From: Xanthostigma xanthostigma
Lineage: Eukaryota; Arthropoda; Insecta; Raphidioptera; Raphidiidae
Direction: 5' to 3'
Length of the DNA stretch: 64,000 bases
Assembly: GCA_963575645.1 (NCBI GenBank)
Contig: OY754473.1
Location: forward strand, 7,192,001 to 7,256,000
The position numbers and the translations under genes were made by a program. Of this stretch, positions 1-64,000 are shown in pieces (within the stretch, counting starts at the first letter, position 1; each line of letters opens with the position of its first letter). The notes under the pieces are model-generated. The model had not been told where the DNA came from. It did not search any database and saw nothing but the letters and a program-made list of their open reading frames with translations.

Positions 1-78
1 ATGTTCCCCAAAAACAATAGGCCACTTCATATTTGCATATCAAACATCCTCCCAAAATTTGGTTTCAATCCGCTTATC
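1..78 (+). mobile_element. Family F fragment (3' part)
   Basis: This stretch matches the late part of the ~650-bp family F repeats at 11030, 47580 and 53258, including the CCCCAAAAACAATAG and TTTGCATA blocks. It runs off the window start. It merges without a break into family Z, because Z contains the same CCTCCCAAAATTTGG block; the two families share that module. Confidence 0.7.
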
Positions 79-641
79 CTTGGTGTCGGAATGATAAGAA
101 ATGTCAAAAGTGACGTTTGCAACTGTCAAAGTATTATGTTCTAATAATAATTAGTTATTCCAATACTTAACTTAGAAGGCGTTGCATTTCACAAAATACT
201 AATGTCAAAAAATTGAATTAAACATTAGAAATGCAGCCGTTTTCATGTTAAGACAAGACATACGTTATATTCTAATTTCCATGTACGGCAAACAAAGACG
301 ACCGACCGCGTCGCGCCATGCATTAGACAACATTGCATTTATACAGCTATTTTTCTAGGTATATAAATTTGTATAAAAAAACTGTTTAGGCAAATTCTGT
401 TATACGAAATCTATGTAAAATGTTCTCCTCTTTCGTTTAAGACTGGTTTCAAACCGATCTGATTTAAATTGAGCGAGAAATTATCAAAAAGCACGCACAG
501 GGTCAGGCGGAACGTTACGCGTTAGGAACGTTACGCGTTACGAGCGTTAGGAACGTTACACTTTTTCGTGCATGCAGCCGGTGTTTTATCAATTTATAAG
601 ATTGGTGATTCATCAATTTATAAGACGTTATCACGTCAAAA
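49..641 (+). mobile_element. Family Z copy 1, non-autonomous repeat
   Basis: The interior and right end match the copies at 4291 and 61926 almost base for base. The right end carries an AACGTTACGCG-type short tandem run, then GTGCATGCAGCCGG and the terminus ACGTTATCACGTCAAAAA. The left terminus (TTGGTTGTCTGTAAAG and ACGTGATAACGT) is missing; family F sequence stands in its place. No coding capacity is seen. The superfamily is not recognised. Confidence 0.75.
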
Positions 642-1168
642 AGTTACAAAGCATAGAGTTTTGGTCTCGTTGAAAATTTAACTGTCTATAAAATTGGTCC
701 TTAGGCATTTTTATACAGTTAATTGAAAAAAAAGTTACAAAACTTTAAACTTTAGAAAAATCGTTTTCATTTTCAAAAATAAATTAGTCCTCTTAACTAT
801 TATATCAGTAGATCGAATTTTTGAGAACATGACAAAAAGTTGACATGGTCTGGTGTGAGTTCTGATTTTTGGTGCCCCCTGAGATGTCGTAGTACCCTAA
901 GCAATTGCTTACTTTGCTTATATGTTAATCCAGCATTGCAGTTGAATATAAATCACTGAATCAGAAATATTGTGTTCTTTTGCCCGGTACTGTAAGTCAT
1001 AAATCCAATCATTTACGCTCCACCGGGTTCTCGTCAGACCGGCTACATTCAGAACACGGCATTATGAAGTCCAATTCGAGCTTAACAACAAACTAAACTT
1101 CGGTTCAGAATGGTGTTTTGTTCCTTATTGCCGTATTGTATCATATTTACAGTGTTGGCAATATTATG
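642..1168. other. No feature seen
   Basis: AT-rich sequence without recognisable coding, RNA gene or clear repeat structure. Confidence 0.5.
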
Positions 1169-1752
1169 AATATGATACGCTAAGGTTAAAGATGTTTGCC
1201 TCCCTTTTTAGAAAAAACCTCACAATTTCTCCACATAAATTATATATCATTTTACAGATAATTGCTTGCTCTACTGACATCGGCAACTAAAAAATGTATT
1301 ATTGCTTTTGTTTTTGTAAAATAATTAAAATACAGCAACGCTGAACAACGTCTGCCATCTGACGGCTTTAATTTTGAAACAACGTCAACACTTCGATCTG
1401 TCATCTGACCTTCATATTGTAATACAACAGACACAATACTGCACACTGCCATCTGACGGCTTTAATTTTGAAACAGCGAGCAACGCTGAACAACGTCACA
1501 GCAATGCTGCATGATGCCATCTGACCGCTTAACTCAACGCTTTTGCTACTTGCGCCTCTATATGACAATTTTAGTAAAATATTTCTTCGATCTGTCATCT
1601 GAGCTTCATATTGTAATACAAAAAAAAGAAGAACGTTATAAGCGGTGTGCAAAATTAGAAACGAATTGAATACCTGCAATCATATTTAAAAAATAATTTT
1701 GTAAAGTGATAATTATTATATTAGTGCGAATAATTCGCACAGGTCACACTAG
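1169..1752 (+). mobile_element. Helitron-like element B, copy 1
   Basis: One of six copies of a ~500-600-bp family. The 3' end is diagnostic: a 17-bp palindrome GTGCGAATAATTCGCAC, then AGGTCACACTAG, then host T. This is the hairpin plus CTRR end expected of Helitrons, and there are no terminal inverted repeats. The 5' end is diverged here (intact copies begin TCATATATATTAATACGC). The interior repeats GCCATCTGACGGC several times, plus a CAGATGACAGATCGAAG-type motif. No protein is encoded, so it would depend on an autonomous Helitron. Confidence 0.8.
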
Positions 1753-2324
1753 TTTGATATAATCAATGTAACAATCTAGTGTTTTAAATTTTGTCACTTT
1801 TTAACGAATTTAACATAAGTTAAAGTGAGACAGCAATGTTAACAGCGCTGTTAATTTTAACATTGTCCATACAGAATAGTGCCATTTTTACTGCAGTGCT
1901 CCCAGATACGGCTCCAGGTAGCTCACTCGTGAAATGACTTTTCTTATGAATTTAATAAAATTGGAGTATAAGGTTGATAAAAATTCCAAATACTTAATTA
2001 AAATGAAATGTTTTCACCGACTATAAAACGAGATATTAACAATCAAAATGTGCAAATAATTAAAGGGCTGGAGGTATACTAGGTATTTTTTTATTACCCG
2101 ACTACGACGACGCCAAAAGGAAGGGTTATGAGTTTAGTATGAGTTTATGTATGTTTGTATTTACGAATGTTCCACCGTAGCGCCTAAACTATTCATCCGA
2201 TTTTGATAAATAAGGTGTCAATCGATTCGTTATTATGGCCCGGGTAACATAGGCTACATTTATTTTTGAATTTTGATCCCAGAGGGGAGTAAATTGATAA
2301 CAAATAAAAAATAAGTTCAAAAAC
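1753..2324. other. No gene; anonymous repeat-like sequence
   Basis: Contains ACCCGACTACGACGACGCC near 2097, typical of dispersed insect repeats, and an A-rich stretch. No coding frame is supported. Confidence 0.4.
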
Positions 2325-2566
2325 TAAAACCCGACTACTGTAACGTATGAAACAAGAAAATATTCTCATCTGAGGATAGCCGTGGTCGTATGCTATCTCA
2401 TATATATGAGGCCCCTCTAGATGCACTTTGCCCTAGAGCTTATGATCGTTTACTGTACTGTTAAAATGTAATGTTTTGTTAGGGTAGGTAGCGTATGGCC
2501 ACGGCTGTCCTCAGATGAGAATATTTTCTTGGTTCATACTTTTCTATAGTCGGGTTTTAGTTTTTC
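2325..2566. mobile_element. Foldback/MITE with ~70-bp arms
   Basis: The left arm (from AAAACCCGACTA, through GAAAATATTCTCATCTGAGGA, to TAGCCGTGG) is the imperfect reverse complement of the right arm at 2497-2562. About 100 bp separate them. No coding sequence and no clear target duplication. Confidence 0.7.
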
Positions 2567-4148
2567 AACTTATTTTTTAAGAGGAAGAGTTGAAAAACAG
2601 CAGTTTTGTTACTGAACTCATTTAACTTTTAATTGCTGTGATCAACAAATAAAATAATTTATAATTTATAAAGAAAACGAGTACATTCCACAATATCTCG
2701 AAAACGGTTCTTAGTATATTTATTTAAAAAAGCGTGACTCACAGATTCACAGACAAAGCGAGTACACATAGGCGCTTCCAGCAATTGCTTGGGTCGCGCC
2801 TAAAAACGAATGCATTGTAAATTAAAAAATATATTTTTTTTGAAAAATTGCCGATTTGTAAAAAAAAGTATAGATTTTTAAAATAAACATGTTTTTATTG
2901 TACTTGCAATTCTAATTGTATATAGGAGCGTATCCTATTAAATCTTAAATGTTTTGGATACAGGCTTTTAACGGTTGGTACTTACTGTCTACGAATGTAG
3001 CGAGTGAGCTACCTTAACAAGACAGTTGAAAGCGATTTTCTTTTGTATCTGTTGGCTGTTTGGCAACGTCGCTTATTACTCAAATTGTCCAAGCGTCCAA
3101 GCTTAAGCTTGGATAAGCCGTCGCGTTATTCAGAAGCTTTCCACCAGATGGCAGATAAGTCCGCTGTGGCATTGCAGCTATGCGTTCTTTCAACCGAGTA
3201 TTTAAGTACATAAATATTTAGTCAAACTGATTTGATGACGTCACATCAAACATATATAAATTAATGTTCTTTAATGAACTATCGTGTAAACATTAAAACA
3301 ACTCGTTTTCGATGAGAAATATACTGTCAGGGCTTCGAGGTACACCTGGTGTTGGTTAGAAAAAGCCCTGGCTGTTTTTTTTTTACGGAAAACTGCGCGT
3401 CTATGCCAGAGGTTGCAGCTTTTTATGAAGCAGGCAAAATCGACATGACTAAAATATGATGATGCATGAAGTGCCATTTGAAAATCGGGTTTATCCAGTT
3501 ATAATTTAAAAGTTTTAATACCGCTGTCTTTGTCTGTTTGATCTACAATTGACTTAAAATTAGTTTTCGAAAAATAATAGCGTTGTAAATTCGACGCCAA
3601 TTTATTTATTTTATTTTTCTATGTGACTATTTTTTTTAAGGAGGTTAATTTAATATTTTATTACTAAACTAAAAAAAAACTGCTGGGCCGATTTAAGTAA
3701 AATTTATATGGTACCATCCTGAAAGATAATGCTTTATTAAACAGAAATAAGTATCATCAAAATCGGTTTTTAAAAATATTGAAGATGGGCAACGTAGGTA
3801 TATAAGAATAATTATTTTTTGAAGTCTGTTAAAAACGACTGAACCGATTTAAAAAAAATTATGTGGATCCAATCCGCAAAAATTCTGAACAAACTGGTGT
3901 CGATATTTCTTAAATTCAGTTCCCTCTTGCAAAAATGTTTGGCTGAGCAAACATAAAAAAATATTTTCTATACCAACTGTATTGAAATAGTAAATTATAT
4001 ACCCATTGTCGTTCAAAACGAGCGCCAGCGAGTTTTAACCGTCACACGAGTATCTTAACGTCTAAAGTATTAAAAATTAAAAATCGAAACAGTGCAGTAC
4101 AGCTCGAAAAAAATATTTTTGCATTGTAAAACATTATTTTCAAATTTA
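2567..4148. other. Intergenic, no gene supported
   Basis: AT-rich. Two similar motifs (CTGCTGGGCCGATTTAAG near 3681 and CGACTGAACCGATTTAAA near 3837) resemble the dispersed insect repeat phrase often found in non-LTR element remnants. The small frames here have no recognisable domain. Confidence 0.4.
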
Positions 4149-4201
4149 GAAAATTTCTTGGGAACAATAGACTTCTAATGCAGTGTGTTTATTTAATACA
4201 T

Positions 4202-4290
4202 TTTATTTGCCATTAACGTTTCGACTTAAATCTAGTCTTTTTCAAGGCGCTAAAAAAGACTAGATTTAAGTCGAAACGTTTGCAAATAAA
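4202..4290. repeat. 89-bp hairpin of opposed hammerhead-like motifs
   Basis: Arms read TTTATTTGC..AACGTTTCGACTTAAATC and its complement around a ~10-bp loop. Each arm contains a short stem (GACT/AGTC) followed by GAAACGTT, the layout of the stem II and GAAA part of a hammerhead ribozyme. The CTGANGA core is degraded to TTGAAAA in the minus-strand arm. Confidence 0.5.
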
Positions 4291-4958
4291 AATTGGTTGT
4301 CTGTAAAGTCGGTTTACGGACGATAGTTTTACGTGATAACGTATTCCGTAATACATAACCTAAACCTCCCAAAATTTGGTTTCAATCCGCTTATCCTTGG
4401 TGTCGGAATGATAAGAAATGTCAAAAGTGACGTTTGCAACTGTCAAAGTATTATGTTCTAATAATAATTAGTTATTCCAATACTTAACTTAGAAGGCGTT
4501 GCATTTCACAAAATACTAATGTCAAAAAATTGAATTAAACATTAGAAATGCAGCCGTTTTCATGTTAAGACAAGACATACGTTATATTCTAATTTCCATG
4601 TACGGCAAACAAAGACGACCGACCGCGTCGCGCCATGCATTAGACAACATTGCATTTATATTTTATACTGCTATTTTTCTATATAAATTTGTATAAAAAA
4701 ACTGTTTAGGCAAATTCTGTTATACGAAATCTATGTAAAATGTTCTCCTCTTTCGTTTAAGACTGGTTTCAAATCGATCTGATTTAAATTGAGCGAGAAA
4801 TTAGCAAAAAGCACGCACAGGGTCAGGCGGAACGTTACGCGTTACGAACGTTAGGAACGTTACGACCGTTACACTTTTTCGTGCATGCAGCCGGTGTTTT
4901 ATCAATTTATAAGATTGGTGATTCAACAATTTATAAGACGTTATCACGTCAAAAAATT
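4291..4958 (+). mobile_element. Family Z copy 2 (complete)
   Basis: Full-length copy from AATTGGTTGTCTGTAAAG to CGTTATCACGTCAAAAA. Both ends contain the same inverted motif ACGTGATAACGT / ACGTTATCACGT, so the element has subterminal rather than exact terminal inverted repeats. The interior carries the block shared with family F. It is inserted inside the inverted-end element at 4149-5011. No coding. Confidence 0.75.
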
Positions 4959-5011
4959 TTAAATAAACACACTGCATTAGAAGTCTATATAATTGTTCCC
5001 AAGAAATTTTC

Positions 5012-5437
5012 TAAATATAAAATTGTATACGCAGATTGCTTAAACAATTATTTTCAAAGTTACTATAAAAATAAAAATTATTTCAGTTTTATTAATTATT
5101 TTCTTTTTAAATTTGTTGACGGTGGTTCGTTTCTTTTTATTAAAAAACAAACATATTTCAAAACAAATATATCAACATTTTGACTTTAAAATATACACAA
5201 ACAATTTACATAAGCCGTGAAACTTTTGAGTTTAGAATATTTTGCAAATAACTTTGTTAAAATTTACATATTATGTATGAAACTCGATTTATATGTCAAT
5301 AACAGACAAAACTTCAAAATTGCCAAAAAGATACCATTCGTATGTAAAGTCGAAAGTTTGTTCGTACATAACGGGAGCCTGCTGCTTTCCATGAATTATT
5401 TTTTTAATGATTTAAAAAATTGAAATTCTAATTGCAA
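5012..5437. other. No feature seen
   Basis: AT-rich sequence; open frames here are compositionally biased and match no family I recognise. Confidence 0.4.
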
Positions 5438-6470
5438 AATTCTAGCGGCCCGGTCACCGTTTTTCGTTGACTTACGTTACAAAATTGATCTCAGCGCTTT
5501 TATTTTAACGCGATAATATATAACCTATGACCATCCTGTAGGTCCATTCTAAATATTGGTGAAACAATTTTTGAAATCGGATGAGTAGTTTCGGAGATTA
5601 CCTCCAACATCCAAACTGACAAACATTTTTACCTCTTTATAATATTGATCTTCACGAAGAGCTCTTATTTTAACGCGATAATATATAGCCTATGACCATC
5701 CTGAAGGTCCATTCTAAATATTGGTGAAAAAAATTTTGAAATCGGATCAGTAGTTTCTGAGATTACCTCCAACATCCAAACTGACAAACATTTTTACCTC
5801 TTTATAATATTGATCTTCACGAAGAGCTCTTTTATTTTAACGCGATAATATATATAATCTATGACCATCCTGTAGGTCCATTCCAAATATTGGTGAAAAA
5901 ATTTTTGAAATCGGATGAGTAGTTTCGGAGATTACCTCCAACTTCCAAACTGACAAACATTACCTCTTTATAATATTGATCTCCACGAAGAGCTCTTTTA
6001 TTTTAACGCGATAATATATAGCCTATGTCGATCCTGAAGATCCATTCTAAATATTGGTGAAAAAATTTTTGAAATCGGATCAGTAGTTTCGGAGATTACC
6101 TCCAACATCCAAACTGACAAACATTACCTCTTTATAATATTGATCTTCACGAAGAGCGCTTTTATTTTAACGCGATAATATATAGCCTATGTCCATCCTG
6201 AAGGTCCATTCTAAATATTGGTGAAAAAATTTTTGAAATCGGATGAGTAGTTTCAGAGATTACCTCCAACATCCAAACTGACAAACATTACCTCTTTATA
6301 ATATTGATCTTCACGAAGAGTTCTTTTATTTTAACGCGATAATATATAGCCTATGTCCATCCTGAAGGTCCATTCTAAATATTGGTGAAACAAATTTTGA
6401 AATCGGATGAGTAGTTTCGGAGATAACCTCCTACATCCAAACTTACAAAATTTACCTCCCGCTAATTTCG
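5438..6470 (-). mobile_element. Helitron-like element C with tandem array
   Basis: On the minus strand the 3' end reads CGGTGACCGGGCCGCTAG (complement of 5440-5457), a short hairpin followed by CTAG, as in the Helitron ending at 33887. Most of the element is a six-fold array of ~165-bp units. The expected 5' terminus TCTATACTAATATTATAAAG is not intact; the array stops at ACAAAATTTACCTCCC near 6450. No coding. Confidence 0.65.
5488..6470 (-). repeat. Six ~165-bp tandem units
   Basis: The anchor TAACGCGATA occurs at 5506, 5671, 5838, 6004, 6168 and 6332, so periods are 164-167 bp. Each unit holds GGTCCATTCTAAATATTGG, GAAATCGGATGAGTAG and CCTCTTTATAATATTGATC. Single units of the same sequence lie at 29195, 33705 and 40485, so the array amplified inside one Helitron copy. 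Confidence 0.9.
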
Positions 6471-7389
6471 TACGGAAGAAGTGAAACTTCTTTATGAGTC
6501 GTGAGCTCATTTAATTGATGCGTTATCTCTCATATTTCCCCGTCACTTCCCCTTTAACCTAACATAAAATTTCAAACAGATGTTGATTGTTGACTTCAAT
6601 AATTTGATTTTGTAGAAACGGTTTAAAATGTTTCGAGAAATCGGTCTGCAGGTCGTATTGTTAAACGATTTAAGAAAACGACATGGCGTCAATAAAATAA
6701 GAATTCATTAAAAAATATGTTACGAATTATACATACATTAATTAAGTTGTAAAACGTCGTCTGAAAAAATATTTAAAGAAACTTCAGCGAAACAAAACAA
6801 TTTCACACTTGTTGATATTTTCAAACTGACTGATCAAACATTTATTTCATGATTAATTAACATTAAGACGTTTGAATTAACTGTTTATACGTATATATAT
6901 ATATATATATTCATCCCACACACGAATACTTTTCCCGATCGTCAATTGTTTACTTCACAAAATCGACGTTCACTTCACTTTGTTTATTCGTTAATAATTA
7001 ACGCGATTCGATTTTGTTCGAGTAACGTGCGCACATCGTTCTCACCAGAACAAAACAGCATCGCACACACACAATATTTAAACAAAAGCTATCTATAAGA
7101 GAGGCGAAGAAAACAGTCACCTGTCGCGACAAAACAATTGAGCTACGACACCACCGCAGCACGCCGTTTGCAATTTTCAAAAAAAAAAAAAAACAACCGA
7201 ACACCGCTCACAATCAACACACGACCATGTCGTTTTTCTTTTTTTTTTTCAATCAATACACGCGGCTGTTTTATTGTCGCGCTACGACGTAACAATAAAA
7301 AAACAGATGAGCGTTCGAAGGCCGTTATAACGTGTAGTGATTATTATTTTGATACATTATCTATATATATATATTATAAAAAAATAGAG
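6471..7389. other. No gene supported; (TA)n microsatellite
   Basis: AT-rich sequence with a short (TA)n run at about 6893-6911 and an A-run at about 7179. No recognisable coding. Confidence 0.4.
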
Positions 7390-7760
7390 ACACGGGGCCC
7401 GCGTATCAGGCAACACGAGTTACACCGTTGTCGCGTTGCTCGTCGACTTTCCAGGTGACTGCCGGATCTCGGGTTCCCAGGCCTTCGTCGTGTTTTCTAT
7501 TTGCTGGCGTTCGTTCCCGCTCGGCGCTGTGGTGTCGACGCTTCGTGTCTACTCGTACGACGCTCGCTCGTTCGGCCGCCGTTATTCGCTTGTTCCTCTG
7601 CCGTTGACGGCGTCGTTGTCGTCCGCACATAGTTCACTTGTTTCATTACGGCCTGTACTTTATATAATATATATACAGCGTTTCGGCCGTCTGTGGTCTC
7701 GCCGCGACGCAAACATAGGGATGATCGTGTACATGCGTTCATTTGTTTTTATTGTCGTTC
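7390..7760. promoter_or_regulatory. CpG-rich promoter-like island
   Basis: Base composition shifts sharply to GC- and CpG-rich against AT-rich surroundings. A TATA-like element (CTTTATATAATATATATA, 7658-7675) could serve either strand; on the minus strand it reads TATATAAAG. Open frames cross the island in several phases, as expected of CpG-rich noncoding DNA, and none matches a known protein. It may be the promoter and 5' untranslated exon of a gene outside the window, or GC-rich element sequence. Confidence 0.25.
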
Positions 7761-7798
7761 AGAAATCACGTGTACCCTTGTTGAATAGCCGTCTAGTA

Positions 7799-8701
7799 GG
7801 GGAGGGAGGGGGAATGGCGCTCACTGGGTAATGGCGCTCACCTCTGTAACTCTGTCAAAAAGAAACGTAGCGACACGTCACGTCGCGTGAAGCGCGAGGG
7901 GAGGGGGCCTCTAATAGACAGCGTTGCAAACGGACAGTCAGCTCGCGTCATGTGACCGTGAAGAGCGTTTCTTCGTTTGCGGCCGCACTGATCTAATTTT
8001 TAATTAGGTGTTTTTTGTCGGTAAGTCCAAAACTTTAATGCTTATTTAATTACTGATTATACTTTTGTGCCAATAAGCTATTCTATTTTGTGATATTGCA
8101 GTCCATTTTCAACAATCGTGTATGATTTTTTTAAAATTTCAAATTAATTACAAAACGACCGGTTGGGGTTATACCGCTCATCTGAGCGCCATTACCCCGT
8201 AGTGACTTATTTTTTTATTGATTTAGATAGATATGCCAAGAAATCGTCAAAGAACCACCGCTAAAGCGGCTTGGACCAAAGAAGCCCGTTTTTCACCCAA
8301 CAGCAAGAAACTGAAATTGCTGAACAAGTTAAGTTGCTGGGCCCGCTATATTATGGACTCAATGTTGCAGATTTGCGTAAACTTGTTTATAAATTTGCTG
8401 AGCGCAACAATATCAAAAACAATTTTGATCAAAGCAGCAAAACAGCCAGATTGGATTGGGTACACTTCTTTATGAGACCCTGAGCGGCATTACCCAAAGT
8501 CAGGGGCAATGCCGCTCAAACATGTTTTTTTAATAATGTTTTCCCACTACTAGTAGGTGAAAGATATATGCTTTTGTTGTTAAATTGTTGATTACTCGAT
8601 AATTAAAGACTTTGTTACTCTTGTTAATTTTGATTCATATTAAATAATTTAAAAAATACACCATGTTTTCCTTAAGTGAACGCCATTCCCCCGTCCTACC
8701 C
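7799..8701 (+). mobile_element. TA-flanked TIR transposon relic (pogo-like)
   Basis: A 903-bp element flanked by TA on both sides (7797-7798 and 8702-8703). Terminal inverted repeats of ~26 bp (GGGGAGGGAGGGGGAATGGC on the left, GGGTAGGACGGGGGAATGGC on the right, reading inward) match with four differences. A further hairpin (TGAGCGGCATTACCC / GGGCAATGCCGCTCA) lies at 8482-8516. TA target plus an internal pogo/CENP-B-type remnant place it in the Tc1-mariner-pogo group. Confidence 0.7.
8233..8481 (+). pseudogene. Pogo/CENP-B-type transposase N-terminal remnant
   Basis: The frame opening at 8233 gives MPRNRQRTTAKAAWTKE, a start typical of pogo-type transposases. Homology then moves to another frame near 8285-8290, where it continues with PFFTQQQETEIAEQ, then GLNVADLRKLVYKFAERNNI and SKTARLDWVHFFMRP. 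That matches the usual helix-turn-helix arrangement (F-GL--DLR-LAY-FAE-N-I, then G-DW---F). A frameshift separates the parts and TGA follows MRP, so there is no catalytic DDE domain. The relic lies inside the TIR element 7799-8701. Family recognition is from memory of the motif pattern. Confidence 0.65.
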
Positions 8702-8703
8702 TA

Positions 8704-9471
8704 CCATCAATCTAGGGCATCCGAAATAGGAACATTCATTTCGCCTGAAATTTATTTAGCATACTTATATGTATGTTGTAGATATGTAAAAAATCTTGCC
8801 ACCTGATGTTCACCTCCCTCCAAACGTCCTATTGACGTGAAAATTGGCAGTTATAAGTAGTTTTGATGACAATACAATATTCTGATATGTTGGTTGTATT
8901 ATTATTAATTTAACAAGCTAAAATATTGAAATTAAAAAGCAAGTGGTGGGAGTGACGGTGCTAGGTGTGTAAAAACATGTCTTCAACCGTTTAAAAATCA
9001 AAATAATATAATTACACAAACAGTAATGTTAATTTTTGATCTTTTTCATAATTTTGGAATTTCAATATTAATGTTTTTACTTCCGGAATTGGTATGATTA
9101 AAAATGTGGTCGGTAGGTGTCGATAAATATGAAAACTTTAAAGGTGGTCAGCGTATCCGACAAGCACATGCTATTATCTTATGTTCGGTTACAATATGGA
9201 CACACCATGTACTACACAAGTGTTCACCTATGTAGGCTGATGTAGGCCTCGTCTTGATATTAGAATTTGGAGATTGCAAATTTGCGTGAGTATAAAAAAA
9301 CCGTTGACTGCTCTACTTGCGCCTGCGCAGTTTAATAAAGATATCATTTAATTTTACGCCGGTGACATTTTCATCGTTAGAATTTCTTCTTTTAGGTGCT
9401 TTTCAACTAGGGTCTTCCAATCGGAATTCCGACATTTTGCAATATCAGAATTTCGAAATTAATTAAAAAAG
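8704..9471. other. No feature seen
   Basis: AT-rich sequence with no coding, RNA or clear repeat structure. Confidence 0.4.
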
Positions 9472-9915
9472 GACCTCGCACAAACCTTATGGGAATTGGC
9501 TTACGGTTCAATTTCTCAAAAATGGTTTTATTTTATTGTTTAAAGGTCACTAAGAAAAAGTGTCCATGGAGGCATAACCTAAAAACCAATGTATTTTTAT
9601 CTATGGATTTGTTTAGCGAGATTTTAGATATAGGGATATCTATTGAATTCACAAACATGTTCCATGTTCAACTCTTGTGCTTTTTTTTAGAAATAGAAAA
9701 ATAGTCGAAAACTAGATAATGTTGGAAGGTGTCATCCTGTATAAAATAATAATGTCATATTCGGATTCAGCGCACTCGAAAACATATTTCTAGAGGTTAG
9801 GATTTTTGTAAATTCAATGGATATCCCTATATATCTAAAACCTCGCTAAACATATCTGTAGCTAAAAATCTATTTGTTTTTATAGGCTATACGCCCATGG
9901 ACACTTTTTACAAAT
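9472..9915 (+). mobile_element. Family G MITE, copy 1 (right-truncated)
   Basis: Starts GGACCTCGCACAAACCTTATGGG and matches the copies at 29791 and 62645. The two halves are partly complementary: GTGTCCATGGAGGCATAACC near 9561 and GCCCATGGACAC near 9893. The right terminus (CCATAAGGTTTGTGCGGGGTCC in other copies) is absent; the element stops after CACTTTTTACA. Confidence 0.75.
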
Positions 9916-10002
9916 AACTATTAACTAACTCTAAATACTAATTAAATTCAAAATACAAGCTTTTACAAAAGTCTTGCAGTTTTTACACGCTTTTTATTAA
10001 CT

Positions 10003-10310
10003 TCACCTGTAAGTTTGTATGTATGTATGTTTGTTTGTTTGTTTGTTTGTTTGTAACCTTCGTATGGACTACAGCAAGTGGTTTATTACTGTAGTATAAT
10101 ATGCCAGCACTGGTAACTACAGTGGTTAGCCGTGCGGTCTAAGGCACGGGTCTTCGCTGACGTCAACTCTCGGAATCACGGGTCGTGGGTTCTAATCCCG
10201 TCCACGCCGAAAAAAAAATTGTTTTTTTTTCGGCAAATTTTTGACAATAAATCGAACTAAAAAGTGGAAAATAAATATAGTTTAAAAAAAACTAAAAAAC
10301 ACGCTTTTAT
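10003..10310 (+). mobile_element. Family N, tRNA-headed repeat copy 1
   Basis: Shares ~290 bp with the inverse copy at 49267-49555. Order: a (TGTA)/(TGTT) microsatellite at 10016-10054, the sequence ACTACAGCAAGTGGTTTATTACTG, a tRNA-like module, CGGCAAATTTTTGACAAT, then ACTAAAAAACACGCTT. A SINE or tRNA-bearing non-autonomous element is likely; no coding. Confidence 0.6.
10120..10208 (+). pseudogene. tRNA-like module (long variable arm type)
   Basis: Has an A-box-like TTAGCCGTGCGGTCTAAGG and a B-box GGTTCTAATCC with a T-stem GTGGG/CCCGT and a 3' side TCCACGCC. About 89 nt, with extra sequence between anticodon arm and T arm, as in Leu/Ser-type tRNAs. The 5' acceptor strand does not pair with the 3' strand, so it is not a functional tRNA. 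Confidence 0.55.
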
Positions 10311-10554
10311 CGAACTAAAAAGTAAAAAATATTTTTTTTAAATAAGCTTAAAACAATAATGAATAAAAATACAAGTATTATAGTGAAAAAAGCGTGGGGC
10401 GCTCGATGTACGAAAATGTGGAACAAAGCGCCCCACGCTTAATTCACAATACTAGTATTTTTTATTCATTATTGTTTTAAGTTAATTTAAAAAAAAAAAA
10501 ATTTTTTACTTTTTAGTTCGATATGAAGCGTGTTTTTTTTAACTATATTTTTAC
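10271..10554. repeat. ~280-bp imperfect palindrome
   Basis: The left arm (AAATATAGTTTAAAAAAAAC, CGAACTAAAAAGT, ACAATAATGAATAAAAA, GCGTGGGGCGCTC) returns inverted on the right (GCGCCCCACGC, TTTTTATTCATTATTGT, ACTTTTTAGTTCG, AACTATATTT). A ~20-bp loop lies at about 10411-10430. It overlaps the tail of family N. Confidence 0.85.
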
Positions 10555-11029
10555 CGCAAGCTCTTGGTTTACTTGGATATATAACGAAAACCTTGAACTT
10601 CGAGAGTGTTCTACCAGATGTTGCAACATCAATGGGGGCTCGTTAATCAACTCCAAACAAAAATATTTTGTATAGAGGTTTTTTATTTAGTAGACGTCTT
10701 GACTTTTTGATATGTACTCTAAAATAAAATATGAGGCTACATAAATCTAAAGAATGGACATAAAACACAAATACATAAGCTAATTTGTAACACAAAGTGT
10801 CTGGAGAATTGCCAGTTACTAACTAACTCTGAAAGATAAGTGAAATACATTTTCGCCGTAAAGTTATTATTAATACGTTGGCGTTACAACATCAAAAACT
10901 CGACTGGAAGTCGTAAAGTTTTCGATTGCGTTCATTTTCAAATAAATAACACTTTACTGACCCCGATGGAAAAGCGGCGGAATAATTGTTTCTTGATTAT
11001 TCGCAATCTACTCAATTTATACAAAAAGA
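10555..11029. other. No feature seen
   Basis: AT-rich; no coding match or clear repeat. Confidence 0.4.
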
Positions 11030-11700
11030 AATTCCAGCCAATTGGGCGACGGGACCATTCCAACTTCAAAAATGTTGACATTTGATTATAATAAAGAAAA
11101 TAAAATTTCTGATATCGCGTGAGGTGACGCGGGTAATGGCGAGTATTCAATATGATATTAACTATTCGTTGCCATGGTTACCTACATAGCATGTTCCGCG
11201 TCATGTAAAAATTAATCAAAGCATGCCTAACTAGTTTATTTCTGACAGATCCATAAAACAAAAGAGCGGATGATTTTTTTTTATTTTCAAAATATTTCCG
11301 AAACTATAAGTTTAGAAAAAAAAATTTTACAAAACTTTCTTGAAAAAATAAATAGAATAAATAAGTCGTTATGAAAAGTATTCCATTATTATATAAAAAA
11401 TACCGTTTTAGCATATATCTCTTCTGCGCATGCGCCGATTTTCCCCAAAAACAATAGGGCTCTTCATATTTGCATACCAAACATCCTCCCAAAATTTGGT
11501 TTCAATCCTCGCATCCGTTTGACCTGTATCGTGTTCACAGACTAACAGACGCACAGAGTTGTTTCAAAAAATATGTTTTTTGGATTCGGGGGACCTCAAA
11601 ATGGAAAGATATTGTAAAATTTTTGAAAAGTGATATTTGACCTAATCTAGTGCCATTCCCCACTTGTGGGTGGGAATGGTAAAACACCCTAATGTTTATA
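11030..11700 (+). mobile_element. Family F copy 1
   Basis: Starts AAATTCCAGCCAATTGGGCG and ends around CCATTCCCCACTTGTGGGTGGGAATGG, itself a small hairpin. It aligns with copies at 47580 and 53258, all in the same orientation, and with the fragment at 1-78. No long open frame. It may be the untranslated end of a retroelement or a MITE; the class is unresolved. Confidence 0.7.
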
Positions 11701-12255
11701 CATCGATTGAAAAAATTGAAAATGGAAACGGCTGGAAATAAAAAATCCATCCGATCGCTAAGCCCGGTCCTGGCTGTCCAATAGCACGCGACAAGTCCGG
11801 AATAAATATACCAAACAAAACCGTCCGTCGTATTGTGGAAAAAGGGAACTGTAGTAACTACATTATGTTGATGAAACATCCCTTTTCGTTAAACAGAAGT
11901 ACCAACTTTCAGACGTGTACACATGTAGACGCATTTCCAGTAAATGTGTCGTCGCGTTACGACAAAAGAAACAAAAGTTTCCAAATGGCTTTTTGTCCCT
12001 CGTTCGCGGGGACCTCGGTTGATCATTTTCTCGCTGACGCTAGATAAATGGCGTTGGGGTTTTTTTTTTACAACCGGCTCATCCTGGAATACTAAAGACA
12101 CGGCGAATAAAACTATAAGCATGTTTAAAGTTTTTGCGCGTCTATATTTTATTTCTCGATAACATCCCAAAATCGATTTGAACAAAATTCGGTATCGAAA
12201 AGCAATACTAATTATAAAACTGTACAAGCAATTTGCCTGTAAGTCTTTTTCTTTG
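11701..12255. other. No gene supported
   Basis: Mixed-composition sequence with overlapping short frames on both strands and no recognised domain. Confidence 0.35.
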
Positions 12256-12736
12256 CCTGACCCTGTGCGTGCTTTTCTCGAAAACGGCCCTAACGATTTG
12301 GATGAAATTTACTGAAAAGGGATTTTGAGGGGCAAAAAATCGTTTTAGCTAGGTCTCATCTCTCGAAAAAATCGTTTTCTTATAAATTTTATCATTATAA
12401 AAATCAATTTTTTGACGTATGAAAATACTTAAATATTGTAAGTAGGTTTTGGAATTTTATATAAACAATGAAACAATTGTTTTCAAAATATTATGACAGT
12501 TAATCTTTGAGACTTAAAATAAATACGAAAGAAAGAAAGTTGAAAAAAATAATTATTATTATAGGTGGTGAGTAATTTTAATAAATAAAATTAACCTAAA
12601 TTTGAAGCGAAAGATGCAATATCATAGATTCGAATTATTATAATTATTATATGTAGAATTTAGGTTATGTATTACGGAATACGTTATCACGTAAAACTAT
12701 CGTCCGTAAACCGACTTTACAGACAACCAATTTTTT
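12256..12736 (-). mobile_element. Family Z copy 3 (variant interior)
   Basis: Minus-strand copy whose left terminus (TTGGTTGTCTGTAAAG when read on minus) lies at ~12735. The interior differs from copies 1, 2 and 7 but matches 50160-50640, so Z has at least two interior types. The terminal CATGCAGCCGG..ATCACGTCAAAAA part is missing. Confidence 0.7.
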
Positions 12737-13090
12737 GATAAAAAAACTTTCGATTAACTTGAAAGGATGTTTTCTATTGACTGGAACAACTCAGACTGCA
12801 GATTTTCTGGTTATGGTAATTATATTGGGATCCATCGTCCTTTTATATCTTTCCCGACGCGTTAAATTTCAGTTAGGGTCTCCGTGACATTTTTTTTTTT
12901 CAGATATTTGTTTGTTTAATTTTTTTGCAATGCAAATTTCGACATTTCTTAATCACGTGACGCATTCACAGCTAACTTCAGTATTGTTTTTCAATGTTGA
13001 AATTTGCAATGTTTTAGTAAACCTTTTTGCGTCCGAACATATTTTCAATATTTCTGTGAGATATTGAAAATACGTTCCCTTTGAAATAGT
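12737..13090. other. No feature seen
   Basis: AT-rich; no coding or repeat structure recognised. Confidence 0.4.
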
Positions 13091-13640
13091 ATCACCAAAA
13101 AATACACTGGGGCGCGTCTAGGGGTTTTGGGAAGCAGTCAGTGTGCGTTGCGGACTGCTCTGCAGGGTTCGGTATCCGGTCTCGTTAGCATAGCTCCCCG
13201 TTCTTGTGAGACCATCGCAGCTTTCGCGTTAGCTTAGCTGGTTTTTTGAACGCACAAGGTCCTTGCGCGGTTTGTAGGTATCTCTAGGACAGGACCTAGG
13301 GTTGGACCACTGGCTCGCGTAAGTAGGAGGCCTTGGGTCATGTAAGCAACAGCCATAATTGATCCAGGGGCGGAGGTGGTCCGAGTAGGGCTCGATTATT
13401 AAAGTGAACACTATACACACACTACAGCAAACAGATTCCTCCGTGAGAGCGTGAAGGACCCCTTCAGTGCGGGGGTTCCAACAAAGGTGGAGGGACAGTT
13501 CGAGCCCTCTGCCCAACTACCAGCGGTGATAGAGAACAAATTGTGATCTATCCAACCTTATTCGGGGAGTTCCAGCGGTGGCAGGTAGACAAATTGTTGC
13601 CTGACCCAACTGGAGGAAAAATAAAATAAATAAAAATTTT
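13091..13640 (+). mobile_element. GC-rich retroelement-like segment with A-rich tail
   Basis: About 520 bp of GC-rich sequence, sharply different from its flanks, ends in GGAGGAAAAATAAAATAAATAAAAA. Just before that tail lie two matching hairpins (13520-13557 and 13572-13610). GC-rich body, structured 3' end and A-rich tail suggest the end of a non-LTR retrotransposon or a retroposed RNA, on the plus strand. No reverse transcriptase or open frame is seen. Confidence 0.4.
13520..13610 (+). ncRNA. Twin RNA hairpins with shared loop
   Basis: Hairpin 1: CCAGCGGT, stem GATAGA/TCTATC, loop containing ACAAATTGT, then CCAAC. Hairpin 2: CCAGCGGT, stem CAGG/CCTG, loop again with ACAAATTGT, then CCCAAC. 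Flanks and loop are conserved while stem bases differ but still pair. That pattern suggests selected RNA structure, perhaps protein or reverse-transcriptase recognition. Confidence 0.4.
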
Positions 13641-14109
13641 TATCAGTTCTCTCTTTAAGAGAACTTGCAATTAATATTTCGGCTTTGTTGTAATATTTCA
13701 ATGAGAATCATTTTTTTTTTCACTAATTGACAATATGATGTAGTAGCTTATTAATGGGTCTATAAATACGCTACTAAATAAGTCATCAGCTAATAGTAGG
13801 TAAAACTAGTTTCCAAATTATTCATGATTGATTATGATATGTCAATTTTTCCTTCAGCCTTTTTTTCAGCAGAACAGAGGGACAAATCACCGTCCTCTGT
13901 TCCAACGATCTTTTTAAAGATTTTGATTTTTTATATCGCGATTTCTTTTTTATTCAAATGAATTTAATATTTTTTGCATACATTTTTAAAAGTTAGTTTA
14001 ATGGTTTTTAACTTCTCTTTTGATATATTTTATTTATTATAAATGAAGCTACATTTTTTAGATGGGTAGTACATATTTTTTAATTCTGATATAAGTATAG
14101 TTTAATGTT

Positions 14110-14340
14110 GTAAGTCAAGTCAGTTTTTAAATTCGTAGGCTCGTAGGTCGTCGCATTTTCCGCATATGAATCGCGCGCGTCAGTTCCCCGTGGGCCCTTC
14201 CAAAGGGCCCGATAAAAACCCGATCCCACACTGTGCATGATTTTTGGTATTGTAAATTTGTAAAATCTCCCCCGGGCACAACTCGCAGTTGTAGTTTAAA
14301 ACACTGTGAGACTGTCTCCCGGGGGCGCAGGGCATAAAAT
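14110..14340. other. GC-rich island with two inverted motifs
   Basis: Contains a tight hairpin GGGCCCTT/AAGGGCCC (~14200) and a wider pair CTCCCCCGGG / CCCGGGGG (~14270 and ~14320). No coding match. Possibly a retroelement fragment. Confidence 0.3.
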
Positions 14341-14611
14341 TGATTATTTACTAATTACTAAATATTAAATGGCTCTATTAGTGAGCATGTTAATTGTTGA
14401 ATTTTATGATTATTTATGTACTTGAAAAATAATTATTTTCCAGGTTTACTAAAGTATTTCAGTGAAAAATCTGATAACGTTTAATATAGCTTTTTTTTAT
14501 CCAATTACTATATTGTGATAAATGAAAATATCGGTTTTAAAAAAATAACGTAAAAATATGATTTTAAAAATTCTTCCAAGAAATGAGTGATACAATGAAA
14601 GTTGCTTTAAC

Positions 14612-15130
14612 AATTTTTTTTATTCAACTCATGCGCGTTATTCATGTTTTATCATGCCTAAAAACCGAACCCTAAATAGCCATTTACCGACTGGTGACAA
14701 TTACTTGTCATAACTCAATGAAGATTCCTACTAGCTCGGCCATTGTGGAGTAATGAAAATAAACGTAACTATTTTCTGAGTCGTAACGAAATAGTAGGTA
14801 ACAACAACTCCGTTGTTACCCATTGAGACTAAAATTGAGAGGCCGAATGTTTTCGACATGGAGTTTATTCATAACCGGCTAACCTCAAACCAAAACATTG
14901 AATCGTGCTGTTTGGTGCTGTTAGTATTGACAGTTTTTTTTATAAAGAAATAAATAGATATTTACAACATCTCATTATAATTAAAACATGAATAACGCGC
15001 AATTGTTGAATAAAATTATGGGCGCAACTTGTAGGCTAAGTCATGACCTGTCATCGCGCTGACACGCCATGAATGACTTAGACTACTAGTTACGCCAATA
15101 ACTATTATTTAATGGTTTGTTCGGTTTTTA
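14612..15130. mobile_element. MITE cluster with interlocking inverted repeats
   Basis: An outer pair TAAAAACCGAAC (14659) / GTTCGGTTTTTA (ends 15130) brackets ~470 bp. A second pair, TTATTCAACTCATGCGCG..ATTCATGTTTTA at 14620-14650 and its complement at 14984-15013, interlocks with the first. A third hairpin, GGGCGCAACTTGTAGGCTAA / its complement at 15017-15112, lies inside. Two or more MITEs nested in each other explain this best. Confidence 0.6.
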
Positions 15131-15182
15131 ACATATTCGGAGAATTTACTGTTTTGACCATCAAAAAATTAATCTGAAAAAA

Positions 15183-16698
15183 TGAGTTGTATAGAATCAA
15201 AACTTACATTCTCCAACATAAGTGAATTTTGGGAAATGACGAAAAACTTCTACTGACCCTATTATAAACGCAATTGTTATAACAATAAGTCATAAAATAG
15301 AGAAAAAAATACTAATTTAAATGGTACTAATAAATAACAAGTTTAGAATATGCAAATATAAAATTTTTTATGTTTTTGTTTGGATAATGTGAGTTTTGAA
15401 AACCACATCTGGAGAATGTGATTTTTGTAACAACCGTCCGAAGAGAATGTCAGTTTTGAAACTCACATCTGGAATGTTTTGGGTTTTTACTGCAATTATC
15501 TAGTATATTTTAAAGTGGCTAATAAAATTACAAGTCTATTTATGTATAATAATAATTATTATTATATATTTTTACCTGTTCTAAGGACATAGGTAACAAA
15601 AACATTGAAATAATACAACTGAAAATATTATTATAGTATCAAAATAATAAACAATACATAATTCTATGAAAAAAAAATTAAACTCTTAAATCTACAGTCT
15701 CTTCTTGTGGTTCACAAATTTCATTTTCAGTTGTTTCTTCTGGTGTGTCATCAGCATCATCCATAACGGATTTCTTTCGTGCGGCATACAAATGTATTTT
15801 TCGATTACCACCTCTTTTCTCAGTGGGCAACTGACCGGTTTCATAAAATTTTTTTGATAATAGATTTATGCGAAATCTGGAAATATCCAGGATATTTAAA
15901 AATGTATTTAAGCATACAGGAATAAAGCGCATTTGCGCATCAGGCACAAAATATTTGCTGTGGCAGTCTGGTGTGTTGTAGCTATTATTTTTTGGTCGAC
16001 GCCTGTTCTTAGGCTTTGTTTCGATGTATTTTAGCAAAAATTTGTCTTGTTCTATTTTGCTCTTTGAACAATAAAAGTTCTGATGAAACTTAAGAATTTC
16101 ATGCATTTTTAAAGTTTTACACCGTAGTGACCCATCTAAATGTTTGCACTTGGGAGGTTGAGGGAGATTTTTCGCAGAATGCCTATATTATTAAATGCAT
16201 ATAATGCTATTAGTATTATAATAGTATATAGTTAATACAACACAGAAAATTAAGAATTGAAACGAACCTTTTCACTTTTTCTTTGCGGCATATCCACTCT
16301 TCAGGATTCCTTCTAGATTTTCTTGTTCTAGCGCCTTTACTACACGGACTAACACTAATTTCCATTTTAATAATGAGTAATAAATAATAATATTGTTACA
16401 AATTGTATTATTGTTCCTATATTTTAACTTAACAAAAGAACTCACAGTGTGTAAACAGACAGAATGAACAATACCGCGCAATGCACTAGTTCAGAGTCAT
16501 CACAATATCCTCGCAGGTGGAGAATGTGAGTTTTGAAACTAATTTCAATTTTTAAACCACTATTATCATAGGAGAATGTTAGTTTTGTCAGGATTTTATT
16601 TTACATACGTGTAGATTTCAAATTTTTCTACAAGATGACACTACTAACTCAATTTCGATAAAAAGTGGAGAATGTGAGTTTTGATTCTATACAACTCA
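15183..16698 (-). mobile_element. Family W: 1.5-kb TIR DNA transposon carrying a gene
   Basis: Terminal inverted repeats of 34 bp: TGAGTTGTATAGAATCAAAA followed by CTTACATTCTCCAA on the left and the complement of CTCACATTCTCCAC on the right, with two mismatches. The motif GGAGAATGTGAGTTTTG and variants recur just inside both ends (about 15394-15470, 16509-16545, 16570, 16665), as expected for transposase binding sites. The interior holds a two-exon gene on the minus strand. No clear target duplication is seen. Confidence 0.8.
15678..16365 (-). CDS. Two-exon, 200-aa transposase-like DNA-binding protein
   Basis: Exon 1 is 16365-16268 and exon 2 is 16182-15678, with a stop at 15680-15678. The 85-bp intron has a GT donor (AAG|GTTCGT) and an AG acceptor (AATATAG|GC) and the frame is preserved. 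Residues 1-33 hold a basic RKSRRNPEEW motif. A Cys/His-containing stretch (KCKHLDGSLRCKTL) is at about 43-56, an FLLKYIETKPKNRRRPKN motif at about 80-97, a PVCLNTFLNILDISRFRINL segment at about 119-138, and GQLPTEKRGGNRK at about 148-160. The tail after residue 170 is acidic. This order matches the N-terminal DNA-binding region of a large insect transposase-derived family (arginine-rich R-NP--W, Cys-rich zinc-binding segment, VC--TFL-ILDI helix, E-RGG). The DDE catalytic region is missing: the frame passes straight from N-terminal region to acidic tail. It is intact and lies inside the family W element, so a transposition repressor or non-autonomous remnant is likely; host recruitment is possible. 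Confidence 0.7.
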
Positions 16699-17189
16699 AA
16701 TGTACAATCGGATTTATTCATCGTGAGAAATTATAAATATTTTGGAAATCAAGCCTCGCAAAGTAAGTATTTTTACATTTTTTTTTTTTTTTTATTATTA
16801 CATTTCAACACGACTAATACTATATTTTTAGGAAATCTTTGAGTGATCGAAAAAATTGAATTCGACTGCAGCTGAAGTCGCAATAAGTTTATTTCAACTA
16901 TAAAACTGATGACGTACACATTTTTTTGAAAAAGGGTTTTTGATTGAAGAAACTTTTCACAGAGCTCCCGATAAATAAATCAGCGGTAATTATATTATCA
17001 ACCTTTTTTCAACATTCGCAATGATTATTATTTGTATAGAATGTAATAAAAAATAATGCCTAAATTGACGTCTAAATAATTTTTAGTGTGTTATAAAAAT
17101 AATAGTATTATGTATCTAGAAGGTAACAAAAGTTATTATGTCACGAGTTGGCGTTGTGCTCTGATATTACACACCGAGTGTAATCTTAG
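16699..17189. other. No feature seen
   Basis: AT-rich sequence with a poly-T run near 16779-16794; no coding. Confidence 0.4.
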
Positions 17190-17745
17190 AGAGTCGGTGG
17201 AGTAGTGATGTGTCGCTCCTGAACGAGTCTCGGAGCGGAGCGAGTCGCTCTTTTTTTTGTGAATGACTCATTCCGTGCGCCATATTGCTCTGTGCTGTTG
17301 CTGTACTGTTGCATTCGCACATTTGCAGAGCGCACACGGCACAGGCCACAGAGGCACTAGTGAACTTTCCACGTACGGAGTTATCTTTGTTGAATGACAC
17401 ACTGTAAGTGCAATAGTACTAAGCTTACAGTGACTTAAACCATTCACGTTGACGTCGTTGACAAAGATATAATATTGTAACAATAAACATTATTATTGTT
17501 AAGCTTTTATTACCTATACTTTATAGTTTATTATGCGAATCATATTAAAATGAGCTCAGAGCTGAGTGTGTGTATTGTGCTGCGCAATGCTACGTGACTC
17601 ATGAGCATGCATGATGACAGTTCACACCTCTGCAGTCTGCACTCTTGTGTAGCGCGTACTGTCTAGTGTCGCTCCTTTGAACGGCGACTCTTTTTAGTGA
17701 ACCGAGCGCACGGAGCCAGCTCCCAATAAAGAGTCATGTGGACAC
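17190..17745 (+). mobile_element. Family S copy 1, non-autonomous TIR-type element
   Basis: Aligns inversely over ~550 bp with 41893-42548. Both ends are rich in GAGTCGCTC / GAACGACTC motifs (GTGTCGCTCCTGAACGAG at the left; GTGTCGCTCC and GGCGACTCTTT at the right), giving inverted ends. The middle includes AAGCTTACAGTGACTTAAAC and GACAAAGATATAATATTG, conserved in both copies. No coding. The end motifs recall hAT-type MITEs; this is a guess. Confidence 0.65.
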
Positions 17746-18050
17746 ATCCACTACGGTGGGAGAGTGGGTTATTCTATGAGATTGTCTATCAGCTGACGAT
17801 GGCTATATTATATAACATAACGTGCGGGATTATTGAATTAACTCGCTCGGTTTTCTTTGACATGCGCGCTTAAATTGACTTCGCGGTTTACTCTGAAAGC
17901 TACGGCAATACCCAAAGGGTTATCGTATTCTATTTTCGGTACTCTGTGCACTCTGAACCCGATGTTGGTTTACGCGTTCTCATTCAACGTGCAGAGAACA
18001 ATACTATACGTCGATGACCTCACTAAATACAGGGTGTCCCACGACATGAC
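17746..18050. other. No gene supported
   Basis: An open frame enters this stretch from 17857 but has no recognised domain, and its 3' third lies inside the inverted repeat at 18051. Confidence 0.35.
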
Positions 18051-18526
18051 TGCCATAGCCTGGGACTGTGTTGCTGGGGTGATTTCAAGTCGCAAATGTC
18101 TAATGAACATATACCCGGAACGCTATCCTAACTGAGTTAGAAGCATTTGAAATTTTAAATAAGCCCACTAATGCAGGTATTAGGTTCGGCTGTTGGTTTT
18201 GTTATTATTAAAAATCAGGTGGCTGTGAATCACCATTAGTATTTATTCGTGCTGATCCTAAGACTCTTCGCAGAGCTACCACTTCAATTCTAAGAACAGC
18301 TAGACTATGTATACAGCAACTGGGTGAACATTTTGAGCAACTAATTCAATAAAGCGATTTATTTTTAAATGGTTTTTAAATTAGTAGGCAATTCCTACTA
18401 CTACTTATCTAAAATGTCAAATGCTTCTATAGCTCAGTTAGGATAGCGGTCCGGGTATATGTTCATTAGACATTTTTGACTTGAAATCACCCCAGCAACA
18501 CAGTCCCAGCCTATGGCAGTTTAGTT
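18051..18526. mobile_element. Inverted pair of ~98-bp tRNA-promoter-like arms
   Basis: The right arm (from 18418) starts GCTTCTATAGCTCAGTTAGG then ATAGCGG, an A-box-like tRNA start, and continues with GGTATATGTTCATTAGACAT and TGACTTGAAATCACCCCAGC. The left arm (ending ~18158) is its reverse complement with a handful of differences. A ~255-bp unique spacer separates them. No B box follows, so only a 5' tRNA-like segment is present. Confidence 0.65.
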
Positions 18527-19622
18527 CACTTTTCCGTGATTCAGAACTGCGTTTTACTATTTTTAGTTTATGGGAAATCAATATAATTCAGTACAAATTA
18601 AAATTCAAAAGCGTGCGTCGCGATATGAAACTGTCTCCGGGTCGTAAAATTCCCTAATTCTGCAACGCGGTCGTAAAACACCAGTTTACGTACAATGGGA
18701 ACATCTACTTCACGCCGTTATAATATATTACCTACATAGGGAAAGCTACGTATACAATAACACAGTACAGTGACTCACAGAAACGAACGAAAGAAATAAT
18801 TCCCGTTTTTTGGGTCCTCAAATGATACTTATCTATAGGCTGTGTGCACGAAGCCTACTAGCGCCACTAGTGGGCAATAGAGAATTATTGAACTCACTTT
18901 TTATGGAAATCGCGACATGTTTCTAAGGAGATAAGCCAAACACTTTAGTTGGCCATGATATGTCAAAAAAAATGTACCTAATAAGGAAAACTGCTGTTAA
19001 TTTGTTTACACTGACAGCGGAATGTCAAATTAGGGCGCCAATGGTCTTTATTTTACTTAAATCGCCATCAGCGCAACAGCCCGGAACACAACAAGCATTT
19101 CCAGATCGCTTAGTTTTCCTATGTTTTCTTTGTAATTAAAAAACTTAATAAAATTATAACTATTTTCACTTGTAATAAACATTGCTCACTGACATACGGA
19201 AAATTTGAGTTTGAAGTTTCCCCTAGTGCTCACCACAAACGCTCGCATCGAAAAATTTGTAACTCCGCCTCCCTGCATATAGTCCATAGACTGTTTTGAA
19301 TCATTCATATTTTATAGAATGAGAAACATTTCAATGGGGAATAGACTGTTGTTGATTTATTTCGTCCGTAAGAATAAATTATGCGAGCCACTGTTCATAC
19401 GCTACGTACATACGTTACTCTACGTGTTGAACAAGGAGTATAGATCCACACTGGAATGTATAATAAACTTGCAAATGGCTGCCATAAATGCTTTCACACT
19501 TCTATGAATGATTTATTACAGTTGTTATTGCTCATTGTTTGCTTTTAACCTAACTTTAAATGTTAAAGTAGGTTTTTTTTAAAAAAAAGGGGAGCCAACT
19601 AATTAGCTCAATAATTTTGAGA
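18527..19622. other. No feature seen
   Basis: About 1.1 kb without a supportable gene or clear repeat. Confidence 0.4.
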
Positions 19623-20123
19623 CTAGAGTGACCTGTGCGAATTATTCGCACTAAATAAGTATAATAATTATCACTTTACAAAATTATTTTCTAAATATGA
19701 TTGCAGGTATTCAATTCGTTTCTAATTTTGCACACTGCTTATAACGTTCTTCTTTTTGTTGTATTACAATATGAAGCTCAGATGACAGATCGAAGAAATA
19801 TTTTACTAAAATTGTCATATAGAGGCGCAAGTAGCAAAAGCGTTGAGCTAAGCCGTCAGATGGCAGTATGCAGTATTGTGTCTGTTGTATTACAATATGA
19901 AGGTCAGATGACAGGTTGAAGTGTTGACGTTGTTTGAAAATTAAAGCCGTCAGATGGCATACGTTGTTCAGCGTTGCTGTATTTTAATTAATTTACAAAA
20001 ACAAAAGCAAAGTAGAGCAAGCAATTATCTGTAAAATGATATATAATTTATGTGGAGAAATTGTGAGGTTTTTTCTAAAAAGGGAGGCAAACATCTTTAA
20101 CCTTAGCGTATTAATATATATGA
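19623..20123 (-). mobile_element. Helitron-like element B, copy 2
   Basis: Minus-strand copy. The 3' end is CTAG at 19623-19626 with the GTGCGAATTATTCGCAC palindrome next to it; the 5' TCATATATATTAATACGC ends at 20123. It is ~90 bp shorter than copies 3 and 4 through loss of one internal GCCGTCAGATGGCA segment. Confidence 0.8.
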
Positions 20124-20245
20124 TTATCTAGCTGTCTTGTTTGTTTAATTTTCTTTGTGTAAAGTGGTTATCGATTTATTTATAAGTCTTGTTATTTATG
20201 AACATAAATCCACTTTCTTTAGAGTGGCTTGGTTAGGGTGCAATT

Positions 20246-20330
20246 CATCAAAAATTTCTGCCGCTAGTATTTCCCGATCATTTAGCTCTAACAAAACCTA
20301 AAAACGAAGCGGCAGAAATTTATTTTTAAA
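20246..20330. repeat. Hairpin with AAATTTCTGCCGCT arms
   Basis: AAATTTCTGCCGCT at ~20252 is repeated inverted as AGCGGCAGAAATTT at ~20309, separated by ~40 bp. Possibly the end structure of an unrecognised element. Confidence 0.5.
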
Positions 20331-20904
20331 TTTTAACCATTTTTTACCATCTTTAACATTTTCTATCCCCCTTATCTTAAAACGGGTTCGGATTCCGCCT
20401 ATATATCATATAAGACAAAATGCTCTAAATTATTTAAATAGTTTATGTACCAGGCGGCAGAAACGACATGTTTTGTTTGCGCGTCAGCCACCTAACTATA
20501 TTATAAACTTATGGTAAATACACTAAAAACGACATCGCTACACGCTCGGCTTTTCTCCAGCTCAAAATCTTGTTCATCCCTGCAATGTGCGTCGACGTCT
20601 CTCGGCATTATTTTTTTTTTTTTGTACAGAGAAAAAAAGAAACTGTGACAAAACCGACGCAATAAATTATTAAAACCGGAAGCTGAACTCGCCGGTGAAT
20701 TATAAATAAAAACCAACAAAAGTTTGACTACTGCTTATGTGATTTGCGGCGTAAAAAACTTACAAGCTATGCGACTTGTGTCGCGTCTTTAAAAGGAAAA
20801 CTCTTTCATTAGCCATCTACTGGGCGTTTTTTTAAAAACTTTTGACGTTTTTTTATCATCGATTTTTTATGTGAAAATGAACATCATTTGTCTGATTTTT
20901 TTAA

Positions 20905-21618
20905 AGGAAGTTGACGCGTTACAGTCCCAATCAAAAGTAAGTCGAATTCTAAATGGGAACTTTTTCATAATAAATTTTTACAAAAGGTTATAAGTCGATG
21001 ATACCAATACCTAAGTTATTGTCATAAAGGCATAAATAAATAATTTTTTTTCATATTGATTAATTATTTCAGTATTTTACTTAATGGACTAACTTTTGAA
21101 TTTTTTGTATAAAGTTAGGCTAGAAAAAATAAATGTATGTAAATATCTGTATTTTACATATTTTTTGCAGTAAATAATAAAAAAAGAAATTAGAAGTAAT
21201 AAAAATTCAAATTAAATCATTAAAAAGTTGAAAATTCAGTTAAAATTGTTAAAATTGTCAAGAATAAAAGTCCATAATCGAAAAGTGCTAAGGTTTAATA
21301 ATTTTTTTTATTGATTAAAAGTCTCCTAATTAATTTGGAAAAAATATTAAAATATGCGTAAGACATCGATGCTTTACATAGTTAGTTTTCGGAACTGCTG
21401 ACATTATTTGGTTATTTACAAAAAATTAAAATGTACCGTTTGCATGCTAGGTTGACATATTTTCCATAGGACTAGATGTGAAAGTTTTTTTTAATTTTTA
21501 ATTTTATAAATCTCTTAATGATTTTGGATTTTTTACAAAAAATTTTGTCATAAAAAAATCTATTAAAAAAACTTTATTTCAGATTATTTTCATTATCGTC
21601 GTAAAACGGCTCAACCCC
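20905..21618 (+). mobile_element. Family J, TTAA-flanked MITE copy 1
   Basis: A 714-bp element flanked by TTAA at 20901 and 21619. Ends are related inverted motifs: AGGAAGTTGACGCGTTAC and CGTAAAACGGCTCAACCCC. It aligns with 44687-45357 and, inverted, with 51013-51899. No coding. The TTAA target suggests piggyBac-type mobilisation, but the termini do not obviously match known piggyBac ends. Confidence 0.75.
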
Positions 21619-21622
21619 TTAA

Positions 21623-22525
21623 ATTTAGCTTGTAGTTTTTTTTTTTTTGAAAATCACTAATGATCTTTTTAATGAGCGTTTTAGTAGAAAACTACGCGCC
21701 GAATTAAAGAAAAGTCCGGAACAAAATGTTTTTTTATCACAAAAAACAATATCCAACCATAAAAAATGGGGGTTACCGCATTTTAACAAAAACAAAGATC
21801 ACTCTTCTTCCTGCTGAGGGGTGAGGTGGTGGGGATGTGTAAATTGGGCCTTTGTATCTCGTACTTAAAATTGGTTAGAATGAATCTTAACCTCTGCAAG
21901 TCGAACATTCCCTTACAAAATCGAAAACTCTATAACCCAATTTTTTTTACATCTCCCTCGACTTACTTCTACGGTATTAAATAAAAACCGCATTAAAATC
22001 CGTTCAGTAGCTCTAGAGACAGACACCTAGCGAGATTTCTTTTCTTATTGCGTTTTGAAATATCCCGGATCCCTTCACGGTCTCGGGTCCGTCTGACTAC
22101 AGCGCGATTGATTTTAAAAAGTCAAAAAAAAATTCGTACGCCCATGCAATTTCTATTTGTACATGATTAGTGTCCTTTTATAATCCCAGAGGTGAAAAAT
22201 TCAAAATATTTTATTCAGCATGTAGTATTGACGTATGACATTCCGGCGTCGGGATATGCGAAGTGCTGAAGAAAAGCTGAAGATTTGTTGAATAATGTCG
22301 GATGTCAAAGAGGTCAGGTCAACGATTTCCTGTTCCGGTTTCCAATACAAACAGTTCTGTTATATTCGAACAGAATATGCCGTATAGATGAATGGCTGAC
22401 GAACAGAGACCCTTTAATAAAAGACTAGACACCAGATAAAAATCAGTAATTTGTTCCCTTTATTACATCAAAAAGAGAAATAGAAACAACAACAACGTTC
22501 CCGTTTCTCTCTTTTGACAAGCTTT
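21623..22525. other. No gene; repeat-like phrases
   Basis: Contains AAAATCCGTTCAGTAGCTC near 21993, a phrase common in dispersed insect repeats. No coding supported. Confidence 0.35.
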
Positions 22526-23005
22526 TTAACCGACTTCAAAAAAGGAGGAGGTTCTATGTTCGACTGTATATTTTTTTTTAGTTTTTTTTTTTATTCGAAA
22601 GAGTGCACTTCCGAGGTGGTCCCATCGGAACCAAGTCAGAACCTGATGGTGGAATCCGGAGAAATCGAGGGAAACTCAAATTTCAAAGGCACGCATACTT
22701 GGCCTACCCTTTGCAATACTTTATCTAACACTAAAAAGTGAAAAATAAAATATTTTTAACAAAAAAATTGAACCGACTTCAAAATATGCACTAAAAAGTA
22801 AAAAATAATTATTATTGTTATTTTTGGAGTCGGTGTCAGCCAAAATGAAATCTATTCCGAGAACTAGAGAGTAGAGACATGTAAGATTTAAACTGCTACT
22901 TTCGAATTTCGATGTGACACCGACTCCAAAAATAACAATAATTATTATTTTTTACTTTTTAGTGCATATTTTGAAGTCGGTTCAATTTTTTTTTTTTTTT
23001 TTTAA
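22526..23005 (+). mobile_element. Family D foldback-tailed element copy 1
   Basis: Begins AACCGACTTCAAAAAAGGAG followed by GAGGTTCT. The 3' half is a foldback: TTGAACCGACTTCAAAATAT.. to GGAGTCGGTGTCA (22764-22838) and its complement (22915-22989). Matches 24228-24740 inverted. The AACCGACTTC..GGAGGAGGTTCT start is frequent in insect genomes; the class is not settled. Confidence 0.75.
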
Positions 23006-24227
23006 TTTTACTTAGTTTCGCCTGTCCCGGTGTCTGTCAAATCTTGCTAGTTCCCGTTATCCGATTGAGTTGAAATTTTGCATACGTATGTAGTTTTCAT
23101 AACAATTCAATATTATAATAACTAACTGACCGTTCCGACTTTCGCCCGGTTGCAATATTGACGATTAAAAAAAATTAAAAAATGGCGGAGATAGGAGCCG
23201 ATCAGTAGGACCATCTTTTGAAAATCCTTGCTGATGGTGTACACGATTTCTCTTTAAAAAAATAGCTACAATGTGACGTAGGATAAAAATTTTCAAAATT
23301 TTTTTGTAGAATAACGGCTCGTATTTGCATCTAAATTTTGAGTTTGAAAAATTGTAACTTTTAAACATGGTATACCCAATCAAAAAAATCCTACTTCGCA
23401 TTGTAGATAATATTATGGAAAATAAGTGTTGTAAATTTTAACCAAATCGGTTGAGTAGATCTTGAGATATCGTGTACACAGTTTTGAAAAATCTAGTTTC
23501 GAGAAAAACGATAAATAAAAAACTAACTGATTGAATGCTCTATGACTAATATGAACTAGTTATTGCTATAACTTATGTAATAGTTTGAATTTTGTAATAG
23601 TCAAACGCTCAAAATATTCTCAAAGTTATAAACAAGTTTTTTTTTATTAGTACTGATTTAGCGCGAACGAAGTCAGACATAACTTATCCTGTTCTTTGCG
23701 TTGAGGAGCGTGCCAAATTTTACCGAAATCGGATTAAAGGTTTACAGACAGCTTTATTATTTAGTATTGATTGATGAGCACAGAAAAACCTACAGTCTTC
23801 TTGGTACAGGTATAGAGAAAAATGAACAAGTCGTTCTTCTTTCAAATTAAATTACACAGTCGATGATTTGAAACGCAAAGAAAAATCTATGAATTTATAT
23901 GTAAAACTCAACGGTAAATATAATTTACGTACATACTCGTTTTTTTCTCAATTCTTTTTTTTTACTTCGTCTTTTATACTTTCTTTATTAATGGTTCTTT
24001 TGTTCTTTTATGTGAATGTTCGGTAAACAAATGTTTCAAGAGCTTATACTGGATTTTACAGACTTGTGAAAAAATCTTATTTGAAAATGACCCTCGCTTG
24101 TGATCGTAGATCATATGATCAGTTGTAAGAACTATCGTATTTTTTGGACTATAAGAGGTACCTCAAGTTTATAAGATGAGTTTTAGAAAATAGTACTAGC
24201 ATTATTAAAGACGATTTATTAAAAAAT
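23006..24227. other. No gene supported
   Basis: Holds low-grade repeat phrases (for example TTACCGAAATCGGATTAAAGG near 23720) but no coding domain. Confidence 0.35.
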
Positions 24228-24740
24228 ATTTTTAACAAAAAAAATTGAACCGACTTCAAAATATGCACTAAAAAGTAAAAAATAATAATTATTGTTATTT
24301 TTGGAGTCGGTGTCACACCGGAATTCGAAAGTAGCAATTTAAAATCTTACATGTCTCTAGTTCTCGGAATAGATTTCATTTTGGCTGACACCGACCCCAA
24401 AAATAACAATAATTATTATTATTTACTTTTTAGTGCATATTTTGAAGTCGGTTCAATTTTTTTTTGTTATAAATTTTTTATTTTTCTATTTTTAGTGTTA
24501 GATAAAGTATTGCAATGCGTGTCTTTGAAATTTGAGAGTTTCCCTCGATTTCCCCGGATTCCACCATCAGATCATGACTTGGTTCCGATGGGGCCACCTC
24601 GGAAGTGCACTCTTTCGAATAAAAAAAAATTTTTGTAAATCGGTCCATAATTGACGCAGAAATCGGTGAACATACATAAAAAAAAACAAAAAAAAAATAC
24701 AGTCGAACATAGAACCTCCTCCTTTTTTGAAGTCGGTTAA
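24228..24740 (-). mobile_element. Family D foldback-tailed element copy 2
   Basis: Inverse copy of 22526-23005 with a slightly longer middle. The foldback arms are at 24238-24316 and 24387-24463, and AACCTCCTCCTTTTTTGAAG near 24713 is the complement of the element start. Confidence 0.75.
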
Positions 24741-24817
24741 AAAAAATATTTTAATGTTACCTTCGCACCATAAGACGCAGCCAAAATTTGAGTCCATTTT
24801 TCTATGGTAAAATACCC

Positions 24818-25205
24818 CTTTATTGTTCACCCCGGAATTATAATTCGCACACCCCTTTATCGTTCACCCCGGAATTACAATTCGCATACGCGTTTATCGT
24901 ACACCCCGGATTTATTTTTTTAAAAACTCCACCTTTACCCCGTCGCGTTTCACTGCGAGACAATTCGCATACTCCTTTATAAAAAAAGCGGTGGTTTTCA
25001 ATCTTCATGAAAATGTGAGTTTTAAGTTGTAGTCTCAAAGTGAAAAAAAAAGATATCTGCTTCAAAATTACCGAAGGCATTCTAGTCGCTCACTTAGTAA
25101 TTTAGTCACCCAACTATTATTTTAATAACTCAAGTTATTAAAACAGAATCTCATCATCAGTCACCAAATTTTTTTTTTATTCGTCCGTTTTATAATTCCC
25201 CAATT
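24818..25205 (+). mobile_element. Family E element copy 1 with satellite unit
   Basis: Carries about 1.4 diverged units of the 120-bp satellite found at 46181, then TTCATGAAAATGTGAGTTT, CTCACTTAGTAATTTAGTCACC and TAAAACAGAATCTCATCATC. The whole order recurs inverted at 31475-31915. The satellite is therefore a part of a dispersed element. Confidence 0.65.
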
Positions 25206-25747
25206 AAATTTAAATGCAGATAAAACCTAAGACACGACCTTTTCAAACCCAAATATTGCATCTTTAAGAATGGTAATGTCACAAAAAGAAACCTCGACTA
25301 GGCAATAGGCACAATTACCACGTCTTACGAGGGTTGGCAAATAACGGTTTGGTTTGAAGGCTGGCGGTTGAAAGTGTGCTCCCGATTGTGTCAAGGTGAA
25401 ACAGAAAATTGCACGGGTTGTTTATTGTCTCCAATGTCCGACCGTGACCAAGTGGATAATGTCAGACCGTGACCAAGTCGACAATGTCAAACGTTTCGCA
25501 TTCTCAACAAATACTCCACATCTTCTGTTGTCTCGCCACGGCCGTTGAGGAAAGAAAAACGCGGAGAAAATCGTGTTTGACTAACTCTTAGCCGCTTAGC
25601 CTGTTTTCAGATTACCGATTTTATTTTGTAATCGATGAAAAAAACAAATACAGTGTAAACTCCATTTAACGACACTCGATATAACGACAAACAAAACGTC
25701 GATTTTACTTATTTCTAGTTGATTTAAATCTTTGATTAACGTCTTAT
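25206..25747. other. No feature seen
   Basis: Includes a small direct duplication of GTCCGACCGTGACCAAGT-type sequence near 25436-25475. No gene. Confidence 0.4.
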
Positions 25748-25895
25748 TAAAAATAAAATTATCGACCAATTTTTCAGACAAATATATTAACAAAACATAT
25801 AAAAATTAATACATTAACGTTTCGGTCCGGATTTGAATCTTCTTCGGAACTAATCTGCAAATTATAAAAATTAATTAATAATTAGTTTCTAATTG
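25748..25895 (-). mobile_element. Family R fragment with hammerhead-like motif
   Basis: On the minus strand matches the insert at 51280-51476: GAAGAAGATTCAAATCCGGA then CCGAAACGT, and AAAATTATCGACCAATTTTTC. The CTGA of the core reads CCGA here, so a ribozyme would be inactive. Penelope-like origin is inferred. Confidence 0.5.
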
Positions 25896-25896
25896 G

Positions 25897-26100
25897 TTTT
25901 GACGTGATAACGTCTTATAAATTGATGAATCACGTCAATATTATAAAAAGATGAAACACCGGCTGCATGCACGAAAAAGTGTAACGTTCCTAACGTTCCG
26001 CCTAACCGTGTACGTGATTATTAAATATGATATTCGAGCGGAATACGTTATCACGTAAAACTATCGTCCGTAAACCGACTTTACAGACAACCATTTTTTT
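25897..26100 (-). mobile_element. Family Z copy 4 (short form)
   Basis: Minus-strand, ~200-bp form with both termini (TTTTGACGTGATAACGTC and ACTTTACAGACAACCA on the plus strand) but almost no interior. A similar short form is at 59689. Confidence 0.75.
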
Positions 26101-27108
26101 TGAAGACATTCGCTTTAAGTTTTTACTTATCAAAATAATTGATTTACCTTGTTGCTCAGAGCAATACATTCTAAATAACGACCAACCCACTCTAAATAAC
26201 GACAACAATACGTCATCATTAAGCGATAAACAGTACTTGTTTGTTATTTTGTTGCTTTGTTGTCGGAATCATGCGTACCGAAGACTCTAAGAAATTCGTT
26301 CTTTTGTTTGTTGGGATTATCTTTTAGATCAGCTGATTTTTGATAGTATAAATGTTTGTTGGTCAGTTGTAAATTTTATATATTATGAGTAAATACAAAT
26401 TATAGTAAAAATTCATTATTTCTTCTCTCTGTTTAACGACAACTCTCAATAACGCCACAAACTGCACAGTCCCTTGAGTGTCGCTATATAGAGTTTATAC
26501 TGTACCTACTTTAAATTTTGTTTTAGGATTGGCGTGTATGAATAAAATATAAAGTTTTTATACTGTTTATTAAGTTTATGAGCCGTTGGGATGTTTCAAG
26601 TATAAAGAATCCCACGTACTTTGGTACTCGTGGAAAACATAACCCTATTTTTGCTATCGCGCAGTCGAATAAAATGTAGACTGAAAACACCCTATATATT
26701 TTACAACACAGATATTTTCGCACACTCTCCTGTGCCTTGACTTATTTAGCACTAGTGTCTAAATTATAACGTCAAACACGTCGCGGATAGGTAATCTTTT
26801 AAAATAATTTAAATTCTTGAAGAAAAATCACTCAGGCGACCCACTTGAATCGCCCTTGCGAGGCAAGGTTTGTCTTCTTTGTTTTCTTGACTTGGTCGCT
26901 CCTTACAATAATACGGGACGTGTCATGGACGCGATGACGTCACCTAACGGCCATTCCTGTTGGAATGTTGCGTGCCGGAATGAAGAATTAAACGCGTCTG
27001 TTTGTTGTATAATTAAGGTCGACTGTAGTGAAGAAAGCGTGTCAAAAATAATTTCCAACGTCTTCAGATTATTAATACATCGAAACGGCATAATTTTAGA
27101 TTGTTGAC
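26101..27108. other. No gene supported
   Basis: AT-rich, with short frames only and no recognisable domain. Confidence 0.35.
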
Positions 27109-27150
27109 TAGCCTTTACCCGCGGCTTCACGCACGTTAGAGCTGGGGCGG
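27109..27150 (-). mobile_element. Helitron 3' end fragment
   Basis: On the minus strand reads GTGAAGCCGCGGGTAAAGGCTAG with T next, a hairpin-CTAG Helitron end like that at 50993. The body of the element, if present, would extend into the satellite to the right. Confidence 0.5.
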
Positions 27151-27162
27151 TAATCAATCGCC

Positions 27163-27440
27163 AAGTAATTGAATTAGCAATTCAAATACTTTCATAGTAA
27201 TTGAATTACCAATTCAAATACTTTCATAGTAATTGAATTACCAATTCAAATACTTTCATAGTAATTGAATTACTAATTCAAATACTTTCATAGTAATTGA
27301 ATTACTAATTCAAATACTTTCATAGTAATTGAATTACTAATTCAAATACTTTCATAGTAATTGAATTACTAATTCAAATACTTTCATAGTAATTGAATTA
27401 CTAATTCAAATACTTTCATAGTAATTGAATTACTTTTTTC
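27163..27440 (+). repeat. 32-bp satellite, ~8.5 units
   Basis: Units begin at 27163, 27195, 27227 and so on every 32 bp, each reading TAGTAATTGAATTACTAATT then CAAATACTTTCA. Early units carry ACC in place of ACT. Units are nearly identical, suggesting recent expansion. Each contains the palindrome-like AGTAATTGAATTACT. Confidence 0.95.
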
Positions 27441-29190
27441 AAATCAGTAATTGTTTAATTCCTTATATATAATTCTCAGGAATTTCGTTTTAGTAATAAT
27501 TCATTTCCGATGTCATATACTTCGTTATTTAAATTATTTTGGCAGAATAACTTTAGTAATAATTAAATATCTTATAGAATATTCAGTACTGTAGGGTTAA
27601 ATTATTTTACTGAAATCAAATTATTAATACAGACGATTATAAGAAATTTTAAAATATGACGGAGTTATCATTAAAGTAATTTGTTTTTATATTGAGAAAA
27701 TAGTAACTGAATTACTTTTTCAATTTTTAACTAAATTATGTGGTAATAAAATTAATTTTTAAGCGAAATATTATTTAAATTGTAATTAATTACGCTTTTA
27801 AAGTAAACTTTTTTTTATGAAGAGTAGCTCCATGTACCCACTTTTTCATCGTTTGATGCTCCTCCTTAACTATTTATGGTAAAATAATTATCAAACAAGT
27901 CCGTAAAAGTCACTGACCAAAAAGAAAAGACGTGCGTGAATGAAAGACTCAAAACATCACTGATTCGACTGACACTGACCGGACACTGAACTGACACGGA
28001 ACTGATGTGTGTGAATGGATTTTTTATGATTTTTTTATGACTGTTGAACGGTAGCGTACACCACAACACCAGGTATTCGGCATGCCTTTCTTATATAGTT
28101 TGTGCCTACCCCATAATAGGAGGACAGTCGGCAGGTTCTGAAACATGTCCTGTATTGATTTTACTTAAAACAAAAGAGAGCGTGCTGTCATCCCTGTATA
28201 CACGTCTATATTTACTGTACAACGGCACGTACGTGTACAGAATGTTCGACGAAATCGGGCCATATAAAAAAAAAACACTCCGTGTTCACTTTGAATATAT
28301 TAAATGTTACTTAAAAAGTATAGTATTGTAAAACGCAACGTCTCTCTGTCAGTCTGTCCGTTAGAAGCGAGAATTTTACTTTGGCATGTCGACAAAAAAC
28401 AGGCTGAGTATAGAAACTTCCTTGGAAAACGCTACCTAAACTGTTAAAGATATATCAGTGCAAATGTATGTACGATTGGCGCCCAACGCGGGGCTAATTG
28501 ATCGCACGTTGGGCGCCAATTGTATCTTCTCATTATATGCCTTTGAGACAGATTTTTATATGTTGTTTGATCTAAAATCATGAAAAAATGACAACATAAC
28601 GTACCTTATTTGAAATGTCATGCCGTGCTGTAAAGAAATATTGACAAATATATTTTTTTAGATCAAAAAATGTATTTCTTTTTGAAATTTTTAAGCAACT
28701 AGTCGAGTTTTGTTTAGCAGCTCTAATAAAAACAGTAGAAGAATACCTTTTCCGAGAGCATTTTTTTACAATCTGAGTCACCAGTCATTGTTTCTCGACC
28801 TCCCGGTAGATCTATCTTTCGCAGATGGTTTTTAGGGATATTTTGTCCTAATTAACTGAACTCTATAAGAGAAAGCTACTCTCACTGTTTAATCTCAAAG
28901 TCATGCGTGCAAACACTCACGAACAAAAAACCCTAACTTGGCCGTTCTAAATGGTGAAGTTTATCTATTCAACTTTTAGAGAGAAAAAAAAACAACTTTC
29001 GCATTAGCTCTATCTCACAGACTACTTGCTAGGATACATATTTACGAGATTGTGGTTAAGTTTACATAATCACAGTAACTATATTAGCGATCATTTATCT
29101 CATTCTTACTTACTGCTTTAGTTCTTTATATATCGTCTCTGTCTTACACACAGAATGTCCTATGGACCGTTTTGATTTGATACAATCTGT
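27441..29190. other. No gene supported
   Basis: AT-rich 1.7 kb. The only notable structure is the palindrome at 28475. Confidence 0.4.
28475..28520. repeat. Palindrome of tRNA-Lys primer-binding-site sequence
   Basis: ATTGGCGCCCAACG and CGTTGGGCGCCAAT form perfect 14-bp arms around ~18 bp. TGGCGCCCAACG plus CGGGGC is what pairs with the 3' end of insect tRNA-Lys(CTT) with CCA, that is an LTR-retrotransposon primer binding site. No LTRs could be delimited. Confidence 0.5.
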
Positions 29191-29194
29191 ATAG

Positions 29195-29310
29195 CCAATG
29201 TCCATTCTAAAGGTCTGTTCTAAATATTGGCGAAAAAAAATTAAAATCGGATGAGTAGTTTCGAAGATTACCTCCTACAACCAAACTTACAAATTCATCC
29301 TATGGTTATA
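29195..29310 (-). mobile_element. Helitron C unit, single copy
   Basis: One diverged copy of the ~165-bp unit of 5488-6470: TCCATTCTAAAGGTCTGTTC, then AAAATCGGATGAGTAGTTTC and CCTCCTACAACCAAACTTAC. Confidence 0.6.
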
Positions 29311-29790
29311 CAGACAGCAAAATTATAGATAGGTATTGCTATTGTATAAAAAGTTTCCCTTCTACTTAGTAATCTTACGTCACACCTGATTTTTTATTTT
29401 ATAAAATTCAAATCTTTGATTTACGTCTGAAAAGAATTCTTCAAATAAAATTTTATTTATTTTTATTTAATGCATTCATGACTTAACAATTAATGTGAAC
29501 AAGGCACCATTGTTTCTACAACCCACAATGCACCGGGATTGAAACAGAACCCTATCAACGCGCGTGTGTTTTTTTCCGTCTTTCTTTTGTTTCTTTTATG
29601 TCTTTTATTTTATAGTGTTTTCAGCAACAACTGTAAGATATTAAATTAAACTGTATGCGAAGTAGATTTACGTTTTATTTTCTGTGAAATTTATTCTTTG
29701 ATTTCTCGACTATAAATCTATGCCCACACGACAGAATGGCTCAAGTCGAATTTTTAAAATGTAAGGAGAAACACCAGATTGTTGAAAGGA

Positions 29791-30309
29791 CCCCGCACGA
29801 ACCTTATGGGATTTGATTTTCGGTTAAATTGATCGAAAATGGTTTTATTTTATAGTTTAAGGGTCACTAAGAAAAAGTGTCCATGGGCGCATAACCTAAA
29901 AATCAATAGATTTTTAGCTACAGATATTATGTTTAGTGAGATTTTAAATATAGGGATATCCATTGAATTCACAATCTTAAAAAATCCTAAGCTCTTGAAA
30001 TATGTTTTCGTGTGCACTGAATCCGAATATGACTTTATTATTTTATACAGGGTGACACATTCCAACATTACCTAGTTTTCGACTGTTTTTCTATTTCTGA
30101 AAAAAGCACAAAAGTTGAGCATTGAACATGTTTGTGAAATCAAATATATCTAAAACCTCGATAAAAACATATCTGTAGCTAAAAATCTATTGGTTTTTAG
30201 GCTATGCGCCCATGAACATTTTTTCTTAGTGACATTTAAACTATAAAATAAACCTATTTTAGATCAATTTAACGGAGAACCAAATACCGTAAGGTTTGTG
30301 CGGGCTCCA
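29791..30309. mobile_element. Family G palindromic MITE copy 2 (complete)
   Basis: A ~515-bp element with long inverted halves: GGACCCCGCACGAACCTTAT at the left, GTAAGGTTTGTGCGGGCTCC at the right. Internal AAAAATCAATAGATTTTTAGC and ATAGGGATATCCATTGAATTC parts also recur inverted. No coding. Confidence 0.8.
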
Positions 30310-30325
30310 ATTACTATCTTATCTA

Positions 30326-30898
30326 CAGTATGTAAACACGTAAGGCGCACATAGGGAAATTAACATTGGGAAAAAATGACTGGATCAGAGTGAGCCTTGA
30401 AATCTTGTTTTTCAATTTGACAGATAATATTATTTCGCAAAATGAATGTGTATACTACCAAAGAAAATATTCAAATGGTTACAACATAATCGGACTTTTT
30501 TTATTAATGGGACATTAAATTCCCAAAAATACTTAAATATGGTGCGAGATCAAATATCTCCGCCTATTCGTGTTGAACCTAAAGACATTGGGTCACTGAT
30601 TTACCAACGCGCGTACGTCATACCAGTCAGACAATTTTTGAATGAAATGTTTCCAAACAGATGGAGTTGTTTTTTTGTTTTATTTTTGTACAAAAAAATT
30701 AAAATAATGATTTATAAGAGCTTTTTATTATTAAAAAAGCCAAGTAAAATAAAAATAAATCAAAATAAAATAGAAATCCTCAAGATTACCACGATAATTC
30801 AATAGAAATAACAATTAATGCAGTCATGGCTAACTCTGATCCAAGTATTTTTTCCCAATGCTAATTTCCCTATGTGCACTTTACGCGTTTACATACTG
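30326..30898 (+). mobile_element. Mariner/Tc-type transposon relic
   Basis: TA at 30324-30325 and 30899-30900 flank a 573-bp element whose ends are CAGTATGTAAACACGTAAGG and its near-exact complement (CGCGTTTACATACTG). The inverted repeats run ~65 bp, including CACATAGGGAAATTA. TA target, CAGT start and an internal transposase remnant agree on Tc1/mariner. Confidence 0.8.
30446..30667 (+). pseudogene. Mariner-type transposase fragment
   Basis: The translation contains NGTLNSQKYLNMVRDQI, then AYVIPVRQFLNEMFPNRW. This matches the central catalytic region of insect Tc/mariner-type transposases (GTL-G--YL--L, and A-PVR-FLN--FPN-W). The usual QQDGAP-H with the second catalytic Asp is corrupted to IYQRAYV, and both the N-terminal DNA-binding domain and the C-terminal end are lost. 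Not functional. Confidence 0.7.
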
Positions 30899-31067
30899 TA
30901 TATTAATCTAATCTTCATCGTATTATTTATATTAGATTTTACAAAAATATTGAAAAATAAATTAGAATTGCCTACGTGGTGGCTTTAAAACGTTTCTAAT
31001 CCAACAACGTGGTATAAGCCACTTTTGTTTCGTCCGGGGAAACAAATGAGCATCGGCCTATTTAAAT

Positions 31068-31529
31068 GTGGGGTATGTCGTCTGTGTTCGGGTCGTTTTT
31101 GATAGCGGCTTAAAAGTTAATTTACTTGAAATTATGTCACTTAAGCCCGTTAAAAACAATATACGGTTACGTACTGAAGCGCCGCGTTGCGTTCAGATTG
31201 TGAACTTAAGCCCTAAAACCAATGATTGGAAATTGTTTTCGGAAAAACAATCGTTAAATAAAACTGGAGGATCTCTTTCAAATTTGCTACGCTTACATAT
31301 AAAACATGCTGAATTTAATGAGCATAAAATAACGCAGGCCTGTGTTATTTTTGAGACTCGAAATAAAATACAAAAACTTCAAAATGCGATTTTTTTATCA
31401 ATAGTATATTACACCACAAGGGCTGAAAAATTTATATTCTTGCACTGCGCTGTGTGTTGTTGTTGGGGAATTATAAAACGGTCGAATAAAAAAACAAATT
31501 TGGTGACTGATGATGAGATAGTGTTTTAA
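31068..31529 (+). CDS. Unrecognised 153-codon open frame
   Basis: The longest non-repetitive frame in the window apart from the spliced one. Its middle (from MSLKPVKNNIRLRTEAPRC) has balanced composition, but the last ~20 codons run into family E sequence (31475 on). No domain is recognised and no splice or promoter context supports it. Chance or a decayed element exon are both likely. Confidence 0.15.
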   Translation: MGYVVCVRVVFDSGLKVNLLEIMSLKPVKNNIRLRTEAPRCVQIVNLSPKTNDWKLFSEKQSLNKTGGSLSNLLRLHIKHAEFNEHKITQACVIFETRNKIQKLQNAIFLSIVYYTTRAEKFIFLHCAVCCCWGIIKRSNKKTNLVTDDEIVF

Positions 31530-32120
31530 TAACTTGAGATATTAAAATAATAGTTGGGTGACTAAATTACTAAGTGAGCGACTAGAATGCCTTAAGTAAT
31601 TTTGAAGCAGATATCTTCTTTTGTTTCTACTTTTTATTTTTTTTTTTTCACTTTGAGACTACAACTTAAAACTCACATTTTCATGAAGTTTGAAATCCAC
31701 CGCTTTTTTTGATAAAGGGGTATGCGAATTGTTTCGCAGTGAAACGCGATGGAGCAAAGGTGGAGTTTTTAAAAAAATAATTTCGGGGTGAACGATAAAC
31801 GGGTATGCGAATTGTAATTCCGGGGTGAATGATAAAGGGGTATGCGAATTGTCTTGCAGTGAAACGGGAAGGGACAAATGCTGAGTTTTTAAAAAAACAA
31901 TTCCGGGATATGCGAATTAAATAGTTAATTGTTGGATAAGAACTGCGTTTTTTAAAAAATGTATATTTTATTGACAGTCAATTAAATATATATTTTTTTA
32001 GAAAACGCAGTTCTATTCAGTCGCTCACTTAATAATTTAGTCGCTCACTTAGTAATTTAGTCACCCAACAATTATTTTCTCGTCAAGCGCAGTCAGTCGC
32101 TCACTTAGTAATACAGTAAC
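31475..32120 (-). mobile_element. Family E element copy 2
   Basis: Inverse of 24818-25205: CTGATGATGAGATAGTGTTT, GTGACTAAATTACTAAGTGAG, ACTCACATTTTCATGAAG, then roughly two 120-bp satellite units (31710-31915). Additional GTCGCTCACTTAGTAATTTA repeats follow at 32025-32120. Confidence 0.65.
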
Positions 32121-32863
32121 CCAAATTGATTATTTTTGTCACCCAAAATTGTAATTTACAGTCACTCGTTTAAATACTACCCGTTGTTGTTGTGTGTTGT
32201 AAATATTTTGTGTACATAATTTAGTGACTCTATATTCTCTATAACTTAGTCTTTTATTTTATTATTTGGAACTGTCGTTATTTTATTTCTGTTAAGTTAA
32301 AGAAGTACGCTTTCGTTTGCGTGTTTAACTGTTTTGTTAAACATTTATTATTGTAAATAAATAATTTCCAGCATGGACTAGAACAGTTTTCTTACACTAT
32401 TTTCCGAATATTCGTTACAATAGTATGCAATCTCTGTTCGCGTCGATTCTCGAAGCAATCTCGCAGTTTGCTTTTGAATAATTTTCCGATATTTACAAAA
32501 CCAGAACGGACGATCTGACTGATAGCTCACACGGTTCGGCTCTTCAATGACCATGACTCTCTCTATTAATATCGGAAAAACGTCCTGAGTGACGTAAAAA
32601 CAGTTTCAGATCGAACTCGGGTCGACCAGGCGAATGATCGACTTCGTGTTTACATCTTGCCAACGAAACCCCAATCAAATCCACGTTCAGTGTTTGTTTG
32701 GTCAACAGGACTGGCCAACACATTAATGGATATAGTAGAGATAGTGTTATACAGGGGGATACAAGGTCGCAGCTGTTGTATTGCACACGGTGAAATTGCA
32801 ATATTAGAGCGCGACAGTTAAATACGATTTCTTTTTTATCAATGGTCATATATTCTATGCTAA
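32121..32863. other. No gene supported
   Basis: Mixed sequence without recognised coding or RNA. Confidence 0.35.
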
Positions 32864-33453
32864 TCATATAGTATATTAATACGCTAAGGTTAAAGATGTT
32901 TGCCTCCCTTTTTAGAAAAAAACTCACAATTTCTCCACATAAATTATATATCATTTTACAGATAATTGCTTGCTCTACTGACATCGACATCTAAAAAAAA
33001 TATTATGGCTTTTGTTTTTGTAAATTAATTAAAATACAGCAACGTTGAACAACGTCTGCCATCTGACGGCTTTAATTTTGAAACAACGTCAACACTTCGC
33101 TCTGTCATCTGACCTTCGTATTGTAATACAACAGACACAATACTGCATACTGCCATCTGACGGCTGTAATTTTTAAACAGCGAGCAACGCGCTGAACAAC
33201 TTCACAGCAATGCTGCATGATGCCATCTGACGGCTTAGCTCAACGCTTTTGCTATTTGCGCCTCTATATGACAATTTTAGTAAAATATTTCTTCGATCTG
33301 TCATCTGAGCTTCATATTGTAATACAACAAAAAGAAGAACGTTATAATCAGTGTGCAAAATTAGAAACGAATTGAATACCTGCAATCATATTTAAAAAAT
33401 AATTTTGTAAAGTGATAATTATTATACTTATTTAGTGCGAATAGTCACACTAG
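32864..33453 (+). mobile_element. Helitron-like element B, copy 3
   Basis: Starts TCATATAGTATATTAATACGC and ends CACACTAG at 33453. The terminal palindrome is broken (GTGCGAATAGTCAC). The next base begins Helitron A at 33454. Confidence 0.8.
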
Positions 33454-33887
33454 TCTATACTAATATATAAAGCTGAAGAGTTTGTTTGTTTGGTTGAACG
33501 CGCTAATCTCAGGAACTACTGGTTCGAATTGAAAAAAAAATTTTTTTGTTGGATAGCCCATTTATCAAGGAAGGCTATAGGCCTAATAAAATCACGCTAC
33601 GACCAATAGGAGCGGAGCATCAATGAAAAATGTTGCAAAATGTATCTCAAAAATAGCTTCTATTCAGGTGAAATGCCGTAACTACATATTAGAGTGCGAA
33701 TTTTGTGTGTATGGGGAGGTTAATCTCCGAAACTACTCATCCGATTTCAAATTTTCTTTCACCAAAATTTAGAATGGATCTTCAGGACGAACACTGTCGC
33801 GTTAAAATAAAAAGCGCTTTTCGTGGTAACCGATTTTGCGACGTGAGTCGACGAAAAAACTCGGGCGAAGCCGGACCGAGCCGCTAG
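33454..33887 (+). mobile_element. Helitron A/C chimera, copy A1
   Basis: 5' end TCTATACTAATATATAAAGC; then GAACGCGCTAATCTCAGGAA and ACGCTACGACCAATAGGAGC (family A). From 33705 it carries a C-type unit and the C 3' end GGGCGAAGCCGGACCGAGCCGCTAG with T next. It joins A and C ends in one element and lacks RepHel coding. Confidence 0.8.
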
Positions 33888-34924
33888 TTAATAATAAAAA
33901 TCGTAGAAACATTTAGGAATCGTCTGTATTGGAACGTTCTCCGACCCTTAGAGCACCCGCCCTTGGTAACAGCATGTTACGGAATGGGCATTATATATTT
34001 TTATACGTATAGAGGCTCTGCCCCGTCCGCGGAGTTTTATGGGACAACACGGCAAACATTTGTTCTCAATTAACACTTCATTGTGTGTTCGAAAAGAGTG
34101 TGAGATATACAAATAATGTATTTTTTTCTTAACATATTTTTGTCGAAAGGATGACTATGTTGAAAAACATTTATTCCAAATGGCATTAAAAAAATGTTTT
34201 GCGAAAACCATAGGCAAGTGAAGAGACATAACATAAAGCAGATTTTGTACAATGTAATGAGGTAACTTTAAGTTACCAATAAATTTTCACATAAATTATT
34301 ATTTAGCTATAAAATACATTATTCTTCTCAAATTACTAACAGTTAAATTAAATATTTAAAATATATTTGACCTGAATTTTTAAAATTCTTTTTTGAACAC
34401 TCTGTACAAAATATGCGGTAACCGTACAGCGCGCGGTGGGTCTTTGTTGTCAGTTTATTACGCGAAAACTTAAAACACACTTGACCTGCGCAATTTTGAC
34501 GCTTTCACGCGAAAAAATGTGACAACATACTTACACTGTGTCCAAGAAATGGTGGAGTTTACAGTTGTTTTGGTCACACCAGAATTTAAAAAACGATCTT
34601 GGTTGTCCTATTAAAGCTACAATTTATTTTACTCTAAAAAGGGACGTTGGAATCTATAGCACCAAAAAATTTGGTCCTGTCGTAATTTTATTACTCCAAT
34701 CCAGATACAGCGTTTACAAATTTTTCTGTAATAATAGAAATAAACGCTCATATCTCCGAAACTCAAAGCGATACGGGGTTGCGGATGGTGGGAATCGATT
34801 CAGCTTAAAATTTTCTATAAGCTCGGTTAGTATAGAACGGTCCAAAAGTCGCTTAGTGTCTTAAAAAGTTGCAGATTTGCAAAACGTATATGAAAACATG
34901 AAAGTTTTGCGATATAATAAATAA
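33888..34924. other. No gene supported
   Basis: AT-rich; a 108-codon frame at 34538 has no recognised domain. Confidence 0.35.
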
Positions 34925-35040
34925 AAAATCGCAGGATTGTGGACAAATATTAGATTTATTAATTGTACGACGTTTCGTCTATAAAATTTAGACTTTTTCA
35001 AGTACAAGTTGAAAATTATTAAAACAATAATTATGAAAAT
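34925..35040 (-). mobile_element. Hammerhead-like / Penelope-like fragment
   Basis: The minus strand reads CTTGAAAAAGTCTA, then a loop, TAGAC, and GAAACGTC: a perfect 5-bp stem followed by GAAAC. The CTGANGA core is not conserved. Similar in layout to 4202 and 51359. Confidence 0.4.
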
Positions 35041-36603
35041 AAACATTAATTACTAACCATAGCAATTAACAAAAGTTAAGGTACATAAGACAAAAACATG
35101 GCAACAAGTAATGTATAAATTTTTTTAAACAATAAAAATAAAAATAAATTAAAATTCGAAAGTTAGTTCAATTTCATAATATATAATAATAATATAATAT
35201 AATAATGGCAAAATATATAATTTTTTTAGATATGCTTAATAGTAACGTGTCTTATAGAAAAAAATACGCTGAATCGAATGGGACCAAGCGCACATTCGTA
35301 TCTCTGTTAGTTTAGACGCTATGACGATTTAAAGTGTAAAAAAATTTTAACAGTTTAAAACGGCCATACCTCCGAAACCAAAAGAGATACAAGGTTGCGG
35401 GTGTTCGGAATCGATTTTTCAATACGTATAGAGAGCGAACTTTTTCTCAAGAATTTTTCAATTTTGAATGAAGGGTACACTCTTCTTACTTTTTTCGTAT
35501 TTAAAAAGAAACCCAGAAAATTTTTAAAAAATAAGTTCGCTTTTTTCGTTTGATAGAAAAAGTCATTCTGAAGCGATTCCGACCTAAAACTCACTTGTCG
35601 CAATTCTGACACCATATTGCACATATCAATACGTCGAGCTCTTTCAAACACCTTGATGGTCGTTATCGGTCCAGCGGGCTAGGAGGAGACAACCGTACAA
35701 AAAAACAGGGGGCCTCTTAATATATAGACAATTTTTTCCTTCTGAAATTCTGGCACGAAAAACTTTTTTAATAAACACAACAAACAACACAAAATCGCGA
35801 CCGATTCGAGTGTTGTTTTTTTTTTCGTTATAAATATTTACACAAACAAATGAATTCTTTGACATGCGACAAAACAAATGACAGTCACAAATCAAACATT
35901 CATTTTGTTTGCACAGTGAGGTAAGGGTGACGCTTCGACATTTCAGCATGAAATTTAAGTGAAATTCGCAGGGCTGGAGAAAATCTAATAAGTATCGCTC
36001 CAGTTATTGGTCGGCTGTCGTCACGAGAGAGAAATCTAGCTTGAGTTAAATAATTCTCGAGAAAAGCCAAGGAAAGAAATGTGTTAGCCATTTCATCTGA
36101 AAAAAAGAGACCCGTAAATGAGTCGAGAGAATGCGGAATTGTTTATTATAGACGCTCAACAATCGAGAGCATTAGCTTAGTTTCAAATCGATTAGACTTT
36201 TCGAACTGAAAAAAAGTTCAGATGCTGAAAAATGTCGAGAACCTTTTTCAGTATACAGTATATACGAAGTTTTTTCAAGAATAAAATAATCGAGAATTCG
36301 TTATATTTTTCGATTGCAAAATCTAGTCATTTCAACTCGAGTGTCTGTTAAATATTCGAATCGAAAAGAAAAATTGACAATTCGCACATCCCTAAATGTA
36401 ATAACGATGGAAAAATCCCACGTTAAGGATTTTTTTTAATATTCCATTGACGATAAGAATAAACTTATAGTTTCTCTATCTTTGCTTGTCTTTAAGGATA
36501 GACAATGACATTATTTCTTATTACTAATCGTTTAAAAACAGAAGTTGTTTTCTAATTTTCAATGAAAATGATCATTTTTAACCTGAAAAATTTCGGCGGA
36601 CTT
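35041..36603. other. No gene supported
   Basis: 1.5 kb without recognised coding. A 63-codon minus frame (35900-36091) looks protein-like in composition but matches nothing known to me. Confidence 0.35.
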
Positions 36604-36949
36604 TATGGGTCCCGCCCGGTTTCACCCGGGTGCAAAAGAACGAATGGGGGGAGAGACATGAGTACGCACGTTCATCTTAGTTTACCGAGATGAATGCTGT
36701 GTCTAAATTTCATGATCATCGGAGTTACCGTTCAAAAGTTTTTGTCGGACGGACAAATTTTGAGTTACATTTTTCATTGATGCTCCGCTCCTATTGGTCG
36801 TAGCGTGATATTATATAGCCTATAGCGTTCCTCGATAAATGGACTATCTAACAAAACAAACAGTTTTCAATTCGAACCAGTAGTTCCTGAGATTAGCGCG
36901 TTCAAACAAACAAACAAACAAACCCTTCAGCTTTATATATTAGTATAGA
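36604..36949 (-). mobile_element. Helitron A, copy A2
   Basis: Minus strand, with 5' ATCTATACTAATATATAAAG at the right end and a CCCGGGTGAAACCGGGCGGGA 3' hairpin at the left. The CTAG end itself has decayed. A 30-bp 5' fragment of the same family lies at 37186-37215. Confidence 0.75.
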
Positions 36950-37279
36950 TACAAAAAATATAAACAGAAAAAAGTGATAAAAACTGAAAATTCGCTCTGG
37001 GAATCTTTAAAAATGTTCAATTACAGACTAAGTTACGATTTTATTTATTTGAATTAATTGAGATAACGTCTGTATAATTCATTAAAAATACAACTCTCAC
37101 AGTATGTGGATTTTGTAATCCGTTACTATATATATAGACACCGGACAACCATACCACATTATATTATGTAAAATATATTATAAACAAACTCGTCAGCTTT
37201 ATATATTAGTATAGATAGATTGTTGGCGATCTTTCGGACAGGAGTCAAGCCTTTGTCGTGAAATTTTTCAGTTAAAAAA

Positions 37280-37648
37280 ACTTTTTAACAAAAAAATTAA
37301 ACCGCCGAAAAACTGAAAAGCAAAAAATAATAAATCTTTTTATTTAACTAAGTTCTTTTTAAGTAGTTGAACGTATGTGACAATCTAGTATATCTAAGTA
37401 ATTTTGAGTCGGCGTCAACAATCCTTCGCCGGAAATCTCTGAGAGTTCACGCGAGTTCTCTAATTTGATTTGGTTATTTCTTTTAGTGATCTTTGTTCAT
37501 TGGTTGTTTGACGCCGACTCAAAATTACTTAGATATACTAGATTGTCACATACGTTCAACTACTTAAAAAGAACTTAGTTAAATAAAAAGATTTATTATT
37601 TTTTGCTTTTCAGTTTTTCGGCGGTTTAATTTTTTTGTTAAAAAGTTT
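37280..37648. mobile_element. Foldback element with identical 139-bp arms
   Basis: The arms 37280-37418 and 37508-37648 are reverse complements with no difference seen by eye. They run from AACTTTTTAACAAAAAAATT through CCGCCGAAAAACTG to GAGTCGGCGTCAA, with an 89-bp spacer. Structure parallels family D, but sequence differs. Confidence 0.85.
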
Positions 37649-37704
37649 TTATTTTATAATTTTTGTGGCTATATAATTTATAATTGTAATACACAACTCA
37701 GCAT

Positions 37705-38285
37705 GAAAATCTGTGAGTGAACAATAAATCACCCCTATTTTCCCACCCTTAGGGTAGGAATTTTTTTTCCAAATTTATATGAGACCAACCTCGAGGTATA
37801 CCCTATCCAATAAAAAAATAATTATCAAAATCGGACTACTCTGTAAAAAGTTATGTGTGGTCATACATTACAATCAGTGAGTAAACAATCAATCATCCCC
37901 TGTTTTCCTACCCTTAGGGTTGGATTTTTTTTTACCAAATTTATATGGGACCAACTTCGGGGTATACCCTTTCAAACAGAAAAATAATTATCAAAATCTG
38001 ACTACTCTGTAAAAAGTTATGTGTGGTCATACATTACAATCAGTGAGTGAACAATCAATCATCCCCTGTTTTCCTACCCTTAGGGCTGGAATTTTTTTAT
38101 CAAATTTATATGGGACCAACTTCGGGGTATACCCTTTCAAACAAAAAAATATTTATCATAATCGGACTACTCTGTAAAAAGTTATGCGTGGTCATACATA
38201 AAAAAAAAAAAAAAATAATAAAAAAAAAAAAATATACGCGTCGACTTGAGAACCTCCTCCGTTTTTGTTTTTCGTCGGTTAAAAA
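37705..38285 (+). repeat. Three ~165-bp tandem units and element end
   Basis: Anchors GTGAGTGAACAATAAATCA (37713), GTGAGTAAACAATCAATCA (~37877) and GTGAGTGAACAATCAATCA (~38042) define the period. Each unit has CCTACCCTTAGGG and GGGACCAACTTCGGGGTATA. The block ends in GAACCTCCTCCGTTTTTG / CGTCGGTTAAAAACC, the complement of an AACCGACG..GGAGGAGGTTC start, so it belongs to a D-related element on the minus strand together with 37280-37648. Confidence 0.8.
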
Positions 38286-39216
38286 CCGAGTTCAAGTGTT
38301 GTTATTTTACTAAACCGATTTTTTGTGTTAATTATTTTAACATTTATGTCGATTAATAAACAATTAATTTCTATTTTTTTACTGTCATAATATTTTGAGC
38401 AATATCGTTGTTGACGTGTGCTGTGTTAAATGAATAACTGACCCAATTTACTTAAAATCACGGAATATATCGATTATAACATTTTATGTACAGCAAGGTG
38501 TCAAAACGGAACGGTGTTGATTTCAATTTCTTAATGAAACCCTTCCACGATCAATATTTATTATTATTTCATATACCCATTGTGTTCATCCAAACCTATA
38601 ATCCAGTGAAATCATTGTCTTGCACTTTGGAATTAAACTTTTTTCTCAAATTTTCTGAAGAAAGTATTCAAACGCGTCGATTTTATTGTTTTTTTAAAAG
38701 GAATATTTTTTAAAAAATTCCATATTTCGATCAAGTTTTGTTTTTGAGATACTTGATCTCAAAATTCAAAGGGGTTATATTTTTGAAAAAAAAATAGTCA
38801 GTGTTCTTTTCCAGAGTTTGAACTATCTCCGTACTAAATTTCATAAAAATCGGTTCAGCTGTTTCACCGTGAAAGCGTGACTTCATACTAGATATATGTT
38901 GTATTTGTAAGGAGTATTGCAATTGAATTTAAACATCCTTACAGTTAAACTGATTTATTTCAACTATTAATAAAATTGTACAAATAAATATAATTCTTAG
39001 AGACGTTACATAATACTAATTATTCTCATTATACAACATCTCTCTTCTCAACAAAATACCAGTATATTACAATCCTCACTACATTCCCATACGGGTTGAA
39101 TTATTAAAAAAAAAATAGAAGCCTATATCGTTCCCCAGAGTACAAACTACCTCCATGTTAAATTTCATCGAAATCAGCTTAGCGGTTTGGCCGTTAAAGC
39201 GTAACAGACAGACAGA
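38286..39216. other. No gene; repeat phrases
   Basis: 38820-38890 and 39145-39212 contain AAATTTCAT..AAATCGGTTCAGC and TTGGCCGTTAAAGCGTAACAG phrases common to dispersed insect retroelement remnants. Confidence 0.4.
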
Positions 39217-39571
39217 GTATTAGTATAATATATAAATTTGAAGAGTTTGTTTGTTTGTTTGGTTGAACGCGCTAATTTCACAAACTACTGGTTTGAATTG
39301 ATTTTTTTTTTTTTGTTAGATAGCCCATTTATCGAGGAAGGCTATAGGCTATATAATATCACGCTACGACCAATAGGAGCGGAGCATCAATGAAAAATGT
39401 AACTCAAAATTTGTTCGTCCGACAAAAACTTTTGAACGGTAACTACGATCATCATGAAATTTGGACACAACATTCATCTCTGTAAACTAAGATGAATGTA
39501 CGTAATCATGTCCCTCCCTTCCCTATTCGTTCTTTTGCACCCGGGTGAAACCGGGCGGGACAGCTCTATTA
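39217..39571 (+). mobile_element. Helitron A, copy A4
   Basis: Starts TATTAGTATAATATATAAAT (diverged 5' end), holds GGTTGAACGCGCTAAT and ATCACGCTACGACCAATAGG, and ends with the hairpin ACCCGGGTGAAACCGGGCGGGA. The terminal CTAG is lost (CTATTAG). Confidence 0.75.
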
Positions 39572-39966
39572 GTATATGGTTTCTATACAAAAGTATGATT
39601 TTTGCACTCACGGTTACCACCTGTATATGAAAAAGATTAATTGGTTTTGGTTATTTCGTTGCCAAACCGAAATCTGCCTGTACAAAACCGGGTCGGAAAA
39701 ATATACTGCTCCTTACTGTATTCATTGTGTGTTTGAAAAGAGAAACATTGTAAAAAGCAATTAAATTGAGTAACACGCGGCATAAAGCACTCAAATACGC
39801 CTTTCTAAAATGCGTCTACCTATTTTATAAGCTGTCAGTTATAACTATTGACTATCAATCAAACACGGCCCGCCAACGGATTTGCGATACGGATCTTAAC
39901 TTGATTAATATTAATTTAGCTAGCTTCGCCCGAATTTGTATAGAATGCCGCCGTTTTTCCGTCGAC

Positions 39967-40454
39967 TTAGGCCTCTTGTTAACGCAAGCGGATAACGGCC
40001 CGATTTCTATGACGGGCGACGGGCCGACGCGCAGTGTTCAATAGGTTAGTGCGGGTGTTTGTTAACGCGGCGGGCATGTGACCGTTTCAACGGATACGCG
40101 CACGTCGCCCCTCGGCGCGACGGCGGTCTGTTCGATGCAGTGAACCACGTCATTTCATAGAAGTCTGTTGACGACGACAGATGTGCGCGCACGTTTTTAC
40201 GTATACCTACCTACCTACCTTGTTCTGCTCATTGTAAATATGGAGTTTAAAATTGATATTGATATGGATTTATTAATTAGCCTTGTTCATAATAGGCCAG
40301 TGTTGGGACAAGACTTTAGGAAATTACAAAAATAAACAAGCAAGACATTAGAACATAAAACTGATATCGATAACAACGGACGCGCTCACGTATATTAGCG
40401 GATCGTGTCGGCCCGTTACCCGTTGACTAAAACGGTCGTTAACAAGAGCCCTAA
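39967..40454. mobile_element. 488-bp MITE with TTAGG ends
   Basis: TTAGGCCTCTTGTTAACG at the left and CGTTAACAAGAGCCCTAA at the right form inverted ends; GATAACGGCCCG / CGGGCCGACGCG elements recur in the right half. This accounts for the local GC-rich sequence, so no host promoter need be invoked. Confidence 0.65.
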
Positions 40455-40484
40455 TGGTGCAAAATCGATTTCCACGAAATGCGC

Positions 40485-40630
40485 TTTTATTTTAACGCCT
40501 GTGTCCATCCTGAAGGTCCATTTTAATTATTGGTGAAATTTTTGTTCAAATCGGATGAGCAGTTTCGGAAATTAACCTCCTACATCTAAACTTACAAACT
40601 TTACATCTTTAGAATATTAGTATAATATAT
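40485..40630 (-). mobile_element. Helitron C unit with 5' end
   Basis: One ~165-bp unit (GTCCATCCTGAAGGTCCATT, AAATCGGATGAGCAGTTTC) finishing in TTTAGAATATTAGTATA, the complement of a TATACTAATATTCTAAA Helitron 5' end. Confidence 0.6.
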
Positions 40631-40706
40631 GTATATATATATTCTAGCTTGGTTTACATTTTTCGCTCACTGCCCATCCCCCATTTGTTTTAGCGTAAAA
40701 ATATAT

Positions 40707-40889
40707 AGACTCGACTGACTGACGGACTGACTCGACTGACTCGGCTGACTCGACTGACTCGACTGACTGACTCGACTGACTGACTCGACTAACTGACTCG
40801 ACTAACTCGGCTGACTCGATTGACTCGACTGACTCGGCTGACTCGACTGACTCGACTGACTTTGCTGACTCGACTGACTCGGGAAAAAT
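40707..40889 (+). repeat. 9-bp minisatellite
   Basis: About 20 units of CTCGACTGA with variants CTCGGCTGA and CTCGACTAA and occasional 4-bp CTGA inserts. Confidence 0.9.
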
Positions 40890-41100
40890 TTGGCTTGTAA
40901 ACAGTGAAATAATTTTTTAAATCGGGTAAGTGGTTTTTACATGATAACGTAACAAACAAACCGACAAACTAATTTTTACCTTTTTATAGATTAGTAGGTA
41001 TAGATCAACTGAAATGCTTGGACATAATAAAATATAATCTAATCTTTTTATTAATTAGTAAACAAACTAGAACCAGTGAACTTACAGACTTGAGTTTTAA

Positions 41101-41485
41101 GGCCCCCATACCTACACCTCGTTCTTTTTTGGCAGTTTTAACCGCACGGGTAAAACTGTACGGGTAACCACGAACAACGACCATATCCACACACTACGCG
41201 TTGTTTCGTTCGGTTTTTCTGAAGTCGTGGCATCATCTGATCTACTTTGATGGATCCTACAACGTTATACAGAGTCGAACAAAACCCGTCCTTTTTAACT
41301 GCGTCGTCACACACACGGGCCGACTTGAACGACACGTTTAAAACGGACGATTTAAATCAAGCAGCAGCAGATATTTTTGAAAGCCGGTAAAAAGGACGGT
41401 TTTTGACCACACACCGACCGTTTTACCCGTACAGTTTTACCCGTGCGGTTAAAACTGCCAAAAAAGAACGAGGTGTATGGGGGCC
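41101..41485. mobile_element. 385-bp MITE with 65-bp TIRs
   Basis: GGCCCCCATACCTACACCTC, GTTCTTTTTTGGCAGTTTTA and ACCGCACGGGTAAAACTGTA at the left return inverted at 41419-41485 almost perfectly. No coding and no unambiguous target duplication. Confidence 0.85.
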
Positions 41486-41892
41486 TTTATAACTTAATCA
41501 CGATAATAAAATTAATGTTTAAACATTTTTTTTTAAATATTCAAATATACAATTAAGATGAGACTTTTTATCTAATTGTAAGCAATACATTAAACCGCAT
41601 TTTTATTTTAATTTGCATTAAGTTTATTTCAACAGACTTGCTCGGAATTTACGACATAAAAAAGTTGTTACATTTTTTTATGTCTCATAAAAATGTAACT
41701 TTTTAGTTAGAGCTGTTTTTTTTTATTCTAAATCGTCTGCAATTTTATAGCTCAATTGTATAAAAAAGACAAGAAAATAAACTTGCTTTCCATCTGTCAG
41801 GAGAATTTACATATAAAAGTAACGTTCTAAAAATCGCTTTCGCAAATCAATAGTAAATAACATTGTTCCTTTTTAGGGTACCCCAAAAGATG
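41486..41892. other. No feature seen
   Basis: AT-rich, no gene or repeat recognised. Confidence 0.4.
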
Positions 41893-42548
41893 ACTCTTTA
41901 TTGGGAGCTGACTCCGTACGTTCCGCTCACTAAAAAGAGTCGCTCAGCGCGAGTCGTTCAAAAGAGCGACACTAGACAGTAGGCACTACACAAGAGACTG
42001 CAGAGGTGTGAATTGTCATCATGCATGCTCAGGAGTCACGTAGCATTGCACAGCACAATACACACAATCAGCTCTGAGCTCATTTTAATATGATTCTGAT
42101 CTTATATTATTCGCATTTCGGATAAACTATATAAAGTATAATAAAAGCTGAACAATAATAACGTTTATTGTTACAATATTATATCTTTGTCAACGACGAC
42201 AATGTGAATGGTTTAAGTCACTGTAAGCTTAGTACTATTACACTTACAGTGTGTCATTCAACATTAAATGACTCAGCAAAAGATAAATCCGTACGTGAAA
42301 AGTTCACTAGTGGTTACGTGGTCTGTGCTGTGTGCGCTCTGTAAATGCGCGAATGCAACAGTACAGAACAATGGCGCTCGGAGTGAGTCATTCACAAAAA
42401 AAAGAGCGACTCGCTGCGCTCCGTGAAAGGAGTCGTTCATTATGAACGACTCGCTCCGCTCCGTGAAAGGAGTCGTTCATTATGAACGACTCGCTCCACT
42501 CCGTGAAAGGAGTCGTTCATTATGAACGACTCGCTCAGGAGCGACAGA
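41893..42548 (-). mobile_element. Family S copy 2 with 40-bp tandem expansion
   Basis: Inverse of 17190-17745. Near its end a 40-bp unit, GACTCGCTCCGCTCCGTGAA then AGGAGTCGTTCATTATGAAC, is repeated three times (42409-42528), lengthening this copy. Confidence 0.75.
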
Positions 42549-43231
42549 TCACTATCGTAATGGACGAACTATTTACAAGTTTGCACGGAACCGTCGATTA
42601 GCTGGTTTTTTATGTAATTTTTATCGTTTTTAAGATGCTTAAACCAAACTGACTATTTTCAGAATTTTTGTCTACAAATAGACAAAAATTTCGTCGTCAC
42701 TAAATTAGTTATGTTAGTGTTTTTCGTTTCATTTGTTTCAACTCCTATCGAGTCGACGAAGCTCTTTGTAAGAAATTTCACTTGAAAATGTAGACAATAG
42801 AATTTAATGGCCGCCACTTATACATAGAATCGACGCCAATTATATTTTAATGTGCCTGAATTTTATAAGCGTATAATTTATTGGATAATTATTTTTATTT
42901 CCAATTGCATTTTCTCGTTTTATTTTCAAAACAAAGAATGCGCGGCCTAAAAGAGGGTATACAGGCGAAGTTAACAATTTGTACGTTAGGAAAGGAATAA
43001 GAACAAAACGGTTTTTGTTTCCAATTAACTTTTATGCAAATATATATGTAAATTATACACAGATGCTAAGAAACACGCATCCCACAGAACGAGATAAATT
43101 ATTAGAAAAGACGAGATACAGAATCCGCGGTATGTAAGGCAGAGGACCGACTTTTACTTTTCCCAGATGTAGAAGGTTCGCGTGTTATTACATTTAAAGG
43201 ACGATTTTCAATCTAATCGATTATTAAAATA
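42549..43231. other. No feature seen
   Basis: AT-rich sequence with no supported gene. Confidence 0.4.
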
Positions 43232-43821
43232 CTAGTCTGATCTGTGCGAATTATTCGCACTAAATCAGTATATAATAATTATCACTTTACAAAATTATTT
43301 TTTAAATATGATTGCAGCTATTCAGTTCGTTTCTAATTTTGCACACTGCTTATAACGTTCTTCTTTTTGTTGTATTACAATATGAAGCTCAGATGACAGA
43401 TCGAAGAAATATTTTACTGAAATTGTCATATAGAGGCGCAAGTAGCAAAAGCGTTGAGCTAAGCCGTCAGATGGCATCATGCAGCATTGCTGTGACGTTG
43501 TTTAGCGTTGCTCGCTGTTTCAAAATTAAAGCCGTCAGATGGCAGTATGCAGTATTGTGTCTGTTGTATTATAATATGAAGGTCAGATGACAGATCGAAG
43601 TGTTGACGTTGTTTCAAAATTAAAGCCGTCAGATGGCAGACGTTGTTCAGCGTTGCTGTATTTTAATTAAAAACAAAAACAATAATAATTTTTTAGTTGT
43701 CGATGTCAGTAGAGCAAGCAATTATCTGTAAAATGATATTAAAATTTATGTGGAGAAATTGTGAGGTTTTTTCTAAAAAGGGAGGCAAACATCTTTAATA
43801 TTAGCATATTAATATATATGA
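43232..43821 (-). mobile_element. Helitron-like element B, copy 4
   Basis: Minus strand; CTAG at 43232-43235, palindrome GTGCGAATTATTCGCAC beside it, 5' TC end at 43821. Near full length (590 bp). Confidence 0.85.
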
Positions 43822-44099
43822 TTGTGTTCAACATTGAAATTTAGTTAAAACTCTCCTTGGAACCCGAGATATTACCGGCCGATTTGTATAAAAGCCGCTG
43901 CATACGAGGCTAGAAGCTCTGCTTGTACTTCTGCCGAATTTTACCAGATTTGTTTCTGAACCAATAGCTTTGAGCAAATTCTATAAGATGTCGCTACTCG
44001 GTACTAAAACAGTTTTTTTTTGTTTGCTTCTGAACTTATAGCTTTGAGATGTTACATGTTAATAAAACAATTTTTTTGAGAAAATACCGTAATTTTGTA

Positions 44100-44240
44100 T
44101 AGAATATTAAAAACAAACTATCCTATAGCGTAAGTTGCACCAAGCAAGACACGTTTACAAAATTTCATTAAAATCAGTTCAGTAGTTTCGGAGATTAGCG
44201 CGGACGAACATCGTGGCACGAGAATTATATATATCGAGTG
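44100..44240 (-). mobile_element. Helitron 5' end fragment (second Lepidoptera-type)
   Basis: The minus strand reads TCGATATATATAATTCTCGTG then CGTCCGCGCTAATCTCCGAA and ACTACTGAACTGATTTTAAT, the typical start of a Helitron group common in moths and butterflies. Only the first ~140 bp remain. Confidence 0.55.
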
Positions 44241-44314
44241 CATAGACAGATCGAAATGGAATGAATTTCGTGCATGGAAAAATTTTACCCGTGCTGTTAA
44301 CTATACATAATATA

Positions 44315-45451
44315 AGGCCGCTGCACACGAGGCTATAAATGCTGCTAGAAACGATGCTAGGAGTTCTGCTAGCCGGTAGGCTGGGTACGAAGCTAGAAAT
44401 GACGTCACTGCGGGCTGGCCTGCTAGCTCACAAGATAGGTTTTAAAATTAGAACAAGCTCTATTTTCCCTGCGTGATTTGCTGCTAGGTATGAGCAAGAA
44501 CCAATCAGGAAGCAGTATCTTGTCACGTGGGCACTTGAACAAACACCCACAAACCAACATGGTGTCGCATTCTGTTCAGAGTCAGACGTTTTGCTCTGTG
44601 TTTATATTCGAACTGTCGCTGCGCGCGCATCAGATCTATCCACAAATCAAGTTTGAAAAATAGTCTCGTGTGAAGCGAGCACGTAAGGAGGTTGATCCGT
44701 TACAGTCCCATTCAAAAGTAAGTCGAATTCTAAATGGGAACTTTTATAGTTTATAAGTCAATGATAGCAATAAATTATTGTCATAAAGGCATAAATAAAT
44801 ATTTTTTTAATATTAATTAATAATTTCAGTATTTTACTTAATGGACTAGCTTTTGAATTTTTTGTACAAAGTTAGGTTAGAAAAAATAAATGTATGTAAA
44901 TATCTGTATTTTACATGTTTTTTGCAGTAAATAATTAGAAAAAGAAATTAAAAGTAATAAAAATTAAAATTAAATCTTTAATTCAGCTAAAATTGTCAAG
45001 AATAAAAGTCCATAATCGAAAAGTGCTAAGGTTTAATAATTTTTTTTATTGATTAAAAGTCTCCTAATTAAATTGGAACAAATATTAAAATATGCGTAAG
45101 ACATCAATGCTTTACATAGTTAGTTTGCGGAACTGCTGACATTTTTTGGTTATTTGCAAAAAATTAAAATGTACCGTTTGCATGCTAGGTTGACATATTT
45201 TCCATAAGACTACATGTAAAAGTTTTTTTTAATTTTTAACTTTATAAATCTCTTAATGATTTTGGATTTTTTACAGAAAATTTTGTCATAAAAAAATCCA
45301 TTAAAAAAACTTTATTTCAGATTTGTTTCATTATCTTCGTAAAACGGCTCAACCTCCTTAACAGCAATCAAAAAAAACAGCGCTAGAAAACTAGTAGCCA
45401 AATCTAGCAAAGAATCTAGCAGCGTTTCTAGCCTCGTGGTGCGGCGGCCTT
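44315..45451. mobile_element. Family Q TIR element, interrupted by J
   Basis: Ends: AGGCCGCTGCACACGAGGCT at the left and AGCCTCGTGGTGCGGCGGCCT at the right, with CTGCTAG motifs repeated just inside both ends. Removing family J (44687-45357) leaves a ~465-bp non-autonomous element. A lone left-end fragment (GCCGCTGCATACGAGGCTAG) is at 43889. Confidence 0.7.
44687..45357 (+). mobile_element. Family J, TTAA-type MITE copy 2
   Basis: Ends GGAGGTTGATCCGTTACAG and AAAACGGCTCAACCTCC. Right flank TTAA, left flank GTAA (one base off). Inserted in element Q. Confidence 0.8.
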
Positions 45452-45589
45452 TAGGTTCGATTTAATTGTGGATATAGAAATAGAATTTATTTATCCAAAG
45501 ACATACAATTATGTATAGGATTTGTCAAAAAAGATAAATAGTGTTTACAACTCATTAACAATAAATACGTCTACCTTATATTTTTTTCG

Positions 45590-45960
45590 TGTGTGCGTAT
45601 CGTGCTTTATTTTATCGCCGCCGGGCAGATCTGGCAGCGACGCCGGTCTACCAGAGTGCCGGCCAAGCGACACGAAACGGCGGCGGGCATTATAGGGTAG
45701 CGCTGTATCTGAAGCAGAGCCCAGCTTCTTTCGTGACTCGTCGGACGTTGCCGCGGGCTTTCGTGATGTTGGCGGTGGAACGCGCGCGATTGATTGGCCT
45801 CGGGACGTTCCCACACTGCCTCCGCGCTATATAGCGCGCGGTCGTCTCCCGTCAACAATTTTCATCGTCGCATATATGATCTGTGTTTTTTTGTTTCGAC
45901 GGGTCCCGACCCCGCGACATTAACTTCGCCACGATTTTTATTATTAAAGAGTTGCTAGCG
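45590..45960 (+). promoter_or_regulatory. CpG-rich promoter-like island
   Basis: A GC-rich stretch holds a CCAAT-type element (GATTGATTGGCC, 45789-45800), a TATA-like GCTATATAGC 30 bp further on (~45827), then CGTCAACA as a possible initiator (~45849). Spacing is plausible for a plus-strand promoter. A foldback element begins at ~45988, so any transcript would run into it. No downstream exon is recognised. Confidence 0.3.
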
Positions 45961-45987
45961 GTCTCCAGACTACAACACCCTCTTCAC

Positions 45988-47512
45988 CCGGTAACCGGAC
46001 TCCATATCCGCGGACAAAATATCCCCGACAAAATATCCTTGTTAAAATATCCTTGGACAAAATATCCTTGAGACAAAATATCCATGAGACAAAATGTCCT
46101 TTGTCAGAATATCCGTGGACAAAAAATGCAAAAAAAAATTGACTTTCTACATATAATTCTTTATAACTGTTTCTGACGTCAATTCCGGGGTGAACGATAA
46201 ACGGGTATGCGAATTGTAATTCCGGAGTGAACGATAAAGGGGTATGCGAATTGTCTCGCAGTGAAACGGGAAGGGGCAAATGATGAGTTTTTAAAAAAAC
46301 AATTCCGGGGTGAACGATAAACGGGTATGCGAATTGTAATTCCGGGGTGAACGATAAAGGGGTATGCGAATTGTCTCGCAGTGAAACGGGAAGGGGCAAA
46401 TGTGGAGTTTTTAAAAAAACAATTCCGGGGTGAACGATAAACGGGTATGCGAATTGTAATTCCGGAGTGAACGATAAAGGGGTATGCGAATTGTCTCGCA
46501 GTGAAACGGGAAGGGGCAAATGTGGAGTTTTTAAAAAAACAATTCCGGGGTGAACGATAAACGGGTATGCGAATTGTAATTCCGGGGTGAACGATAAAGG
46601 GGTATGCGAATTGTCTCGCAGTGAAACGGGAAGGGGCAAATGTGGAGTTTTTAAAAAAACAATTCCGGGGTGAACGATAAACGGGTATGCGAATTGTAAT
46701 TCCGGGGTGAACGATAAAGGGGTATGCGAATTGTCTCGCAGTGAAACGGGAAGGGGCAAATGTGGAGTTTTTAAAAAAACAATTCCGGGGTGAACGATAA
46801 ACGGGTATGCGAATTGTAATTCCGGGGTGAACGATAAAGGGGTATGCGAATTGTCTCGCAGTGAAACGGGAAGGGGCAAATGTGGAGTTTTTAAAAAAAC
46901 AATTCCGGGGTGAACGATAAACGGGTATGCGAATTGTAATTCCGGAGTGAACGATAAAGGGGTATGCGAATTGTCTCGCAGTGAAACGGGAAGGGGCAAA
47001 TGTGGAGTTTTTAAAAAAACAATTCCGGGGTGAACGATAAACGGGTATGCGAATTGTAATTCCGGAGTGAACGATAAAGGGGTATGCGAATTGTCTCGCA
47101 GTGAAACGGGAAGGGGCAAATGTGGAGTTTTTAAAAAAACAATTCCGGGGTGAACGATAAACGGGTATGCGAATTGTAATTCCGGGGTGAACGATAAAGG
47201 GGTATGCGAATTGTCTCGCAGTGAAACGGGAAGGGGCAAATGTGGAGTTTTTAAAAAAACAATTCCGGGGTGAACGATAAACGGGTATGCGAATTGTAAT
47301 TCCGGGGTGAACTAATTTTTTTCATAAATCCGCCGTAAAATGGAACTTTTTGAGACCGAGATCATTGAAATAGTGAAATTTTGGACATTTTGTCCGAGGA
47401 TTTTCCGTCCGAGGATATTATGTCCGAAGGATTTTTTGTCTTGAGGATATTTTGTCTGAGGATATTTTGTCCGGGATATTTTGTCCAGGATATTTTGTCC
47501 GAGGATATAGAG
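45988..47512. mobile_element. Foldback-like element with satellite core
   Basis: The left arm (46010-46128) is a run of degenerate ~16-bp repeats ACAAAATATCCTTG; the right arm (47382-47510) is the same run inverted (GAGGATATTTTGTCC). Outer edges also match inverted (GGACTCCATATCCGCGGAC and the complement of GTCCGAGGATATAGAGTC). Between them is the 120-bp array. Arms made of short direct repeats recall Drosophila foldback elements. No transposase. Confidence 0.7.
46181..47312 (-). repeat. 120-bp satellite, nine units plus part
   Basis: Exact 120-bp period from 46181 (46301, 46421 ... 47261), units ~97-100% identical. Each unit contains two related ~40-bp halves starting ATTCCGGGGTGAACGATAAA and a 40-bp tail AGTGAAACGGGAAGGGGCAA. 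Since 120 is a multiple of three, one minus-strand frame stays open for 431 codons (45944-47239) with a 40-residue period. The frame is a by-product of repetition and is not called a gene. Confidence 0.95.
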
Positions 47513-47579
47513 TCATAGAACCCTTCACCCGAATCTTTTTTTTTTCAATTTCGGACCGTTTACGTACTAAATTAAAAAA

Positions 47580-48228
47580 AAAATTCCAGCCAATTGGGCG
47601 ACGGGACCATTCCAACTTCAAAACGATGACATTTGATATAGTATACTATATAATAAAGAAAATAAAATTTCTGATATCACGTGCGGTGACGCGGGTAATG
47701 GCTAGTATTAAATATGATATTTGCTATTCGTTACCATGGCTACCTATATAATATTATATTCCACATCATGTAAAAATTAATCAAAGCATGCTTAACTAGT
47801 TTATTTCTGACATGATCTACAAAAGAAAGTACAGCTGATTTTTTTTTATTTTCATATATTTCCGAAACTATAGTTTAAAAAAAAATTCTAACCAAACTTT
47901 CTTGGTAAAATAAATAGAATAATAAGCCGTTATGAAAAGTATATTATTATTATATAAAAAAAAAAACACCATTATAGCATATATTTCTTCGGCGCATGCG
48001 CCGATTTTCCCTCAGAAACAATAGGGCTCTTTATATTTGCATAGCAAACATCCTTCCCAAAATTTGGTTTCAATCCGCTCATCCGTTTGACCTGTATCGT
48101 GTTCACAGACTAACAGACGCACAGACTTTTTCCAAAAATATGTTTTTTGATTCGGGGGACTTCAAAACGAAAAGATGTAAAATTTTGAAAAGTGATTTTT
48201 GACCTAAACTAGTACCATTCCCCACTTG
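47580..48228 (+). mobile_element. Family F copy 2
   Basis: Starts AAATTCCAGCCAATTGGGCG; matches 11030-11700 through ACTAGTACCATTCCCCACTTGT. Confidence 0.7.
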
Positions 48229-49266
48229 TAACAATAGTTTCAGCAATTGTACAAAAATATTTTTTTTTAAATAGTTGCAAAGAAATATTCTTTCTTTTAA
48301 TTTCAGCTAATTTTTAGTTGAAAGAAGAGATTCGAATGCTTTCATCAAAATCGAAAATATTTACGTAGATCAAAAACGCTTCATTCGAAAAAATAATTAC
48401 GTATAACAATGAAATAATTTCTTTGCGACAATTGAAAAAAAAATGTTGTTCGAATTTGATGTAATTAGACGCTAACGACAGTAAATCTTCAAAACTTTTA
48501 CGAAATATTTCGAGGCGTGGCGGAGTACATTAACCTCACTTTTAAAATAAATATAGAGTTCAAAATGTATCAACGCCAACTCAGATAATTATTTCTCTAT
48601 TATTCGACGGATAACTTTTTCTTAGAAACTTCGCGCGCTGTTTTTACTTGTAATTATTATTTTTCTAGCGTTTGCTCAGCACGTGATCTAAGACAACAGA
48701 TCTGGCTTTGAACTATTTTATATATCCATTTTAAAACACAAACCGTTTTCGTTGCCGTATGAAAAACAAAAGCGACAACAACTGTCCAACTGTTTTAAAA
48801 CAAATGGTACAAAAACAGTTGCGAATAAACAGATTCAAAAGCGCACTTGTGGATTTCAATTTAAATTTTATATATACCTACAGTTAATTTGCACCTTCAT
48901 ATTATGTTTTTTGCTGCAACTGGTCATAAAGTTCCAGCTTAAAGTAAACCGCGAACAGACTAACTGCGGCCGAAATTAAATAAATGCCCGATCGGAATTG
49001 GTTTAGTTTTTTTCATGCAATTAACGCAGAGTTGATTAGAAAAAGATACCGACTTAACGAGATTTTCCCTGTTCCAGAAGTTTCTACGTATAGGTACAAA
49101 AATAATTAAATTTACTTTCGATAGATTCACACAAGCTAGAGTCTAAAACAGTACAGTTGTGTCTTACTAACGACACGCTACATCCGTAACTTTATACGCC
49201 TGAATTGGTATTGGCGTTTTGCAAATAGTACATTTTCTGTCTTTAGTTGTTGTTTATTGTAGTAAA
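48229..49266. other. No gene supported
   Basis: AT-rich kilobase; short frames only, none recognised. Confidence 0.4.
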
Positions 49267-49555
49267 AATATAGTTTAAAAAAAACTAAAAAACACGCTTT
49301 ATATCAAACTTAAAAAAGATGTATTGTCAAAAATTTGCCGAAAAAAAAAACAAATTCTTTATTTCGGCGTGGACGGGATTAGAACCCACGACCGGTGAAT
49401 TCGAGAGTTGACGTCAGCGAAGACTAGCGCCTTAGACCGCTCGGTCAACGATTGCTTTTACAGTAGTGGCATAACATACTAACAGTAATAAACCACTTGC
49501 TGTAGTCCAAACGAGGTTACAAACAAACACACATACATACAAACTTACAAGTGAA
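49267..49555 (-). mobile_element. Family N, tRNA-headed repeat copy 2
   Basis: Inverse copy of 10003-10310, with the tRNA-like module at 49366-49456 (minus: GACCGAGCGGTCTAAGGCGC, B box GGTTCTAATCC). It retains a better A box than copy 1. Not foldable into a full tRNA because the 5' acceptor side does not pair. Confidence 0.6.
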
Positions 49556-50159
49556 ACTAATATAAAGCGTGTAAAAACACAGTACAGTATACAAGTTAAT
49601 GCTGTTACCTTCCAGTAATCCGGAGATTCCGGTAATCCGACACACCCTGACCCGCGTTGGTCTCTGGGAGCCCTAAAAAAACACATCGAGCGAAATTCGT
49701 TCACGAAGATACACAATAACTGTAGATCTTCAAATCCTCATGTGGTTTGCGTCCATAGTGTTTCTACGATGTCGCCATCTGTCAGTCGATGCCTTTAAAT
49801 AGCGGAAACTGCGTAAACACTTTACTTCCGTCTGAAGCTACTTTCAAGTCGCGCCTAAAGAATTTTCACTTCAAAAATGCAAATCACTGGACACCAAGCT
49901 TTTGAAGTTTTTTTTTGTGGTCCACCCTCTAGTACTAATTAAATTTCGTAGTACCTAATTTATGACATTTTATATGAAACAATTTTGTCCAATGTCAGTT
50001 TTGCTATACGTAAACCCAAGCATTAATTTGTTAATCCAATATTATGCTTTACAAATATTACAGATTTAATAATGTGATTTAGTTTGTTATTTATATCTTC
50101 TTTGGATACGTTAAACCAGCGGTTCTCAATTTGTTCGTTCACACCGAGAGATAAAAAAA
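49556..50159. other. No feature seen
   Basis: No supported gene or repeat. Confidence 0.4.
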
Positions 50160-50744
50160 AAATTGGTTGTCTGTAAAGTCGGTTTACGGACGATAGTTTT
50201 ACGTGATAACGTATTCCGTAATACATAACCTAAATTTGTATAATAATTATAATAATTCGAATCTATGATATTGCATCTTTTGCTTCAAATTTAGGTTAAT
50301 TTTATTTATTAAAATTACTCACCACCTATAATATAATTGTTTTTTTTAACTTTCTTTCTTTCGTATTTATTTTAAGTCTCAAAGATTAACTGTCATAATA
50401 TTTTGAAAACAATTGTTTCATTGTTTATATAAAATTCCAAAACCTACTTACACTTACAATATTTAAGTATTTTCATACGTCAAAAAACTGATTTTTATAA
50501 TGATAAAATTTGTATGAAAACGATTTTTTCGAGAGATGAGACCTAGCTAAAACGATTTTTTGCCCCCCAAAATCCCTTTTCAGTAAATTTCATCCAAATC
50601 GTTAGGGCCGTTTTCGAGAAAAGCACGCACAGGGTCAGGCGGAACGTTAGGAACGTTACACTTTTTCGTGCATGCAGTCGGTGTTTTATCAATTTATAAG
50701 ATTGGTGATTCATCAATTTATAAGACGTTATCACGTCAAAAAAC
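50160..50744 (+). mobile_element. Family Z copy 5 (variant interior)
   Basis: Both termini are present; the interior matches the inverse copy 3 at 12256. Variant junction GAGAAAAGCACGCACAGGGTC joins the interior to the standard right end. Confidence 0.8.
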
Positions 50745-50899
50745 TGTCGCTTGATTTGATGTATCTTAAATAAATAAATATCCATTTTAAATGTTTCAAA
50801 AGAAAAAAACCAGTGAAATAACGCAATACATAAACTTGTACGACACGTCGTAGAATCAAAAAATTGTGTCCAAAATATTTGTCTATACGTCTGTCTGTA

Positions 50900-50993
50900 T
50901 CCGAATCGCACTTGAGTACAGCTGGCCGTATTTTGATAAGGTTCGTGTTAAAACCGACTTTGAATCGAGCGAAGCCGCGGGTGCCGGCTAGTA
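50900..50993 (+). mobile_element. Helitron 3' end fragment
   Basis: Ends GAGCGAAGCCGCGGGTGCCG then GCTAG with T next, a hairpin plus CTAG terminus. Only the last ~100 bp are recognisable. Similar to 27109-27150. Confidence 0.6.
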
Positions 50994-51279
50994 ATAAATG
51001 TTGCCAACTTAAGGAGGTTGAGCCGTTTTACGTAGATAATGAACAAAATCTGAAATAAAGTTTTTTTAATAGATTTTTTTATGACAAAATTTTCTGTAAA
51101 AAATCCACAATCATTAGGAGATTTATAAAGTAAAAAATTAAAAAAAACTGTTACATGTAGTCATGCAAACGGTATTTTTTGCTAATAACCAAATAATGTC
51201 AGCAGTTCCGAAAACTAACTATGTAAAGCATCGATGTCTTACGCATATTTTAATATTTTTTCCAATTTAATTAGGAGAC

Positions 51280-51476
51280 AAATCATTTAAAGCTTCAATC
51301 CTGCATGAAATCTATTATTTAATACTAATTAATTTTTATATTTTTTAGATACATATTTCTGAAGAAGATCCAAATCCGGATCGAAACGTCATCTTGTGTT
51401 ATATTGATTTGTAATTTTATCATTTTTGTCAATATATCGTTTGGTCTGAGAAAAATTGGTCGACAATTTTATTTAC
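51280..51476 (+). mobile_element. Family R insert with hammerhead-like core
   Basis: A 197-bp insert in family J flanked by a 13-bp duplication TTAATTAGGAGAC (51267-51279 and 51477-51489), as retroelement insertion would produce. It contains CTGAAGA, stem GATCC/GGATC, and GAAACGTC (51359-51390). The homolog at 25748 shares the downstream part. Hammerhead motifs with a GAAACGT end are known from Penelope-like elements. Confidence 0.6.
51359..51390 (+). ncRNA. Hammerhead-ribozyme-like core
   Basis: CTGAAGA fits the conserved CUGANGA, then an extra A, stem II GATCC-AAATCC-GGATC (five pairs), GAAA, and ACGT as a palindromic very short stem III, then GTC with the predicted cleavage after C. Stem I pairing with upstream sequence is weak, so self-cleavage is uncertain. 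Confidence 0.4.
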
Positions 51477-51903
51477 TTAATTAGGAGACTTTTAATCATT
51501 AAAAAAATTTATTAAACCTTAGCACTTTTCGATTATGGACTTTTATTCTTGACAATTTTAACAATTTCAACTGAATTTTCAACTTTTTAATGATTTGATT
51601 TTATTTTTTATTCTAATTTCTTTTTTTAATCATTTACTGCAAAAAATATATAAAATACAGATATTTACATAAATTTATTTTTTCTAACCTAACTTTGTAC
51701 AACAAATTCAAAAGTTAGTCCATTAAGTAAAATATTGAAATAATTAATTAATATTAAAAAAAAAAGATTTATATATGGCTTTATGACAATAACTTATTGG
51801 TATCATCGACTTATAACCTTTTGTAAAAATTTGTTATGGAAAAGTTCCCATTTAGAATTCGACTTACTTTTGATTGGGACTGTAACGCATCAACCTCCTT
51901 AAA

Positions 51904-52665
51904 AATGTCACGTTTGACAAGCGCTGTCAGAACAAATAGATGATGTTACTATAGAAATTATTTATTGAACATGTTTTGGTTCAACGCGTCAAAACAAAAT
52001 TAGCTATGAATGTATGCAAATTTGTATATACCTATTTTTTGCTTCTTTAAAAACGATCATTTTATGGTTCAGAATATATATATAGTCTCTGTAATTTAAT
52101 AATGAAGTATAAACTGACTCAAAAAAAATTAATACGTTTTAGTCGCTGTCTGTTGTTTGAATTGGGAGGGGACAGGGCGTGGCTAACAGTCAGCAAACAA
52201 CTAAACACAAAAATATATTTAAAAGAATTCATTGTCCGATTTCGATCCATTTTGCTCAAAAAACTCGAATGATTCTTTCTCCTGTCATTATTTTAGTTCA
52301 ATAAATTGTTTGCATGCAAATGAAAAATTAGTTGTTCTTCATACTTCGATCGAAAGTACATACTTTCGGCATCAATTGTAAGACAGAAAGTCTAACATTT
52401 ACGCAGTGGTGGAATCACACGCACTGATGCAGGAAGTACGTACGTTCGGGCGGCATTAAAGATAAAATAACCTATCGACTGTTGTTTAGATGTCGTTTCC
52501 ATAGCGACCCTATTACATTTTAGCTAATAGTCGCGAACAGCTTTCGTTCGTGTTTTTACGTGTAATCTCAAAGCTTGCTTGGAATTTATATCTGTGTTTT
52601 TATGTAATTAATATAGGTAATTAATTAATGCTTCGCGTATTCTTACGAGCGAGGTATGAAAAAAA
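51904..52665. other. No gene; part of a shared repeat
   Basis: 52365-52620 (AAAGTCTAACATTTACGCAG, AATAGTCGCGAACAGCT) has counterparts at 54800-54880 and 55780-55870, so a dispersed family lies here with unclear ends. Confidence 0.4.
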
Positions 52666-52748
52666 ATAGTATACACCACACTGGTCGAAAGTTTGATATT
52701 CTTGTACTGAATATCAAACTTTCGGCCCTTGTGGTGCAATATACTATT
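52666..52748. repeat. 83-bp hairpin
   Basis: AATAGTATACACCACACTGG and TCGAAAGTTTGATATTC pair with GAATATCAAACTTTCGG and TTGTGGTGCAATATACTATT around a ~7-bp loop. It forms the edge of the repeat family that also includes 55890-55915. Confidence 0.75.
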
Positions 52749-53257
52749 TAATCACACCAAAGAAATATAACTTCTGACGCGCGTATACATAAGTACCCGC
52801 CCCCTTTTTTTATCATTTTCTGCATATATGAAGTTTTGAACCACCCTAAATTGCCTCGTTCTTTCTAAGTTCAAAGAACTGTCTCTGCCATATTTGAGCA
52901 TAATCGCGGATCAGACATCCCGACAAACACAGTTATCGAACGTCTATAATATCGCTAACTCTATCGCCTTTTCGGCAGACAAGCCTTTCTCGGCCGCTTC
53001 TGTTTTTTTTTTTTTATTATAGGTAGTACAGCGCTGGTTTTTCGAATATATATATGGCGTGGCAAATAACCATTAAAATGGCCGCGACGAAACGTCCGAC
53101 TTGTGGTGGTTACAAAAACGGCGCTTCACAGTCGGGGTGCGTTCGTTATAAACGCCAGTGACATGTTTATTTAAGCTTCATGTACTTACAACAAAATCTT
53201 CGATATAGAGATGTAATTGGAAAGTTTGTTCACAGCACACTTTTCAAAGTAAAAAAA
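52749..53257. other. No gene supported
   Basis: No recognised coding; includes a T-run near 53008 and repeat phrases. Confidence 0.35.
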
Positions 53258-53745
53258 AATTCCAGCCAATTGGGCAACGAGACCATTCCAACTTCAAAAA
53301 TGTTGACATTTTGTTATAATAAAGAAAATAAAATTTCTGATATCGCGTGAGGTGACGCGGGTAATGGCTAGTATTAAATATGATATTTGCTATTCGTTGC
53401 CATGGTTACCTACATAATATGTTCTACGTCATGTAAAAATTAATCAAAGCATGCCCAACTAGTTTATATCTGACAGATCCATAAAACAAAAGAGCGGCTG
53501 ATTTTTTTTATTTTCAAAATATTTCCGAAACTATAAAGTTTAGAAAAAATTTTTTTAACAAAACTTTCTTGAAAAAATAAATGAAATAATAAGCCGTTAT
53601 GAAAAGTAGTATACCATTATTATATAAAAAACACCGTTTTAACATTATATCTCTTCTGCGTATTCCCCAAAAACAATAGAACTCTTCATATTTGCATACA
53701 AAACATCCTCCCAAAATATGGTTTCAATCCGCTCATCCGTTTGAC
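53258..53745 (+). mobile_element. Family F copy 3
   Basis: Starts AAATTCCAGCCAATTGGGC; matches copies 1 and 2 to TTTCAATCCGCTCATCCG, lacking the last ~130 bp. Confidence 0.7.
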
Positions 53746-53766
53746 TCCATAGATACGCTGTGTAAT

Positions 53767-53887
53767 GTATTCCATCTCATTCTTTCGCACGTTAAATCCT
53801 ACAGATATATTATATGTTTGTCTCTTTTGTATTCCATCTCATTCTTTCGCACGTTAAATCCTACAGATATATGTGTTTGTCTCTTTT
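53767..53887 (+). repeat. 62-bp tandem duplication
   Basis: GTATTCCATCTCATTCTTTC through TTTGTCTCTTTT appears twice; the second copy lacks four bases (ATTA). Confidence 0.9.
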
Positions 53888-54780
53888 GAAGCGGACGAGC
53901 GTAACGCCACACTTGAAGCGGTGGAGCGCAACGCCTCACCAATTGATTTTACTACTCGTAAAATTTCCGTACCGGACCTTATAACTCAAAATCGTTCCAA
54001 ACGAGTAAACTACAAAAATAAAAAAAAAATGTGAGCCGTCGCAGGACGCCTGGCAGATGTGAAACATAATTTAATCTACCAAGAGAGTAGATTTTACATT
54101 TACTGGCGCTTCAAAAACACCAAATAATACGCGTGCTTAATGCACAGATGAATGCACACTTTAATTATAATAGTAAACAACACTGTATACCCTGTGGAGT
54201 ATACACTATAGGTATCGCACAGTCGATTGCGTGGCGACGCGTCGCCACGTCGCCACGCCAGAAATCTGTTTTACGTGCGGCTATAGATGTTTCACATCAA
54301 AATAATCAAACAAATAAAATCATTTTATCATTGTAGTGTATTTCGCGAATAATAATAAAATGTTACAAGCAAAAACAGTAAGTTTAAACACCCGTAAAAA
54401 TTGTAGTGGAGTACCCCAGGGCACGTTGCTTAGGCACAATAACTTTTAGTACTACATATTTCGGATATTTTGCTCTAGGCTGTATTTTAATGTTAAAATT
54501 GTACCGCAGTAAATTACCAGTCTTCTAGATTTTATCAAACATGACGTGTGTTTAATAATTTCGAAGAAAATTAAACCAATCCGTTACAAAAAAAGAATCA
54601 TAATATTCATTTGACTGTCAGTGTTAAAATAGTGACGAAGCGTGACAGACAGACAGACCTAAATTCTAAAAAATAAACCGTGTCATTAAAAACACTAAAC
54701 CAGTATGCAACTTGATTGCTTTTATATATTGAGTATACTTATTTGAGTATCATCTATATAGAACAATTTATTTAAAAAAA
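53888..54780. other. No gene; short shared repeat
   Basis: 54040-54085 (GCCTGGCAGATGTGAAACATAA) recurs inverted at 60220-60240 (TTTTACATCTGCCAGGCGGC). Otherwise nothing supportable. Confidence 0.4.
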
Positions 54781-54906
54781 TTATTTTCTTTATAGCCGGA
54801 CGAAAGTACGTAAACCCGGCATCAATTTTAAGGCTGAAAATCGTAACATTTATGCATTGGTAGAATTACACGCAGTACTTTCGACCGGCTATAAAGAAAA
54901 ATAATA
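54781..54906. mobile_element. 126-bp MITE
   Basis: TTATTTTCTTTATAGCCGGA then CGAAAGTAC at the left is inverted at the right as GTACTTTCGACCGGCTATAA then AGAAAAATAATAA. A related single edge lies at 55425. Confidence 0.75.
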
Positions 54907-54914
54907 ATATTTTA

Positions 54915-55060
54915 CAGAGTAGCTACTGTTTGCTACAAATGTTAAGAAACACCCATTGTTACAATGCTATCAACATAGAAAAATTAGTTTATTTTTTCAA
55001 ACAATGTCACCATCGGGATACGAACCCCGAATCTTTCCACTCTCGCGGCGGACTGTAACT
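54915..55060. repeat. Family M fragment and tRNA-like 3' half
   Basis: 54920-55008 matches, inverted, the small MITE inside Helitron A6 (57491-57592). 55009-55060, read on minus, gives GATTCGGGGTTCGTATCCCGA, a tRNA T-arm with B box, without a 5' half. Confidence 0.5.
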
Positions 55061-55074
55061 AAATTCATCTAAAA

Positions 55075-55418
55075 AATAATAATAATAATAATGCGTTTAA
55101 CGTCCGTTTCTCGACTTTATGTCATAACAGACGCCATTCGCACCATTACTATTTTCCATCTATCACACTTCCCGTTATTTTCTACAATTTTTAAACTTCA
55201 ACTTATAATTAATAACTATGGGCGAATGAAAGATTTTTTTTAGGAAATAATTTATGATAATGTAGGCAAATTTTGAGCATAGGATATTGACAGGTAATCG
55301 GCCATGGTCTTGAATAAGGAACCATCTCGATATTTATCTGTAATTGTTGAGGGAAACCATGGAAAAACTCAACAAGATGGCCGGTACAGGAATTGCCGTT
55401 TCTCGGCGAGAGGCAGCA
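55075..55418 (-). mobile_element. tRNA-derived SINE, copy 1 (5'-truncated)
   Basis: On minus: body CCATGGTTTCCCTCAACAAT, GATGGTTCC, then GGCCATGGCC-type core, ending GAAACGGACGTTAAACGCAT and an (ATT)n tail at 55075-55092. The tRNA head is missing, as in 5'-truncated retroposition. Confidence 0.7.
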
Positions 55419-56145
55419 GGAAAAGCTATAAAGAAAAATAGTTATTATGTTACAAGTACACCAGTGGTTCCTAAAGTGGGCGCTGCAGTGATCCAGGGGG
55501 GCGGTGATAACCACAGGTGCATTTGGGGGCGATGAATTCTGAGTTCAATAAATAGTTTCATAACTTCAAACTTCAATATTTCAAATTTACACCTTTCTTT
55601 ACTATATTTTACGAAAAAAGTAGAAACATTAATATATATATATTTCTGTTCAATTTTGATTAAAATAAACAAAAAAAATCAAGGGTGCGCTGAGTAATAT
55701 TTTTTTTTTTTTTGGTAGGGGCGGTAGGTCAAATAAGTTTGGGAACGCCGATACGTGATACTGTCGCCAGCCAATAGTCGCGAACAGCTGTCATTCGTGT
55801 TTTTACATATAACCTCAAAGCTGCTTGTTTGGAATTTATCTGTGTGTTTATATTATGTAATTATTAAGTGTACTTTCGACCGACGTATATAAAAAAAATA
55901 GTATACACCACACGGGCACAGTTATGGACTCGTTTATATGACGGAATCGTAATGTTCAATGGACTTTATTAGATTTATAAATGTACTATTACGCTCGGAA
56001 TTCAAGCCTTGGGCCGCCCCCTACAGGTATTAGTCCATAGATCTTAACATGATGATGTTTCTTGTTTCAGTGTTTCTTCTTATCTACTTCGATACATATT
56101 GTTTTCTGCTTACGTCATTAAAACTTCTCGGGCACATTGCATTCA
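55419..56145. other. No gene; dispersed-repeat edges
   Basis: Contains edges of the 52.4-kb family (AATAGTCGCGAACAGCTGTC, AATAGTATACACCACACGGG). No coding. Confidence 0.4.
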
Positions 56146-56859
56146 CTGGCGGTCCCGTCTGGTTTCACCCGGGTGCAAAAGAACGAATGGGGAAGGGAGG
56201 CACATGAGTACGCACATTCATCTTAGTTTACCGAGATGGATGTTGGGTCCAAATTTCATGATGATCTGAGTTACCGTTCAAAAGTTTTTGTCGATAAAAA
56301 GCAGTATTTATACTTTTTTTAAGAAATATTTTTTTTTATCAATAATTACTATAATTAATTAAATATAATAAATATTTAATTGAAAACACTGTAGGATAAT
56401 TATTTTTATATAGGTATCTATAGTTATAACAGTTTTCAAATGAGCTATTAATTAGATTTGTTTAATTTTAATTAGTCGTAAAAAAAATAAAATAAGCCTT
56501 ACAAGAAAGCAATGTAGTAAATAAAAAAAATTAAAAATATATTTGCCCAACTTGGGACTCGAACCCACAACCCTGATAATAGTCGCATGCTCTACCGACT
56601 GGCCCAGCCGGGCTTGTGAATGTACGAGCTAATATTGATAAATGTAGTTGCGGCATTTCACCTGAATAGAACATTGCAACATTTTTCATTGATGCTCCGC
56701 TTCTACTAGTCGCAGCGTGATATTATATAGTCTATAGCCTTCCTCGATAAATGGACTATCCAACAAATTTTTTTTTTTTAAATTCGAACCAGTAGTTCCT
56801 TTGATTAGCGCGTTCAACCAAACAAACAAACTCTTCAGCTTTATATATTAGCTTATAGA
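56146..56859 (-). mobile_element. Helitron A with tRNA-like module, copy A5
   Basis: 714 bp on minus. The 5' end (complement of TATATATTAGCTTATAGAT) is at 56859; the 3' hairpin CACCCGGGTGAAACC lies near the left end, with CTGG in place of CTAG at 56146. Between the 5' block and the 3' block lies an internal segment with a tRNA-Lys-like sequence, shared with A6 in the same relative orientation. Confidence 0.8.
56544..56613 (-). pseudogene. tRNA-Lys-like sequence in Helitron A5
   Basis: On minus: GCCCGGCTGGGCCAGTCGGT, AGAGCATGCGACT, and GGGTTCGAGTCCC..TTGGGC. The acceptor stem is largely kept. Three bases are missing around the anticodon (GACT-ATTATC against GACTCTTAATC), so it is not a working tRNA. 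Confidence 0.7.
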
Positions 56860-57193
56860 TGACAGAGCGGTCGAATCGATGAGTACCGACTACGAATCGA
56901 ACATAATTTTGAAGAACACGAAACTTGCGTTGTTCATATTATTTATGTATAGAAAGCATATAATTTGTAGTGAACCAAATTAAAGAGTCAGTAATACATA
57001 GTACCAACCTTACAGTCAGCATGGCTAGGCGAGTATGGTACCTACACACCGGTGATTAGTGATACGTAACCATTTTGTTCCCACCAACTTACAACGAACT
57101 GGTTAGGAACCGATTATTAGTAATGCTAGCAAGAAATTTTAATTCATGGTTTCCGATTTTAAATAAATTTTAAAAAATCGAATTGACTCTTTA
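56860..57193. other. No feature seen
   Basis: AT-rich spacer between Helitrons A5 and A6. Confidence 0.4.
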
Positions 57194-58098
57194 TCTATAC
57201 TAATATATATAAAATGATTTGTTTGTTTGTTTGGTTGAACGCGCTAATCTCTGGAACTATACTGGTTCAAATTGAAAAAAAAAATGTTTGTTGGATAGTC
57301 CATTTATCGAGGAAGGCTATAGGCTGTATAATATCACGCTACGATCAATATGAGCGGAGCATCAATGAAAAATGTTGCAAAATGTATCTCAAAAATAATT
57401 TTCTATTTAGGTGAAATGCCGTAACTAAATATACCAATATTAGCATTTATATGTGAATTTTCATACGATATAGGACGTATAACTATAACAAATAACTACA
57501 GGTGACATTGTTTGAGAAATAAATTTTTCTAATATGCAATGTAACAATGGGTGTTTCTTAACAATGTAGCGAACGGTGGCTACACCTGTAGTTAATATTA
57601 GCATTGCAAATCTAGAAGCCCGGGTGGCTCAGTCGGTAGAGTACGTGACTCTTAATATCAGGGTCGTGGGTTCGAGCCCCACGTTGGGCGAATATATTTT
57701 AGTTTTTTTTTTATTTTTTACATTACTTTCTTACATTTAAATTTATTTTGATTTTATTTACGAGTATAGTTAAAATTAAATACATTTTATTAATAGCTCA
57801 TTTGAAAACTTATAACTATAACTATAAAAATAATTTTCCTACAGTGTTTTCAATTACATATTTATTATATTTTATTAATTCCAGTAATTAGGTATTGATT
57901 TAAAAGAAATTTATTATCTATACTTATAAAAAGTATAATTACTGCTTTTTATCGACAAAAACTTTTGAACGGTAACTCCGATCATCATAAAATTTGGACA
58001 CAACATTCATCTCAGTAAACTAAGATGAATGTGCGTACTCATGTGCCTCCCCTCCATTCGTTCTTTTGCACTCGAGTGAAACCGGGCAGGACCGCTAG
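57194..58098 (+). mobile_element. Helitron A with tRNA-like module, copy A6
   Basis: Preceded by A; starts TCTATACTAATATATATAAA and ends CGAGTGAAACCGGGCAGGAC then CGCTAG with T next: a complete Helitron-type element of 905 bp without Rep/helicase. A ~100-bp MITE with ACTACAGGTG / CACCTGTAGT ends (57491-57592) sits inside it, next to the tRNA-like module. Confidence 0.85.
57618..57690 (+). pseudogene. tRNA-Lys(CTT)-like sequence in Helitron A6
   Basis: 73 nt with intact A box (TGGCTCAGTCGG) and B box (GGTTCGAGCCC), CTT in the anticodon position, and acceptor ends GCCCGGG / GTTGGGC with one mismatch. The anticodon stem (CGTGA / TATCA) has three mispairs against the expected Lys stem. It may still recruit RNA polymerase III but is unlikely to be a translating tRNA. 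Confidence 0.75.
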
Positions 58099-58101
58099 TA
58101 A

Positions 58102-58681
58102 TCATATATAAAAATACGCTAAGGTTAAAGATGTTTGCCTCCCTTTTTAGAAAAAACCTCACAATTTCTCCACATAAATTATATATCATTTTACAGATAA
58201 TTGCTTGCTATACTGACATCGACAACTAAACAATTTATTATTGCTTTTGTTTTTGTAAATTAATTAAAATACAGCAACGCTGAACAACGTCTGCCATCTG
58301 ACGGCTTTAATTTTGAAACAACTTCAACACTTCGATCTGTCATCTGACCTTCATATTGTAATACAACAGACACAATACTGCATACTGCCATCTAACGGCT
58401 TTAATTTTGAAACAGCGAGCAACGATGAACAACGTCACAGCAATGCTTCATGATGCCATCTGACGACTTAGCTCAACGCTTTTGCTACTTGCGCCTCTAT
58501 AAGACAATTTTAGTAAAATATTTCTTCGATCTGTCATCTAAGCTTCATATTGTAATACAACAAAAAGAATGTGCAAAATTAGAAACGAATTGAATACCTG
58601 CAATCATATTTAAAAAATAATTTCGTAAAGTGATAATTATTATACTTATTTAGTGCGAATAATTCGCACAGGTCACACTAG
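58102..58681 (+). mobile_element. Helitron-like element B, copy 5
   Basis: Starts TCATATATAAAAATACGC three bases after the CTAG of Helitron A6. Palindrome GTGCGAATAATTCGCAC at 58653-58669; ends CACACTAG at 58681 with T next. Confidence 0.85.
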
Positions 58682-59090
58682 TATATTTTAAAGATATTCA
58701 GACAGCAGTTTTGAACTGTGCGATTGGAACAAAACTTTAACGTTACGTGGCGTGTTTTTGTTTTGTAAACTTTATTACTTGTCTGTTATATTTATGTATG
58801 TTACCTTCAGGGAGGGCTCCGCGGGGGGTTACAGAAGGGGGCTACAAGTCCCCCGAGGCGTGATGAGACGAAATGTTAATCAAGAAAAAGACTGTGTTTT
58901 TATTATTATTAAAAAAACACGTATAGACGCCGATATTCATTAAATATGCCAAAGTTCACACAAATTTTACTCCACATAAGTAAATTCTGGGGAACCGGAA
59001 TCGTTGCAACTACGTTATTTATATGACCGATGGAAGTATTACGAGCTCTCCGATTGTGAACCGCATGCTATTGTAACGTTGTTGATTCAC
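58682..59090. other. No gene supported
   Basis: No recognised domain or repeat. Confidence 0.35.
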
Positions 59091-59520
59091 TCTCTACTAT
59101 TTCAGAACAGCGGTGTGTATAATACGCGCCACGGATCTAAAACGTTCGACAGTTAGTCACAAACAGCGTCGCAAAGGCACATTTTAGAGCCGTTGATACT
59201 CCCACCACCTCCCAGCTACCTGCACGGAACGTGCGCTCGTCGGTGATTGGCCGTGATCGCTCGTTGCCTTTATCACTTGTCGCTTTCCTGCTGTAAAGTA
59301 CAGTCGAGTACGCTATTGTCCAGTTGTTGTTGTTATTTTAGTTTTGTTGAGTTGCGAGTTTGTAGTTTTTCAACGGACTGTACAAGCGCAAGCCCGCATT
59401 CGCATCTTACTTCCGAGCCTTTCAGATTCGTGGCGCGTACTATAAATCCGTCGGCTTATGTGTTGCAATGCAGCGCTAATCCATATGCAGTGAGAAATCG
59501 ACCAACTAATTGTGATGCAT
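59091..59520 (+). promoter_or_regulatory. CpG-richer promoter-like segment
   Basis: Contains a CCAAT-type GTGATTGGCC (~59242) and TATAAATCCG (~59441), with higher GC and CpG than the surroundings. The two elements are too far apart to be one core promoter. A 91-codon frame crosses it without a recognised domain. Candidate only. Confidence 0.2.
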
Positions 59521-59688
59521 AGTGGATTGTGTGAACGCTATAATAAATTATGTAATTTGCGAGTAATTGAAGTAATTAATGCACTGTTTCATTATACAAT
59601 TCGCCGATTGAAAACGGATAAAAATATTAATCAGGTGTTATGAGCTGAAATGTCGTCGTTTGTTTTGTGCAATTTTTATGTAGTTGAT

Positions 59689-59943
59689 TTTTTGACGTGA
59701 TAACGTCTTATAAATTGATGAAACACCAGCTGCACGCACGAAAAAGTGTAACGTTCCTAACGTTCCGCCTGACCCTGTGCGTGCAAGCGAGAGCGCAGTA
59801 TAAGCGATAGAGAAGCACGATCGGCCCAAGTTTGACAGCTACTAAAATTTAGGTTATGTATTATTAAATATGATATTCGAGCGGAATACGTTGTCACGTA
59901 AAACTATCGTCCGTAAACCGACTTTACATACAACCAATTTTTT
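59689..59943 (-). mobile_element. Family Z copy 6 (short form)
   Basis: Minus strand; both termini present (TTTTTGACGTGATAACGTC and ACTTTACATACAACCAATT on plus), with a 60-bp unique stretch where the interior would be. Confidence 0.75.
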
Positions 59944-60444
59944 ATGTGAAACATCTAATGACGCGTTCGGCTGAGAGTTAAACCGTGCAATTGGCGCGAC
60001 ACTTTTATGGGACGACGTTACGTTTGTGTGCGTTTAAACATGGCTTTAGTTGAAGGCGACATCTAGATAACGGGGCAAAATTTAGTTACTGGTATATTTC
60101 GGTAGATGACAGCGCGTGCCGCTCGCTTTGGGTGTGCGTTGGATTATAGCTTGACTTTTGTTAAGGGCGACAACTAAATTTCGTTAGTTGACAGGGCGAA
60201 ATTTAGATGCTAAATTTATGTTTTACATCTGCCAGGCGGCCCCCGATGGCTCATTTTTTTTTTGAAGTTATACTTATGGAAAAATAATGATAGTGATTTT
60301 TCCACGGAATGTTGCGTTTTATGTGGAACGATTTTCTGTAATACATAAATGATTTCCATAGCTAGTAGCTACCATATCATGGTCTATGTTGCATTTTATA
60401 TAAAATTCGCTGTACCTATCCAATAAGTTTATTATAATTCTAAC
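59944..60444. other. No gene supported
   Basis: Contains the short repeat shared with 54040 (at ~60220-60240). Nothing else supportable. Confidence 0.4.
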
Positions 60445-60871
60445 TAATAATAATAATGCGTTTAACGTCCGTTTCTCAACTTTATGTCATAACAGACGCC
60501 ATTCGCACCATTACTATTTTTTTCTACCACACTTCCCGTTGTTTTCTACAATTTTTAAACTTCAACTTAATTAATAACAATGGGCGAATGAAGGAATTTT
60601 TAGGAAATTAGGATAAGGTAGGCAAATTTTGAGCATAGGAGTTTGACAGGTAATCGGCCATGGCCTTGAATAAGGACCTATCTCGATATTTATCTGGAAT
60701 TGTTGAGGGAAACCATGGAAATCCTTAACAAGATGGCCGGTACAGGAATTACCGTTTCTCGACGAGAGGCAGTGAGAAAAACTCCCAGCCACATCTGCCC
60801 CCGCCGGGATTCGAACCCGGTACCTCCCGAATGCGAGTCTAGTGCTCTCACCGCTACGCCACCCTGCTCGG
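60445..60871 (-). mobile_element. tRNA-derived SINE, copy 2 (full length)
   Basis: A 427-bp element on minus: tRNA-like head (60796-60871), a conserved core (ATGGTTTCCCTCAACAATTC, GGCCATGGCCGATTACC), a 3' GACGTTAAACGCATT motif and an (ATT)n tail at 60446-60457. Core and GACGTTAAAC end are of the kind shared by SINEs of many arthropods. Confidence 0.8.
60796..60871 (-). pseudogene. tRNA-Ala(CGC)-like SINE head
   Basis: On minus: A box GGTGGCGTAGCGGTGAGAGC, anticodon loop CTCGCAT with CGC, B box GGTTCGAATCC. It serves as the internal RNA polymerase III promoter of the SINE; the acceptor stem is not fully paired. Confidence 0.65.
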
Positions 60872-61350
60872 TGGTTAATTCTAAATAATAGACCCTTGAA
60901 GAAACGCTAAATCTAGTTAAAATAAAACAGCCAGTATAAAATACTTATCTTTAAACGTCATTTATGTATGTTTTAAATTTAAATTGGTAAAAGCATTTTT
61001 TTTTACTTTCATAAACTTGATAACTCAATATTCAGCGAAAATGTAAAATTTTAAAAAAAAAAATGAAACCATAGTCGTGTATTATTATGGCATTATCTCT
61101 AAATAAATACTTTGAAAACTTTTGCATTATGAAATTTTTAGACGGACGTGAAAATTGAGATTTAAAACAAAATGTTTTGAAACACGTGACGCAAGCACCT
61201 TGCCTTTAAAATGTTTTGCGACGTCTCATCAATAACTCGTCCGAAAACAGAACTGTATTTTTTTAATGCTGCATTTTTATCAAAGAATAAAAATTTATTG
61301 ATCTTATGTTTACGCATATAGGCTTAGTTGCTGAGCGTTTTATATATAAA
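60872..61350. other. No feature seen
   Basis: AT-rich; no gene or repeat recognised. Confidence 0.4.
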
Positions 61351-61904
61351 CTAGTGTGACCTGTGCGAATTATTCGCACTAAATAAGTATAATAATTATC
61401 ACTTTACAAAATTATTTTTTAAATATGATTGCAGGTATTCAATTCGTTTCTAATTTTGCACACTGCTTATAACGTTCTTCTTTTTGTTGTATTACAATAT
61501 AAAGCTCAGATGACAGATCGAAGAAATATTTTACTAAAATTGTCATATAGAGGCGCAAGTAGCAAAAGCGTTGAACTAAGCCGTCAGATGGCATCATGCA
61601 GCATTGCTGTGACGTTGTCCAGCGTTGCTCGTCAGATGGCAGTATATGCAGTATTTACAATATGAAGGTCAGATGACAGATCGAAGTGTTGACGTTAAGC
61701 CGTCAGATGGCAGACGTTGTTCAGCGTTGCTGTTAATTAATTAATTTACAAAAACAAAAGCAATAATAATTTTTTTAGTTGTCGATGTCAGTAGAGCAAG
61801 CAATTATTATCTGTAAAATGATATATAATTTATGTGGAGAAATTGTGTGGTTTTTTTCTAAAAAGGGAGGCAAACTTCTTAACCTTAACGTAAGGTATAT
61901 ATGA
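61351..61904 (-). mobile_element. Helitron-like element B, copy 6
   Basis: Minus; CTAG at 61351-61354 with palindrome GTGCGAATTATTCGCAC beside it, 5' end near 61904. Shortened internally relative to copy 4. Confidence 0.8.
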
Positions 61905-61925
61905 TTAAAAAAAAATTAAATTAAA

Positions 61926-62508
61926 AATTGGTTGTCTGTAAAGTCGGTTTACGGACGATAGTTTTACGTGATAACGTATTCCGTAATACATAACCTAAAC
62001 CTCCCAAAATTTGGTTTCAATCCGCTTATCCTTGGTGTCGGAATGATAAGAAATGTCAAAAGTGACGTTTGCAACTGTCAAAGTATTATGTTCTAATAAT
62101 AATTAGTTATTCCAATACTTAACTTAGAAGGCGTTGCATTTCACAAAATATACTAATGTCAAAAAATTGAATTAAACATTAGAAATGCAGCCGTTTTCAT
62201 GTTGCATTTATACAGCTATTTTTCTATATAAATTTGTATAAAAAAACTGTTTAGGCAAATTCTGTTATACGAAATCTATGTAAAATGTTCTCCTCTTTCG
62301 TTTAAGACTGGTTTCAAACCGATCTGATTTAAATTGAGCGAGAAATTAGCAAAAAGCACGCACAGGGTCAGGCGGAACGTTACGCGTTACGAACGTTAGG
62401 AACGTTAGGATTTAGGAACGTTACACTTTTTCGTGCATGCAGCCGGTGTTTTATCAATTTATAAGATTGGTGATTCATCAATTTATAAGACGTTATCACG
62501 TCAAAAAA
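61926..62508 (+). mobile_element. Family Z copy 7
   Basis: Same layout as copy 2 (4291-4958), with an ~85-bp interior deletion after CAGCCGTTTTCATGTT. It lies ~20 bp from Helitron B copy 6. Confidence 0.8.
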
Positions 62509-62644
62509 AAATCTTTTGATAAAATTAAAATATCTTTAATATTTTTCTCAATAATCATAAAAAAACACGCTGATTAGAATGAGGCACCCGTGCTCTTACA
62601 TATTATGTATATTATTCAGTAAATATTTCTAAAATTTTCGTTTA

Positions 62645-63165
62645 GGATCCCGCACAAACCTTATGGGATTTGGTTCTCGGTTAAATTGATCGAAATTTAT
62701 CTTATAGTTTAAAGTTCACTAAGAAAAAGTGTCCTTGGGCGCATGGCCTTAAAACCAATAAATTTTTAGCTACAGATATGTTTGGCGAGGTTTTAGATAT
62801 AGGGATATCCATTGAATTCACAATCTTAAAAAATCCTAAGCTCTAGACATATGTTTTCGAATGCGCTGAATCCAAATATGACATTATTATTTTATACAGG
62901 GGTGACGCCTTCCAACATTACCTAGTTTTCGACTTTTTTTCTATTTCTAAAAAAGAAAACACAGAAGTTGAACATGGGAACATGTTTGCGAATTCAATGG
63001 AGATCTCTATATCTAAAATCTCGCTAAACATATCTACAGCTAAAAATCTATTGGGTTTTATAGGCTATGCGCCAATGGACACTTTTTCTTAGTGGCCTTT
63101 AAAATATACAATAAATTTCGAGCAATTTAACCGGGAACCAAATCCTATAAGGTTTGTGCGGAGTA
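62645..63165. mobile_element. Family G palindromic MITE copy 3
   Basis: Starts GGATCCCGCACAAACCTTAT; ends CCTATAAGGTTTGTGCGGAG. Matches 29791-30309. Confidence 0.8.
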
Positions 63166-63681
63166 TTTTTCAGATTAAGAACAATTTATTTGTAACGTAT
63201 TCCAACAAAACAAAAATAGGACGACTTCCATTTATCAATGAAAATCCAGTAGGTAAATGTTTGACATATTAACATGGAAGGCGTGTATAATATGTCAAAT
63301 TTTGATTTTTTTAGAATGATAACATTCATTCAGGTAGGTACACAGGTTATTCAGAAAACCGTTAATGAAAGAGAGATTTTGTCCATGTGAGGTAATGTAT
63401 GCATATATAAAATATTATTACCTTAGAGATTAACAAAAAAACCCGTTTCGTATGTCTTCTTTCAAACAGGAACTGAATAATTCATTGCATCCGGTGGCCT
63501 CTTGAATCAGAGTGGCCCGCTCCATAACCGAACTGTTACCAACTTGAATTTTTCCATTCAAAAAATTAACAATTTTATCAGAACATTTTTGAACTGAAAA
63601 TATGTCTATGTTTTATCGATGAATATTTCAATTGTAAATTTGAAATGTATAAATTCCTTGTATGACGTCACTTCGCAAATT
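63166..63681. other. No feature seen
   Basis: AT-rich; no supported gene. Confidence 0.4.
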
Positions 63682-64000
63682 AATAATAATAATAATGCGT
63701 TTAACGTCCGTTTCTCGACTTTATATGTCAACACAGACGCCATTCGCACCATTACTATTTTTTTTCTACCACACTTCCCGTTATTTTCTACAATTTTTAA
63801 ACTTCAACTTAATAGCAATGGGCGAATGAAGGAATTTTTAGGACATTAGGATAAGGTTGGCAAATTTTGAGCATAGGCCATGGCCTTGAATATGGAACCA
63901 TCTCGATATTTATCTGGAATTGTTGAGGGAAACCATGGAAAACCTCAACAAGATGGCCGGTACAGGAATTACCGTTTCTCGGCGAGAGGCAGCCACATCT
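63682..64000 (-). mobile_element. tRNA-derived SINE, copy 3 (runs off window)
   Basis: Same (ATT)n tail, GACGTTAAACGCATT end and core as the copies at 55075 and 60445, in the same orientation. The tRNA head would lie beyond 64000. Confidence 0.75.

Follow-up and report, generated by a model that had tools for sequence, protein, structure and literature searches.

The window analysed here is a 64-kb stretch of DNA (C10:7192001-7256000 in a 623-Mb assembly of 28 contigs), and it contains a short mobile-type element with inverted tips, flanking target-site duplications and a gene on the minus strand that encodes 200 aa plus a stop codon in two exons (Table 1). A preliminary description of this DNA had proposed a two-exon frame with GT-AG splice sites that stays open for 200 codons, and this gene structure was confirmed. 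The gene's frame is one of four stop-to-stop frames of at least 150 aa in the window; two of the other three lie inside a tandem repeat. A tandem array at window 46180-47312 (9.4 copies of a 120-bp unit, 99% match) contains two open minus-strand frames (455 and 380 aa), as expected because the unit length is a multiple of three.

Table 1. Features of the element and its gene, in window coordinates (TIR, terminal inverted repeat; 5′ and 3′ refer to the gene).
Feature	Position	Strand	Remarks
Putative non-autonomous Sola2-like element, whole	15184..16697	.	1514 bp; two other full copies, with different flanks
Left target-site duplication	15180..15183	.	AAAT
Right target-site duplication	16698..16701	.	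AAAT
TIR at the gene's 3′ side	15184..15215	+	
TIR at the gene's 5′ side	16666..16697	-	
Exon 1	16268..16365	-	98 bp, basic; homologous exon in 7 of 9 relatives examined
Intron	16183..16267	-	85 bp, GT-AG, weak donor GTTCGT; codon split as in the 7 relatives with exon 1
Exon 2 with stop	15678..16182	-	505 bp; transposase N-terminal C/H-containing and RGG region joined to C-terminal ~28 aa
Putative in-frame internal-deletion junction (approximate)	15766..15775	-	93-95% match to relic C-termini stops at 15768
Repeat site, left TIR	15198..15214	-	
Subterminal site	15382..15398	+	199 bp from 3′ tip
Subterminal site	15411..15427	+	228 bp from 3′ tip
Subterminal site	15442..15458	+	259 bp from 3′ tip
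Subterminal site	16519..16535	+	160 bp from 5′ tip
Subterminal site	16571..16587	+	108 bp from 5′ tip
Repeat site, right TIR	16667..16683	+	

Because the AAAT duplications set the borders of the element, its true tips lie at 15184 and 16697. The 34-bp inverted ends originally described do form an inverted repeat, but their outermost T and A belong to the duplication. The inverted ends as detected measure 33 bp at 97% identity; counted from the true tips, 31 of 34 positions are identical. No empty site joining both flanks was found among the 40 candidate places scored of 1381, and within this set the window locus alone matches both flanks. The left ~90-113 bp of flank recur widely in the genome. 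Just outside the element, at window 15016-15101, lies a hairpin-like short repeat with 29-nt arms that are 86% complementary; this repeat is probably a young MITE, since dozens of genomic places, most of them at 95-100%, match the first ~90 bp of the flank query.

A translated search of the genome with the window protein returned at least 88 matches, many of which fall in open frames of 535-611 aa. A catalytic core, whole or in part, adjoins the match in 25 of the 30 loci that were fetched, substantiating the resemblance to a transposase N-terminus that had been noted initially. Four of the five loci without a core stand for the three copies of the element discussed below (one of the four is exon 1 of the window copy); the fifth, L033, is a 126-aa open fragment. 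Pfam DUF7869 was identified in all four full-length relatives scanned (E 2.9e-10 to 3.3e-18), and the relatives share conserved blocks (SFDxQKN, DGCxxQN, GHSxxPxDxxF) that are presumably catalytic. The window element contains no such core, and a Pfam search with the 200-aa protein returned no family, consistent with the lack of a catalytic domain originally reported. Searches of NCBIfam with two relatives gave one match far below the cut-off and, for the other, none; a PDB sequence search with L048 found no match, and a profile of nine sequences recovered three weak PDB matches, all to unrelated proteins. The AlphaFold2 model of the exon-2 frame alone was unusable (pLDDT 38). Among the exon-2 residues of the retained part that are invariant across nine subfamilies, 14 of 16 are kept in the window protein; these include a C-x-H motif and one later H, which could bind zinc, and the retained N-terminal part is presumed to be the DNA-binding part of the transposase.

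Alignment places the window protein colinear with its relatives through the RGG region and the KKSV that follows, after which it jumps to the last ~28 residues, ending in LRV as do L044 and L048. At the DNA level, the C-terminal coding end of two relics, L050 and L051, matches window 15650-15768 at 93-95% identity, and both relics continue beyond that stretch into further transposase C-terminus. The acidic tail of the preliminary description is no foreign addition; since it aligns with the relatives' ends and matches the relics in its DNA, it is the transposase's own C-terminus. By this comparison the window gene is an in-frame internal deletion, with about 400 aa removed. Each of the seven exon 1 homologs contains a W-K motif, and their introns have the same codon split, GT-AG ends and lengths of 62-222 bp; no exon 1 homolog was found in L045 and L049, the other two of the nine relatives examined.

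The family is unevenly distributed in the assembly. Contig C10 holds 58 (counted by eye) of the at least 88 transposase N-terminus matches, mostly at 8.6-18.3 Mb; as C10 comprises 40.9 of 623.3 Mb, this is a strong regional concentration. Separately, at L049:3-1208 and L054:4422-6272, elements of the window element's family have transposase-like frames as neighbours; these are only distantly related and carry SDSCAGQNKN and GHSYxDSDRDFG blocks.

Clear inverted tips were found in seven of 14 loci scanned for ends (L041, L043, L044, L047, L048, L053, and L054). Inverted repeats without a clear tip of that kind are present in L045 and L049, and none were found in L039, L040, L042, L046, and L052. 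Judged by its tips, the nearest relative is L048 (C1:81602244-81604884), a 2641-bp element with the duplication ATTT, whose outer 19 bp are identical to those of the window element at one tip and carry one mismatch at the other; this genome thus contains a full-length relative whose outer tips are almost identical, which the preliminary description had proposed to look for. L048 resembles the window element also in its intron position and in its sites at 108 and 160 bp (5′) and 199 bp (3′) from the tips; it differs in carrying a 611-aa DUF7869 frame and in the letters of its inner sites. By protein the nearest relative is L039 (44% over 141 residues, vs. 38% over 136 for L048), whose one perfect tip differs from that of the window element at two of 19 positions. 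L039 and L040 have one perfect tip each (GAGGGGTATAGAATCAAAA) and are rearranged relative to each other; L039 has a second, imperfect tip on the same side as the perfect one.

Seven sites in the window element, two of them inside the tips, lie within two mismatches of the 17-bp GGAGAATGTGAGTTTTG. The mean in 60 single-base shuffles was 0.03 sites at up to four mismatches, and the subterminal repeats of the preliminary description are accordingly well founded. We take these subterminal sites to be presumed transposase-binding sites. Their geometry was compared in gene orientation, with the inner-tip motif of each element searched for in that element (up to four mismatches), across the window element and six of the seven relatives with clear tips; L053 was left out, and L043 and L054 were counted as one subfamily. 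A 5′ site at 160-161 bp is present in six of six subfamilies, and one at 108 bp in three of six. The window element, L048, L043, and L054 have 5′ sites at 108 and 160 bp, and L041, L044, and L047 have the site at 160-161 bp with none counted at 108, where their letters form a TCAAA-type site as judged by eye. A third 5′ site at 191-194 bp occurs in L041, L043, L054, L047, and L044 and is absent from the window element and L048. On the same scale, L053 has 5′ sites at 117 and 150 bp, positions consistent with a 43-bp loss relative to L054. On the 3′ side, the window element and L044 each have the full set of sites at 199, 228, and 259 bp; L048 has a site at 199 bp, L043 and L054 have sites at 198 and 227 bp, L041 has one at 226 bp, and none was found in L047 by these settings.

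Site orientation is uniform except for two matches in L044 (at 255 and 387 bp), and the middles of the seven elements counted contain no sites. The chance mean was at most 0.035 (maximum 2) in 200 two-base-block shuffles per element. In-register identity of the spacers was 0.24-0.44 on the 5′ side (shifted means 0.26-0.30) and 0.33-0.38 on the 3′ side (shifted means 0.29-0.35); it lay above the highest shifted value in five of 15 pairs (5′) and two of 15 (3′), and residual common ancestry therefore plays a part. The distance of the sites from the 5′ tip is near-constant, though the spacer sequence is near background. Among the 15 of 82 papers listed by one literature search, none combined "Sola" with "subterminal repeats", which is too thin a basis for a claim of novelty.

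A search with the whole element identified at least three full copies in the genome: that in the window and those at C1:59096167-59097681 and C3:50508790-50510304, which are 99.54% and 99.21% identical to it, respectively, and have different flanks and the duplications ATAT and ATAT. The recent origin suggested for the window element is upheld. Two partial matches, L051 (C10, 787 kb) and L050 (C10, 11.61 Mb), retain a single tip together with the 3′ region and the transposase C-terminus, and no N-terminal transposase part was found in either; L051 also contains a distant transposase-core fragment at 139-837. The two regions are 90-97% identical across some 6.0 kb of the 10 kb retrieved, in opposite orientation, and are taken as one duplicated insertion because the likeness includes flank beyond the tip. 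This insertion is a relic of the parent element. When the three copies are polarised with L050/L051, derived changes fall on both lineages, and the ancestor can therefore not simply be equated with any one of them.

In both of the other full copies (L002 and L003), the same in-frame stop at codon 85 ends the protein prematurely, and despite it both are complete elements with duplications. Since complete copies at two places share the stop, the intact frame was probably unneeded for at least one move of the stop-bearing copies. The three copies differ at five codons (one synonymous, three amino-acid changes, one stop); four of these five thus alter or stop the protein, a pattern that, in so small a sample, does not indicate purifying selection. 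The window copy is itself changed at residue 25, where the seven relatives with exon 1 agree. The splice donor GTTCGT is common to all three copies and lacks a purine at intron position 3, where seven of seven relatives have one. Retention of 14 of 16 invariant residues would fit recent loss or some constraint alike, and nothing in the five changed codons appears to favour constraint on the frame. Selection had been suggested as one reason for the frame's intactness, and neutral decay of other copies as evidence to the contrary; it is decay that was found, in the shared stop of L002 and L003 and the single synonymous change among five.

It is highly probable that the window element arose by internal deletion from a Sola2-like cut-and-paste transposon and is non-autonomous, mobilised in trans and left with a residual frame. 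Comparison with the relatives shows that an in-frame deletion stripped the transposase gene of its entire catalytic region (~400 aa) and spared both tips and the array of presumed transposase-binding sites. Transposase from the parent or a close relative would then have moved the element in trans, as suggested by its presence at three places, each with its own target duplications. The remaining 200-aa frame (the presumed DNA-binding part and C-terminal tail) would be a remnant now in neutral decay, to which the stop in two copies points. If translated, the protein would probably retain its binding to the ends of the element and might act as a competitor of transposase, but no sign of selection for such a role was seen.

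Searches for the source of transposase were made with the tips and the inner sites. The 15-bp tip has nine exact matches, of which the three copies account for six, the relics for two, and L048 for one; no intact parent with the window element's ends occurs among them. At up to one mismatch there are 73 matches vs. 23 for a control pattern; the assignment of tip matches left out 63 one-mismatch matches. The inner-site pattern at up to two mismatches gave 44 matches vs. 31 for its control. Of the 44, 21 lie inside the three copies, including all 11 with 0-1 mismatch, and the parent search with this pattern left out the other 23. These data suggest an active parent that has been lost, is absent from the assembly, or was missed by the tip and site searches. 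L048 has no site within four mismatches of the window element's 17-bp repeat, which disfavours simple cross-mobilisation by L048; such a role of L048 is possible and is not the favoured reading.

The superfamily name rests on the duplications. Those of the ten elements with resolved ends, the three copies included, are all 4 bp long, and nine of the ten fit AWWT. The account of Sola2 cited here gives AWWT as its duplication, with the instances ATAT, AAAT, and ATTT, and includes Sola2 copies that have lost the greater part of the transposase region (PMC3627910). The window element resembles Sola2 as described there in its TIRs and 4-bp, AT-rich AWWT duplication (AAAT, with ATAT in the other two copies) and in belonging to a group with deleted copies; it differs from a complete Sola2 in having no catalytic transposase domain, and because of this absence it is filed only as a non-autonomous relative. 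The family is therefore designated Sola2-like, by duplication type. That manner of assignment, together with the Pfam label of the core, which is only DUF7869, and the L047 duplication, ATTA rather than AWWT, leaves some room for a deletion derivative of a different superfamily in which the 4-bp duplication is coincidental. Given that the AWWT type in nine of ten elements is the one reported for Sola2 in that source, we consider this unlikely; it would be compatible with the same mechanism. Independently of the name, the rule for non-autonomous elements as set out in the Repbase text cited calls for the same duplication length and likeness at tip positions 1-11 with at most one mismatch (PMC4455052). 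The window element and L048 share a 4-bp duplication and outer 19 bp with no mismatch at one tip and one at the other, which by this rule puts them in the same superfamily.

Beyond classification, the 200-aa protein itself could have a function as a repressor. In the P-element literature cited here, repressors are characterised by an interrupted transposase and a retained DNA-binding part (PMC12393704), and both properties can be recognised in sequence in the window copy only. Like the KP element of Drosophila P, an internal deletion that keeps the ends and DNA-binding part and is described as a possible repressor in that source (PMC12393704), the window element has retained its seven sites, an open frame, and most of the invariant residues. 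A KP-like protein might bind the seven end sites, block the full transposase and limit movement of its own family, and perhaps also that of sister families with the same outer tip and site layout. Against this, the splice donor is weak in all three copies, an invariant residue is lost in the window copy, and the stop at codon 85 interrupts two of the three. The only other core-less match among the 30 loci is the 126-aa fragment of L033. Unlike KP, moreover, the window element is present in three copies only, two of them with a stop, and no relation to P was seen. A repressor role is accordingly judged improbable. That the gene is a domesticated or domesticating host regulator, as the preliminary description had also suggested, can be practically dismissed: the frame is open, potentially spliced and without a catalytic domain, but its element is still of mobile type, with near-perfect TIRs and duplications, and its 99% identical copies elsewhere carry a stop, and there is no sign of selection.

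The element from the window is best read as an ordinary and young member of its kind, a deletion derivative of a Sola2-like transposon whose open frame is a remnant. An apparent transposon with only a DNA-binding gene can now be assigned to the young deletion derivatives, and the case shows how little one open copy says about function once its sister copies prove to carry a stop. Because the site letters are element-specific and yet lie at near-constant distances from the 5′ tip, this family lends itself to tests of how transposase assembles on transposon ends.
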